Below are positions 1-48,796 of a DNA stretch of 48,796 nt, one piece after another. The stretch is from Cupriavidus sp. AU9028 (GTDB lineage Bacteria; Pseudomonadota; Gammaproteobacteria; Burkholderiales; Burkholderiaceae). The notes under the pieces were generated by a model that worked only from the letters and a program-made list of their open reading frames with translations, had not been told where the DNA came from and did not search any database. Each line of letters opens with the position of its first letter. Within the stretch, counting starts at the first letter, position 1. Location of the stretch: positions 1 through 48,796 of the forward strand of contig NZ_JAIMCG010000024.1 in the NCBI RefSeq assembly GCF_019795295.1, in the 5' to 3' direction. The position numbers and the translations under genes were made by a program.

Positions 1-83
1 AGCGGGGACCCAGTGGCTTTCGAAGACGCTGGATTCCCGCCTGCGCGGGAACGACCCATTGGTGGTTCAGGCCCTGTCAGCAA
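1..83. repeat. Intergenic hairpin repeat, copy 1 (cut by window edge)
   Basis: These 83 bases recur without a mismatch at 151-233, so two copies sit in tandem with a 150-bp period. The core is a dispersed imperfect palindrome in which a CCGCGCAAGCGGGG arm faces a CCCGCCTGCGCGGG arm. The left arm of this copy is outside the window. A diverged third copy lies at 12761-12833. Elements of this type are common between genes in high-GC proteobacteria; I infer a REP-like or transcript-end role. Confidence 0.75.
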
Positions 84-134
84 CCTGACGGCCCGAAGTG
101 CAATGCGGCGGGCGGCTGAACTGCTGAGAACGCG

Positions 135-233
135 CCGTCATCCCCGCGCAAGCGGGGACCCAGTGGCTTTCGAAGACGCTGGATTCCCGCCTGCGCGGGA
201 ACGACCCATTGGTGGTTCAGGCCCTGTCAGCAA
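135..233. repeat. Intergenic hairpin repeat, copy 2
   Basis: This is the complete version of the repeat. It opens with CCGTCATCCCC near 135 and closes with CGCGGGAACGAC near 205, so the ends pair imperfectly. Its part from 151 to 233 is identical to 1-83, including about 27 bases beyond the palindrome, which implies recent tandem duplication or gene conversion. It lies just past the 3' end of the deaminase gene. Confidence 0.75.
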
Positions 234-274
234 TCGGTGGGGTCGATCGGACCTTCTCCTTCGGGTCGCCCCCT

Positions 275-733
275 TCACCCGCCGCCGTACACGCTGTCGG
301 CGCTCACGCCCACATCGAGGCGGATCAGCGGTAGCGGTGGCCGCTCCAGCGTCAGCCGCAGCGCGCGGTAGGTCGCGTCGCTGGACATGCCGTACGGCTC
401 GGCGTCCGCATTGTCGAAGGCGTAGTAGACCGCCTTCACCTTGCCGATGACCAGCGCCGCCAGGCACATCGGGCAGGGATGCCCGCTGGCATAGACCACG
501 CACCCGGACAGGTCGGGCGTGCGCAGCGCGCGGCTGGCCTCCCGTATCGCTTCCATTTCGGCATGGCTGGTCGGGTCGTGGCTCTGCACGATGCCGTTCA
601 CTGCGCGGGCGACCGCGCGCCCCTCGCAAGCGATGACGGCGCCGAAGGGCCGCCCACCGTTGGCGCGGTTCGCTTGCGCGAGGCGGACGGCTTCGAGCAG
701 CAGCGCGGCATGGTCGGTCGAGGTGTCTGTCAT
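275..733 (-). CDS. Cytidine/deoxycytidylate-type zinc deaminase (guanine deaminase-like)
   Basis: A 152-residue soluble enzyme of the cytidine deaminase-like fold, which hydrolyses an exocyclic amine of a nucleobase or nucleoside and releases ammonia. The zinc and catalytic signature is visible: HAEM places the His ligand at residue 57 and the catalytic Glu at 59, and PCPMC supplies Cys87 and Cys90. Length and the YYAF segment after the second motif resemble the guanine deaminase (GuaD) and nucleoside deaminase branch rather than TadA, but substrate cannot be fixed from sequence. The ATG start at 733 has no strong Shine-Dalgarno site. It lies 66 bp beyond the end of the next gene and reads the same way. 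Confidence 0.85.
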   Translation of the reverse strand: MTDTSTDHAALLLEAVRLAQANRANGGRPFGAVIACEGRAVARAVNGIVQSHDPTSHAEMEAIREASRALRTPDLSGCVVYASGHPCPMCLAALVIGKVKAVYYAFDNADAEPYGMSSDATYRALRLTLERPPLPLIRLDVGVSADSVYGGG

Positions 734-799
734 CCGGAGTATCCTGGTCGGTCGGGGCCCGTTCGCATACTACAGGCGATTGCCTCCGAGGACCGGGGC

Positions 800-3139
800 T
801 CAACGCCCGTTCGGCCGGATCAACGCCCCCGACGGCCCGCTCGAGCCGCCGAACCAGGGCTCGACCGCCGCCTGGTTGTGCTCGACCAGCACCGAGTAGT
901 TGTCCTTGAAGCTGTTGGGGAAGAAGATCCTGCCCGGCGTGGTGACCCGGTTGCCGCGCACCAGGATGCCGGACAGGGCCGCGCCCGGCATCCCCATCAC
1001 CGCGATGCCGCGTGACACGTCCTGCTTGGCCGTGCGCATCAGGAACGTGCCGTCGCCGTCCTCGACCACGGTATTGTCGATGCAATCGACATTGAACGTC
1101 GGCAGGTAACTGTTGATGCCGTACGGACCGTAGGCAGCAACGGCGATGCCATCGCCCGCGTTCTCGTTGTAGTTGTGGTCGATGACGCTGTCGAACACGC
1201 CGCCGAAGAACAGCACCGAGTTCAGCGCGTGACCGTGCATGTTGTGGAACTCGTTGTGGCTGACGGTGATGCGCAGATAGCCGGTGGTGATGTCGATCAC
1301 GGAACTGGAGTCCGGCACCACATCCCACGGCCGCTCCAGCTCCATGATGCGGCCACGAATGGACCGCAACGGCCGGTACTGGCCGACGCCGTGCCCGGCG
1401 ACGATCGAGATCAGCACGTTCTCGGGATTGCTGGTCCCCACCAGGTCCCAGTTCGGATCGGCCGCGAGGATGACCTGGTTCGCCGTGGCCGAGGCGATCC
1501 GGCCCAGATACGCGCCGCCGCCGCCGTCCGTGGTGAAGAACTGATTGGTCGGCGTGTACGTCATGTTGCGGAACAGGTTGTAGCCGACGTACAGATTGCG
1601 CGCGGCATTGGCCGTGGTGCCGTTGACCATCGGGCGCGCGGCGCCGATCACCACCCCCTCGTTGATCTCCGTGGGCGATCCGAGCAGATTGCGCGTGATG
1701 ACGACGTTCTGGCTGTTCGCGATGGCATAGTCGCCGCGATTGGAGCGAAGGCCGGAGAGCAGCACGCCGTCGCCATAGTCGATCAGCAGCGTCTTGGGCG
1801 CGTTCAGCGTGGAATTGAGGATGCGCAGGTCGGGACCGGACAGCTTGATCAGCCGGGTATGCTGCCCGCCGCCGGTGTAATCGGCCGACACCTCGATGGT
1901 GACGCGATTGATCAGCACGTGGCCATGCCTGTCCGGATCGCTGCCCAGGCTCGCGGCGCGGATCACGGCATCGCGGTGCGGTGCACGAATGGTCAGCGAG
2001 GCCACCCCGAAATGGCTGTCGCCGACCACCCACGCCTTGGGCGTGGCGCCCGCCGACGACGCCGTGCCGGTCAGCACGGTGGCAGCCTCGGATTCGCCCA
2101 CCAGATGCTGGTAGCGGCGCAGCGACAGAGGCCGCGAGATCGCATACTGCCCCGCCGGCAACTGCACCACCACCGGGCCGTCGTTGCTGCGGTTGTTGTC
2201 CAGGCACGCCTGCAGTGGCCCGCTGTTGTCGGTGGTTCCGTCGCCGTTCAGCCCGCCACAGGTGACCACCCTCGGCGCCGGCGGCGCCGGCACGATGCGG
2301 ACCGGCACCGGCAAGGAGGCGGTGGCGTCCTTGTCCGGCGAGCCGATCCACAGGTGATAGGGACCGGGCGGCAGATCCGCCGGCACGCTCGCGGTCAGCG
2401 CGGTGTCGTCGGTCTGCTCGACCGGCAATTGCACCTGCCGGTTGTCCGCCGATTGCAGGTAGACCTCCCGGGTACCGTTGATGTTCTTGCCGAACAGTCG
2501 CAGCTTGCCGCCGGCCTCGGCGCCGCAATTGACCAGCCGGTGCGCCGGCGCTTCCAGCGGCGCGTCGGTTGCCGGCGTGCCGAGGATCCATTGCGGCTCC
2601 GGCCGGTTGACGATCCCTTCGATCGGCGGCACGGCGGGGTCATGATCCTCGATGCGCCACGCGTAGGGCGCGTAGTGCAGCTCCGGCGGAATCTGGAAGA
2701 TCAGGCCGGTGGAACTGAGCGGAATGGCCGGGGCGGTGATGTTGCTCTGCTGCACGGCAGAGCGCCAGTCGGTGGTGCCGCGCGACAGCGGCGCGATGCG
2801 CACGGTCTTGCGGCCGTGGGCGAAGGCGCCGCTCATCAGCACGTTCTGCCCGGGTCGGTTCTCGCGCGAGGTCCAGAACACCGAGTTGCTGCTGTAGACG
2901 GGGTCGTGCCCCGGACGCATGTTCTGCACGTCGACGAAGACGGCGGACTTGCCGCTTCCCCGGTCGCCATTGCGCCCGATCCGCGGATTCTCGCAGCCGC
3001 TCAGGGTGCCGGTTTCCCCGATCGGCGCCACTGGCGTCTCGGACAATGTGGCGGCCGAAGCCAGGCCGACCGTCTCCGCCTGCAACCACAGCGCCGCCGC
3101 CACGGCACATGCCGCCGCCCCAAGAACCTTGCCCTTCAT
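800..3139 (-). CDS. Secreted right-handed parallel beta-helix protein (pectate lyase-3-like)
   Basis: A 779-residue exported protein. The start at 3139 is preferred over an upstream in-frame codon because it places a normal signal peptide (MKGKVLGAAACAVAAALWL, cleavage near ASA) at the N terminus. Residues of about 250-330 carry GDGTTDNS followed by a CLDN segment and LPAGQY, the hallmark opening of pectate-lyase-3/GH28-type beta-helices; the rest holds repeated N-rich rungs such as NVVITRN and ISHNEFHN-like turns. The first 230 residues look like an additional beta-rich domain. The family cleaves, binds or epimerises polysaccharides; which of these applies is unknown. No partner genes for polysaccharide metabolism are next to it. 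Confidence 0.75.
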   Translation of the reverse strand: MKGKVLGAAACAVAAALWLQAETVGLASAATLSETPVAPIGETGTLSGCENPRIGRNGDRGSGKSAVFVDVQNMRPGHDPVYSSNSVFWTSRENRPGQNVLMSGAFAHGRKTVRIAPLSRGTTDWRSAVQQSNITAPAIPLSSTGLIFQIPPELHYAPYAWRIEDHDPAVPPIEGIVNRPEPQWILGTPATDAPLEAPAHRLVNCGAEAGGKLRLFGKNINGTREVYLQSADNRQVQLPVEQTDDTALTASVPADLPPGPYHLWIGSPDKDATASLPVPVRIVPAPPAPRVVTCGGLNGDGTTDNSGPLQACLDNNRSNDGPVVVQLPAGQYAISRPLSLRRYQHLVGESEAATVLTGTASSAGATPKAWVVGDSHFGVASLTIRAPHRDAVIRAASLGSDPDRHGHVLINRVTIEVSADYTGGGQHTRLIKLSGPDLRILNSTLNAPKTLLIDYGDGVLLSGLRSNRGDYAIANSQNVVITRNLLGSPTEINEGVVIGAARPMVNGTTANAARNLYVGYNLFRNMTYTPTNQFFTTDGGGGAYLGRIASATANQVILAADPNWDLVGTSNPENVLISIVAGHGVGQYRPLRSIRGRIMELERPWDVVPDSSSVIDITTGYLRITVSHNEFHNMHGHALNSVLFFGGVFDSVIDHNYNENAGDGIAVAAYGPYGINSYLPTFNVDCIDNTVVEDGDGTFLMRTAKQDVSRGIAVMGMPGAALSGILVRGNRVTTPGRIFFPNSFKDNYSVLVEHNQAAVEPWFGGSSGPSGALIRPNGR

Positions 3140-3282
3140 GTTGCCCCCCGATTGCGTCCGACCGCCGCGCCCCCGGGGCACGCATTGCGGCCGGCCGGGG
3201 AACCGCAGCGGCCATCTTCACTGAGGCGGCAATCACTTACTGTTCGGCGAGGCACATAAGGCGGTGCGACGCCCCGTTGCAA

Positions 3283-3987
3283 CTACCGTGCGGCTTGCAT
3301 GGCAAGGGCTTGCGCAGCCGGCATGCGGCGCCAGTACGGTGGGTAATAGAGCACGAGACCGTTCGCGTCGACCACGATCTCGGCAGAAAAGCCGGAATCC
3401 TGATCGTGGTACTCCGCCGCTGCCGCTGCCGCACCGCTGCCCTGCCCTGCCCCGGCCTGGCCGTCGGACGCGGTGCCGCCAAGCGTTTCATAGCGGAAGC
3501 GGCGAGTGCCGTCCGCATCGTTCGCGAGCAGCGTGTATCGTTGCCGCACCGGCCGCACCTGCAGCTCGGGCAGCCGGACATAGGCCATGGTGAACTCGCG
3601 ACCCACCCCGGCGGACCATTCCTCCTCCGCCACCGGCAGCGTATTGGTGATGGGCGTCGCCATGATGTCGATGAAGCGGGCCGCGGCAAGGTCCTCGCGG
3701 CGCCCGGCTGCGTCGTGCCAGCCCTCATCGTCGCGCCACAGCGACAGCGTCCGCGTGCGCCCGAGATAGACGGTGCAGGCGCGCAGTTGCCGGAAGGCCC
3801 AGCGCGGGCCGCAATCGAGGCGATAGGCCAGTTCGAGCGGCCCGTCGTCCCACTGCGCCTGCATGCGGCCGTGCACGGTCACGCCATCGGACGACGGCAG
3901 CACGGCGGCGGCATCCAGGCCGGTCTGGGTCATCCAGGACCAGCACACCAGTTCAGGGACGATGGGCTGCAACGTTGGCATCGACAT
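3283..3987 (-). CDS. Putative glycolipid-binding family protein (PF06475/DUF1089-like)
   Basis: A 234-residue protein without signal peptide or membrane segment. The C-terminal segment VDANGLVLYYPPYWRR matches the closing motif of the putative glycolipid-binding family (PF06475), and the LDCGPRW and TNTLPV segments fit that family too. Function is not established in any member I know. The start at 3987 is chosen because GAGAG lies about six bases upstream; an ORF extending to 4101 has no such support. It is divergent from the bacteriophytochrome gene across 189 bp, which must hold both promoters. An Ala-rich stretch (GSGAAAAAAEYH) near residue 185 is probably a surface loop. Confidence 0.7.
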   Translation of the reverse strand: MSMPTLQPIVPELVCWSWMTQTGLDAAAVLPSSDGVTVHGRMQAQWDDGPLELAYRLDCGPRWAFRQLRACTVYLGRTRTLSLWRDDEGWHDAAGRREDLAAARFIDIMATPITNTLPVAEEEWSAGVGREFTMAYVRLPELQVRPVRQRYTLLANDADGTRRFRYETLGGTASDGQAGAGQGSGAAAAAAEYHDQDSGFSAEIVVDANGLVLYYPPYWRRMPAAQALAMQAAR

Positions 3988-4176
3988 AGGGATCTCTCGC
4001 GCGCGGAAACGAGGGCCTGCGCCAGGGCCATCATGGGCGGCCCTGGCTCGCACTGCCCAAGATAGGGCAGATTCGGCCGCACCGCCAACCGTCCGGCGCA
4101 AGCGCTACGCCACATCCAGGCGCATCGCCATTCCCCTATGCGAGAATGGCTGCCATAGCACACGGATGGAGCCACG

Positions 4177-6591
4177 ATGCAGCAGTCCTCGAACACCGCC
4201 GCACGGAACGACGCGGGCATGGCCGACTGCGCCCGCGAGCCGATTCACATCCCCGGCGGCATCCAGCCTCATGGCTACCTGTTCGCAATCGATGAGGCCG
4301 GCACCATCGTGCAGGCGAGCGCGAACGTGGCGGAGCTGGCAGGTGGCGAGGTCCAGTCCGTGCTCGGCAAGCCGCTGCAAGACGTGCTCGGCGACGCCGC
4401 CGCTGCGGTGCTGCAGGCATTGCACCTGCCGGAGTCGGCGGGCACGCCCTTCTATGTCGGCTCCATCGAGGCAAGGCGCAATGGCGCGCTGGCAGCGATG
4501 GCGGTTCTGGTTCATCGCCATGCGGACGTCGCCATCGTCGAACTGGAACCGGCGCACGGGGCAATCGACGTGTTCCGCTCGATGTACCCGATGGTGCGGG
4601 CGTTCATCGAGAGCCTGCAGGGCGCCAGCACGGTCGAGGAGCTGGCGCGGCTGGCGGTGCACGAGGTGCATCGCATCGCCGGCTTCGGCCGGACCATGGC
4701 GTACTGCTTCGATGCGGCGGGAACCGGACGGGTGATCGCGGAAGTGGTGGAGCCCGGCTACGACTCGTACATGCATCACCATTTCCCAGGCTCGGATATC
4801 CCGCAGCAGGCGCGTGCGCTCTATGTGCTGAACCGCATCCGGCTGATCGCCGACGCCAACTACCGGGCTGCGCCGCTGGTGCCGCCCGTGCACCCGGTCA
4901 CCGGTCGCCCCACCGACCTGACCTATTCGTCGCTGCGCAGCATCTCGCCGGTGCACGTGCAGTACATGAAGAACATGGGCACGCTCGCTTCGATGTCGAT
5001 GTCGATCGTGGTCAAGGGCCGGTTGTGGGGCCTGATCTCCTGCCACCACGCCGAACCGCGGCTGCCGCCGTTCGAGGCGCGCAGCGCCTGCGAGCATATC
5101 GCCCAGGTGCTGTCGCTGCAGATCGAGGCCAAGGAGGAGCACGCCGAGGCAGCCTACCGGCTGCTGCTGCGCGAGCGGCTGTCGCGGCTGCTGGCGGCGA
5201 TGGCCAATGCCGAGGATTTCGTCGACGCACTGGCGGGAGAAACGGACAACCTGCTGGCCCTGACGGCCGCCAGGGGCGCCGCGGTGGTGTTCGAGGGGCG
5301 CATCGTGCGGATCGGCGCCACGCCCGGGCAGCCGGTCATCGAGCGGCTGGTCAAGTGGCTCGATACGCGCGACGAGGACGTCTACTGCACCGACAACCTG
5401 GCCTCGCTGTGGAACGCCGAGGCCGGCGACACCGCGTCAGCTTCCGGGAGCGAGCCGGACCCGGATAGCGCCGGCATTCTTGCCCTGTCGATCTCCCGGT
5501 TGTACCGCAACTACGTGATCTGGTTCCGCCCGGAGACAGTGCGGACAATCGAATGGGCAGGCGATCCCGGGCAAAAGCTGGCGGGCCAGGCTTCGACGCT
5601 GTCGCCACGCAGCAGCTTCGAGACCTGGGTCGAGACCGTGCGCAATCGCTCGAAACCCTGGCGTCCCGCGGAAATCGAAATCGCGCAGGAATTTCGCGGC
5701 GCGTTGCTTGGCATCGTGCTGCGCCGGGCCGAGGAAATGGCCCAGCTGGCGATGGACCTGACCCGTGTGAATCGGGAACTGGAGGGCTTTTCCTACACGG
5801 TCTCGCATGACCTGCGCGCCCCGCTGCGCCATATCGTCGGCTTCGCCGACCTGCTGCGCGAGATGGAATGGGCCCGGCTGTCCGAGCGGGGCCGCCATTT
5901 CGTCGAGCGGATCACCTCGCAGGCCCGCTTCGGCGGCAAGCTGGTCGACGACTTGCTTGCGTTCTCCCGCATGAGCCGCGCGGCGCTGCATCCGCAGCGG
6001 GTGGACATGGACGCGCTGGTGCGCCGGCTGATCGCCGAGGAAGGCCGCGACGCCGCGCATCCGATCGACTGGCAAGTTGCCGAACTGGGCACGGTGACGG
6101 CCGACCCGCTGCTGATGGAAATCGTGATGCGGAACCTGGTTGCCAACGCGGTAAAATTCACTGGCCCTGGGCCGGACGGTGCCGCCCCGCCCGCAGCCCG
6201 CATCCACATCGGCCGCTCGCCGGGTGAGGGCCAGCTTGCGGGCCAGGACGTCTTCTTCGTGCGCGACAACGGGGTCGGCTTCGACATGCGCTATGCGGAC
6301 AAGCTGTTCGGCGTCTTCCAGCGGCTGCACCGGAACGAAGAATTTCCGGGTACCGGCATCGGGCTGGCCAGCGTGCGCCGCATCGTCGAGCGGCACGGCG
6401 GCAAGACCTGGGCGAGTGGAGAAGTGGGCAAGGGCGCCACGATCAGTTTCTCGCTGCCGCAAGCTTATTCGCCGCAGCAGGTCGACCGGGAAACCTCGGC
6501 GAGCGAAACGGCGGCGAGAATCGCGGCTGTCTCCGCGACGCAGTCATACAAACCAGTGTTGAAAGATACCAAGAAAGAAGGGGAGCGGTGA
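4177..6591 (+). CDS. bphP: Bacteriophytochrome sensor histidine kinase
   Basis: An 804-residue red/far-red light receptor that binds biliverdin and autophosphorylates. Domains in order: PAS (about 20-115) with the chromophore Cys at residue 18 in ADCAREPIHIPGG; GAF (about 145-305) with the chromophore-binding DIPQQAR segment; PHY (about 325-500) with the tongue motif PRSSFE and KPWRPAE; HisKA with phospho-acceptor His544 in SYTVSHDLRAPLRH; and HATPase with DNGVGFD and GTGIGLA. All expected modules are present, so it should be a working phytochrome kinase. GGAG lies about seven bases before the ATG. The response regulator gene overlaps its stop, so the pair is one operon. Confidence 0.97.
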   Translation: MQQSSNTAARNDAGMADCAREPIHIPGGIQPHGYLFAIDEAGTIVQASANVAELAGGEVQSVLGKPLQDVLGDAAAAVLQALHLPESAGTPFYVGSIEARRNGALAAMAVLVHRHADVAIVELEPAHGAIDVFRSMYPMVRAFIESLQGASTVEELARLAVHEVHRIAGFGRTMAYCFDAAGTGRVIAEVVEPGYDSYMHHHFPGSDIPQQARALYVLNRIRLIADANYRAAPLVPPVHPVTGRPTDLTYSSLRSISPVHVQYMKNMGTLASMSMSIVVKGRLWGLISCHHAEPRLPPFEARSACEHIAQVLSLQIEAKEEHAEAAYRLLLRERLSRLLAAMANAEDFVDALAGETDNLLALTAARGAAVVFEGRIVRIGATPGQPVIERLVKWLDTRDEDVYCTDNLASLWNAEAGDTASASGSEPDPDSAGILALSISRLYRNYVIWFRPETVRTIEWAGDPGQKLAGQASTLSPRSSFETWVETVRNRSKPWRPAEIEIAQEFRGALLGIVLRRAEEMAQLAMDLTRVNRELEGFSYTVSHDLRAPLRHIVGFADLLREMEWARLSERGRHFVERITSQARFGGKLVDDLLAFSRMSRAALHPQRVDMDALVRRLIAEEGRDAAHPIDWQVAELGTVTADPLLMEIVMRNLVANAVKFTGPGPDGAAPPAARIHIGRSPGEGQLAGQDVFFVRDNGVGFDMRYADKLFGVFQRLHRNEEFPGTGIGLASVRRIVERHGGKTWASGEVGKGATISFSLPQAYSPQQVDRETSASETAARIAAVSATQSYKPVLKDTKKEGER

Positions 6592-7028
6592 TGCTGAGGC
6601 CGATATTGCTGGTGGAGGACAATCTTGACGACATCGAGCTGACGCTGATCGCTCTGGAAAAATCGCGGATTGCCAATCCCGTCGTTTCCGTGCGCGACGG
6701 CGTCGAGGCGCTCGACTACCTGCGCCGGGAGGGCGAGTGGGCCGGCCGCGAGAAGATCAATCCGGCAGTGATCCTGCTGGACAAGAAGCTGCCGCGGCTG
6801 GACGGTCACGAAGTGCTGGCCGCGATCCGGGAGAGCGAGGAGCTGCGCCGGATTCCGGTGGTGATGCTGACGGCCTCGCGGGAGGAGAAGGATCTGCTGC
6901 GCAGCTACGACCTGGGCGTCAACGCCTATGTGGTCAAGCCAGTGGAGTTCGACGACTTCATGGGCGCCATCAACGATCTGGGCATGTTCTGGGCGGTGCT
7001 GAACGAGCCGCCGCCCTTCGGCGCATGA
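6591..7028 (+). CDS. Single-domain response regulator of the phytochrome pair (Rcp1-like)
   Basis: A 145-residue receiver with no output domain, like the Rcp1/BphR partners of phytochromes. The acidic pocket EDN, phospho-acceptor Asp64 in LLDKKLPRLDG, Thr94 and Lys116 are all in place. The usual residues after the acceptor in this family are LNLP-type; KKLP here adds two positive charges beside the active site. ATG at 6591 overlaps the bphP stop by one base (TGATG), with AGGGGAG five bases upstream; a GTG three bases earlier is possible but too close to that site. It probably receives phosphate from the upstream phytochrome, and possibly from the convergent fusion kinase. Confidence 0.93.
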   Translation: MLRPILLVEDNLDDIELTLIALEKSRIANPVVSVRDGVEALDYLRREGEWAGREKINPAVILLDKKLPRLDGHEVLAAIRESEELRRIPVVMLTASREEKDLLRSYDLGVNAYVVKPVEFDDFMGAINDLGMFWAVLNEPPPFGA

Positions 7029-7075
7029 TTGGGGCATGACTGGGCGCACGAGCCCACCGCATCCGTTGCACAGCC

Positions 7076-7093
7076 GGCGCCGCTAGCGGCGCC
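7076..7093. terminator. Perfect 18-bp palindrome between convergent genes
   Basis: GGCGCCGCTAGCGGCGCC is fully self-complementary and sits in the 78-bp gap between the ends of the response regulator gene and the convergent fusion kinase gene. Its place suggests a two-way transcript end. There is no T-run on either side, so it would not be a classical intrinsic terminator. Confidence 0.45.
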
Positions 7094-7106
7094 CGGCCAT
7101 CGTCCG

Positions 7107-9458
7107 TCAGCGGAACCGGGGCAGGCGGACGCGGAAGGTTGCGCCCTTGCCCGGGCCGTCGCTATGGGCGCTCACCGTGCCGCCATGCAGCGCCACCAGG
7201 CTCTTGACGAGCCAGAGCCCAAGGCCCAGTCCCGAACTGCGGCGCACGGGGGCGCCACCCCTGGCCTGCTCGAACCGCTCGAAGATCCGGTCCAGGTCCT
7301 CCGGCGCAATGCCGGCGCCGGTATCGCGCACGGTCAGTTCCGCGTGCTCCTCGCTGGCGGTGACGGCGATCTGCACCGTGCCGCCTTCGGAGAATTTCAC
7401 CGCGTTGGTGAGCAGGTTCCAGATAACCTGCTTCAGGCGGCTCTCATCCCCCAGCACGATGCAAGAGGCCAGGGTCTGCGCGACCAGCGTGATGCCGCGC
7501 GCTTCGGCATTGACACGAATGTCCTCGGCAACGATGCCTGCCAGCGCGCCCAGGTCGATCGGCTGCAGGTCCACCGACAGTTTGCCGGTGACGATCGCGC
7601 CGCTGTCGAGCAGATCGTCCACCATCAGGCTTAGCTGCCGTGCGTTGCGCTCGATGACGGTCACCGCACGGTCGACCAGCGAGGCGTCCGCCGCGCGCTG
7701 CAGCAGCGCCGTCCACGACAGGATGGCGTGCAGCGGCGAGCGCAGCTCGTGGCTGACCGCCGCGATGAAATGGTCCATCGCCCGCGTGGTTTCCTCGCTG
7801 CGCTCGCGCGCATGCTTCTCTTCCTGCGCCATCGCCAGGTGGCGCAACTCGACCAGCTTGCGTTCGGTGACGTCGAGCGTGAAGCCGACCAGCGACTGGC
7901 TGCCGCCGGTGCTGGTACGGGGCGCCCCCCGCGCCAGCAGCCAGCGCACCGAACCGTCCGGCCAGTTCACGCGGTACTCGACCTCGAAATAGCGCCCCTG
8001 CTCGATCGCCCCCTCAATCACGCTGCGCACACGCTGGCGATCTTCCGGCTCGATCAGATCGCCGAACAGCCGCTGCTCGGTGACCGGCTCGCCCAGCGAC
8101 AGGCCGAGATTGCGGTAGCACTGGTCGGTGCAATTGAGCACGCCGCTGGACAGGTCCCACTCCCAGGCGCCGACCCTGGCGAAGCTGAGGACCTCCTGCA
8201 GCCGCTGCTGCTGGCTGCGCAGCTCGGCATTGGCCTCGTCGATCAGCACCTGGCGCAACTGCGCCTGCGAGCGCAGCTTGGCCCGCTCGCGCTGGCTGCG
8301 CTCGGTGTCGGCGACCGTGTCGGTGACGTCGCTGAGCGTGAAGATGACCAGGTCGGTGCCGCGCCCGGCCAGCTCCCGCCGCCCTTCGCCCACGGTCAGC
8401 GGTCCCGGTGAGGGAACGCGGACGGCGCGGGCCTGCCAGTAGCGCTCGGTCCGTGCGGGCTGCCCTTCCCCTTCCCCGTTGCCGTCCTCATCAGGCTTGG
8501 GAAGATCGTAGCGGAGCACCGGCGACTGGCGCCGTTCGCCCCGGTTGATCGTGCGCAGCGTGTTCTCTACCCAGGCGCGCCGCGCCGCGCGCTGCCCCTC
8601 GGGCACCTGCTGATTGATATCGTAGACAGAGCGACCGCGGATGGCATCGAGCGTTGCGCCCACCAGTTCCAGATACCGGTGGTTCGCCAGCACGACGCGG
8701 TCGTGCGCATCGACGATCAGATGCGCCTCGGGAAGGACGTCGAACACCAGCGCCGCCGCCTGCCGTTCCGCGGCCTCGTCATGCACCGTCGTCAGGCTGT
8801 GGTCGAGGATCTGCACCGGTTCGCCGGGGACGGATGCGTGCGGCACGACCGGCACCGGCTCGGTGCCGTCATCGATCAGCCGCAGCAGACGATCGAAGGC
8901 GTCCTGTGCACCGCGGCAGGCAAGCGCGACCTCCTCGGGCGTACGCACCTGGTCCCGCAGCGCGTGCAGGAACTGCTGCCAGCGCGGCCCCGGCGGGCCG
9001 TCGCCGCGCAGGTAGCGCAAGGGATGCGGGTGCAGCGCCTCGGACAAGTTGCGATACAGCAGGGCCCCGCCCAGCTGCGATCCTTCGATGACGTAGCACA
9101 GGCCCCAGCGATAGGCCGGCTCGGCCGCCAGCGGCATCCAGCTCGCGGCCCTGCGCTCGACCTCGGCGGGCAGGACGCCGGCCGGCATCGCGGGATCGGC
9201 GAGATCGGCATCGATCAGCGCAAGGCGCCAGCGATGAGGCAGCAGCGATGGCGCTTGCGGACCGTCGTCGAAACGACGCAGCCAGCTTTCCAGCGGCTCC
9301 AGCCACAAGCGCAGCAACAGCAGGTGGTCGCGATATTCGGTGAGGCCGGGATTGGACCGCGCGAGCGGCATGGCCTTGTCGAGGACGTGATGGCGCTCGC
9401 CCGTTGCTTCGCGCAGGGCTGACAGCACGTCCAGGGTGGGCACGGCTGATGCGGTCAC
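7107..9458 (-). CDS. Heme oxygenase domain fused to PAS-PAS-histidine kinase
   Basis: About 783 residues. The first 190 form a bacterial heme oxygenase of the BphO/HemO type: ATGERHH places the proximal heme-ligand His at residue 23, and YVIEGSQLGGALL is the distal-helix signature. Two PAS domains follow (about 235-360 and 415-530; the second holds the W-E-W-D and RDITERK-like VTERKL ends), then HisKA with His570 in AAVSHELRSPLH and HATPase with DTGAGI and SSGLGLGLWL. It faces the bphP operon end to end. Heme oxygenase makes the biliverdin that phytochromes need, and no other heme oxygenase gene is present here. GTG at 9458 is the proposed start because CGAGG lies seven bases upstream; a TTG at 9563 would add 35 unlikely residues. 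Confidence 0.88.
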   Translation of the reverse strand: MTASAVPTLDVLSALREATGERHHVLDKAMPLARSNPGLTEYRDHLLLLRLWLEPLESWLRRFDDGPQAPSLLPHRWRLALIDADLADPAMPAGVLPAEVERRAASWMPLAAEPAYRWGLCYVIEGSQLGGALLYRNLSEALHPHPLRYLRGDGPPGPRWQQFLHALRDQVRTPEEVALACRGAQDAFDRLLRLIDDGTEPVPVVPHASVPGEPVQILDHSLTTVHDEAAERQAAALVFDVLPEAHLIVDAHDRVVLANHRYLELVGATLDAIRGRSVYDINQQVPEGQRAARRAWVENTLRTINRGERRQSPVLRYDLPKPDEDGNGEGEGQPARTERYWQARAVRVPSPGPLTVGEGRRELAGRGTDLVIFTLSDVTDTVADTERSQRERAKLRSQAQLRQVLIDEANAELRSQQQRLQEVLSFARVGAWEWDLSSGVLNCTDQCYRNLGLSLGEPVTEQRLFGDLIEPEDRQRVRSVIEGAIEQGRYFEVEYRVNWPDGSVRWLLARGAPRTSTGGSQSLVGFTLDVTERKLVELRHLAMAQEEKHARERSEETTRAMDHFIAAVSHELRSPLHAILSWTALLQRAADASLVDRAVTVIERNARQLSLMVDDLLDSGAIVTGKLSVDLQPIDLGALAGIVAEDIRVNAEARGITLVAQTLASCIVLGDESRLKQVIWNLLTNAVKFSEGGTVQIAVTASEEHAELTVRDTGAGIAPEDLDRIFERFEQARGGAPVRRSSGLGLGLWLVKSLVALHGGTVSAHSDGPGKGATFRVRLPRFR

Positions 9459-9587
9459 GTAAGGCCTCGATGCGCGCGCGGCGGCGATGTTGTTATTCAG
9501 AACCTCGACATGGTACAGGAAGTCATGTTGTTGCCGCCTGCAGGACAGCCGTGCGCGAGGCAATCGCCCGCTCTCGCAAGGCCGGTG

Positions 9588-10034
9588 CTAGCCGGGCGAA
9601 TCCCTGCGCAGATGGAGCAGCGGATACGGCCTGCCGTCGCCATCCGTTGCGGAGCGGCCAATGCGCACGAAACCGAGCCGCAGGTAGAAGCCGACCGCCT
9701 GCGCGTTCTGCTCGTTGACGTCGACCGTCAACGCGCCGCCATCGCGCCCGGCATGGTCGACCAGCGCCCTGCCGATGCCCTGCCCCCGTGCCTGCGGCGC
9801 GATGAAGAGACTGTCGATGTTCCGGCCGGTCATGCCCATGAAGCCTAGCGGGCGGTCCTCGCCATCGGGCGCGACCCATACCGTCGCGTGCGGCAGGTAT
9901 TCAGTCGCCACCAGCCGGTGGATCTCGGCGAAGTGCTCGGGCGCGAGGAAGTCGTGCGTGGCAAGGACGGCCGCGCGCCAGACCTCGACGAGGGCGTCGA
10001 GGTCTTCAGCGGTGGATGGACGCAGGCGGATCAT
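9588..10034 (-). CDS. GNAT family N-acetyltransferase
   Basis: A 148-residue acetyl-CoA-dependent acyltransferase. The acetyl-CoA pyrophosphate loop reads QARGQGIGRAL (residues about 81-91), and the C-terminal NEQNAQAVGFYLRLGF segment is the usual GNAT end. The fold covers the whole protein, so it is a single-domain enzyme. The substrate is unknown; the N-terminal sequence resembles the YjgM/PhnO-like small acetyltransferases. It lies 129 bp upstream of the fusion kinase on the same strand and could share a transcript, though nothing in its sequence links it to light sensing. Confidence 0.88.
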   Translation of the reverse strand: MIRLRPSTAEDLDALVEVWRAAVLATHDFLAPEHFAEIHRLVATEYLPHATVWVAPDGEDRPLGFMGMTGRNIDSLFIAPQARGQGIGRALVDHAGRDGGALTVDVNEQNAQAVGFYLRLGFVRIGRSATDGDGRPYPLLHLRRDSPG

Positions 10035-10086
10035 GGGCGGACTGCTTCCCTGCCCGGCCGGTCGCTCGCTTCCTTCCGGCGCGCCG

Positions 10087-11076
10087 TCACTCTACCGTGG
10101 CGCCGGACTGGCGCACGATGTCCTTCCACTGCTGGTATTCGGTGCGTACCTGCGCGCCGAACTGCTCCGGCGTCATGGCTTTCGGCTCGGCGCCCTGCTC
10201 GTGGATGGCCTGCACGAAGGCCGGCGTCGCCAGCAGCTTGTTGACCTCGGCGTTGACGCGGGTCACTACCTCGCGCGGGGTCTTCGCCGGCGCGAACACG
10301 CCATACCAGGTGCTCACGTCCACCTTCTTGTACCCCGACTCGGCCACGGTCGGCACGTCGGGCAGCGAGCTGCTGCGCGCGGCGGAGGTGACCGCCAGCG
10401 CGCGCAGCTTGCCGGCCTTGACCTGCGCCAGCGCGGAGGGCACCGAGGCGACCAGCAGATCCACGTTGCCCGCCAGCGCATCCATCATCGCGGCGTTCGA
10501 CCCCTTGTAGGGCACGTGGCGCAGCTTGATATTGGCGGCGTTGCTCAGGATCTCGGCGGCCAGGTGAATCGTGGTGCCGTTGCCGGGCGAGCCATAGGTG
10601 ATGGTGTCCGGCGCCTGCCGTGCGGCGGCGATCAGGTCGGCGAGCGTCTTGAAGCGCGAATTGACCGGCGTGACGATCACCACCGGCGTGAAGGCGACAT
10701 GGGCAATGGCGACCAGATCGCGCGACGGCTCGTAGCTGACCGACTTGTAGAGCCACGGCGCCACCACCAGGTTGTCCTTCTGGCCCATCACCAGCTCATA
10801 GCCGTTCGGGTTGGCCCGTACCGCCTCGGCGATGCCGATGGTGCCGCCGGCGCCGGGCCGGTTGTCCGGCACGATGGTCCACTTCGCGGTCTGCGACAGC
10901 TGGTTCGATACCAGGCGCGCCAGGATATCGGTGCCGCCACCGGGCGGGAAGGGAATCACCATCCGGATCGGCTTGCTCGGCCAGGCGTCCTGCGCCATGG
11001 CCTGGGGCGCCAGCATGGCACAGGCGATCGACGCCCCCGCCAGCATGACCTTCATCGTTGCGCGCACTGCTTGCAC
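10087..11076 (-). CDS. Bug/TctC-type periplasmic solute receptor
   Basis: A 329-residue extracytoplasmic receptor of the tripartite tricarboxylate transporter family. The signal peptide ends at MAQ-D (about residue 29); the mature protein opens with WPSKPIRMVIPFPPGGGTD, the ligand-loop signature of Bug proteins, and later carries PYKGSNAAMMD. Bug proteins bind carboxylates or aromatic acids. No TctA/TctB membrane genes are nearby, so it is an orphan, as most Bug genes are in Burkholderiales. The GTG start at 11076 has GGAGAGAG just upstream; an ATG at 11055 would shorten the signal peptide. The leader also contains an eight-codon ORF overlapping that ATG. It is divergent from the ArsR regulator. 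Confidence 0.93.
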   Translation of the reverse strand: MQAVRATMKVMLAGASIACAMLAPQAMAQDAWPSKPIRMVIPFPPGGGTDILARLVSNQLSQTAKWTIVPDNRPGAGGTIGIAEAVRANPNGYELVMGQKDNLVVAPWLYKSVSYEPSRDLVAIAHVAFTPVVIVTPVNSRFKTLADLIAAARQAPDTITYGSPGNGTTIHLAAEILSNAANIKLRHVPYKGSNAAMMDALAGNVDLLVASVPSALAQVKAGKLRALAVTSAARSSSLPDVPTVAESGYKKVDVSTWYGVFAPAKTPREVVTRVNAEVNKLLATPAFVQAIHEQGAEPKAMTPEQFGAQVRTEYQQWKDIVRQSGATVE

Positions 11077-11215
11077 ATCTCTCTCCAGTTGCTTGGTTTT
11101 GGTGCAGCCGCAATCTTAGCCGATGGCCGGGGGAGCCGGCCGGATCGCGCCTGGGCACCGTTGCCGGGACGCCGCACAGAGCGGGAGAGACGAGCGTCCT
11201 GCAAGCCTTGCTCAT

Positions 11216-11235
11216 ATATCGTATAGTGACGATAT
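11216..11235. promoter_or_regulatory. Palindromic operator candidate for the ArsR regulator
   Basis: ATATCGT and ACGATAT form perfect 7-bp arms separated by six bases, centred about 32 bp upstream of the ArsR-family ATG. It sits in an unusually AT-rich part of the 181-bp divergent gap with the Bug gene. Size and symmetry fit a dimeric winged-helix repressor site, suggesting autoregulation and control of the reductase downstream. Confidence 0.6.
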
Positions 11236-11257
11236 TAATCCTGTACAAACCCGATCT

Positions 11258-11605
11258 ATGGTTCGCTCCGAACCGAAACGACCGACGCCGGCGGCGGTGG
11301 AAATGGAGGTCGATGTCGACGCCATCCACAAGGCGCTGGCCAACCCGGTACGCCGCAACATCCTGGCGTGGCTACGCACGCCCGAGGCCTATTTCGCCGA
11401 GCAGGAATACCCGCTCGACCTGGGCGTCTGCGCCGGGCTGATCGACGCGCGTGCCGGACTGTCGCAGTCCACCGTGTCGGCGCACCTGGCGACGCTGCAG
11501 CGCGCCGGGCTGCTGAGCTCGCGCCGGATCGGCCAATGGGTCTTCTTCAAGCGCAACGAGGAAACCATCGCGGCCTTCCTCGACCACGTGCATCGCGAGC
11601 TTTGA
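11258..11605 (+). CDS. ArsR-family winged-helix transcriptional regulator
   Basis: A 115-residue DNA-binding protein. The segment ALANPVRRNILAWL followed by LSQSTVSAHLATLQRAGLL is the ArsR/SmtB helix-turn-helix core with its recognition helix. The Cys pair of metal-sensing ArsR proteins (CVCD) is absent from the recognition helix; a single Cys lies just before it (GVCAGL), so a redox or electrophile signal is at least as likely as a metal. The ATG at 11258 starts the protein just before the fold; no clear ribosome site precedes it. The palindrome at 11216-11235 is its probable operator, and the reductase gene begins 57 bp after its stop. Confidence 0.88.
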   Translation: MVRSEPKRPTPAAVEMEVDVDAIHKALANPVRRNILAWLRTPEAYFAEQEYPLDLGVCAGLIDARAGLSQSTVSAHLATLQRAGLLSSRRIGQWVFFKRNEETIAAFLDHVHREL

Positions 11606-11662
11606 ATTTTTTGCGCTTACGGGCGCACCTCATCCCGTTCGACTCACCAAAAGACAAAACAG

Positions 11663-12718
11663 ATGCCTACTCTCTTCGATCCCATTCGCATCGGCGATCT
11701 CGATCTGCCCAACCGCGTCATCATGGCGCCGCTGACCCGCTCGCGTGCCGTCGGCCCAGGCCGCGTGCCGAACGCGCTGATGGCGCAGTACTACGTGCAG
11801 CGCGCCTCCGCCGGCCTGATCCTGTCGGAAGCCACTGCGGTCACGCCGCAGGGCGTCGGCTATGCCGATACGCCGGGCATCTGGAGCGACGAGCAGGTGG
11901 CGGGCTGGAAGCAGGTCACCGACGCGGTGCATGCCGCGGGCGGCCGCATCTTCCTGCAGCTGTGGCACGTGGGCCGGATCTCCGACCCGATCTTCCTGAA
12001 CGGCGACCTGCCCGTGGCCCCCAGCGCCATCGCCGCCGAAGGCCACGTCAGCCTGGTCCGTCCGAAGCGCGCGTATGTCACCCCGCGTGCGCTCGAAACC
12101 GATGAAATCCCGGGCATCGTCGCCGCCTTCCGGCGCGGCGCCGAGAACGCCAAGGCAGCCGGCTTCGATGGCGTCGAAGTCCATGGCGCCAATGGCTATC
12201 TGCTCGACCAGTTCCTGCAGGACAGCACCAACAAGCGCACCGACGCCTACGGCGGCCCGATCGAGAATCGCGCCCGCCTGCTGCTGGAGGTGACCGACGC
12301 CTGCATCGACGTCTGGGGCCCGGACCGCGTCGGCGTCCACCTCGCTCCGCGCTGCGACTCGCATACGATGGGCGACTCGAACCCGGCCGCGACCTTCGGC
12401 TATGTCGCCAGGGAACTGGGCAAGCGCCACATCGCCTTTATCTGTGCGCGTGAGGCGGTCGGCGAGGGCCGCCTGGGACCGGCCTTGAAGGCGGCCTTCG
12501 GCGGCGTCTATATCGCCAACGAGAGCATGACCAAGCAGACCGCCAACCAGCTGCTCGCCTCGGGCGAAGCCGATGCAATTGCGTTCGGCAAGCTCTTCAT
12601 CGCCAACCCGGACCTGCCGCGCCGCCTGGAGCTCGACGCACCGCTGAACGAGCCGAAGCCGGAAACGTTCTATCACCCGGGCGCGGAAGGCTATATCGAC
12701 TATCCGGCGCTGGCCTGA
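11663..12718 (+). CDS. Old yellow enzyme-family alkene reductase (NemA-like)
   Basis: A 351-residue FMN-dependent ene-reductase that reduces activated C=C bonds of enals, maleimides or nitro compounds with NAD(P)H. It starts with LFDPIRIGDLDLPNRVIMAPL, has the flavin-contact T in PLTRSRA, and the active site HGANGYLLDQFL gives the substrate-binding His and Asn and the proton-donor Tyr. Length matches the NemA/XenB branch. ArsR- or TetR-type repressors that sense electrophiles often sit beside such genes, so the upstream regulator probably induces it under electrophile stress. A hairpin at 12863-12882 follows. Confidence 0.93.
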   Translation: MPTLFDPIRIGDLDLPNRVIMAPLTRSRAVGPGRVPNALMAQYYVQRASAGLILSEATAVTPQGVGYADTPGIWSDEQVAGWKQVTDAVHAAGGRIFLQLWHVGRISDPIFLNGDLPVAPSAIAAEGHVSLVRPKRAYVTPRALETDEIPGIVAAFRRGAENAKAAGFDGVEVHGANGYLLDQFLQDSTNKRTDAYGGPIENRARLLLEVTDACIDVWGPDRVGVHLAPRCDSHTMGDSNPAATFGYVARELGKRHIAFICAREAVGEGRLGPALKAAFGGVYIANESMTKQTANQLLASGEADAIAFGKLFIANPDLPRRLELDAPLNEPKPETFYHPGAEGYIDYPALA

Positions 12719-12760
12719 AGCGCCACGTCGCGAAGCGCGCCGCATGACGCGGCACGAGCA

Positions 12761-12833
12761 CCGTCATCCCGGCGAACGCGGGGACCCAGTGGCTTTTGAA
12801 GGCGCTGGATTCCCGCTTTCGCGGGAATGACGG
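12761..12833. repeat. Intergenic hairpin repeat, third (diverged) copy
   Basis: The ends CCGTCATCCC and GGGAATGACGG are near-perfect inverted copies, and the inner part GGGGACCCAGTGGCTTT matches the repeats at 1-83 and 135-233 with several differences. It lies between convergent genes, the usual place for this element. Confidence 0.75.
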
Positions 12834-12862
12834 GGTGGTGGTCCAAGCTCGTCAGCAATCCG

Positions 12863-12882
12863 GCGGAGCCAATCGGCTCCGC
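12863..12882 (+). terminator. Stem-loop between alkene reductase and multicopper oxidase
   Basis: GCGGAGCC and GGCTCCGC form a perfect 8-bp stem around AATC, followed by GCTGTCTTTG. It lies between two convergent genes and could end transcripts from either side, though its T-rich tail is on the right. Confidence 0.65.
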
Positions 12883-12898
12883 GCTGTCTTTGTCCGGA

Positions 12899-14587
12899 TC
12901 AGCGCAGGCGAAGCGCCGACGCTGCCGTGCCGGTGCTCGTGCTGGTGCCGATGGTGGCGTTCGCCGCCGGCGCGCGGCACAACGCGTCCTCCCAGACTGG
13001 CCTGGGCACCGCCGGCGTGCCGGCCAGCCATTGCGGCAGCATGCCGCGCCACGATGGCTGCCGCGGTGCCGTCACGGTGCGCATGCGTGCAGGCGCCATC
13101 GCCGTCTGCCCGGGCGGCAACACCACGATATTGGCCATCATGCCGCCGTCCTCGTGCTCGACGATATGGCAGTGGAAGACGAAGCGACCCACCATCAGCG
13201 GATTGGTGAAGGGAATGACCACCTTGACCTCGCCCGGCACGCCATTCTGCTGGTAAGGCAGATCGATGACGTCGCGCAGGCCGGTCTCGTCGACATCGTT
13301 CTGGTTGATCGACTGCACCAGGAAGTCCAGCTGGTGGATATGGAAGACGTGCCGCTCGCCGCTGACGTTGAGCAGCGTCCATTCCTCGACATCGCCCAGA
13401 TTGACCACCACGTCGTCGCGCGCGGGGTCGTACTCCTTGCCATCGATGAAGAAGGTATTGCCGTCCTCGGTTTCGGAAAACACGACGGTGCGCCGGCGCG
13501 TGATCGGCAGCGCTTCGACCTGGGCCGGCGTCAGCGTATCGACGTTGACCGCGGGCCGGGTCAGGCCGGCGCGCAGCTGGGCGGCGATGTCGGCGGAATA
13601 CGGCCGTTCGCCCTCGACAATCAGTGTCGCCAGCTGGATCTCGGGATTCGGGTCCCCCTGTGGGCCGGTATCGACGTTCAGGGTCCGGATCGCATAGGAG
13701 CCGGCGGCGTCGGGCGCCTGCAACACCACGGTGGAACGGGCGCCGGGCGGCAGCAGAATCGACTCGTTCGGCTCCGGTGCGGCACGCAGGTTGCCGTCGC
13801 GGCTCAGCTCCCATAGCGGCACGCCGTCGATCGACAAGTGGAAGTAGGCATCGGCGCCGACGTTGGCCAGATGCCAGACCTGCATCTCGCCGGGACGCAG
13901 GCGGATGACGCCGCCCAGCACGCCATTGATGGTCTTGGTCAATGGGTCACCGTCCTGCGCGCCCGGCAACTGGATGTCCTTCAGCAGGTAGTAGCGCTCA
14001 TCCAGTCGCGCGAACGCCGGGAAGTGATCGAGCACGCCGTCGATCAGCAGCATGCCGGACATGCCGCTGAGGATCTGCGGCTCGACCAGGCCGTGCGGAT
14101 GCGGGTGGTACCAGTGCACGCCCTGCGGATGGGTGTCCGGCACCTGCCAGGTGTACTGGTAGTCAGCCCCGTTGGCGATGTGCAGGAAGATGTCGTCCGC
14201 CGGCGCCAGCGGCGAGATCGACATGCCGTGGTAGTGCAGGTTGGTCTCTTCCGCCGCGTCGATTTGCACGTCCGCGGGGCCGATGCGGTTCTGCAGCGTC
14301 AGGTCCAGCCGTTCGCCGCGCCGCAGCTTCAGCACCGGGGGGGCGTAGCTGTCGTTGAAGACGTTCGAGCGAAAGGTCTGGCCGGCGACAGTGATGGTGG
14401 CGGGCGCCTGCCGCAGCGTGATGCGCAGCACACCGTCCCGGGCCGTGGCCACCTCCGGCTGCGGAATCGACCGGGGACGGCTGCCTCCACCGCCGCCATC
14501 GCCGCCCCCGCAGGCGGCGAACAACGCCAGCACCATTGCGGCACCGGCGACATGACCGGCTCTCGATGCAGTGTGGGACAGCGCCAT
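12899..14587 (-). CDS. Multicopper oxidase, exported lipoprotein
   Basis: A 562-residue cupredoxin-domain oxidase that couples one-electron substrate oxidation to reduction of O2 to water. All four copper-binding clusters are present: HYHG, WYHPHPHG, HVFHIHQLDF and the type 1/3 segment HCHIVEHEDGGMM, whose Met supplies the axial ligand. The N terminus has a lipobox (ALFAAC at about residues 21-26) followed by a Gly-rich linker, so it is probably anchored to a membrane facing the periplasm. GGGAGG lies five bases before the ATG at 14587. It may detoxify copper or oxidise phenolics or metals; the neighbours do not decide. It has no obvious Met-rich CueO insert. Confidence 0.93.
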   Translation of the reverse strand: MALSHTASRAGHVAGAAMVLALFAACGGGDGGGGGSRPRSIPQPEVATARDGVLRITLRQAPATITVAGQTFRSNVFNDSYAPPVLKLRRGERLDLTLQNRIGPADVQIDAAEETNLHYHGMSISPLAPADDIFLHIANGADYQYTWQVPDTHPQGVHWYHPHPHGLVEPQILSGMSGMLLIDGVLDHFPAFARLDERYYLLKDIQLPGAQDGDPLTKTINGVLGGVIRLRPGEMQVWHLANVGADAYFHLSIDGVPLWELSRDGNLRAAPEPNESILLPPGARSTVVLQAPDAAGSYAIRTLNVDTGPQGDPNPEIQLATLIVEGERPYSADIAAQLRAGLTRPAVNVDTLTPAQVEALPITRRRTVVFSETEDGNTFFIDGKEYDPARDDVVVNLGDVEEWTLLNVSGERHVFHIHQLDFLVQSINQNDVDETGLRDVIDLPYQQNGVPGEVKVVIPFTNPLMVGRFVFHCHIVEHEDGGMMANIVVLPPGQTAMAPARMRTVTAPRQPSWRGMLPQWLAGTPAVPRPVWEDALCRAPAANATIGTSTSTGTAASALRLR

Positions 14588-14686
14588 GGTGACCTCCCGC
14601 CGGTTCGCCTGCCCGCACGACGCGTCGCAGGTGCAACTCGTTGCAATGGTAGGACATCGGACCGGTTGTGACGGCGCTTTATGTGG

Positions 14687-15019
14687 TCAGGAATGTTGCG
14701 GTTGCAGCACGATCACCGACATGCCGAGCAACGCCACGCCCGCGCCGACCACGTCCCAGCGCGTCAGCGGCACGCCATCGACCAGTGCCAGCCACGCCAG
14801 CGCGACGGCGATATAGACGCCACCGTAGGCGGCATAGGTGCGGCCCGCCGCGGTGGGATGCAACGTCAGCAGCCAGGCGAACAGCGCCAGGGACAGTGCC
14901 GCGGGAATCAGCAGCAGCAGGCTCTTGTGCTGCTTCAGTACGAGCCAGGGCAGATAGCAGCCGACGATCTCGGCGAGCGCGGTGAGCACAAACAGGCCGA
15001 CGTAGCCGAGGAAGGACAT
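14687..15019 (-). CDS. ynfA: YnfA family (UPF0060) small membrane protein
   Basis: A 110-residue inner-membrane protein with four predicted helices, of the YnfA family, structurally akin to the EmrE small multidrug transporters. Family hallmarks are [24 protein letters not shown] and the C-terminal [14 protein letters not shown]. The start at 15019 gives the normal family length; longer in-frame starts reach into the hairpin repeat at 15085. It ends 99 bp before the multicopper oxidase start on the same strand. Confidence 0.92.
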
Positions 15020-15084
15020 CGCTGTCAGGGAAGTCTTTGGGAAGGAAAGCGATTGTCGCATGGGCGCTATCGCGATGGCCATTG

Positions 15085-15182
15085 CCCTCTCCCCCCCCGC
15101 CCCTCTCCCACAAGTGGGAGAGGGGAGAACATCGAAGTTCGCTCCCCTCGCCCGCTTGCGGGAGAGGGGCCGGGGGAGAGGG
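15085..15182. repeat. CCCTCTCCC-type double-hairpin intergenic repeat
   Basis: CCTCTCCCACAAGTGGGAGAGG and, about 40 bases on, CCCGCTTGCGGGAGAGGGG form two hairpins in one unit that begins CCCTCTCC and ends GGGGGAGAGGG, so the whole element is also an outer inverted repeat. Sister copies are at 29210-29325 and 48312-48411. It lies between ynfA and the TonB receptor gene. Confidence 0.85.
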
Positions 15183-15224
15183 CACAGCTGCGCGGAAACT
15201 CGCGCCGCGGCAACCCAGGACGGA

Positions 15225-17438
15225 TCAGAAATCGACCGTCATCGCCACCTTGAACGTGCGCGGCGCGCCCTGCACCAGATAGCCGCCGAACGACGACGCC
15301 CAGTATTCCTTGTCGCCCACGTTCTCGATCCCCGCCCGCAGGGTGTAGCGCTGCTGCCCCGACTTGAAGCGATAGCGCGCGCCCAGGTCGAAGCGGTTCC
15401 ACGACGGCAGGCTGGTCTGGTTGGACAGGTTCTGGTACTGACGGCCGGTCTGCAGATAGCGGCCCGACAGCGTCAAACCCTGCATCCACGGCAGGTCCCA
15501 TTCGGCGCCGACGTTCAGCGTGTAGTTCGGCACGCCGACGGCCTTGTTGCCTTCGGTCGCCGGATTGCCGGTGCTGGCCATCTTCGCGTCGATATAGGCA
15601 ATGCCGGCCAGCAGGCGCACTCCGTGCACGGGTTCGCCGAAGCCGCTGAGCTCAACGCCGCGGTTTCGCTGCTCGCCAGCGATCGAGAAGATGCCGTTCT
15701 GCGTCAGGCCCGAGGGCTGCTCGATCTGGAACACGGCCAGCGTAGTGCCGAAATTGCCGCCGTCATACTTGATGCCGGCCTCGTGCTGCTTCGACTTGAT
15801 CGGCGCGAACACCTCGCCGTAGTTCAGCGCGGTGGTCGGCGCGGTCGGCCCCTGTGCCAGGCCTTCCATCCGGTTCACGTACAGCGAGACATTGCGCACG
15901 GGCTTGACGACCAGGCCGAAGGCCGGCGTGGTGGCCGACTCGTTGTAATCGGCGTTCTGCACGCCGGAGTACGCATAACCGCGCACCTTGATGTTCTGGT
16001 GGCGCACGCCCGCGGTGAACAACACGCGGTCGTCGAAGAAGGACATGGTGTCCGACAGCGCGACGCTGCTCAGCAGCACGCGCTCGGTCACGCCGGGGTC
16101 CGACATGTTGCCGCCGGTCACCGTGGCGGCGGGCCTGGGCACCGACGGCGTATCGAACAGATCGGTGGGGAACGAGCCCGACAGCTCGTACGCGGTGCGC
16201 TTGCGCGATTGCATGCCGGACCAGGCGAGGTTCACCTGATGGCCGACCGGGCCGGTCTGGAAGGCGCCGCGGATGCCGACTTCCTGCGAGGTGGTGTCCT
16301 GCTTGTAGGGCACGGCCATGCGCGACGCCGTGCCGGCGCCGGTGCCGTCCACGGTCGGGGTCGAGTAGTTGCCGAACTCGTTGGTATGGCGCGCACCGAA
16401 GGCGGCATAGGTCGTCCATGCCGGGGCGAGGTCGTATTCCGCGCGGATGGTGCCGTAGGTGTCCTCCAGCATCGTGCCGGCCCAGGGCTGGCCGTAGTTG
16501 TGGCGCGACGATGGCACCGCGGGCAACGTGGTGCCGCGCAGGTTCACGTTCGGGCGGCCCTCGCGGATGGTCTGCTTCTGGTAGCCGATGTCGGCGTTGA
16601 CGCGGAACTTGTCGCCCTGGTAGTCGACGCCAGCGGTAAACAGCCGCTGCTGGCGCGATTCTCGATCGATCGGGGCGTCTCCGCCGCGCGCCAGCGCGTT
16701 CACGCGCAGGCCGAAGCGGTTGTCCGGGCCGAAGCGGCGGCCGATATCGACGTGGCCGCCGACCTGCGCATCGCTGGTGTAGTCGAGGGTCGCCTGCGTG
16801 ATCGGCTGCGCGGTGGCGAACTTCGGCACCAGGTTGATGCCGCCGCCGATGCCGGTGCCGGTCGGCGAGACGCCGTTCAGGAACGCGCTGGCGCCGCGGA
16901 ATACCTCGACCCGGTCCACCCCCTCGACGGCGATCAGCTGACGCGGCGCCACGCCGTACAGGCCGTTGTAGCCGATGTCGTCGCCGGTCAGCGGAAAGCC
17001 GCGCACCACGAAGGACTCGGCGTAGTTGCCGAAGCCGCGCGTGGTGCGGATGCCGGGGTCGTTGGCGAGCACGTCGCCGAGGCTGCGGGCCTGCTGGTTC
17101 TGGATCAGCTCGGCGGTGTAGGACGTGATGCTGAACGGCACGTCCATCATGTCCTGGTTGCCGAGGATGCCGAGCCTGCCGCCGCGCGCGACCTGACCGC
17201 CAGCGTAGGCGGGGGGCGGCTGGTCGGGGGTGGTTTCGGCGCGCACGGTCACCGCGGGCAACTCCGCCTCCGCGTTGGCGCCGCTGGCGGCGCCAGCGGC
17301 ATTCTGCGCTGGCGCGGATTGGGCCTGCGCGGCCATGGGCAGCAGCCCGCCCAGCGCGAGCGCGGCGACGAGGGGCCGCAAGGCGGAAACGGAACGGTTG
17401 GCGCGAGGCGAGTGGGCCCGGCGATTCGACGAGGACAA
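15225..17438 (-). CDS. TonB-dependent siderophore receptor
   Basis: A 737-residue outer-membrane ferrisiderophore receptor. The signal peptide ends at AAQAQ-S; the TonB-box region [10 protein letters not shown], a plug with the [17 protein letters not shown] motif (about 100-220), and a 22-strand barrel ending in the C-terminal aromatic VAMTVDF are all present. TTG at 17438 is the proposed start because GGAG lies seven bases upstream and it yields a clean signal peptide; the reading frame stays open to 18122 but upstream sequence is another gene's shadow. It is the last gene of a Fur-box operon with DUF3325, PepSY and DUF3649 proteins. It most resembles the catecholate/hydroxamate receptors of the FhuE/FoxA class; the ligand is unknown. 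Confidence 0.94.
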
Positions 17439-17551
17439 GATTGGACTCCAGGAAGAAATGCGTGCGCCACGCGCAAGCGCGATGGCTGACAGCGAAAGTG
17501 CAAGAAAACCAGGGCCCGCGGCGGTCGCCGCCACGGTGACAATCGGTCGGG

Positions 17552-17911
17552 CTAGAGCGAGAACCGCATGAACGCCAGCAGCAGCACGCCAACGGCGGCG
17601 CTGGCCTTGGCCAGCGGCGTGGCGCGCAGCGGCATCCAGCCAAGCACCGCGACGACCGCGAGCGCGGCGGCGGTCATCACGCCGATCCAGTAGACGGTGC
17701 CTACGGGCCAGCCCTGCGCGTCCGCCTGCGTCAGCCAGCACAGCAACAGCGCCGACCAGCCGAGTACATGGAGCCGGCGCGCGAGCCGGGGCGACGGTTC
17801 CCGGCCGCGGCCGTGGATGTCGGCATAGTGCCGGTCGATCGTCAGCGCCAGCGCGGTGAAACCGCTGAAGGCGAGTGCGAAGCCGGCGATCAGGGCGAAG
17901 CCGGGGCTCAT
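17552..17911 (-). CDS. DUF3325 small membrane protein
   Basis: A 119-residue protein with about four hydrophobic helices, matching DUF3325 in length and in the LTIDRHYADIHGR and WLTQADAQGW segments. Its ATG at 17911 overlaps the stop of the PepSY gene (ATGA), showing translational coupling. DUF3325 genes regularly accompany PepSY and DUF3649 genes and a siderophore receptor in Burkholderiales and Pseudomonas; a biochemical role is not known to me, but iron-uptake support at the inner membrane is the natural inference. Confidence 0.85.
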   Translation of the reverse strand: MSPGFALIAGFALAFSGFTALALTIDRHYADIHGRGREPSPRLARRLHVLGWSALLLCWLTQADAQGWPVGTVYWIGVMTAAALAVVAVLGWMPLRATPLAKASAAVGVLLLAFMRFSL

Positions 17912-19560
17912 GCGGTGGGCTCCGCGGCGTGGGCCGGCGAAGCCGAAGCACCGGCCCTGCTGCGTGCTGTTCGCGTCCCCCCCGGGGCGGCACAGGCGCG
18001 CTGCCGGCACAGTCGCCAGCCCGCGTAGCCGAGCCCGGCGCCAAGGGCGAGCACGACCAGATCGAACCCACCGACCGCCAGAGGGCCTGCCCCGGACAGC
18101 GTGACGCCGAGATGCGCGCCACCGGTCGCCCAGTTGAGCAGCGGCAGCGAGCAGAACAGGGTGGCAGCCAGGCCCAGCTGTACGGTCCACATGCCGCGCG
18201 AGGGGCGCATCAGCGCCAGCAGTGCCGCCACCGCCCAGGCAATGAAGAACGCGCGGATCTCCAATTCGGTACGCAGCGGCATGCCGACCGGCAGCAGGCG
18301 GTTGGCCCAGAAATAACTGGCGAAGGCAATCGGCAGGCCCGCGATCGCGCCGATGTTCAGCGCTTCGACCAACCACAGGCCGGGCGAGGGACGCGCGCCT
18401 GCCGCGATGGCCCGGGCCTGTTTCTGCCGCGTCTTGACGGCCCACAGCAGCGCACCCGTCGCCACCATCGCGCAACCGGCAAGACCGCACAGGAAGAACA
18501 ACCAGCGCAGCGCCGGCTCGGCGAACTGGGCGACATGCAGGCCCACCATCACGCCGCGGGTGTGGTCGCTCGGACCGGGCGCCTCGCCGAAGGCGGCGAG
18601 CCGCTTACCGGTCGCCCCCTCGAACAGCAGCGACGGGGCATCGGCCGACATCGAGCGGCCCTTGTCCCGGGTCAGCGTGATCGTGGCACTGGCATCGCCG
18701 GGCTGCTCGATTGCCAGGCGCTGCACCGGCGCCCCGTCCCAATGCCGGCGGGCTTCCTCCAGCAAGGGCGCGAGCGGCACCAGCGGCGCGGCTTCCCCGG
18801 AGGCGGTGACGCGCGGCGGACGGCGTTGCAGTTCCGCGGCGAAGGTCTGATGGTCGCCCTGGTAGGCACTGTGCACGCCCCACGGCATCAGCATGAACAG
18901 CAGCGTCACCAGCCCCGTGTAGGTAATCATCAGGTGAAACGGCAGCGCGAGCACCGCCGTGGCGTTGTGCGCGTCCAGCCAGGAGCGCTGGCCCTTGTTA
19001 CGGCGGAAGGTGAAAAAATCCTTGAAGATGCGGCGGTGCGTGACGATGCCGCTGACGATCGCCACCAGCATGAACATCGCGCAGAAGCTGACGATCCAGC
19101 GCGCCCAGATCGCCGGCATGTAGTGCAGGTCGAAGTGCAGGCGGTAGAGGAACTCGCCGCCGCGCGTCTCCCGGGCATCGGCAAGGACTTCGCCGGTGGC
19201 CGGATCGAGCAGCCGGGTCTCGAAGCGCCGCCGCTTGCCGCCCTCCCCGCCCGCCGCCTGCTTGGGCGGCAGGGTCCAAAGCACGCTGACCACCGGGCGG
19301 CGTTCGTCCGGCAGGCTGATGAACCAGCGCGGGGCGCCCGCGGCATGCCGTTGCAGATAGCCGATTGCCTGTTGGGTGGCCTGGGTGTCGGACACCGTGA
19401 CAGGGCCGCGCCGGTGCAGCTCGGGCTTCATCCACAGGCTGATCTCGTCCTTGAAGTAGCTCGACGTGCCGGCACAGAAGACCAGGAACAGCACCCAGCA
19501 GACCAGCAGTCCCGCCCAGGTGTGCAGCCAGGCCATCGACTGGCGGAATCCCTCGCGCAT
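17908..19560 (-). CDS. PepSY-associated TM helix protein, iron-uptake ferrireductase-like
   Basis: A 550-residue inner-membrane protein. It opens with WLHTWAGLLVCWVLFLVFCAGTSSYF, a first TM helix with the conserved His, followed by a periplasmic PepSY region, then further TM helices holding HNATAVLALPFHLMITYTG and GLHVAQFAEPALRWLFF. The conserved membrane His residues fit heme-binding PepSY-TM proteins (PiuB/FhuF-neighbour type) thought to reduce ferric siderophores. The ATG at 19560 is two bases after the DUF3649 stop, with GGAGG upstream. It overlaps DUF3325 by four bases. Confidence 0.88.
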   Translation of the reverse strand: MREGFRQSMAWLHTWAGLLVCWVLFLVFCAGTSSYFKDEISLWMKPELHRRGPVTVSDTQATQQAIGYLQRHAAGAPRWFISLPDERRPVVSVLWTLPPKQAAGGEGGKRRRFETRLLDPATGEVLADARETRGGEFLYRLHFDLHYMPAIWARWIVSFCAMFMLVAIVSGIVTHRRIFKDFFTFRRNKGQRSWLDAHNATAVLALPFHLMITYTGLVTLLFMLMPWGVHSAYQGDHQTFAAELQRRPPRVTASGEAAPLVPLAPLLEEARRHWDGAPVQRLAIEQPGDASATITLTRDKGRSMSADAPSLLFEGATGKRLAAFGEAPGPSDHTRGVMVGLHVAQFAEPALRWLFFLCGLAGCAMVATGALLWAVKTRQKQARAIAAGARPSPGLWLVEALNIGAIAGLPIAFASYFWANRLLPVGMPLRTELEIRAFFIAWAVAALLALMRPSRGMWTVQLGLAATLFCSLPLLNWATGGAHLGVTLSGAGPLAVGGFDLVVLALGAGLGYAGWRLCRQRACAAPGGTRTARSRAGASASPAHAAEPTA

Positions 19561-19562
19561 CG

Positions 19563-19856
19563 TCAGCCTCCTGCAGCGGCGCCGCGCTGCGCCCACAGCG
19601 CCACCGCCAGCGCCAGCGCGGGCATGGCCAGGCCGGCCCACGCACGCCAGGCGGTGCGGGCGGCGAACACCCACATCACCGCGCCGGCATAGATGGCGAA
19701 GGACAGCAGCGTCGCCGCGGTAACCGCCTCGGCGCGGGGACCGGGCAGCGCCACCGCCAGCCATGCGGTGGCGAGGGCAGCGAGTCCGTAGCCGCCGGCG
19801 ATCCCCGCTACGGCACGGGACGCGACACCAAGACGATAGAGCCAGGGACGGAGCAT
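19563..19856 (-). CDS. DUF3649 small membrane protein, first gene of iron operon
   Basis: A 97-residue protein with three predicted helices, matching DUF3649 by length, by the SRAVAGIAGGYGLAAL opening and by the FAIYAGAVMWVFAARTA segment. It leads the iron-uptake operon that runs to 15225. The start at 19856 is 30 bp downstream of the Fur box, so the promoter must overlap that box. Function of the family is unknown. Confidence 0.85.
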   Translation of the reverse strand: MLRPWLYRLGVASRAVAGIAGGYGLAALATAWLAVALPGPRAEAVTAATLLSFAIYAGAVMWVFAARTAWRAWAGLAMPALALAVALWAQRGAAAGG

Positions 19857-19885
19857 GGGAGACGCAATGGAATAGAAGTGCGCAT

Positions 19886-19904
19886 GATAACGATTCTCAT
19901 TACC
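19886..19904 (-). promoter_or_regulatory. Fur box controlling the siderophore operon
   Basis: Read on the minus strand the site is GGTAATGAGAATCGTTATC, which matches the 19-bp Fur consensus GATAATGATAATCATTATC at 15 positions or so, and its symmetry is retained (AATGAGAATCGTTATCAT). It lies 30 bp upstream of the DUF3649 start in an AT-rich patch. Iron-replete Fur should repress the operon through it. Confidence 0.88.
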
Positions 19905-20172
19905 TTATGAAAGGGCACGGTATTTTCGCGTTGCGCCGAGGCCACTTCCATCGATCGCCACGACGGCCGCGGCACCGCCGCTTCGGTAAGAGCAGCGTGG
20001 ATAACATTTCATCCTGGGCACGAAATATTTCTGTCACATTGGCTGCAGACGCCGCAGGGCCGGCCGATATACGAGCTGGCATTCCCTCGGTCCTTCGGTC
20101 GAGGGATACGCCGGTGCCGGGCGCGCGGGTCGTGACCGGCTCCTCCTCACAACCGGCCCTTTCAAGATCGAC
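19905..20172. other. Divergent intergenic region before the chemoreceptor gene
   Basis: Between the Fur box and the chemoreceptor start there is no credible gene. An AT-rich patch (near 19998-20040, AACATTTCATCC and AAATATTTCTGTCAC) is the likely chemoreceptor promoter area. TCCCTCG (20083-20089) and CGAGGGA (20100-20106) form a hairpin in the chemoreceptor leader. The ribosome site before 20173 is weak (AAGA). Confidence 0.5.
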
Positions 20173-21738
20173 ATGACCCTTCGCACCCGAACCCTGCTGC
20201 TGTGCGGCGCTGCCCTGCTGGGCATGCTGCTGCTGGCGGCGATCTCGCTGTCCACGCTTCGGCAGACCATGATGCAAGAGCGGGTATCGCAGCTGTCCAC
20301 GCTGGTGGAACTGGCGCATGCCTCGCTGGACAAGCTGCATACGCAGGAAAAAGCCGGCGAGCTCTCGCGCGAACAGGCGCAGCAGGAAGCCCGGCGCATC
20401 CTTGGCAGCCTGCGCAAGAACGAGCTGTACTTCTGGGCGCGCGGCTATGCCAACGACGTCAACTACATCCACCCGAATCCGAAACGCATCGGCATCGTCG
20501 ACGCCAAGGGCGGCAAGGAAGCCGGCGAGCGCTACCGCGCCGCCCTGCAGGGCCAGCGCGTCGGCACCCTGACCGCCATGGGAACCCGTCCGGGCAGCAA
20601 GGACGAAGTGCAGAAGCTGTATGCGGTGATCCGCTTCGAGCCGTGGGACTGGATCGTCGGCACCGGCGACTATATCGACGACATCGACACCGCCTTCTGG
20701 CGCAGCACGTCGATCCTGCTGGCGATCGGCGGTGCGCTGATGCTGGTGGTCGGCGCGATGGGCTGGCGGATGGCGCGCAGCCTGTACCGCCAGCTGGGCG
20801 GCGAGCCGGCCTACGCGTCCGAGATCGTGCGCAAGATCGGTGCGGGCGACCTGCGCGTGCAGGTCGAGGTCGCGCCGGGCGACCAGCACAGCCTGCTGGC
20901 CGCGATGCGCGACATGCAGCGCAACCTGCAGCAGACCGTCGGCAACATCCGCGTCAGCGCGGACACCATCGCCATGGCGTCCGCCGAGATCGCCGCCGGC
21001 AACCACGACCTGTCCAGCCGCACCGAACAGCAGGCCAGCGCGCTGCAGGAAACCGCCGCCTCGATGGAAGAGCTGACGGCCACCGTGCGGCAGAACGCCG
21101 ACAACGCCCGCGAGGCGCAGAGCCTGGCGGTGTCGGCCTCGGGCGTGGCCGGCAAGGGCGGTGACGTGGTCGGTCAGGTTGTGCAGACCATGGCCGCGAT
21201 CAGCGCCTCCTCGCAGAAGATCGTCGACATCATCGGCGTGATCGACAGCATCGCCTTCCAGACCAACATCCTCGCGCTCAACGCGTCGGTGGAAGCCGCA
21301 CGCGCGGGCGAGCAGGGCCGCGGCTTCGCGGTGGTCGCGTCCGAGGTGCGTGGCCTGGCGCAACGCTCCGCCGGGGCGGCAAAGGAGATCAAGGCGCTGA
21401 TCGACGAGTCGGCGCGCAATGTCGAGGCCGGCAGCCAGCTGGTGGACGTGGCGGGCCGCACCATGAACGACGTGGTGGCGAGCGTCCGGCGCGTGACAGA
21501 TATCGTCGGCGAGATCGCGGCCGCCAGCCACGAGCAGAGCGACGGCATCGAGCAGATCAACGGCGCCGTCACGCAGATGGACCAGGCTACCCAGCAGAAC
21601 TCGGCACTGGTCGAGCAGGCCAGCGCCGCAGCCGCCTCGCTGCGCGAGCAGGCCGGTCAACTGGTGCGCGCCGTCAGTTCGTTCTCGATCGACGAGGGCG
21701 CGCCGGCCCGTCTTCGGGCCCCGGTCGCCGGACGCTAG
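20173..21738 (+). CDS. Methyl-accepting chemotaxis protein with single Cache domain
   Basis: A 521-residue transmembrane chemoreceptor. TM1 is at about residues 8-28, a periplasmic single Cache type 2 domain at 30-180 ([24 protein letters not shown] and [15 protein letters not shown]), TM2 at about 187-210, then HAMP and a signalling hairpin with tip [20 protein letters not shown] and [10 protein letters not shown]. sCache_2 receptors often sense short carboxylates. No C-terminal pentapeptide tether for CheR is seen. It stands alone with no che genes nearby and is divergent from the iron operon. Confidence 0.95.
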
Positions 21739-21881
21739 CGGCACCGGCCGCCCCCTTGGCGGGGGTGGCAGCGCCGGTCGCGGCGCGGCATACTTGCCGC
21801 GCTCGACACGGCGCGAGCGCGGGGCGGGCGCGCGGTGCAGGCGCAAACCGCCGGCACGGCGCCCTCACGTATCCGTCCATC

Positions 21882-22748
21882 ATGACAGGCCCACTCCATC
21901 GCTTGCGGCGCCGCTGCGCCATCCCGGCATTCTTGTCCCAAGCAGCGGCAGCCGCGCTCGCAACGCTCGCCCTCGCGGCGCCGCCGGCGGCGGCCGCTGA
22001 ACCGGACGAGCCGCCGGCCGACGCCCAGGTTCGGCGTGTCGTGCAGACCTTCCACGGCCCTGCCGTGCGGGGCCGGCTGATCGCCGCCGCGCGGGACGCT
22101 GGCTATACCGGCGCCAGCGGCCAATTCGGTTGTGTCGCCGCCGTGCAGCGCGAAGAGGTGGTCGATGCCCTGATCCCCGCCGTGACGGCGACGCTCGGTC
22201 CCGACCAGCTGGAGCAGGCCGGCCGCTTCCTCGATTCGCCCGTCGGGGCCCTGCTGCGCTGGCGTGCGGCGACGCCGACCGAGCGTGCCGGCATGACAGC
22301 GCCAGCGGCGGTGCCGGACGCCGCCCAGGCGTGGCGCGACTTCGCCGCGACCGAGACGGGCGCAACGCTCGCCACACCGCCCGCCGCCGTGCAGGCGGCC
22401 GTCTCCCGGTTCGAGCGCGAGGTGCTGGGCCGCTGCGGCGGCATGCAGGGGGCCAGCGCGATGACTGCGGCACGCCCCGGCAACCTTTGCGTTCCACCGC
22501 GCCCCGTCTATCCCGCCTCGGCCAGACGCGAAGCCCGGACCGGTGCGGTCGAGGTATGGCTGATGCTGGACGACGCAGGCAAGGTCGCCTCGACGGCGGT
22601 CTATCGCTCGTCCGGCGTCGCGGCACTGGATGCGGCGGCGGAAACCGCGGTCCAGGCCATGCAATGCAAGGCTTATCGGGACCAGCAGGGCGCGCCCGCA
22701 GCCGCCGTCGCCCTGCAGCGAATCGAATTCAAGCTGGCCCCTGACTGA
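21882..22748 (+). CDS. Exported protein with C-terminal TonB domain (DUF2059-like middle)
   Basis: A 288-residue protein. The N-terminal hydrophobic stretch (about 12-38, ending APPAAAAEP) is a signal peptide or anchor. The middle (about 45-135) has a GPDQLEQAGRFLDSPVGALLRW segment like DUF2059 proteins. The last 80 residues are a TonB C-terminal-type domain: RPVYPASARREARTGAVEVWL, VYRSSGVAALDAAA. It lacks the Pro-rich spacer of true TonB and has no ExbBD next to it, so an energy-transducing role is doubtful; a stand-alone periplasmic TonB-fold protein is as likely. A strong hairpin at 22756-22774 follows its stop. Confidence 0.75.
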   Translation: MTGPLHRLRRRCAIPAFLSQAAAAALATLALAAPPAAAAEPDEPPADAQVRRVVQTFHGPAVRGRLIAAARDAGYTGASGQFGCVAAVQREEVVDALIPAVTATLGPDQLEQAGRFLDSPVGALLRWRAATPTERAGMTAPAAVPDAAQAWRDFAATETGATLATPPAAVQAAVSRFEREVLGRCGGMQGASAMTAARPGNLCVPPRPVYPASARREARTGAVEVWLMLDDAGKVASTAVYRSSGVAALDAAAETAVQAMQCKAYRDQQGAPAAAVALQRIEFKLAPD

Positions 22749-22755
22749 CAAGTGG

Positions 22756-22774
22756 AGGGGGCGCTCCGCCCCCT
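22756..22774. terminator. Strong stem-loop after the TonB-domain gene
   Basis: AGGGGGCG and CGCCCCCT form a perfect 8-bp stem around CTC. Its right arm belongs to the 97-bp direct repeat and its left arm does not; in the right-hand repeat copy the left arm is replaced. It therefore looks like the original shared terminator of the TonB-domain gene and the P450 gene before the Fic islet arrived. Confidence 0.65.
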
Positions 22775-22858
22775 GCCCCTCTACAACTCCAGCACCAGCT
22801 TGCACCCGCCCGCGGCCCGCGAGCAGCATGCCATCATCGTGCCGTTGGTTTCGCCCTC
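22762..22858. repeat. Left direct repeat flanking the Fic islet
   Basis: This 97-bp segment matches 24249-24345 with three mismatches, in the same orientation. The sequence is the last 78 bases of the P450-reductase gene plus 19 bases beyond its stop. Sequence on both outer sides is unrelated, so the two copies delimit a segment of about 1.49 kb that holds the Fic gene. The arrangement resembles attL/attR left by insertion at the 3' end of a gene. Confidence 0.85.
22781..22858 (-). pseudogene. Orphan 3' fragment of the P450-reductase-ferredoxin gene
   Basis: The minus strand encodes the final 25 residues and stop of the CYP116B-type protein, including the last ferredoxin cysteine region (MMACCSRAAGGCKLVLEL). 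Two of the three differences from the intact copy change residues (Arg to Thr, Arg to Gly), as expected of a fragment no longer under selection. No upstream coding part remains. Confidence 0.85.
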
Positions 22859-22909
22859 CGATGGGCCGGCGTCCCCCGACGACTCGTTCTGGCACGCGCA
22901 GCCAATCCC

Positions 22910-24046
22910 TTACCGCCCCAGCATGTCGCCTTGCCCGGACCCGCCGTCTCGCTCTTCCGGAAACGCCGCCCGTACTGCCGCGATGACATCACTTGCGACT
23001 TGCTCCTGCTGGAGGATGGGAAATTCTTTGGCCAGCTTGTTGCTCACCCGCCCCTGGTTCTCGCGTAATGCGCGGATGATGCGGTCGATGTGCTCGTCGG
23101 GGCCATCCAGCGCGTTCTTCACCGCTAACCTTGCCCGATGCCAGTTGCGCAGGTAGGCCGCCTCGTTGCGCATTTCTTCCGTAATGGTCAGGTTCACTAG
23201 ACGGCCTACGTACTCGACCTGGGCAGTCAGATCCGGGTACCGCCATGTGTGGAGAGCATCTGCCTCGTCCGTAAAGACCAGGTTCGAACGTATGCCGTCG
23301 GAATAGGAGATTGCATCGCCGGAGAAGGCATACTTGCCTGCATACCGCGCCATGAACGGCCTGGAAAACGCCTCCAGAACATGGTCGTAGGCCGCGATAT
23401 GCTGAGGCTTTGAAACAATGGCCGGGGAGACTGGCAGGACAAACGGTGGCGGCACTGCCCCATCTCGCCTGAGAATGTCGTTGATCAGGAAGCGGTGGAT
23501 GCGGCCGTTGCCATCTGCAAGCGGATGGATGAACACGAAACCAAAGGCCACCGTACCGGCCCGGACAAGCGCCGACAGCCGCTCGGTCCGGTGAAGGAAC
23601 GTGGAGAGCCCCTCGATCATTCCGGCCAGCTCGCGCGCAGGCGGCGCGATGTAGTGAACGACGTCGCGCCACTCGCTGCGGGCGCCCACGAACACCGGGG
23701 ATTCCCGCAAGCCAAAGCGCAGGATCGTGGTGCGGTCTCCAACGATCTCGCGCTGCAACTCTTCGAGCGCATCGGCCTTGAGCGGATCGGCATAGGCGCC
23801 AACCCTGGCTTCCATCACCGCTGCAAAGCGCCGCACCCTGTCGCGCTGGTCCTGCTCATGCTCGATCCTGAACGAACTGAGCGATTCCTTGATGGTCAGC
23901 CATACTACGCTGCGCATCAGAACGTGAGACCCAAACTCGGCATTCAGCTCGTCCAGCCGAGCTCCACAGTCGTACTGTTCGACCGTCCGGACAGCTTCTG
24001 TCCGACGGATAACGGGGCAGAAGTGCCGGTTCCCGGGGTCAGGCAT
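22910..24046 (-). CDS. Fic family protein (probable AMPylating enzyme)
   Basis: A 378-residue Fic-domain protein that would transfer AMP or another nucleotide group to a target. The catalytic loop HPLADGNGR (residues 174-182) is complete, including the His and the phosphate-binding residues. An N-terminal S58-F-R-I-E62 segment fits the (S/T)xxxE inhibitory helix of class II Fic proteins, so the enzyme probably restrains itself and needs no separate antitoxin; none is encoded beside it. An ATG at 24046 is used, but the frame stays open a little upstream without a better start. G+C is visibly lower than in flanking genes, and the gene lies between 97-bp direct repeats, so it was acquired. Confidence 0.9.
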   Translation of the reverse strand: MPDPGNRHFCPVIRRTEAVRTVEQYDCGARLDELNAEFGSHVLMRSVVWLTIKESLSSFRIEHEQDQRDRVRRFAAVMEARVGAYADPLKADALEELQREIVGDRTTILRFGLRESPVFVGARSEWRDVVHYIAPPARELAGMIEGLSTFLHRTERLSALVRAGTVAFGFVFIHPLADGNGRIHRFLINDILRRDGAVPPPFVLPVSPAIVSKPQHIAAYDHVLEAFSRPFMARYAGKYAFSGDAISYSDGIRSNLVFTDEADALHTWRYPDLTAQVEYVGRLVNLTITEEMRNEAAYLRNWHRARLAVKNALDGPDEHIDRIIRALRENQGRVSNKLAKEFPILQQEQVASDVIAAVRAAFPEERDGGSGQGDMLGR

Positions 24047-24074
24047 GACGCCGCCGAAGGCGCGGGCATCAAGT

Positions 24075-24137
24075 AAAAACGTGTAGGCGGATTCAAAAAC
24101 GTATAGATACTACTCCGTTCGCTTAAAAACGTGTAGG
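24075..24137. repeat. Three phased AAAAACGTGTAG repeats upstream of the Fic gene
   Basis: Copies start at 24075 (AAAAACGTGTAGG), 24095 (AAAAACGTATAG) and 24125 (AAAAACGTGTAGG), all in the same direction. Start-to-start distances are exactly 20 and 30 bp, i.e. whole turns of the helix. The stretch is far more AT-rich than its surroundings and lies 29 bp upstream of the Fic ATG, so it probably contains the Fic promoter with a repeated protein-binding site. Plasmid-like iterons are another possibility. Confidence 0.7.
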
Positions 24138-24140
24138 AAA

Positions 24141-24230
24141 GGCCGGTGTACCGGCCAACGGGAGGAACACGACCACGAAAAGCCGGATGGAAACCGGCAG
24201 TCTCCGCCTGTCCGGGTCGGCGCGCCGGAC
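24141..24230. other. Run of three GC hairpins inside the Fic islet
   Basis: GGCCGG/CCGGCC around TGTA (24141-24156), GCCGG/CCGGC (24182-24198) and GTCCGG/CCGGAC (24210-24230) follow one another within 90 bases. No gene is credible here; a plus-strand frame starting at ATG 24187 is cut at the right direct repeat. The DNA could encode a small structured RNA, or be the truncated leader of a lost gene (a GGGAGGA ribosome-site-like sequence lies at 24161-24167). Confidence 0.4.
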
Positions 24231-24248
24231 CTGGAAGGAAAAAGCGGT

Positions 24249-24345
24249 CGCTCCGCCCCCTGCCCCTCTACAACTCCAGCACCAGCTTGCACCCGCCTGC
24301 GGCCCGCGAGCAGCATGCCATCATCCTGCCGTTGGTTTCGCGCTC
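24249..24345. repeat. Right direct repeat flanking the Fic islet
   Basis: This is the copy that still forms part of an intact gene: bases 24268-24345 are the end of the P450-reductase coding region. It matches 22762-22858 at 94 of 97 positions. To its left the sequence is unrelated to the left copy, which breaks the hairpin terminator kept at 22756-22774. Confidence 0.85.
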
Positions 24346-26643
24346 GGCGCGCGTGAGTACCACGTCGCGGTGGTCGATCTGTCCCGACAGCACGTGCACC
24401 TCGCAGGAGCCGCACAGTCCTTCCTCGCAGTCGCTCTGCACATCGATATTGGCCGCGCGCAGCGTGGCCAGCAGCGTGCGGTCGGCGGGCACGGTCAGCG
24501 TCAAACCCGAATCGCGCAGCTCGACCTCGAACGGTGTCTCGCGCGAAGGGTCGAGCGTGCCGGCGGTCGAGGCGAAATGCTCGACGCGCAGGGCGTCCTC
24601 GGGCCAATGGGCGGTGCTGTCCTTGAGCGCATCCAGCATCCGCGTCGGTCCGCAGGCATAGATGTGCGTCTCTACGCGGGGCTCGGCCAGCAGCGCGGCG
24701 AAATCGTTGCGGCGGCCTTCGTCGCTGCAATACAGATGCAGCCGGTCGCCATGCAAGGCGCGCAGTTCGTCCACCAGCGCCATCGAGGACCGGCAGCGGC
24801 CGCTGTAGTGCAGCGTGTAGTCAATGCCCAGCTCGCGGGCGCGCCGCGCCATCGCCGCGATCGGGGTAATGCCGATGCCGCCGGCAATGAAGATCGCATG
24901 CCGGTCGGCCTCGTCCAGGCGGAAGTGGTTGCGCGGCCCGCGGATGCGCAAGCGGTCGCCCGGTCGCAACTGGCCGTGGACCCAGGCGGAGCCGCCGCGG
25001 CTGTCGGGGTCGCGCAGCACGGCGATCTCGTAGGTGCGCGCGTCGGCCGGGTCCCCGCATAGCGAGTATTGCCGCGAGAGCCCGGTGTCGCCGCACTCGA
25101 TGTCGATATGGGCGCCGGGCGCCCAGCGCGGCAACGCCCTGCCATCGGCGGAGGCGAGGCGCACGCGCACGATCTCGTCGGCCACGCGCTCCACGCCTTG
25201 CACCACCACCGGACGGCTCGATGCGTGGCCGGCCGGTTCGCCGATCCGCGCGGGAATCGCCCGCGTCAGCAGCGACGGGTCGCTGCGTTCCGGGTTGCGC
25301 GACGGGTCCCACTCGACCCACAGGTGCTCGGGACCGCGGAACGAGGTGTTCGGCACATAGGTGAAGGTTTGCTCGGCGAGCCGCATATGCGGCAGCCGCC
25401 GCGTCAGCTCCTCCAGGAAGATCTGCATCTCCATGCGCGCCAGGTTCTTGCCCATGCACTGGTGCGCGCCGTAGCCGAAGGTCAGCTGGTCGGTAGCATT
25501 GTCGCGGCGGATATCGACGCTGTCCGCATCGGGGAAATGGCGCTCGTCATGGTTGCCCGACGAGGACACGATCAGCAGCTTCGCGCCGGCCGGAATCGGC
25601 ACCCCACCCACCACGGTGTCGGCGGTGGCGATGCGGCGCCAGGCGGCCACCGAGCCGTTGTGCCGCAAGCACTCTTCCACCGCGTTCGGAATCAGCGAGG
25701 GGTCTTCGCAGATCTCCTGCCAGACCTCCCGATTCTCCAGCAGCAGCTTTACGGCATTGGCAGTGGCGTTGGCGGTGGTCTCGTGGGCCGCGACGATGCC
25801 GGCCATCATCATCGAATGCAGGTACGAGTCCGTGACGACGTCGGGCATCTCCTTCTGCTTGCGGATGCCGTACTGCATCCAGCCCGGGCCGGACGGGTCC
25901 TGCCGCATCTTCTCCAGGATGCGGCCGGCAAGCTGCCAGAAGTTGCCCACGGCATGGGCGACGGCGACCTGCTCCTCGGGCTTGGGCCGGCCCCAGGTGT
26001 TGACCGTATGCGCGATCGAATAGCGGCGCAGCAGGTCCATGTCTTCCTCGGGCACGCCAAGGAAATGCAGCGCGACGGTCAGCGGCACCTCCCACAGCAT
26101 CTGGTCGACCAGATCGGCGCGGCCGTCGTCGATGAAGCGGTCGACATACTCGCGCGTGAGCCGGCGCACCAGCGGTTCGTGGTGCTTCAGCTCCTCCGGC
26201 GTGAAGGGCTGCATCAGCGCGCGGCGCCGTGCCATGTGCGCGGGCTCGTCCTCGTTGACGAGCGTCCGGTTCAGCGCGAAGCCATAGGAGGCGAGCACTG
26301 CATTGGCTTCGGGTCCGGTCGGGGTGATCTTCTCCAGCGCGATCGATGGGCTGAAGGTCCTGTTGTCGCGGAAGATCGCCTTGATGTCATCGTAGCGGGT
26401 CACCACCCAGTAGCCGAGCTTCGGGCTGTAGAACACCGGCTCCTCGTCGCGCGACCAGCGCAGATACCCGGGCGGGTCCTGTTGATAGCCATCCTCGAAG
26501 GGGTCGAACGCCGCCGCCCGCGGGCTGACCGGGCAACCCCCCGCTTGCGCCTGCTGCGCATGAAATGGACAGCCGGCCGGCACCGGATGGGCCGGGGCCG
26601 GTGCAGCCGATGGGAGCGAGGGGGCGTGGGTGGATTCGGACAT
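24268..26643 (-). CDS. Self-sufficient cytochrome P450 fused to reductase and ferredoxin (CYP116B type)
   Basis: A 791-residue monooxygenase carrying its own electron chain. The P450 domain (about 40-440) has the I-helix AGIVAAHETT (281-290), E324-C-L-R327, and heme Cys396 in FGYGAHQCMGK. A phthalate dioxygenase reductase-like FMN/NADH domain follows (about 470-700: RQYSLCG flavin site, IFIAGGIGITP nucleotide site), then a plant-type 2Fe-2S ferredoxin (CEEGLCGSC and a later Cys in MMACC). This order defines CYP116B/P450RhF enzymes, known from Cupriavidus and Rhodococcus, which hydroxylate or dealkylate aromatic and thiocarbamate compounds. The ATG at 26643 has AAGGAAG eight bases upstream. 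It follows a Bug receptor gene by 73 bp. Its last 78 bases are duplicated beyond the Fic gene. Confidence 0.95.
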   Translation of the reverse strand: MSESTHAPSLPSAAPAPAHPVPAGCPFHAQQAQAGGCPVSPRAAAFDPFEDGYQQDPPGYLRWSRDEEPVFYSPKLGYWVVTRYDDIKAIFRDNRTFSPSIALEKITPTGPEANAVLASYGFALNRTLVNEDEPAHMARRRALMQPFTPEELKHHEPLVRRLTREYVDRFIDDGRADLVDQMLWEVPLTVALHFLGVPEEDMDLLRRYSIAHTVNTWGRPKPEEQVAVAHAVGNFWQLAGRILEKMRQDPSGPGWMQYGIRKQKEMPDVVTDSYLHSMMMAGIVAAHETTANATANAVKLLLENREVWQEICEDPSLIPNAVEECLRHNGSVAAWRRIATADTVVGGVPIPAGAKLLIVSSSGNHDERHFPDADSVDIRRDNATDQLTFGYGAHQCMGKNLARMEMQIFLEELTRRLPHMRLAEQTFTYVPNTSFRGPEHLWVEWDPSRNPERSDPSLLTRAIPARIGEPAGHASSRPVVVQGVERVADEIVRVRLASADGRALPRWAPGAHIDIECGDTGLSRQYSLCGDPADARTYEIAVLRDPDSRGGSAWVHGQLRPGDRLRIRGPRNHFRLDEADRHAIFIAGGIGITPIAAMARRARELGIDYTLHYSGRCRSSMALVDELRALHGDRLHLYCSDEGRRNDFAALLAEPRVETHIYACGPTRMLDALKDSTAHWPEDALRVEHFASTAGTLDPSRETPFEVELRDSGLTLTVPADRTLLATLRAANIDVQSDCEEGLCGSCEVHVLSGQIDHRDVVLTRAERETNGRMMACCSRAAGGCKLVLEL

Positions 26644-26716
26644 GCTGGGACTTCCTTGCTTGATGCCTACCATGCGGGCCCGCGGCTCCCCGGGCGGGAG
26701 CCGGCGCCCGCGCCGC

Positions 26717-27754
26717 TCAGTCGAGCGTGATGTTCAATTCGCGAATCAGGCGGGTCCAGCGCGCCGATTCGTTCTTCAGCAGTTCGCCGTACTGCGCTGG
26801 CGTGTTGCCGACCGGCTCGACGCCGAAATCGACCATCCGCTTGTTGACGCCGGGCTCGCGAATCGCCGCGACGACATCGCGGTTGAGCCTGGCGATCACT
26901 TCGGGCGGCGTCGCGGCCGGCACCACCATGCCCACCAGCGCGGCGGCCTCGACGTTCTTCAGCCCGACCTCGGCGAAGGTCGGCACATCGGGCAGCTGCG
27001 GCAGCCGGGTGGCGTTGGCCACCGCGAGCGGCCGCACCTTGCCGCCCTTGATGAAGCCCGCGCCCGCCGCGTAGTCGACCATCATTGCCGGCACCTGGCC
27101 GGCGGCCACGTCGGACAGCGCCGGCGCGGCGCCCTTGTACGGCGCGTGCGTCAGCGTCAGGCCGGCCTCGACCTTGAGCAGCTCCATTGCCAGATGGTGC
27201 GGGCTGCCGGCGCCGGCCGAGCCGTAGTTCAGCCCACCCGGCTTCCTGGCCTGGGCAATGAAGTCCTGCACGGTCCTGGCCGGGCTGCCGGGACCGACCA
27301 CCAGGATCATCGGGAAGCGGCCCAGCAGCGTGACCGGCGCCAGGTCCTTCGGGTTGTAGGCCAGCGACTTGTACAGCGCCGGGTTGAAGACCATCGTTCC
27401 GTTGTCGGCCGACAGCACGGTGTAGCCGTCCGGCGCCGCGCGCGCCGTCTCGGACGCGGCGATGGCGGTATTGCCGCCCGGCTTGTTGTCCACCACGACC
27501 GGCTGCCCGATGCGTGCGGACAGGCCCTGCCCGATGGTGCGGGCGAGGAAATCCGAGCCGCCACCGGCAGCGTAGGGCACGATCCAGCGGATCGGCTTGG
27601 CCGGATAGGCGTCTGCCGCGTGGGCCTGCGTCAGTGCGCCCAGCGAGCAGAGCGCGCCGGTGGCGCCGAGCACCAGCGTGCGCAGCAGCCGGACCGGCGT
27701 GGAGGAAAGACGGGAGGCGCCGCGGCGATGCGTGGCACGAAGGGCGAGCGACAT
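26717..27754 (-). CDS. Bug/TctC-type periplasmic solute receptor
   Basis: A 345-residue receptor with a long signal peptide (RLLRTLVLGATGALCSL, cleavage near AHA-A) followed by YPAKPIRWIVPYAAGGGSD, the Bug ligand-loop signature, and HAPYKGAAPALSD later. GGAG sits seven bases before the ATG at 27754; a more upstream ATG lacks support. It precedes the P450 gene on the same strand and is divergent from an IclR-type regulator, so it may bind a P450 substrate or its product at the cell surface. No TctAB genes are nearby. Confidence 0.92.
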   Translation of the reverse strand: MSLALRATHRRGASRLSSTPVRLLRTLVLGATGALCSLGALTQAHAADAYPAKPIRWIVPYAAGGGSDFLARTIGQGLSARIGQPVVVDNKPGGNTAIAASETARAAPDGYTVLSADNGTMVFNPALYKSLAYNPKDLAPVTLLGRFPMILVVGPGSPARTVQDFIAQARKPGGLNYGSAGAGSPHHLAMELLKVEAGLTLTHAPYKGAAPALSDVAAGQVPAMMVDYAAGAGFIKGGKVRPLAVANATRLPQLPDVPTFAEVGLKNVEAAALVGMVVPAATPPEVIARLNRDVVAAIREPGVNKRMVDFGVEPVGNTPAQYGELLKNESARWTRLIRELNITLD

Positions 27755-27808
27755 GGGGTCTCCGATATTCGTTGTGTTGGCGACGGCGTGTGGCTCGGGC
27801 GCCGTCGT

Positions 27809-27834
27809 TTGCGTAAAGGATATACGCATTGCGT
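27809..27834. promoter_or_regulatory. IclR-type operator candidate: palindrome plus extra half-site
   Basis: TGCGTA (27809-27814) and TACGCA (27822-27827) are a perfect inverted repeat with seven bases between, and a third TGCGTA follows at 27829-27834 in direct orientation. It lies in the 151-bp divergent gap between the Bug/P450 genes and the IclR gene, where a regulator would control both. Palindrome-plus-direct half-site layouts are known for IclR proteins such as PcaU/PobR. Confidence 0.65.
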
Positions 27835-27905
27835 AAATAGGCGATCAGGGTTAACGTGAGAACGTGTTCGCCTCGCCGCGATCCCTTCCGCTTATCTGCT
27901 ACGAC

Positions 27906-28739
27906 ATGCGACCTTCCCTGCCCACCCCCTCCGACGACGCCGTTCCTCGCCTGCGTGAACGGCGCCAGCGCGTGCAGTCGGCCGTCACCGGCATGGCCGT
28001 GCTCAAGGGGCTCGCCGCGCTCGGCGGGCGCGCCAGCCTGACCGCGCTGGCCGGGCGGATCGGCGAGAGCCCGCCCAAGGTGCACCGCTACCTGGTCAGC
28101 CTGATCGAGGAAGGGCTGGTCGCGCAGGAGGCGAACAGCCAGCAATATCACCTGGGGGTGGAGGCACTGCAGATCGGCCTGGCCGCGATGCGGCAGGGGG
28201 ACCCGCTGCGGGTGGCCGAACCCGCGCTGGCGCAGCTGCGCGAAGCACTCGAGGTGACCTGCTTCGTCGCGGTGATGGGCAACCGCGGGCCGACCATCGT
28301 GCGCATCGAGGAGCCGGCGTTGCCGGTGATCGTCAACGTGCGGGCGGGCTCGGTAATGCCGCTGCTGTGGTCGGCGACCGGGCGCGCCTTCCTCGGCTTT
28401 GCCGACGATGCAACCGTGCGCTCGCTGGCGGAGGCGGAACTGGCCGCCACCACGCCGGCCGCCCGGGCGACGCTAGATCCGCGCGACCCGATCGGCGAGC
28501 TGCAACGGACCGTGCGGGCGCAGGGTTGCGCCGCGGTGCGCGATACCAATCTGAAGGGCATCAGCGCCATCGCGGCACCGGTGTTCGACTACACCGGGCG
28601 CGTCTGCGCGGTGCTGACTGCACTGGGGGCCACCGGCGGCTTCGATGCATCCGTGGACGGGTCGATCGGACTGGCCGTGCGGCGGCACGCGCGGGCGCTG
28701 TCGGTGCAGCTTGGCCAACCGGCGCGGCCGGGGGATTGA
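27906..28739 (+). CDS. IclR family transcriptional regulator
   Basis: A 277-residue regulator with an N-terminal winged helix (about 20-85: GMAVLKGLAAL, SLTALAGRIGESPPKVHRYLVSL split across the two helices) and an effector domain (about 100-265: LWSATGRAFLGF, GISAIAAPVFDYTGRVCAVLTALG). IclR proteins bind aromatic acids or small organic acids. It is divergent from the Bug-P450 pair, with a candidate operator in the gap, so control of that pair and of itself is the likely role. The ATG at 27906 is chosen; an ATG at 27864 would add 14 residues with no ribosome site. Confidence 0.92.
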   Translation: MRPSLPTPSDDAVPRLRERRQRVQSAVTGMAVLKGLAALGGRASLTALAGRIGESPPKVHRYLVSLIEEGLVAQEANSQQYHLGVEALQIGLAAMRQGDPLRVAEPALAQLREALEVTCFVAVMGNRGPTIVRIEEPALPVIVNVRAGSVMPLLWSATGRAFLGFADDATVRSLAEAELAATTPAARATLDPRDPIGELQRTVRAQGCAAVRDTNLKGISAIAAPVFDYTGRVCAVLTALGATGGFDASVDGSIGLAVRRHARALSVQLGQPARPGD

Positions 28740-28818
28740 GCACGGCACGGCGCTGCCGTGGCGATCCGCTTCCGATTTGCTATCGTTCGGCCTCCGTCCC
28801 AATCGAACGACAGCGACC

Positions 28819-29175
28819 ATGACCGCATTGATCGACTTCCGCTCCACGCCCACCCCGGCCCACGATCGCCCTCGCCCTGACCGGCTGGTGCAGGGCAACC
28901 CGGCGCGCACGACCTGGACGCACTACAGCGCCGCGCAGGGCGACTTCGACTGCGGGATCTGGGAATGCGAACCGGGCGCGTGGCGCATCGCCTTTCCGGC
29001 GGGCAAGGAAGAGTTCTTCCATGTCATCAGCGGGCGGCTGCGCATCGCCGATGCGGGCGGCAACGCGCGGGAATTCGGTCCTGGCGATGCCTGCGTGATT
29101 CCGGCGGGGTTCGAAGGCACGTTCGAGGTGCTGGAGCACGTGCGCAAGCATTTCGTGGTGGTGGACAGGGGATAG
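28819..29175 (+). CDS. Cupin domain protein (cupin_3/DUF861)
   Basis: A 118-residue single cupin barrel. TWTHYSAAQGDFDCGIWECE and KEEFFHVISGRLRIADAGG followed by FGPGDACVIPAGFEGTFEV are the two cupin motifs of the DUF861 type, also found in ureidoglycine aminohydrolases. Metal-ligand His residues are few (one in EEFFH), as usual in this branch. It reads the same way as the IclR gene, 79 bp later; its function is unknown. The hairpin repeat at 29210 follows its stop. Confidence 0.85.
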   Translation: MTALIDFRSTPTPAHDRPRPDRLVQGNPARTTWTHYSAAQGDFDCGIWECEPGAWRIAFPAGKEEFFHVISGRLRIADAGGNAREFGPGDACVIPAGFEGTFEVLEHVRKHFVVVDRG

Positions 29176-29209
29176 GTGGAAGGCGGTGGCTACGGCGCAA
29201 GCCGGGCTG

Positions 29210-29325
29210 CCCTCTCCCCCGGCCCCTCTCCGGCAGGGCGGGAGAGGGGAGAAAACCGGCGGCCTGTCCAATGCCGTGAGGTTGCTCCCCTCTCCCACTT
29301 GTGGGAGAGGGGCCGGGGGAGAGGG
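29210..29325. repeat. CCCTCTCCC-type double-hairpin intergenic repeat
   Basis: The unit opens CCCTCTCCCCCGGCCCCTCT and ends GGGCCGGGGGAGAGGG, with inner hairpins CTCTCC..GGAGAG near 29223-29249 and CCTCTCCCACTTGTGGGAGAGG at 29289-29310. It sits between the convergent cupin and DUF3299 genes and could stop transcripts from both. Related copies: 15085-15182 and 48312-48411. Confidence 0.85.
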
Positions 29326-29360
29326 CCCCACGCCGCTTGCCTTTCTCCAGTGGCGCCCCG

Positions 29361-30086
29361 CTAGCGCCCCTTCTCCACATAAGGCTCCACCCTTGCCGCG
29401 CGCATGACGTAGCCGCTATCGCCCATCGGCGTCTGCGCGCGCTCCACCTGCAGCACGCCCTCGATCCATACCGGATCCATGGTGCGCGTGCCCTGCAGCG
29501 GCGCGCCGGCTTGCACATGCACCACCTGGTTGGCCGGCGGCGGCGGAACGTGGATACAGGCGCCGAAATACGGCACCAGCAGGAATTCGCGAATCGCCTC
29601 GCCCTCGCCGCCGAGCGAGACGACGAAGCCCGGCAGGCGCACCCGGGCGCCGTCCATCGACGGCTCGACCGGCGCTTCCTGCCAGTAACGCTTGGCCGTT
29701 TCCAGCGCCTGTTGCGCGCGCGGGTCCTCGTCCTGCATCTGGGCCAGGTCCAGACCCTTCAACGGCGCCAGCGGGTCCCACCCCTTGGGCACCAGCGCAT
29801 CCCATTCGATCTCGCGGAAGCCGCCGCCCGCGTCGGCACCCGGCACGGGCGCGTTTGCCGACAGCGCCTCGCCGATCGCATATTCAGGCCGTGCCGCCGC
29901 GCCGGCGTCGCGGCCACGTTCGGCGGTCCTTTCCGCGTCCGCCTCTACGCGCTCGCCGCCCTGCTGGTCCAGATACCACCAGTATCCGCCACCGGCCAGT
30001 AGCACCAGGGCTGCCGTCGCGAGCATGCGGTTCCGGCGCGCACGCTTCTGCAAGGCGTGGGCCGTCCTGTCCGAGTCCATCTGCAT
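29361..30086 (-). CDS. DUF3299 protein, membrane-anchored, end of zinc-uptake operon
   Basis: A 241-residue protein with one N-terminal TM helix (about 18-38, MLATAALVLLAGGGYWWYL) and a periplasmic DUF3299 domain ending with LVPYFGACIHVPPPPANQVV, the family hallmark. The Cys and His of that segment could bind metal. It follows the ABC permease by 70 bp. DUF3299 genes recur with DUF2796 and this ABC pair in zinc-regulated operons such as zrg of Vibrio. The start at 30086 has AAAGGA upstream. Confidence 0.85.
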   Translation of the reverse strand: MQMDSDRTAHALQKRARRNRMLATAALVLLAGGGYWWYLDQQGGERVEADAERTAERGRDAGAAARPEYAIGEALSANAPVPGADAGGGFREIEWDALVPKGWDPLAPLKGLDLAQMQDEDPRAQQALETAKRYWQEAPVEPSMDGARVRLPGFVVSLGGEGEAIREFLLVPYFGACIHVPPPPANQVVHVQAGAPLQGTRTMDPVWIEGVLQVERAQTPMGDSGYVMRAARVEPYVEKGR

Positions 30087-30156
30087 ATCGTCCTTTCCCT
30101 GCGCATCGCGCTCGTGGTCCCCAGTGCCGTCTTCGCGCCGTCGCGGCGCCGTGGCG

Positions 30157-31443
30157 CTATATCCGCGGGTTGAGCCCATCGGCGAGGCTCAAGCGATAAG
30201 CGCGCCACGCCGGCAGCAGGCTGGCGAGAAAGCCGGCGAGCAGCAGCGCGCCCAGCACCGGCAGCTCCTGCGGCGAGGGCCAGGCCACCGGCAGCGTGAC
30301 ACCCAGCCTGCCCTCGATCCAGCCCCCCAGCATGCCCGAGGCCGCCCACAGCAGCACCACCCCCGCTGCCGTGCCGGCCAGCATCAGCAGGATGCCCTCG
30401 ATCGCCAGCAGCGCCAGAATATCCGCGGGCCGGGCGCCGGCCGCGCGCAGGATCGCCAGCTCCCGGCGGCGCTGCCCCAGCGCCGCGAGAATCGACGACG
30501 CCAGCCCGGCAAGGCCGACCACGGCGACCATCGCGGACACCGCCCGCAGCGCGTTCTCCCCGATGCGCACCACCTCCCACAGCGAATCGAGCGCCACGCC
30601 AGGCAGCACGGCCATCAACGGTTCGCGCGTATCCTGCGCGATCTCGCGCTGCACGGCGAACACCCGCGAGCGCAGCTTCAAGCCGACCAGCACCGCGGTG
30701 ACGCTCGCCGGCGTCAGATCGAATCGGCGCACGTGCTCCGGCGCGATGCCCGCGCCGGGCAGGCGCACCCCGCCCTGGAAGTCGAGGTGGATGGCCTGCA
30801 TCGCCTCCAGGCCGATATGAATGGTGCGGTCCACCGGTGTGCCGGTCGGCGCCAGGATGCCCACCACCGTGAACGGCTTGTCGTCATGCCCCTGCGCCAG
30901 CGCCGCCGGGCCGCCGCCCTCGCCATGCGTCAGCACGATGCGCTGGCCTGTCGTATAGCCGAGCCGGCGGGCGACCTCGGCGCCCAGCACCGCCTCGAAC
31001 AGGCCGTCGAAGCGGCGGCCTTCGGCCAGCGCGAGGGTACGGGCGTCGCCGTAGCGGAAATGTTCGAAATAGCGCGCGTCGGTCGCCAGCACCGGAAAAC
31101 CGCGATGCGAGTCCCCCAGCGACAGCGGGATGATCCAGTCCACCTGGGGATGCGCGGCGAGCCGTTGCACGCTGTCCCAGGTCATGTTGTTGGTCGCGCC
31201 GCCCAGCCGGAAGACGGCATAGAGCACCAGTTGCACGGGACTGCCGCGCGCGCCGACGATCAGGTCGGTGCCCGACACCGATTGCGAGAAGCTGCCGCGC
31301 ACCTGATGACGCACGCGCTCGATGCCCAGCAGCAGCGCGGTGGACAAGGCGATCGCGATCACCATCCAGACCAGATTGGCGCGGCGGTTCCAGGCGCTGC
31401 GCGCCGCAATGCCAATCAGCGCGACCACAGGACTGGACATCAT
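30157..31443 (-). CDS. ABC transporter permease, FtsX/MacB-like
   Basis: A 428-residue inner-membrane permease with an N-terminal TM helix (about 22-42), a large periplasmic domain (about 45-290) and three C-terminal TM helices around RRRELAILRAAGARPADILALL, the FtsX-family coupling motif. Type VII (MacB-fold) permeases usually do mechanotransmission or extraction rather than import, so its place in a metal-uptake operon is notable. The ATG at 31443 overlaps the stop of the ATPase gene (ATGATG). Confidence 0.9.
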   Translation of the reverse strand: MMSSPVVALIGIAARSAWNRRANLVWMVIAIALSTALLLGIERVRHQVRGSFSQSVSGTDLIVGARGSPVQLVLYAVFRLGGATNNMTWDSVQRLAAHPQVDWIIPLSLGDSHRGFPVLATDARYFEHFRYGDARTLALAEGRRFDGLFEAVLGAEVARRLGYTTGQRIVLTHGEGGGPAALAQGHDDKPFTVVGILAPTGTPVDRTIHIGLEAMQAIHLDFQGGVRLPGAGIAPEHVRRFDLTPASVTAVLVGLKLRSRVFAVQREIAQDTREPLMAVLPGVALDSLWEVVRIGENALRAVSAMVAVVGLAGLASSILAALGQRRRELAILRAAGARPADILALLAIEGILLMLAGTAAGVVLLWAASGMLGGWIEGRLGVTLPVAWPSPQELPVLGALLLAGFLASLLPAWRAYRLSLADGLNPRI

Positions 31444-32168
31444 GGCAGCGCCTCCGAGGGCAGCGGCGCCATGTCCAGGCGCCGGTCGAAGCCCTCGGCA
31501 AGCCGTTCGTCATGGCTGACCATCACCAGCCCCGCGCCCGACGCCCGGCACTCCCGCCGCAGCAGCGCCATGAAGGCCTGCTGCCGTGCGGCGTCCAGCG
31601 CGGAAGTCGGCTCGTCGGCCAGCACCAGGTCCGGACGGCCCAGCAAGGCGCGTGCGGCGGCGACACGCTGCTGCTGCCCGACCGACAGCTCGGCCGCCGG
31701 CCGGCGCCACAGGTCCCGCGCCATGTCCAGGCGCTCCAGCAGCATGCCGGCCGCCTCGATCTCGCTGCCCGCCTGTTGCCGGGCGTGCAGCCGGCGCCGG
31801 CTCGAAAAGCGGCATGGCAACAGCACGTTCTCCAGCACCGACAGATACGGCAGCAGATTGAGCTGCTGGAAGATGACGCCGACATGATCCGCGCGGAAAC
31901 GGTCGCGCCGCGATGGCGCCAGGCTGCGCAGATCGGTCCCCGCCACTTCGACACGGCCTTGCCGCGGCATGATGACGCCGGCCAGCAGCCCGAGCAATGT
32001 CGTCTTGCCGCTGCCACTGGGGCCCGACACGAACAGATGCTCGCCGCGCGCCAGCAACAGGTCGGGCAACGCCAGGGCAGTCCCCTGCCTGCCGGGCCAG
32101 CGAAACGCGATATCGATGGCGCGCACCAGCGGCGGCGGCGCCGTCGCGTGCGATTGCTGCTCGCCCAT
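31440..32168 (-). CDS. ABC transporter ATP-binding protein (LolD/MacB type)
   Basis: A 242-residue ATPase with Walker A GPSGSGKTT, Q-loop IFQQLNLLPYLSVLENV, signature LSVGQQQRVAAARAL, Walker B LVLADEPTSALD and H-loop VSHD. It energises the permease encoded by the overlapping next gene. It begins three bases after the DUF2796 stop, in one operon from the Fur-family regulator. Confidence 0.95.
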   Translation of the reverse strand: MGEQQSHATAPPPLVRAIDIAFRWPGRQGTALALPDLLLARGEHLFVSGPSGSGKTTLLGLLAGVIMPRQGRVEVAGTDLRSLAPSRRDRFRADHVGVIFQQLNLLPYLSVLENVLLPCRFSSRRRLHARQQAGSEIEAAGMLLERLDMARDLWRRPAAELSVGQQQRVAAARALLGRPDLVLADEPTSALDAARQQAFMALLRRECRASGAGLVMVSHDERLAEGFDRRLDMAPLPSEALP

Positions 32169-32171
32169 GCG

Positions 32172-32759
32172 CTACCAGCTCAGCCGCGGGTTGGCCGGCG
32201 TCAAGGTGGCGCCGGACTGCCGGCGCTCGCTGGCCAATTGCGCGCCGATCCGGGTCACCCCGGGAAAGGCGCGGAACAGCCGGACCTCCAGCGAATCGAG
32301 CGCCTGCGGACGCTCGCAGCGGAACCGGTAGCCGGCGTCCAGGTCCGCATGCTGGTGCTGGTGCGCGCCGGCGGCGGGCGGCTTGCCCTCCCCGGTCAGC
32401 CCATGCTGCAGGGCGCCGAAATCCAGTTGCGCCGCTTCCAGCCGGCAGCCGGCCTGCGCGGCGGGCACAAACAGCGCGCCACCATTGCGCAACCTCTGCA
32501 GCGCGGCCTGCACCTTGCCGCGCTCCTGCTCGTTGCGCGGCAAGCGCTCGAACCCGAGGATGTTGTCCAGCGGCGAGGCGAAGCGGATCGACAGCACGGG
32601 GCCGTCGAGCACCACCTCGAGCGTCGCCTGCCCGTGCACATGCGGGTCGGCGGCGTCCACGCCTCCTGGGTGTGCCAGCAGGCACAGCGAAGCGGCAAAG
32701 CCGGCAGCGGCGCGATATCGGCGCCCGGTTGGCATCGGCACCTGGCGTTTCCTCGTCAT
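32172..32759 (-). CDS. DUF2796 periplasmic zinc-binding protein (ZrgA-like)
   Basis: A 195-residue exported protein. The signal peptide ends near VDAA-D; the mature N terminus is DPHVHGQATLEVVLDG, the DUF2796 opening, and a His-rich loop AHQHQHADLD lies at about 133. ZrgA of Vibrio cholerae, a zinc-regulated DUF2796 protein, has the same layout and helps zinc uptake. The ATG at 32759 overlaps the regulator's stop (ATGA); a second ATG nine codons on is possible. Confidence 0.9.
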   Translation of the reverse strand: MTRKRQVPMPTGRRYRAAAGFAASLCLLAHPGGVDAADPHVHGQATLEVVLDGPVLSIRFASPLDNILGFERLPRNEQERGKVQAALQRLRNGGALFVPAAQAGCRLEAAQLDFGALQHGLTGEGKPPAAGAHQHQHADLDAGYRFRCERPQALDSLEVRLFRAFPGVTRIGAQLASERRQSGATLTPANPRLSW

Positions 32760-33157
32760 GTCGGCACGGCGGCTGCCGATTGCGCGCCGCAGGCGCAGTC
32801 GGCGCACAGGCCGTAGAGCATGAGTTCGTGCGCCTGCACCTGGAAGCCGCGCGGCGCCAGCCGCTTCATGTCCCCGGGGCAGCCGTGCACCTCGAACACG
32901 CGGTCGCAGGCGCGGCAATAGAAATGATGGTGATGCTCGCTGCCGGCCAGTTCGTAGCGCGGCGCCTCGCCGGGCAGCGGCACGGCAACGATCTCGCCAG
33001 CTTCGACCATGGCCTTCAGGTTGCGATACACCGTCGCAATGCCGATGCCGGCGACATGCGAGCGCGCGGCGTCCAGCAATTCCTGCGGCGTCAGTGGCCT
33101 GCCCGCTTCGGCGAGCACAGTGTGGATGGCGTCACGTTGACGCGTCAGTCGTTCCAT
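32756..33157 (-). CDS. Fur-family metalloregulator (Zur-like)
   Basis: A 133-residue repressor with an N-terminal winged helix (LTRQRDAIHTVLAEAGRPLT, IGIATVYRNLKAMVEAG) and a C-terminal dimerisation domain with HHHHFYCRAC (Cys81, Cys84) and LCADC (Cys118, Cys121), the structural zinc site. It heads the operon that encodes DUF2796, ABC and DUF3299 proteins, so zinc-dependent control is the likely role, though Fur, Zur and PerR cannot be told apart with certainty. The start at 33157 has only a weak ribosome site (AAAAGA). Confidence 0.9.
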   Translation of the reverse strand: MERLTRQRDAIHTVLAEAGRPLTPQELLDAARSHVAGIGIATVYRNLKAMVEAGEIVAVPLPGEAPRYELAGSEHHHHFYCRACDRVFEVHGCPGDMKRLAPRGFQVQAHELMLYGLCADCACGAQSAAAVPT

Positions 33158-33324
33158 TCTTTTCGGTGCGCAACCGGCGCCGCGGGCGGCCGGCGGCGGC
33201 TTGTGGGAACAAGGAATAGGAAAACGGGGCGAAGCCCGTTGCGGCGCAGCGTCAGCCTCGCCCCTGCATCGCCGCCCGAGGCTTCGCTGCCCCGTCAATG
33301 CGGCGTAAGACCAAAGTCGGAGTT

Positions 33325-33338
33325 AATGATACGACATT
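33325..33338. promoter_or_regulatory. Weak candidate site for the Fur-family regulator
   Basis: AATG and CATT are inverted across six bases in AATGATACGACATT, the most AT-rich spot upstream of the Zur-like operon. It resembles half of a Zur/Fur site but does not match the consensus closely. Confidence 0.3.
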
Positions 33339-33512
33339 CTCAATAGATCGGCGCAGCCGCCGGCCGATTCCCGCTGCTTTGGAGGCGTGGCGCACCCCTC
33401 GTCTCCGTCAAAGGTTCTAATCGCCGATTGCCGCACCCCGGGCCTCGCCACGGATACGCCACCGGGTTAAACCGTTCGGCCAATGTTGCCTCGCGGCGAG
33501 GTCGGGCCTAAT

Positions 33513-33524
33513 GCGTTGCAACGC
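33513..33524. promoter_or_regulatory. Perfect 12-bp palindrome upstream of the Crp-like gene
   Basis: GCGTTGCAACGC is fully symmetric and ends 46 bp before the Crp-like start, a position fitting autoregulation. It does not resemble the TGTGA-type Crp or TTGAT-type Fnr consensus. Confidence 0.4.
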
Positions 33525-33570
33525 TGGCACAAGGCAATCTCGCCCCCTTTCGCCGGCATGGGAGGATCCG

Positions 33571-34335
33571 ATGAACGCAAGCTTCGATACGGTGATCGGC
33601 AATCACCTGATCCGGCAACTTCCCGAGGTCGAGCGGGCCTTGCTGGCGCCTTCCCTGGAGCCGGTGGCGCTGCGCGATGGCCAACTGCTGATCGACGCGG
33701 GACACGCCGTGCGGCACGTCTATTTCCCGACCACGGCGATCGTGTCGCTGCTGTCGCTGCAGGAGGACGGCGCCACCGTCGAGCTGGCTGCGGTGGGCAA
33801 CGAGGGCGTGGCGGGCCTGCCTGCGCTGACGGGTGGCGAACCGATGGCGCTGCGTTGCGAGGTGCAGCGCACCGGCCGGGGGCTGCGCATCTCCGCGGCG
33901 GACCTGCGGGCGCTGCTGCCGCAGTTGCCGGGCCTGCAGCGGCTGACCATGCGCTACATGCAGTTCCTGCTGACGCAGATCGGCGCCACCGCGGCCTGCA
34001 TCCGGCATCGCCCGCTGATGGAGCAGCTGTGCCGCTGGCTGCTGCTGTCGCTGGATCGCGTGCATGGGGACGAGCTGACCGTCACGCAGCAGCGCATTGC
34101 GAACATGCTGGGCGTGCGCCGCGAAGGGGTCACCGAGGCCGTCGCGCGGCTGGAAAGCCTGCACCTGATCGAACATAGCCGCGGCCGCATCCGCGTGATC
34201 GACCGGCACGGCCTCGAAGAGATTTCGGGCGAGTCCTACCGCATCGTGCAGCACGAGATCCGCCGGCTGGTGCAGCCGCGCGGCGCGGACGTCGCGCCCA
34301 TGGTCCTCAAACGCGCCGCCGCCAGCGCGCACTGA
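33571..34335 (+). CDS. Crp/Fnr family transcriptional regulator
   Basis: A 254-residue regulator. A cyclic-nucleotide-like beta-roll occupies about 20-130 (FPTTAIVSLLSLQEDGATVELAAVGNEG), a dimer helix follows, and a C-terminal HTH reads VTQQRIANMLGVRREGVTEAV (about 192-212). The N-terminal Cys cluster of Fnr is missing, so it does not carry the oxygen-sensing 4Fe-4S site; its effector is unknown. GGGAGG lies six bases before the ATG. It stands alone, divergent from the Zur-like operon. Confidence 0.9.
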   Translation: MNASFDTVIGNHLIRQLPEVERALLAPSLEPVALRDGQLLIDAGHAVRHVYFPTTAIVSLLSLQEDGATVELAAVGNEGVAGLPALTGGEPMALRCEVQRTGRGLRISAADLRALLPQLPGLQRLTMRYMQFLLTQIGATAACIRHRPLMEQLCRWLLLSLDRVHGDELTVTQQRIANMLGVRREGVTEAVARLESLHLIEHSRGRIRVIDRHGLEEISGESYRIVQHEIRRLVQPRGADVAPMVLKRAAASAH

Positions 34336-34358
34336 CCTGGCGGTTTGCCGCCTGGCGG

Positions 34359-35267
34359 CTACGCGGCGGACGGCGCGCCACCCTGCGCCGGCGCGTGCCT
34401 TGCCACCCATGCCAGCGCGCTGGCGAGAAACGCCGAGCTGTCGCCCGCCCGGTAGCTCATGATCATCGGCGAGACGAAGCCGGGCGCCTGCAACGGGGCG
34501 TAGCGCAGGTCGTCCCGGTGCAGCCGCTGCACCGAGGCTGGCACCAGCGCAATGCCGATGCCCGCTGCCACCAGCCCCAGCGCGGTCTGCAGCTCGTTTG
34601 CCTCCTGCACCACGCGCGGTTGCAGGCCCTGCGCACGGAACAGCGCCAGCACGTGGTCGGCATAGCTTGGCCGCGGCCTGGCCGGATACAGGATCAGCGG
34701 CTCACGCGCCAGCGCCGCCGGCGTCAGCGCGCCGCGGTCGCCGGCGCGTGCATTGACTGGCAGCGCCGCCACCAGCGGCTCGGTCACCACCACCTGCTGC
34801 ACGATGGCCGGATCGTTGAGCGCGATCCGGCCAAAACCCAGGTCGATCCGGCCGGATTTCAGCGCCTCGATCTGCTGCACGGTGATCATCTCCGCCAGAC
34901 CCACCTCGACCTCGCTGTCGTCCTCCCGCAATTTGCGGATCAGGCCGGGCAGCACGCCATACAGCACCGACGGGACGAAGCCGATGCCGAACCAGCGCTT
35001 CTCGTTGCGGCCGATCCGGCGCGTGCCCTCGACCATCTCTTCCAGCCGCTGCGTCAGCTGCAGCGACTGCTGCTGCAGGAAGCGCCCCGCCTCAGTCAGC
35101 CGGATGGAGCGCCCCACCCGTTCGAACAGCGGCACGCCGATCTCCTCCTCCAGCTGACGGATCTGCCTCGACAGCGGCGGTTGCGCCATGTGCAGCAGTG
35201 CCGCCGCCCGCGTCACATTGCCTTCGCGCGCCACCATCTGGAAGTAGCGCAGGTGCCGGAATTCCAT
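34359..35267 (-). CDS. catR: LysR-type regulator of the cat genes (CatR/BenM-like)
   Basis: A 302-residue LysR activator. The start MEFRHLRYFQMVAREGN and the HTH segment NVTRAAALLHMAQPPLSRQI are typical of the CatR/BenM/CatM branch; the effector domain fills 90-295. It is divergent from catB, and the gap holds an exact ATAC-N7-GTAT site, the sequence bound by BenM/CatM/CatR. Those regulators respond to cis,cis-muconate, which fits the CatB substrate. The ATG at 35267 has AGAGG nine bases upstream. Confidence 0.9.
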   Translation of the reverse strand: MEFRHLRYFQMVAREGNVTRAAALLHMAQPPLSRQIRQLEEEIGVPLFERVGRSIRLTEAGRFLQQQSLQLTQRLEEMVEGTRRIGRNEKRWFGIGFVPSVLYGVLPGLIRKLREDDSEVEVGLAEMITVQQIEALKSGRIDLGFGRIALNDPAIVQQVVVTEPLVAALPVNARAGDRGALTPAALAREPLILYPARPRPSYADHVLALFRAQGLQPRVVQEANELQTALGLVAAGIGIALVPASVQRLHRDDLRYAPLQAPGFVSPMIMSYRAGDSSAFLASALAWVARHAPAQGGAPSAA

Positions 35268-35294
35268 CGCTCGTGCCTCTCGCCTCGGGATTTC

Positions 35295-35309
35295 ATACCC
35301 TGAAGGTAT
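35295..35309. promoter_or_regulatory. LysR recognition site ATAC-N7-GTAT
   Basis: ATACCCTGAAGGTAT is a perfect palindromic LysR box with the half-sites and spacing of the BenM/CatM/CatR site. It lies 28 bp upstream of the regulator start and about 88 bp before catB, the position of a primary recognition site that represses the regulator and recruits activation of catB. Confidence 0.85.
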
Positions 35310-35396
35310 CAATTGAGACATCATCGGTCTTGGACACGGCGCACGTCAAGCCTCCATACTGGCTTCACTCTCACCCCGCTCACCAACCTACAAAGT

Positions 35397-36521
35397 ATGA
35401 CTGCAACGATTCAGGCCGTGGAAGCCGTGCTGGTCGATCTGCCGACCATCCGCGCGCACCAGCTCGCCATGGCGACCATGCAGCGCCAGACGCTGGTGAT
35501 CGTCCGGCTGCGCTGCAGCGACGGCATCGAAGGTATCGGCGAGGCCACCACCATTGGCGGGCTGTCCTACGGCGACGAGAGCCCGGAAGGCATCAAGCTG
35601 ACCATCGACACCTACCTGGCGCCCGCCTTGATCGGCGAGGACGCCGCCAATATCCATGCCGCCATGGCGCGCCTGAACAAGGTCGCGCGCGGCAACCGCT
35701 TCGCCAAGTCCGCCCTGGAGACCGCCTTGCTGGACGCACAGGGCAAGCGGCTGGACGTGCCGCTGGCCACGCTGCTGGGCGGCGCCGTGCGTCCCGCGCT
35801 GCCGGCGCTGTGGACCCTTGCCAGCGGCGACACCGGCCGCGACATCGAGGAAGCGCGGCGCCTGCTGGACGAGCGCCGTCACGATACCTTCAAGCTGAAG
35901 ATCGGCCGGCGCGCCGTGCGCGACGACGTGGCACACGCGGCGGCAATCAAGCGGGCGCTGGGCGACCGCGCCCGCGTGACCGTCGATGTCAACCAGGCGT
36001 GGAACGAGGCCGAGGCCGCCACCGGCATCGCCATGCTCGAAGCGGCGGGCATCGACCTGATCGAGCAGCCGGTGCCGCGCGAGCAGCGCATGGCGCTGGC
36101 CCGTCTGGCCGCACGCTTTGTCGTGCCGGTGATGGCCGACGAAGCGGTCTGCGGCCCGGAAGACGCAATGGAACTGGCACGTCTTGGGGCGTCGGACGTC
36201 TTCGCGCTGAAGATCGCCAAATCCGGCGGCATCTTCGGCATGCTGCGCACCGCCGCGGTCGGCGACGCCGCCGGCATCGCGCTGTACGGTGGCACCATGC
36301 TGGAAGGCAGCGTCGGCACCATCGCCGCCGCGCATGGCTTCTGCACGCTGCCGCAGCTGGCATGGGGCACCGAACTGTTCGGCCCGCTGCTGCTGACCGA
36401 CGATATCGTCGTCGAGCGCCCCACCTACCGCGACTTCCACCTTCACCTGCCGCAGGGACCGGGGCTGGGACTGGCGCTCGACGAAGACAAGCTCGCGCAC
36501 TATCGGCGGGATCCGCGCTGA
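35397..36521 (+). CDS. catB: Muconate cycloisomerase
   Basis: A 374-residue enolase-superfamily enzyme that converts cis,cis-muconate to muconolactone in the catechol branch of the beta-ketoadipate pathway. Catalytic and metal residues are in place: K166-x-K168 in FKLKIG, Asp197 (VDVNQ), Glu223 (IEQP), Asp248 (MADEAV) and Lys272 (LKIAKSGG). The N-terminal capping loop THQLAM-like segment RAHQLAMATMQ matches CatB rather than chloromuconate enzymes, but specificity is not settled. It leads catB-catC-Bug-catD. catA, which makes muconate, is not in the window. Confidence 0.95.
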   Translation: MTATIQAVEAVLVDLPTIRAHQLAMATMQRQTLVIVRLRCSDGIEGIGEATTIGGLSYGDESPEGIKLTIDTYLAPALIGEDAANIHAAMARLNKVARGNRFAKSALETALLDAQGKRLDVPLATLLGGAVRPALPALWTLASGDTGRDIEEARRLLDERRHDTFKLKIGRRAVRDDVAHAAAIKRALGDRARVTVDVNQAWNEAEAATGIAMLEAAGIDLIEQPVPREQRMALARLAARFVVPVMADEAVCGPEDAMELARLGASDVFALKIAKSGGIFGMLRTAAVGDAAGIALYGGTMLEGSVGTIAAAHGFCTLPQLAWGTELFGPLLLTDDIVVERPTYRDFHLHLPQGPGLGLALDEDKLAHYRRDPR

Positions 36522-36563
36522 GCGCCGGCCCGTCATCCACACAACAACACCCGGGAGACCGTC

Positions 36564-36842
36564 ATGCTGTATCTCGTCAGAATGGATGTGCACCTTCCCT
36601 ACGACATGCCCGCGGCGCAGGCCGACGACATCAAGGCACGCGAGAAGGCGTACGCGCAGGACCTGCAGCGCCAGGGCAAATGGCAGCAGCTATATCGGGT
36701 GGTCGGCGAATACGCCAACTACAGCATCTTCGACGTGGACTCGCACGACGAGCTGCACACCCTGCTGTCGGGCCTGCCGCTGTTCCCCTACATGACGCTG
36801 CACGTCACGCCGCTGGCCAGGCACCCGTCGTCGATCCGATAG
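36564..36842 (+). CDS. catC: Muconolactone delta-isomerase
   Basis: A 92-residue enzyme, the usual family length, that isomerises muconolactone to 3-oxoadipate enol-lactone; the family forms decamers. MLYLVRMDVHLP, the KAREKAYAQDLQRQGKW helix, WRVVG-like YRVVGEYANYSIFDV and the LPLFPYM segment are the family signature. It starts 42 bp after catB, with GGGAG upstream. Confidence 0.96.
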   Translation: MLYLVRMDVHLPYDMPAAQADDIKAREKAYAQDLQRQGKWQQLYRVVGEYANYSIFDVDSHDELHTLLSGLPLFPYMTLHVTPLARHPSSIR

Positions 36843-36870
36843 CAATCCCGCCGGGGACCGGTCGCCCCGG

Positions 36871-36902
36871 CGCATCACCGCATCACCGCATCACCGCATC
36901 AA
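36871..36902. repeat. Four tandem 8-bp CGCATCAC units
   Basis: CGCATCAC occurs three times in a row and then as CGCATCAA, ending five bases before the ribosome site of the Bug gene (AAGGAAGG). The unit is not a multiple of three but lies in an untranslated leader, so copy number would change spacing or mRNA structure, not the reading frame. Confidence 0.85.
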
Positions 36903-36921
36903 CAAGGAAGGAACGGAGACA

Positions 36922-37920
36922 ATGCACTCGTACAAGATGTCGCTGCCCGCGCGCAGCCTGGGAACCTTGCTGCTGACGCTCGCGGCCGCCGCACTGCCCG
37001 CCGCCGCATCGGCCCAGGGCAACTGGCCGGAACGGCCGATCCGCTGGGTCGTGCCCTTCCCCGCCGCCGGCGCGATGGACAGCATCGCGCGCACGCTCGG
37101 CGAAGAGATGTCGCAGACCCTGGGCAAACCGGTGGTGGTGGAGAACCGGCCCGGCGCGGGCGGCAACATCGGCGCCGAAGCCGTGGCACGCGCGCCCGCC
37201 GACGGCTACACGCTGCTGATCGTCGCCAACGGCATGGCGGTCAATCCGGCGCTGTACCGCAAGCTGAACTACGACCCGGTGAAGGACTTCGCCCCGGTAT
37301 CGCTGCTGGCCGTCGTGCCCAATGTGCTGGTCGCCAACAAGGCGAAGACCCAGGCCACCACCATCCGCGACGTCATTGCCGCCGCGAAGTCGCAGCCCGG
37401 CAAGTACACCTACGCCTCCGCGGGCAACGGCACCTCCATTCACCTCGCGGGCGAGCTGTTCACCTCGATGGCCGGCGTCCAGCTGCTGCATATTCCCTAC
37501 AAGGGCAGCGGCCCTGCCGTCACCGACCTGCTTGGCGGTCAGGTCGACTACATGTTCGACAGCATCACCTCGGCGAAACCGCATATCGACGCTGGCAAGC
37601 TGACCCCGATCGCGGTGACCACCAGCAAGCGCTCCTCCGCGCTGCCCAATGTGTCGACGGTTGCCGAAGCCGGACTGCCGGGTTACGAGCTGTCGCCGTG
37701 GTTCGCGGTCTTCGTGCCGGCCGGCACGCCGCCGGCCATCATCGAGCGGATTCATCGCGCGATGGTCGAGGCGCTGCGCAAGCCCGCGGTGCAGAAGCGG
37801 CTGGAGGGCATCGGCGCCGAAGCGATCGGCAGCACGCCGGCGGCGCTGAAGGACCACCTCGCCCGCGAGACTGCCAAGTGGGGCGAGCTGATTCGCACCC
37901 GCGGCATCCGCGCCGACTGA
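36922..37920 (+). CDS. Bug/TctC-type periplasmic receptor inside the cat operon
   Basis: A 332-residue solute receptor. The signal peptide ends at ASAQ-G, then WPERPIRWVVPFPAAGAMD gives the Bug ligand loop (AGAMD in place of the usual GGGTD-type end) and HIPYKGSGPAVTD the second loop. It lies between catC and catD on the same strand with short gaps (79 and 35 bp), so it should be expressed with them; the ligand may be benzoate, muconate or a related acid. No membrane partner is present. Confidence 0.93.
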   Translation: MHSYKMSLPARSLGTLLLTLAAAALPAAASAQGNWPERPIRWVVPFPAAGAMDSIARTLGEEMSQTLGKPVVVENRPGAGGNIGAEAVARAPADGYTLLIVANGMAVNPALYRKLNYDPVKDFAPVSLLAVVPNVLVANKAKTQATTIRDVIAAAKSQPGKYTYASAGNGTSIHLAGELFTSMAGVQLLHIPYKGSGPAVTDLLGGQVDYMFDSITSAKPHIDAGKLTPIAVTTSKRSSALPNVSTVAEAGLPGYELSPWFAVFVPAGTPPAIIERIHRAMVEALRKPAVQKRLEGIGAEAIGSTPAALKDHLARETAKWGELIRTRGIRAD

Positions 37921-37955
37921 CCGCACTCGTCCTCGACTTGTCCCTGGAAACCGCC

Positions 37956-38741
37956 ATGCCATACGCCACCATCGACGGCCTGTCCCTGCACTACACCCTC
38001 GAGGGCGACCCTCAGGCGCCGGTCCTCGTGCTGTCCAACTCGCTCGGCACATCGCTCGGCATGTGGGATCCTCAGATGCCGGCGCTGCTGCGCCGCTACC
38101 GCGTGCTTCGCTACGACACCCGCGGTCACGGCCACTCCGGCATCGCGCAGGCACCGTTCGGCATCGACACCCTGGGCAGGGACGTGCTCGCCGTGCTGGA
38201 GCATGCGGGCATCGCCACGCCGGCGCACTTCTGCGGGCTGTCGATGGGCGGCATGACGGGGATCTGGCTGGCCGCGCACCACCCGGGGCGCTTCCGCAGT
38301 TTCGTGCTCGCCAATACCGCCGCAATGATCGGGCCGGCCTCCGTGTGGGACAACCGTATCGCCACGGTACGCCGGGACGGCATGGCAGCCATCGTCGATG
38401 CGGTGCTGCAGCGCTGGTTCACCCAGCGCACGCTCGACCACCAGGGGGACGGTCTCGTCGCCGTGCGCGCCATGCTGCAGCGCACCGATCCACACGGCTA
38501 TGCCGGCAACTGCGCCGCGATCCGCGATGCCGATCTGCGCGCGTCGCTGCAAGGCATCCGTGCGCCGGTCCTGGTCATCGCCGGCAAGCACGACGCGGCG
38601 ACCACGCCCGCGCAAGGTCGAGCGCTGGCCGAGGGGATCAAGGGCGCCCACTATGTCGAGCTGGACGCCGCGCATCTGTCCAACTGGGAGCGACCCGCCG
38701 AATTTACCGCGGCGCTGCTGGACTTCATCGAGCGCCACTGA
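37956..38741 (+). CDS. catD: 3-Oxoadipate enol-lactonase
   Basis: A 261-residue alpha/beta hydrolase that opens 3-oxoadipate enol-lactone to 3-oxoadipate. The nucleophile elbow GLSMGG has Ser96; Asp213 (GKHDAATTP) and His240 (DAAHLSNWERP) complete the triad. LSNSLGTSLGMWDPQ at the N-terminal oxyanion region and the AHLSN end are standard for PcaD/CatD. It closes the cat cluster; downstream 3-oxoadipate CoA-transferase genes are not in the window. Confidence 0.95.
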   Translation: MPYATIDGLSLHYTLEGDPQAPVLVLSNSLGTSLGMWDPQMPALLRRYRVLRYDTRGHGHSGIAQAPFGIDTLGRDVLAVLEHAGIATPAHFCGLSMGGMTGIWLAAHHPGRFRSFVLANTAAMIGPASVWDNRIATVRRDGMAAIVDAVLQRWFTQRTLDHQGDGLVAVRAMLQRTDPHGYAGNCAAIRDADLRASLQGIRAPVLVIAGKHDAATTPAQGRALAEGIKGAHYVELDAAHLSNWERPAEFTAALLDFIERH

Positions 38742-38896
38742 CAGCAGCCGGACGACAAAAGTTCCTCGTCACATGCCCCTTCGCGCAATTCCACCGATGG
38801 TGCGCATCGAGCGTGAAAAAGTGCCTTGAACAGCCGCGCCCGAGCAAATAAGCTGGTTGGAACGCTTGCTTCGAGCGCCTGCCCAGGAGGCCAGCC

Positions 38897-40060
38897 ATGC
38901 TGGCGATGAACTATCGCGGTCCGTATCGCGTCCGCGCGCAGTACAAGCCCGAACCGGCCATCGAGCACCCCAACGATGCCATTGTTCGCGTCACGCGCTC
39001 GTGCATTTGCGGATCGGACCTGCATCTGTATCACGGCCTGGTGCCGGATACCCGTGTCGGCACCACCTTCGGCCACGAGTTCACTGGCGTCGTCGCCGAG
39101 GTCGGTCCCTCGGTGCAGAACCTGCGCGTGGGCGACCACGTGCTGGTGCCCTTCAACATCTTCTGCGGCTCGTGCTTTTTCTGCCAGCGCGAGCTGTACG
39201 GCAACTGCCACAACACCAACCCCGAGGCAACCGCGGTCGGTGGCATCTACGGCTACTCCCACACCGCCGGCGGCTACGACGGCGGCCAGGCGGAATACGT
39301 GCGGGTACCCTTCGCCGACATCAATCCGACAGTGATACCGGACGACCTGCACGTCGACGACGCGGTGCTGCTGACCGATGCCTTGCCGACCGGCTACCAG
39401 GCCGCGGAGATGGGCGACATCGCCGAGGGCGACACGGTGGTGATCTTCGGCGCGGGGCCGGTCGGCATCTTCGCGGCCAAGTCCGCGTGGCTGCTCGGCG
39501 CGGGCCGCGTCATCGTCGTCGATCATCTCGAATACCGGCTGGACTTCGTGCGCCGCTACGCGCAATGCGAGGTGGTCAATTTCCGCGAAGTGGGCGACAT
39601 GGCCATCCATATCAAGAAGATGACCGACTGGCTCGGCGCCGATGTCTGCATCGATGCCGTCGGCTGCGAGGCGGCCGGCAGCGCGGCGCAGCAGCTGACC
39701 GGCCGCTACCTGAAGCTGCAGGCCGGCGCGGCCACCGTGCTGCACTGGTGCATCAACTGTGTGCGCAAGGGTGGCAACGTCTCCATCGTCGGCGTCTACG
39801 GTCCCACCTTCAATGCCGTGCCGCTAGGCAACGCGGTCAACAAGGGCCTGACGCTGCGGATGAACCAGGCCAGCGTCAAGCGCCATCTGCCACGGCTGAT
39901 CGAGCATATCCGCGCCGGTCATCTGTCGCCGCGCGAGATCATCACGCATCGCATCCCGCTGGAAGAGGTATCGGACGCCTATCACCTGTTCTCCAGCAAG
40001 CTGGACGGCTGCATCAAGCCGGTGCTGATCATGCCGGGGACCGACAGCCTGGCGCACTGA
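38897..40060 (+). CDS. Zinc-dependent alcohol dehydrogenase (MDR family)
   Basis: A 387-residue medium-chain dehydrogenase. Cys38 in ICGSDLHLYHG and His60-Glu61 in GHEFTG bind the catalytic zinc; Cys90, 93, 96 and 104 in CGSCFFCQRELYGNC bind the structural zinc; VIFGAGPVG is the NAD(P) fold. It resembles the formaldehyde dehydrogenase-like group with an extended C-terminal half, but the substrate is not determined. AGGAGG precedes the ATG. A small anchored protein gene follows by 38 bp. Confidence 0.93.
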   Translation: MLAMNYRGPYRVRAQYKPEPAIEHPNDAIVRVTRSCICGSDLHLYHGLVPDTRVGTTFGHEFTGVVAEVGPSVQNLRVGDHVLVPFNIFCGSCFFCQRELYGNCHNTNPEATAVGGIYGYSHTAGGYDGGQAEYVRVPFADINPTVIPDDLHVDDAVLLTDALPTGYQAAEMGDIAEGDTVVIFGAGPVGIFAAKSAWLLGAGRVIVVDHLEYRLDFVRRYAQCEVVNFREVGDMAIHIKKMTDWLGADVCIDAVGCEAAGSAAQQLTGRYLKLQAGAATVLHWCINCVRKGGNVSIVGVYGPTFNAVPLGNAVNKGLTLRMNQASVKRHLPRLIEHIRAGHLSPREIITHRIPLEEVSDAYHLFSSKLDGCIKPVLIMPGTDSLAH

Positions 40061-40098
40061 CTCGTCCGCGTGCGGCGCGCGCGCAAGGAGCACGATTC

Positions 40099-40725
40099 AT
40101 GGAAGAGCAACGAGGCAGCGGCGACACGCCCTCCCCGAAGCCGGCGGGAGCCGGCGGCACCGGCGGCACCGGCGGCACGGGCACCGCCTTGACCGCAGGC
40201 GGCAGCGCGCCGCAGCCACCCGCGCATCTGACCCATATCAAGGGATGGGGCGCGGACCTCGACCACCGCAACCGGCCGGCCTACCCGATGGAGCGCAAGC
40301 CGCCGCGGCTTGGCGACGTGCAGCTGTGGACCAATCCCCCGCAGCAGCAGTCGCACATCGAGGTGTTCCATTCCACCGAGCGGCCGGGCATCACACCGGT
40401 GTTCGGCACCAGCGCGCCGCCCTGGGGCCTGAGCGGCCTGATCCGGCGGTTCGCCTACCGGCTCAGCGAGAACGACATCCGGCATTGGCTGCTGCTGCTC
40501 TTCGCCGACCGCGTCAATGTCGTCGAAGGCATCGGCGACGACCTGGTGCGCGGCCACGTGCCCAACGTGCTGTCGGAGATGGGCATCAAGGCGGAACTGC
40601 AGCACAACCGCGCGGGCTTCGTCACCAAGGTCGCCGTCGCGACGGCGGTGGTGGGCGTGGCATGGTGGCTGTTGCGGCGGCGGGAGCCGGCGCCATTGCT
40701 GCAGGAGGATTGGGAGGAGGATTGA
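40099..40725 (+). CDS. Hypothetical protein with Gly-Thr repeat and C-terminal membrane anchor
   Basis: A 208-residue protein I do not recognise. It has a disordered Gly/Thr stretch (AGGTGGTGGTGTAL, about 20-33), a middle of unknown fold with many conserved-looking aromatic and charged residues (GWGADLDHRNRPAYPMERKPP), and one C-terminal TM helix (about 173-192) followed by RRR, so it may be tail-anchored. AAGGAG precedes the ATG. Its position right after the dehydrogenase suggests co-expression. It ends five bases from the convergent hipA. Confidence 0.75.
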   Translation: MEEQRGSGDTPSPKPAGAGGTGGTGGTGTALTAGGSAPQPPAHLTHIKGWGADLDHRNRPAYPMERKPPRLGDVQLWTNPPQQQSHIEVFHSTERPGITPVFGTSAPPWGLSGLIRRFAYRLSENDIRHWLLLLFADRVNVVEGIGDDLVRGHVPNVLSEMGIKAELQHNRAGFVTKVAVATAVVGVAWWLLRRREPAPLLQEDWEED

Positions 40726-40730
40726 TGAGG

Positions 40731-41902
40731 TCAGATCGACTTGGGCCGTGAAGGGCCGCGCTTCCCTGGAGTCCCCTGAAAGACCCGATCCGGCGCCATC
40801 GAGCGCCGTCCGCCATCCCACTCCTGCCTCAGCGCGTCCAGCAACGTCGGCTCCATGGTAGGTCCGTGCAGATGCAAGGTGTCCGCCATGGCGTCACCGA
40901 TGCGCTCCAGCACCTCCTCCGGCTTGCTCACTCCACACACCTGCCGGCCGAAGGCGAGCAACGACTTTCTATCGGGATAGCCTCGGGTCTTTTCCAGCTT
41001 CAGCGCCAGTTCCCGATCTACCAGCTCGACCCCGTGGCGATTCTGGTATTTGTAGATCGTCGTGGTGACCACATCGAACAACGGGGACAGCGCAGGCGCG
41101 CTTGAGATCGGGTCCGTATATAGCAGCCCGAAGTTCTTCAGATGCGCGTCTCCATTGCGCACCATCACGGTCAGCGTGAGGTACTCGAAGAAGCGTTGAC
41201 AGCTCTCCGGCGCATTCGCTCCGCAATAGAGCCGGATGGCCGTGACGATATTCTCGTACGATCCGGTGTACTTTTCCTCGGCAGTGCGATTCATCAATAC
41301 CGCCATATCCTCGAATCCCAGTTGCCGTCCCTGAGCCAGATCGAACCGGGCCATCACAAAGAGCTGGCGCGTCTCCGACAGCCAGAACTCGGGAACCGAG
41401 AGACCGGCACGGCGGGCGGCTTCCATGCAAAGGAACTCGTTTTGGGCCAGATGCGGGTAGTCATCGCCGCTCGCCTTCACGATCAGGTCGGGCGCGACCA
41501 GGGTGGCTCGTTCGTTCAGCGCAGAGCCGGGTCTGTCGGCATTTGGCACCATTACCTTGGGCTGGAACCCGCTGATACCTGACTGAAGATATCGGTCGAC
41601 CAGGTATTCGAAGAGCTCGTTGGACGCGTCGCTGCCAAGCAGCAGCGACAGCCCGACGTCAGCACGCTTGCCGGCTTCATACACCGACCCCGGCAAGGTA
41701 TAGCGCAGACGTCCGATCTGATTGGTGCCAGTCAAGGCGAGCAGCCGCATATCGTCGAGACGGACAACCTTGCCGAACCGATGCCGTATCCGGTCGAGCA
41801 AGTAGCCCTCGGGCCGATTACATAGCGCGACTCCTTGTGGAGCACGCCGGACGGCCCTTGCGGCGTGTTGATGTCCAGTCGCTTCAGCTTGTCATTCCTC
41901 AT
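40731..41902 (-). pseudogene. hipA: HipA-family kinase gene broken near its 5' end
   Basis: The kinase core is intact: substrate/ATP region GFQPKVMVP, LIVKASGDD, catalytic NGDAHLKNFGL and metal-binding PLFDVV. Its open frame, however, begins only at a TTG (41801). Upstream, ATG at 41902 opens a 27-codon segment MRNDKLKRLDIN..HKESRY in a different frame, exactly where HipA N-terminal subdomain 1 should begin, overlapping hipB by 11 bases. The frames switch at about 41818-41823, where NRPEGYLLDRIRH resumes. Homologues as I recall them carry about 30-40 more residues at that point, so a deletion with frameshift is likely. The product would lack subdomain 1. Confidence 0.65.
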
Positions 41903-42146
41903 CTTCGATCATCGCCCTGAACTCTTCTGCGGTAGGCCGAGTGTCAACGATTGCCACGCCCTTGCCCAGATAGGCAAGGCCATTGAGCAGCACATGCATG
42001 CCGACGTTGGCGCCCCGTTCCAGCTCCGCAATGGTCTGCCGCCGCACATTCAATGCGCCGGCCACCTCGGCCTGGCTTCTTCCCAAGGCCTTGCGTGTTT
42101 GACGAAACAATTTCCCCAAGTCCCGAGGACTGAATGCAGCGCGCAT
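41892..42146 (-). CDS. hipB: HipB-like HTH antitoxin/repressor
   Basis: An 84-residue protein: an XRE-type HTH (LGKLFRQTRKALGRSQAEV, ALNVRRQTIAELERG) at about 10-60 and a short acidic tail ending EFRAMIEDEE. HipB proteins bind the operator as dimers and hold HipA. The ATG at 42146 gives the normal HipB length; a longer frame to 42302 would add 52 residues across the operator region. The stop lies inside the hipA start, so the pair was translationally coupled. Lower G+C than the surroundings suggests acquisition. Confidence 0.8.
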   Translation of the reverse strand: MRAAFSPRDLGKLFRQTRKALGRSQAEVAGALNVRRQTIAELERGANVGMHVLLNGLAYLGKGVAIVDTRPTAEEFRAMIEDEE

Positions 42147-42149
42147 TTT

Positions 42150-42203
42150 GTTCGGAATAGCGAACGAAGACTTTCCCAGTTTAGGAGAAAGTTCGAAATT
42201 TCG
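42150..42203. promoter_or_regulatory. Two palindromes upstream of hipB (operator candidates)
   Basis: GTTCG/CGAAC with six bases between (42150-42165) ends four bases from the hipB start, and CGAAATTTCG (42194-42203) is a perfect 10-bp palindrome preceded by GTT, so both share the GTTCG half. The pair lies in an AT-rich gap shared with the divergent beta-lactamase gene. HipB autorepression here is the natural reading. Confidence 0.55.
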
Positions 42204-42323
42204 CACGTTCGATCCCAAGCCGCGCCAAAGAGAGTTACAGGCGTTACGTTGAAACGGTATGAGCGCAGCCGCCCCTTCCTTACACTCCCTGGACGCTTCC
42301 AACCCGGCACGACGACCGACGTC

Positions 42324-43541
42324 ATGAGAACACCATCGCTATCGCTGATCCTGGCTTGCTGTACCGCAACCCTGCTTCCCCCGGCAGCCGCAGCGGTGCC
42401 GGCCATCCCGAGTGCCGCCGCCGAGGCGCCGGCGCTGCTGCCCCGGGACGCGGCGCGCGTCCGCCAGATCGTCGACGCCGCGATTGGGCCGGCGATGGCC
42501 AGGGAAGGCATCCCCGGCATGGCGGTCGGGGTAACGATCGACGGCCGGCAGGCGGTCTTCCTGTACGGCGTTGCCTCGCGCAAGGACAAGCAACCGGTCA
42601 CCGAGCGGACCTTGTTCGAGGTCGGCTCGATCAGCAAGACCTTTGCCGCGACGGTCGCTGCCTATGCCGACGTCACCGGCGCGATGTCGCTGTCGGATCC
42701 GCTGAGCGCGTATCTGCCCTCGCTTCAGGGCACGCCGGCGGGTGCCGCCACGGTCCTGCAACTGGGCACGCAGACCAGCGGCCTGCCCTTTTCCGCGCCG
42801 CCCGGCGTCACGGACAGCAAGGCGCTGGTCCGCTATCTGGCCGCGCTGGCCCCCGCCCGGCCCCCCGGCAGCCTGCGCATCTACTCCAACGCCGGCATCG
42901 GCCTGCTGGGTGACATCGTGGCGGCGCGAATGGGCATGCCGTACGACAAGCTGGTGAAGGCGGTCGTCCTCGATCCGCTCGCACTGCTCGATACGTTGCT
43001 GGAGGTGCCGAAAGAGCGCATGCGCGACTACGCGCAGGGCTACACCGCGACCGACGCCCCGGCGAGGCTGCGGCCCGGTCTGTTGTGGCAGCCCGCCTAC
43101 GGGGTCCGTGCGACTGCCGGGGACATGCTGCGGTTCGCCGAAGCGAACCTGAGCGCTTCCCATGCCAATCCGGCCGAGCCCGGCCCACTTGCCCGCGCCC
43201 TTGCGCAAACCCATCGGCTGCGCGTGCGCGCGGGCCCGGTGCGTCAGGCGCTGGTGTGGGAGCGCTACCCCTGGCCCGCGCCGCTGGCCTCGCTGCAACA
43301 GGCGAGCGACGCGGCGCTCGAGCACCTGCCGGCGCAGACCTTCCCGGCGGGAAGCCGTGACGAGGACAACGTGCTGATCCACAAGACCGGCGGCACCAAC
43401 GGCTTCTCCGCGTATCTCGGTTTCCTGCCGGCCCGGCGCATCGGCCTGGTGCTGCTGGCGAACAAGGCCTATCCGCCGCAGCAACGGATGGTACTGGCCC
43501 ACACCATCCTGACCGCGCTTGACAAGACCCAATCGCGATAG
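42324..43541 (+). CDS. ampC: Class C (AmpC-type) serine beta-lactamase
   Basis: A 405-residue exported hydrolase. The signal peptide covers about 1-24. The active-site motifs of class C enzymes are present: S102-I-S-K105, Y187-S-N189 and K354-T-G356 (HKTGGTNGFSAYLGF). Spacing and the GVTIDGRQAVFLYGVAS opening agree with chromosomal AmpC of Burkholderiales, and an esterase-type role is less likely because the YSN and KTG motifs are both canonical. The ATG at 42324 is used; no ampR regulator is adjacent, since the divergent neighbour is hipB. Confidence 0.9.
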   Translation: MRTPSLSLILACCTATLLPPAAAAVPAIPSAAAEAPALLPRDAARVRQIVDAAIGPAMAREGIPGMAVGVTIDGRQAVFLYGVASRKDKQPVTERTLFEVGSISKTFAATVAAYADVTGAMSLSDPLSAYLPSLQGTPAGAATVLQLGTQTSGLPFSAPPGVTDSKALVRYLAALAPARPPGSLRIYSNAGIGLLGDIVAARMGMPYDKLVKAVVLDPLALLDTLLEVPKERMRDYAQGYTATDAPARLRPGLLWQPAYGVRATAGDMLRFAEANLSASHANPAEPGPLARALAQTHRLRVRAGPVRQALVWERYPWPAPLASLQQASDAALEHLPAQTFPAGSRDEDNVLIHKTGGTNGFSAYLGFLPARRIGLVLLANKAYPPQQRMVLAHTILTALDKTQSR

Positions 43542-43804
43542 ACCGCTGCCGGCGCGGCGGCGAAGCAACGCGAGGCAAGTCGTCCTTGAAATTCGCCGGC
43601 ATCGGCACTTCAATCGCTCAGAGGGCCGCCAGAGCCCCGCCGTCCCCGTTGCCCCCGTTGTCGCGCCCATGCAGCCATTGACCTGCCGCCAATGCGCCCG
43701 GCGGGCGCCAGGTGGGCTATGGGTGCCATGGGCGCGATGCACGCAATGGGCATCGCCTACGGCGGCTGGCTGGCCCATCCCCCAACCATGCAAGGGAGAA
43801 GCCA

Positions 43805-45844
43805 ATGGATCGCCGCAGGTTCCTGAAGTGGGGCAGTTTCCTTACCGTATCGATCGCCACTGGCGGCATTGCGGGCTGCGGAGGCGATGACGACGACCAT
43901 GGCAGCAATGGCGGCCCGCAACCGGAGCCCCCGCCCAACGCCGGCGCGAACTTCCGCTTCCTGCACGGCGTCGCGTCGGGCGACCCGCGTGCCGACAGCG
44001 TGGTGCTGTGGACCCGCATCGACGGCGACAACGGCGGGCAGCCGGTACCGGTGCGCATCCAGGTGTCCGCGCAGGCCGATTTTGCCGCGCTGCTGGTCGA
44101 CAACACCGTGCAGGCACTGCCCGACTGGGACTACACGGTGCGCAACAAGGTCATGGGTCTTGCGGCCGGGACCACCTACTACTACCGCTTCCTGCTCGGC
44201 GACCGCGCCAGCCCGACTGGCCGCACCCGTACCGCACCGCTGCCCGGCACGCCTGTGGCCAGCCTGCGCTTCGCCTTCCTCAGCTGCCAGGACTGGGGCA
44301 TCAACCACTGGGCCGGCATGGAAGAGCTGGCCGCGCAGGAGCTGGACTTCATCGTCCACACCGGCGACTACATCTACGAGACCGTCAGCGGCGGCACCAA
44401 CCCGGTGGGACTGGTCGAGCCGCAACACCCGGCGCTGGTGCTGCCCGATGGCGAGGCACAGGCGGACGGCGCCATCCATGCCGTCTCGCTGGCGGACTAC
44501 CGCTACCTCTACCGCACCTATCGCAGCGATCCCCGCCTGCAGGCCCTGCATGCCAGCGCGCCGATGATCGCGATCTGGGACGACCACGAGTTTTCCAACG
44601 ACTGCTGGCAGGACCGCGAAACCTACGAGCCGTCCGATGACCAGACGCCCAATACCGCGCGGCGCCGCTTCGCCAACCAGGCCTGGTTCGAGTTCATGCC
44701 GGCCGATGTCACGCTGGATGCGAACGACCCGTCGTTCCAGAATATCCGCATCTACCGTGACTTCACCTTCGGCGACCTGGCCACGCTGGTGTTGACCGAC
44801 GAGCGGCTCTACCGCGCCGACCACGTACTGCCGGAGACCGGCACCGACAGCGCGATCGGCAGCCGTTTCCTGGTCCGGCAGGCCGAGCTGGCCGACGCGG
44901 AAGCCCGGAAGATCGCCGCGGCCGGCGGCGCGCTGACACCCGTGTCGATGCTTGGCGACGCGCAACGCGCCTGGTGGCAGGACCGGATGGGCAGCGCCAC
45001 CACGACCTGGAAGCTGTGGGGCAACCAGGTGTCGCTGCTGCGCATGCAGCTGGACGGCCTGCAGGCATTCAGCGAACTGGTGGCGCGGCTGGTGGTGACG
45101 ATCTACCCCAGCCTGTCCTCCGTGCGGGACCAGATCAGCGCGGCGCTGGTGACCGACCTTGGCACCGCCCGCAACAACGGCAGCTACCCCAACGTCAGCT
45201 ACGACGCGCTGAAGGCGGTGCTGTCGCAGGCCGGGGTCGACGTGTCGCGCTTCGACGCGGTCATCAAGCCGCAGCTGGACAGCCGACTGCCGAACGCGTC
45301 GCTGCTCGAGCGCTACATCGCCAACGCCGACCAGTGGGATGGCTACGACGCCGAGCGCCGCGCACTGATGGCGTTCCTGCGGGACTACGGCATCCGCAAT
45401 GTGGTGGCCCTGACCGGCGACATCCACTCCTTCTTCGCTGGAGTCGTGATGGATGACTATGATGGCGCCACGCCCACGCCGGTCATGGTCGATCTGGTCA
45501 CGGCCGGGCTGTCGAGCAATTCCTTCCAGAACGCGTTCAAGCAGGTCGTCGATTCCGATCCGCGCTTTGCCGATGCCAAGGCGCTGGTGTACGAGGAGGT
45601 CAATGGGGTGCTGATGAACACGCTGAACCGCACGCTGGAGCGGTTCAACCCGTGGCTGGCCCATACCGATACCAGCGTGCAGGGCTACAGCGTGGTGACG
45701 CTGACGCCCGAGCGGCTCAGCTGCACCTTCCATGTGATGAAGGAACTGGAGGGCGGCAACACGCCGGCGCAGCCGGCTACCGCCCGCACGGTCACGGTGG
45801 AGGTGCCCGCCGGGGCCGCGGCGGTCAACGTGATCGACGGCTGA
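43805..45844 (+). CDS. phoD: PhoD-like alkaline phosphatase, Tat-exported
   Basis: A 679-residue metallophosphoesterase. The N terminus MDRRRFLKWGSF is a twin-arginine signal, followed by a lipobox-like GIAGCGG. The PhoD N-terminal domain FLHGVASGDPRADSVVLWTRI and core motifs SCQDW, HTGDYIYE, WDDHEFSND and TGDIHSF supply the metal-binding residues. PhoD enzymes hydrolyse phosphomono- and diesters outside the cytoplasm, usually during phosphate limitation; no Pho box was identified. AGGGAG lies upstream of the ATG. A 263-bp gap before it holds no credible gene. Confidence 0.94.
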   Translation: MDRRRFLKWGSFLTVSIATGGIAGCGGDDDDHGSNGGPQPEPPPNAGANFRFLHGVASGDPRADSVVLWTRIDGDNGGQPVPVRIQVSAQADFAALLVDNTVQALPDWDYTVRNKVMGLAAGTTYYYRFLLGDRASPTGRTRTAPLPGTPVASLRFAFLSCQDWGINHWAGMEELAAQELDFIVHTGDYIYETVSGGTNPVGLVEPQHPALVLPDGEAQADGAIHAVSLADYRYLYRTYRSDPRLQALHASAPMIAIWDDHEFSNDCWQDRETYEPSDDQTPNTARRRFANQAWFEFMPADVTLDANDPSFQNIRIYRDFTFGDLATLVLTDERLYRADHVLPETGTDSAIGSRFLVRQAELADAEARKIAAAGGALTPVSMLGDAQRAWWQDRMGSATTTWKLWGNQVSLLRMQLDGLQAFSELVARLVVTIYPSLSSVRDQISAALVTDLGTARNNGSYPNVSYDALKAVLSQAGVDVSRFDAVIKPQLDSRLPNASLLERYIANADQWDGYDAERRALMAFLRDYGIRNVVALTGDIHSFFAGVVMDDYDGATPTPVMVDLVTAGLSSNSFQNAFKQVVDSDPRFADAKALVYEEVNGVLMNTLNRTLERFNPWLAHTDTSVQGYSVVTLTPERLSCTFHVMKELEGGNTPAQPATARTVTVEVPAGAAAVNVIDG

Positions 45845-45854
45845 CGCCAGCGCG

Positions 45855-46907
45855 CTACGCCGCCAGCCCCGCCGGGCTGTTGGCGGCAGCGCGCGAGCCC
45901 TGCGCGCGAAACGCCGCGCGGTAGCGTTCGGGCGTGGTCTGCAGATGGCGCAGAAAGACCTGCCGCATCGCGTCCGCACTGCTGAATCCGGCCAGGCGCG
46001 CTACCGCGTCCAGCCGACGCTCGCTCTGCTCCAGCATCCGGCGCGCCGCTTCCAGCCGCTGGATTTCCACATAGCGGGCCGGGGTCAGCCCGACCTGACG
46101 GGCGAACACGCGGGCGAAGTTGCGCGGGCTCATCGACAGCCGCTCGGCCAGCGCATTGACCGACAGGTCGCCGTCCAGATGATCGGCGATCCAGCCCTGC
46201 AGCTCGCGCAGACCCGGGCTCTGCGCCGCCTGCGCCTGCAACGCGCTGGAGAACTGCGCCTGGCTGCCCGGCCGGCGCAGGAACAGCACCAGTTCCCGTG
46301 CCACCGCCAGCGAGGTGGCGTGACCCAGGTCGTCCTCGACCAGCGCGAGCGACAAATCCATGCCGGAGGTCACGCCGGCCGACGTGTAGATGCCGCCGTC
46401 CTCGATCCAGATCGGATTGGGGTCCACCTGCACCCTCGGATACCGGCGCGCCAGCTTGCTGGCATGCTGCCAGTGGGTGGTGGCGCGCTTCGCATCGAGC
46501 AGGCCCGTGCTGGCCAGCACGAAGGCGCCGGTACAGACGGCGCCGACGCGGCGCACCGTGGGCGCCAGTTCGCGCAGCCAGTGAATGAGCGCCGCGTTGC
46601 CGGCGGCGGCGGCGTGGCCCGCGCCACCGGCAATCAGCAACGTGTCCACCGGGCCGGGAAGCTGCTCGGCGATGCGGTGAAACGGCGCGTCCGCCAGCAA
46701 GCGGATGCCGCTTTCGGTGCGAACGATCGCATCGTCGGCGACGCTGGCGATGCGGATCTGATAGGCGGCACCGGGCCGGCCGGACAGCCGGTTGGCCTGC
46801 CCGAAGACGGCCGTCGGTCCGCTCACGTCGAGCTCCTGCGCCGGGTCCGGTGCGACGATCAGCACCACGCGCGGCGCATCGGGAGCGGCAGGGACGGAGC
46901 GAATCAT
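45855..46907 (-). CDS. GATase1-like (DJ-1/PfpI) AraC family regulator, FtrA-like
   Basis: A 350-residue regulator. The N-terminal DJ-1/PfpI-type domain (about 10-200) holds AGGAGHAA and the nucleophile-elbow Cys in VGAVCTGAFVLA; the C-terminal AraC domain (about 230-335) has two HTHs (VNALAERLSMSPRNFARVF and LDAVARLAGFSSADAMRQVF). Members such as FtrA, CdhR and GbdR regulate amine or carnitine metabolism. The start at 46907 follows directly on a tract of CCATCG repeats with no Shine-Dalgarno site. The MFS gene lies upstream on the same strand. Confidence 0.92.
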   Translation of the reverse strand: MIRSVPAAPDAPRVVLIVAPDPAQELDVSGPTAVFGQANRLSGRPGAAYQIRIASVADDAIVRTESGIRLLADAPFHRIAEQLPGPVDTLLIAGGAGHAAAAGNAALIHWLRELAPTVRRVGAVCTGAFVLASTGLLDAKRATTHWQHASKLARRYPRVQVDPNPIWIEDGGIYTSAGVTSGMDLSLALVEDDLGHATSLAVARELVLFLRRPGSQAQFSSALQAQAAQSPGLRELQGWIADHLDGDLSVNALAERLSMSPRNFARVFARQVGLTPARYVEIQRLEAARRMLEQSERRLDAVARLAGFSSADAMRQVFLRHLQTTPERYRAAFRAQGSRAAANSPAGLAA

Positions 46908-46970
46908 GGCGATGGCGATGGCGATGGCGATGGCGATGGCGGTGGCGGTGGCTATGGCGATGGCAGTGGA
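46908..46970. repeat. Hexanucleotide GGCGAT tract in the regulator leader
   Basis: Plus-strand GGCGAT is repeated about five times without change from 46908, then continues with degenerate GGCGGT/GGCTAT/GGCAGT units to about 46970. On the gene strand it is a run of ATCGCC units that ends at the ATG of the DJ-1/AraC gene, occupying the place of the ribosome site. Confidence 0.85.
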
Positions 46971-46986
46971 GGAACGCGCGGGCGGC

Positions 46987-48198
46987 TCATGATACCGCCG
47001 CCGCCGTGCGCGCGCCCCGCTGCCAGGCGAGCGTCATGACCAGCGCCAGCGCCAGCGCGGGCAGCGCCGCCAGGTTGATGGCTTCCCAGCCGTAGCGGTG
47101 CAGCACTTGCCCTGCCGCCAGCGTGGCAATGGCGGTCACGACCGCCGCCGCAAATTCGGCCACCGCCTGCGTACGGGCGCGTTCGCTGTCCTGATAGCAG
47201 CTGGCGAGCAGCGTGGTGCCGCCGACGAACATGAAATTCCAGCCGATGCCCAGGCACAGCAGGGCGATGAAGAACGCGGGCAGCGCAGTCGACGCCAGGG
47301 CGACCACGCTGGCCAGCGCCGACAGCGCGATGCCCGCCATGAGCATCGCCGGGGTGCCGTAGCGCTGCAGCAGCAGGCCCGCGACAAAGGACGGCGCGTA
47401 CATGCCGACCAGATGCCATTCGATGATCTGCGCGCCCTGCGCGATGGTGTGATTGCAGGCCACCGCGGCAATCGGCGTGGCCGTCATCACGAACATCATC
47501 ACTGCGTTGCCGATGCCATTGTTGGCGAAGGCGGCGAGGAAGGCCGGCTGGCGCACGATCTGCGCCATGGGCCGGGGCGGCAGCGTGCTGGCCGGCATGC
47601 CGGCCGCCGCGGCGACCGACGCCGGCGGCTCGCGATAGGCCAGCAACAGCACCAGCACGGTGGCAATGCCGAACGCCGCCACCACGGCGTAGGCGCCGGC
47701 GAAAGGCAGCGGCGGCATCAGCAGGTCCATGCTCCACGCGGCAATCGCCGGCCCGCACACCGCGGCCGCCACGCCGCCGGTCAGCACCGCGGAGATGGCG
47801 CGCGGCTTGTCCGCGGCGGGGGCGGCATCGGCTGCCGCCAGCCGGTAGTAGCGGGCGAACGCCTGGAACACGCCGACCAGCGCCGTGCCCACGCAGAACG
47901 AGACGAAGTCGTGCCGGGCAATCGCCCACACCGACACCGCACCGCCGGCGGTGCAGGCCAGCCCACCGATGCAGAAGGCCAGCCGGCGCCCCAGCCGCCC
48001 GATGACAAAGGCGGCGCCAAACGCGGTCACGGCGGCGGCCACCGTGATCAGCGCGAACGGCAAGGTCGCCAGCGCCTTGTCCGGCGCCAGGGTGTAGCCG
48101 ACCAGGCCCGTCAGGGTCAGGTCCACGGACAGGGCGGAGGTGAACAGCGCCTGGCAGATTGCCAGCACGCGGGCATGGGACATCGGCGTCGCGGCCAT
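46987..48198 (-). CDS. Major facilitator superfamily transporter
   Basis: A 403-residue protein with about twelve hydrophobic helices. The RLGRRLAFCIGGLACTAGG segment between TM2 and TM3 is the MFS motif A region. The substrate is unknown. The start at 48198 has GGAA upstream; an ATG at 48231 would add 11 residues. The gene is followed at 79 bp by the DJ-1/AraC regulator on the same strand. Confidence 0.9.
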   Translation of the reverse strand: MAATPMSHARVLAICQALFTSALSVDLTLTGLVGYTLAPDKALATLPFALITVAAAVTAFGAAFVIGRLGRRLAFCIGGLACTAGGAVSVWAIARHDFVSFCVGTALVGVFQAFARYYRLAAADAAPAADKPRAISAVLTGGVAAAVCGPAIAAWSMDLLMPPLPFAGAYAVVAAFGIATVLVLLLAYREPPASVAAAAGMPASTLPPRPMAQIVRQPAFLAAFANNGIGNAVMMFVMTATPIAAVACNHTIAQGAQIIEWHLVGMYAPSFVAGLLLQRYGTPAMLMAGIALSALASVVALASTALPAFFIALLCLGIGWNFMFVGGTTLLASCYQDSERARTQAVAEFAAAVVTAIATLAAGQVLHRYGWEAINLAALPALALALVMTLAWQRGARTAAAVS

Positions 48199-48311
48199 GG
48201 GTTTCCGGAGTGGCTTGGGAACGATGGCCACAGACTAAGGCGGCGTGCAGTCGTCCTTCGGACAACGATCCGAGAAATCCTGCCACGCGGCGACCGCATG
48301 GACGCTCGTTG

Positions 48312-48411
48312 CCCTCTCCCCCGGCCCCTCTCCCGCAAGCGGGCGAGGGGAGCAAACCGCCAGCTTGTCCACGACCTCTGGTGTGCTCCCCTCTCCCGCA
48401 CCGCGGGAGAG
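48312..48411. repeat. CCCTCTCCC-type repeat, interrupted at its right end
   Basis: The unit opens CCCTCTCCCCCGGCCCCTCT and has its first hairpin at 48327-48350 and the second CTCTCCCGCACCGCGGGAGAG at 48391-48411. Intact sisters continue with a GGGGCCGGGGGAGAGGG end; here that end is missing, and unrelated sequence starts right after GGGAGAG. Confidence 0.8.

Positions 48412-48796
<385 letters not shown>

Follow-up and report, generated by a model that had tools for sequence, protein, structure and literature searches.

An apparent in-frame fusion of a bphO-type heme oxygenase and a PAS-PAS histidine kinase in the bacteriophytochrome cluster of Cupriavidus sp. AU9028

A heme oxygenase and a histidine kinase in one frame

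In Cupriavidus sp. AU9028, a bphO-type heme oxygenase and a PAS-PAS histidine kinase are encoded by a single continuous frame (GTG at 9458 to a stop at 7107, minus strand, 783 aa) within the 48,796 nt stretch of DNA analyzed here (the window, which is the whole of contig 16 of the source assembly). The domains follow each other in the order heme oxygenase-PAS-PAS-HisKA-HATPase_c, and the gene is convergent with bphP and the gene of a single-domain response regulator. An earlier note on this DNA had described a complete heme oxygenase joined to a kinase and facing a bacteriophytochrome operon, and the frame, the Pfam matches, the conserved motifs and the convergent bphP and receiver genes bear this description out. 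Comparisons with related sequences make it probable that the gene arose as a lineage-specific, in-frame fusion of bphO and the kinase gene, each half keeping its own task, so that the two functions would be additive. The relevant features are:

4177..6591, plus strand: bphP, bacteriophytochrome histidine kinase of 804 aa, with PAS_2, GAF, PHY, HisKA and HATPase_c (Pfam)
6588..7028, plus strand: single-domain response regulator, overlapping bphP by 4 nt (Pfam)
7107..9458, minus strand: fused gene, bphO-type heme oxygenase plus PAS-PAS histidine kinase, GTG start, 783 aa (frame and Pfam)
8865..9458, minus strand: heme oxygenase domain, approximately residues 1-198, with His23 and EGSQLGG at 125-131 (Pfam, alignment, AlphaFold, Foldseek)
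8876..8878, minus strand: TGA, one frame off the fused frame, at the position of the bphO end of relatives (sequence comparison)
8757..8864, minus strand: linker of about 36 residues between the two former genes (AlphaFold confidence low where modeled, 206-223)
8784..8855, minus strand: in-frame GTGs with first bases at 8855, 8846, 8816 and 8786, candidate kinase-only starts (no clear ribosome-binding site by eye)
8328..8777, minus strand: PAS domain 1 (Pfam; boundaries from the AlphaFold model)
8175..8324, minus strand: long inter-PAS helix (AlphaFold model)
7872..8174, minus strand: PAS domain 2 (PAS_3), with C-T-D-Q-C at its start (Pfam, AlphaFold model)
7590..7868, minus strand: HisKA/DHp, phospho-acceptor His at 7751-7749 in SHELRSP (Pfam, AlphaFold model)
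7116..7565, minus strand: HATPase_c domain, with GLGLGLW (Pfam, AlphaFold model)

At its widest, the frame spans 7107..9563 on the minus strand, with a first TTG at 9563 (818 aa); the GTG at 9458 is the likelier start, because each of the nine bphO genes of congeners offers, near the same place, a GTG with a Thr codon right after it, in some of them as one pick among several candidates. All Pfam matches score above their cut-offs: Heme_oxygenase (PF01126) 34.1 bits, for a curated cut-off of 23, PAS_4 40.4, PAS_3 60, HisKA 50.4 and HATPase_c 107.5. Moreover, each half matches a separate, conserved gene of relatives over its length, and the two halves are therefore more than chance matches in a long frame. 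Scans for sigma-70 promoters and terminators gave no signal above shuffled sequences, and a tRNA scan found no tRNA.

Residues His23 (which we take to be the proximal His) and EGSQLGG (presumably the distal Gly-rich helix) are invariant across 34 aligned heme oxygenases, including that of the window. Likewise, of the 46 columns with ≥95% conservation among 90 separate heme oxygenases, the window oxygenase keeps 45, the sole departure being L for V at position 133; in that set, where some genomes are present twice, the rows themselves keep a median of 100% and a minimum of 95.7% of these columns. The oxygenase and kinase halves were modeled separately with AlphaFold. The oxygenase part reached a mean pLDDT of 88.5, with residues 206-223, in the linker, mostly below 50, and a Foldseek search of the PDB with this model retrieved heme oxygenases in all 50 listed rows (TM approximately 0.52-0.62; E < 0.001 in one row), so both model and search indicate a heme oxygenase fold. 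Fold and family are the same as in the solved structures 1j77 (HemO) and 1sk7 (pa-HO), which are 20-27% identical to the window oxygenase in structural alignment; these are, however, single-domain enzymes, whereas the oxygenase in the window is not a stand-alone protein but runs on into the kinase frame.

The kinase half matches a profile of the PAS-PAS kinases of the cluster, which itself includes the window sequence, with 898.5 bits; this is an orthologue-level match in which the H, N and G motifs are conserved and their columns invariant. Motifs SHELRSP and GLGLGLW are present in the window and in 36/36 relatives of the kinase, with some genomes counted twice. The kinase model has the layout PAS-helix-PAS-DHp-CA, with an unsure arrangement of the domains (pTM 0.41), and PAS-bearing or other kinases occupy the top rows of its Foldseek search. 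We dropped the conserved C-T-D-Q-C of PAS 2 as a candidate sensor element, as it is altered in several relatives. By its position next to bphP and the regulator gene, the kinase half also belongs to the phytochrome cluster. For the regulator, the most similar solved receivers are 5ic5 and 5brj, which we take to be the phytochrome regulators of Ramlibacter and Agrobacterium.

As the earlier note had it, the only heme oxygenase of this neighborhood sits in the fused gene. Neither PF01126 nor DUF2470 detected a second heme oxygenase, and hence a separate bphO, anywhere in the source assembly (4.68 Mb, 42 contigs, 94.56% complete), and its one PHY domain is the one at the fused-gene locus.

Elsewhere in the window, a large protein encoded at 803-3139 on the minus strand is pectate-lyase-like (Pect-lyase_RHGA_epim match), and its gene adjoins those of a deaminase (278-733) and of a Glycolipid_bind protein (3286-4101). 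Short repeats are found at 13-450, where the translation holds two copies of RASGDP...AFEDAGFPPARE, and at 12796-12850, with LDSRFRGNDG in the translation near 12800; both look like dispersed intergenic repeats.

The phytochrome cluster in relatives and the origin of the fusion

Among 60 genomes of the genus, this bphO occurs in ten, including that of the window, and is fused in the latter alone. In the nine other congeners, bphO stands alone and a distinct PAS-PAS kinase gene, whose product is 51-55% identical to the window kinase, directly follows it; both genes converge on bphP and the regulator gene, as in the window. Taking these nine together with one Paraburkholderia locus, with starts chosen by hand, the kinase start follows the bphO stop by 15-20 nt in seven of the ten relatives and overlaps it by 4 nt in the other three. 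The same picture emerges from named genomes, a scan of which gave 126 relatives; among the best 80 of these, the oxygenase frame ends 170-232 codons downstream of where the match begins in 80/80 loci and is fused in none, in line with the statement of the earlier note that a separate bphO is the usual state.

Kinase, bphP and regulator accompany bphO in the convergent layout in 23 of these best 80 of 126 named loci, at least seven of which come from genomes already counted among the congeners; each of the 23 has bphO and kinase as distinct genes. Thus, in Cupriavidus, Paraburkholderia and Azoarcus indigens, the convergent cluster has the same four parts in the same order as the window, but differs from it in the separation of bphO and kinase. 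Identities between the window and the 23 loci, over the best blocks, are 45-66% for the oxygenase, 50-64% for the kinase, 58-67% for BphP and 76-84% for the regulator. In five of the 23, from Paraburkholderia/Burkholderia, bphO and kinase are parted by a further receiver gene on the opposite strand; these extra single-domain receivers (L078, L083, L086, L092 and L102) are 55-88% identical to that of L086.

A search for the architecture, as the earlier note had proposed, also covered PF01126 matches in overlapping samples of the order (399 genomes, 49 with matches), class (369, 15) and phylum (398, 52), which include the window. The nine other frames of at least 430 aa that were opened from these samples yielded no fusion of oxygenase and kinase. 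In eight of the nine, the oxygenase match closes a frame that simply stays open upstream of it and, in the ninth (G834), the PF01126 match is weak and falls inside a receiver-GGDEF-EAL protein. Some congeners carry, away from the cluster, a second heme oxygenase of another type (G009:C21, G004:C2, G035:C127 and G013:C23), which outscores BphO against PF01126.

The cluster closest to that of the window, among the best 80 of 126, is from Azoarcus indigens (L073) and is nearer than those of congeners, with identities of 65-66% for the oxygenase, 64% for the kinase, 67% for BphP and 82% for the regulator; bphO and kinase are separate genes in it. The window pairs with A. indigens in the BphP tree (100/98), beside the Cupriavidus clade, as well as in the kinase tree (100/99); because both end branches are flagged as long, this pairing is insecure. 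As Azoarcus belongs to another order, these trees suggest that the cluster may have moved horizontally between lineages. Private changes were counted in window and Azoarcus sequences against seven Cupriavidus outgroup rows. In the oxygenase (92 columns), the window has three and Azoarcus six (p 0.51), so the window oxygenase changes no faster than that of Azoarcus; the respective counts are 12 and 16 for the kinase, 39 and 31 for BphP, and 3 and 11 for the regulator, with no p < 0.05. By these sequence comparisons, both halves of the fusion are evidently still under constraint.

The Azoarcus bphO ends in ...DRLLALAAPRGR-stop and the kinase begins 14 nt later, in a different frame. In the window, DRLLR is followed by a TGA in the +1 frame (8878-8876), while the oxygenase frame continues into the kinase; the fusion would thus be best explained by a small indel close to the bphO end, where the DNA alignment places an ambiguous gap of 20 nt. 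The earlier note saw the fused frame correctly, but missed both this off-frame TGA and the joining of two neighbor genes of a conserved cluster.

Because the TGA is one frame off, the fusion hangs on a one-frame difference in a single assembly. A sequence or assembly error, with two truly separate genes, or an inconsequential frameshift that leaves a private, functionless fusion and a kinase translated from an internal GTG, would produce the same picture, and we regard this as unlikely, albeit the most serious of the alternatives. It would account for the position of the TGA, at the bphO end of relatives, for the in-frame GTG at 8855, which stands 20 nt after it, at the usual spacing of a kinase start, and for the restriction of the fusion to one assembly, with none of the named loci (0/80; best 80 of 126) and none of the nine other congeners with bphO sharing it. 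Conversely, nine other window genes that were scanned have family matches in unbroken frames, as do bphP and the regulator gene, so the error rate looks low, and there is no long homopolymer at the junction of bphO and kinase. The linker is also in frame with both halves and coding-like, with a G+C content at codon position 3 of 0.80-0.90, although the same would be expected if the kinase began at the GTG at 8855.

Retention of the kinase after loss of bphO

In three congeners, internal deletions that differ from one to the next have removed most of bphO, and the kinase downstream is intact. Two of them, G021 and G035, contain bphP, regulator and kinase, with only remnants of bphO, from which 432 (+1) and 468 nt, respectively, are missing in comparison with L018. 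In the third, G013, the kinase is accompanied by a remnant that lost approximately 495 nt, and there is no bphP or regulator gene at the locus (L163, G013:C23:315000-332000); among the 60 genus genomes, this is the sole kinase without them. The remnants, which carry internal deletions, are located as follows:

L161:4100-4369: bphO remnant in G021
L162:4298-4526: bphO remnant in G035
L163:7617-7818: bphO remnant in G013

The deletions, two of which are in frame, differ in their ends, and the tree requires at least two losses. Remnants L162 and L163 retain a short open leader in frame to the old stop, while that in L161 has a shifted frame whose stop abuts the kinase start; the three kinases are full length and have their motifs. 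Other PF01126 matches occur elsewhere in the genomes of G035 and G013, and none in that of G021. With most of bphO gone from these three congeners, the kinase still functions there, or is at any rate retained.

This observation is the strongest evidence against the oxygenase as a sensor for the kinase. The earlier note had proposed that the oxygenase domain is a sensory input, by which heme occupancy, turnover, CO or biliverdin, or O2, would alter kinase activity and pigment supply would gate light signaling. The idea draws on the heme-binding domain placed covalently ahead of the PAS-PAS kinase, on the lack of any other heme oxygenase found in the assembly, and on the constant company of kinase and bphP in the genus. 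Nevertheless, the kinase of relatives is a separate protein that keeps its conserved motifs without a fused oxygenase and is intact in G021, G035 and G013, and it shows no need of an oxygenase domain; additionally, the linker is predicted to be flexible, unlike a rigid signaling helix. The proposal did not hold up in the relatives and we deem it improbable for the fused protein, in which a new coupling is nonetheless possible. Its more specific form, in which heme occupancy or turnover in the oxygenase half shifts the balance of kinase and phosphatase activities on a regulator shared with BphP, appears slightly less probable still. Were it true, a light signal would be passed on only while chromophore is being made, and the fusion would have fixed in one chain a contact that the separate bphO and kinase products of relatives would make as partners.

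A survey of the 60 genus genomes found PHY in 12 and the kinase family in 13, including all 12 with PHY (Fisher p 9e-12, with relatedness ignored), and bphP adjoins the kinase in each of these 12. It is plausible from this co-occurrence (12/12), and from the likeness of the regulator to 5ic5 and 5brj, that the kinase shares the regulator with BphP. Alternatively, the kinase might act in a pathway apart from BphP, the fusion merely joining biliverdin supply to an unrelated kinase. Since G013 keeps the kinase without bphP and regulator, the kinase can have a role outside BphP, and the additional receiver adjoining it in the five Paraburkholderia/Burkholderia loci, which is possibly its own partner, means that its partner may not be the bphP regulator. 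Yet bphP lies beside the kinase in 12 of the 13 kinase-bearing genus genomes, and bphP and regulator genes adjoin it in 23/23 kinase-bearing named loci, which had been chosen for bphO, and a separate pathway thus seems very improbable.

An additive fusion, our preferred reading, would join two tightly spaced neighbors of a conserved convergent phytochrome cluster, bphO and the gene of a soluble PAS-PAS histidine kinase. Given its conserved fold and residues, the oxygenase half would still convert heme into biliverdin for the BphP encoded opposite. The kinase half would be a second kinase of the light pathway, as the separate kinase of relatives would be, and probably acts as a kinase or phosphatase on the same single-domain regulator. 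The fusion would then tie the oxygenase and kinase products to a 1:1 ratio.

Related clusters and significance of the fusion

For many bacteria, we know of no partner of the BphP pathway beyond its regulator. In the betaproteobacterial genome G178 (L057), a PAS-HisKA-HATPase-receiver kinase is located behind bphP and regulator and, in G224 (L061), also betaproteobacterial, a kinase with an N-terminal receiver-like part follows bphP and a regulator. For Ramlibacter tataouinensis, a putative operon hmuO-RtBphP1-RtBRR-RtBHK is described, where RtBRR is CheY-like and RtBHK an "atypical hybrid" kinase, and inactivating RtBHK is reported to affect rod division in the same way as losing either BphP (PMC6848086). 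As in the window, a heme oxygenase, a bacteriophytochrome, a single-domain regulator and a further histidine kinase are clustered, but as four separate genes in one putative operon (PMC6848086). Because the RtBHK mutant behaves like the bphP mutants in that account, a second kinase in a bphP cluster has a precedent (PMC6848086). In Pseudomonas syringae, the operon bphOP1 comprises bphO and bphP1 without a regulator (PMC5654926). It resembles the window in that bphO is beside bphP and supplies biliverdin, and differs in its separate bphO and in lacking a second kinase as well as the regulator (PMC5654926). No description of an oxygenase-kinase fusion was found in the literature searched, most subscription papers being outside its reach.

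The fusion is an unusual variant of a known light-sensing cluster and a way into the signaling of such clusters, but so far falls short of proving a new type of sensor. The comparison singles out one PAS-PAS kinase that always accompanies bphP in the genus, in 12/12 phytochrome-bearing genomes, and that has outlived bphO in three. With biliverdin synthesis and a kinase possibly united in one chain, the fused protein would offer a test, in one gene, of whether chromophore supply and signaling are linked.
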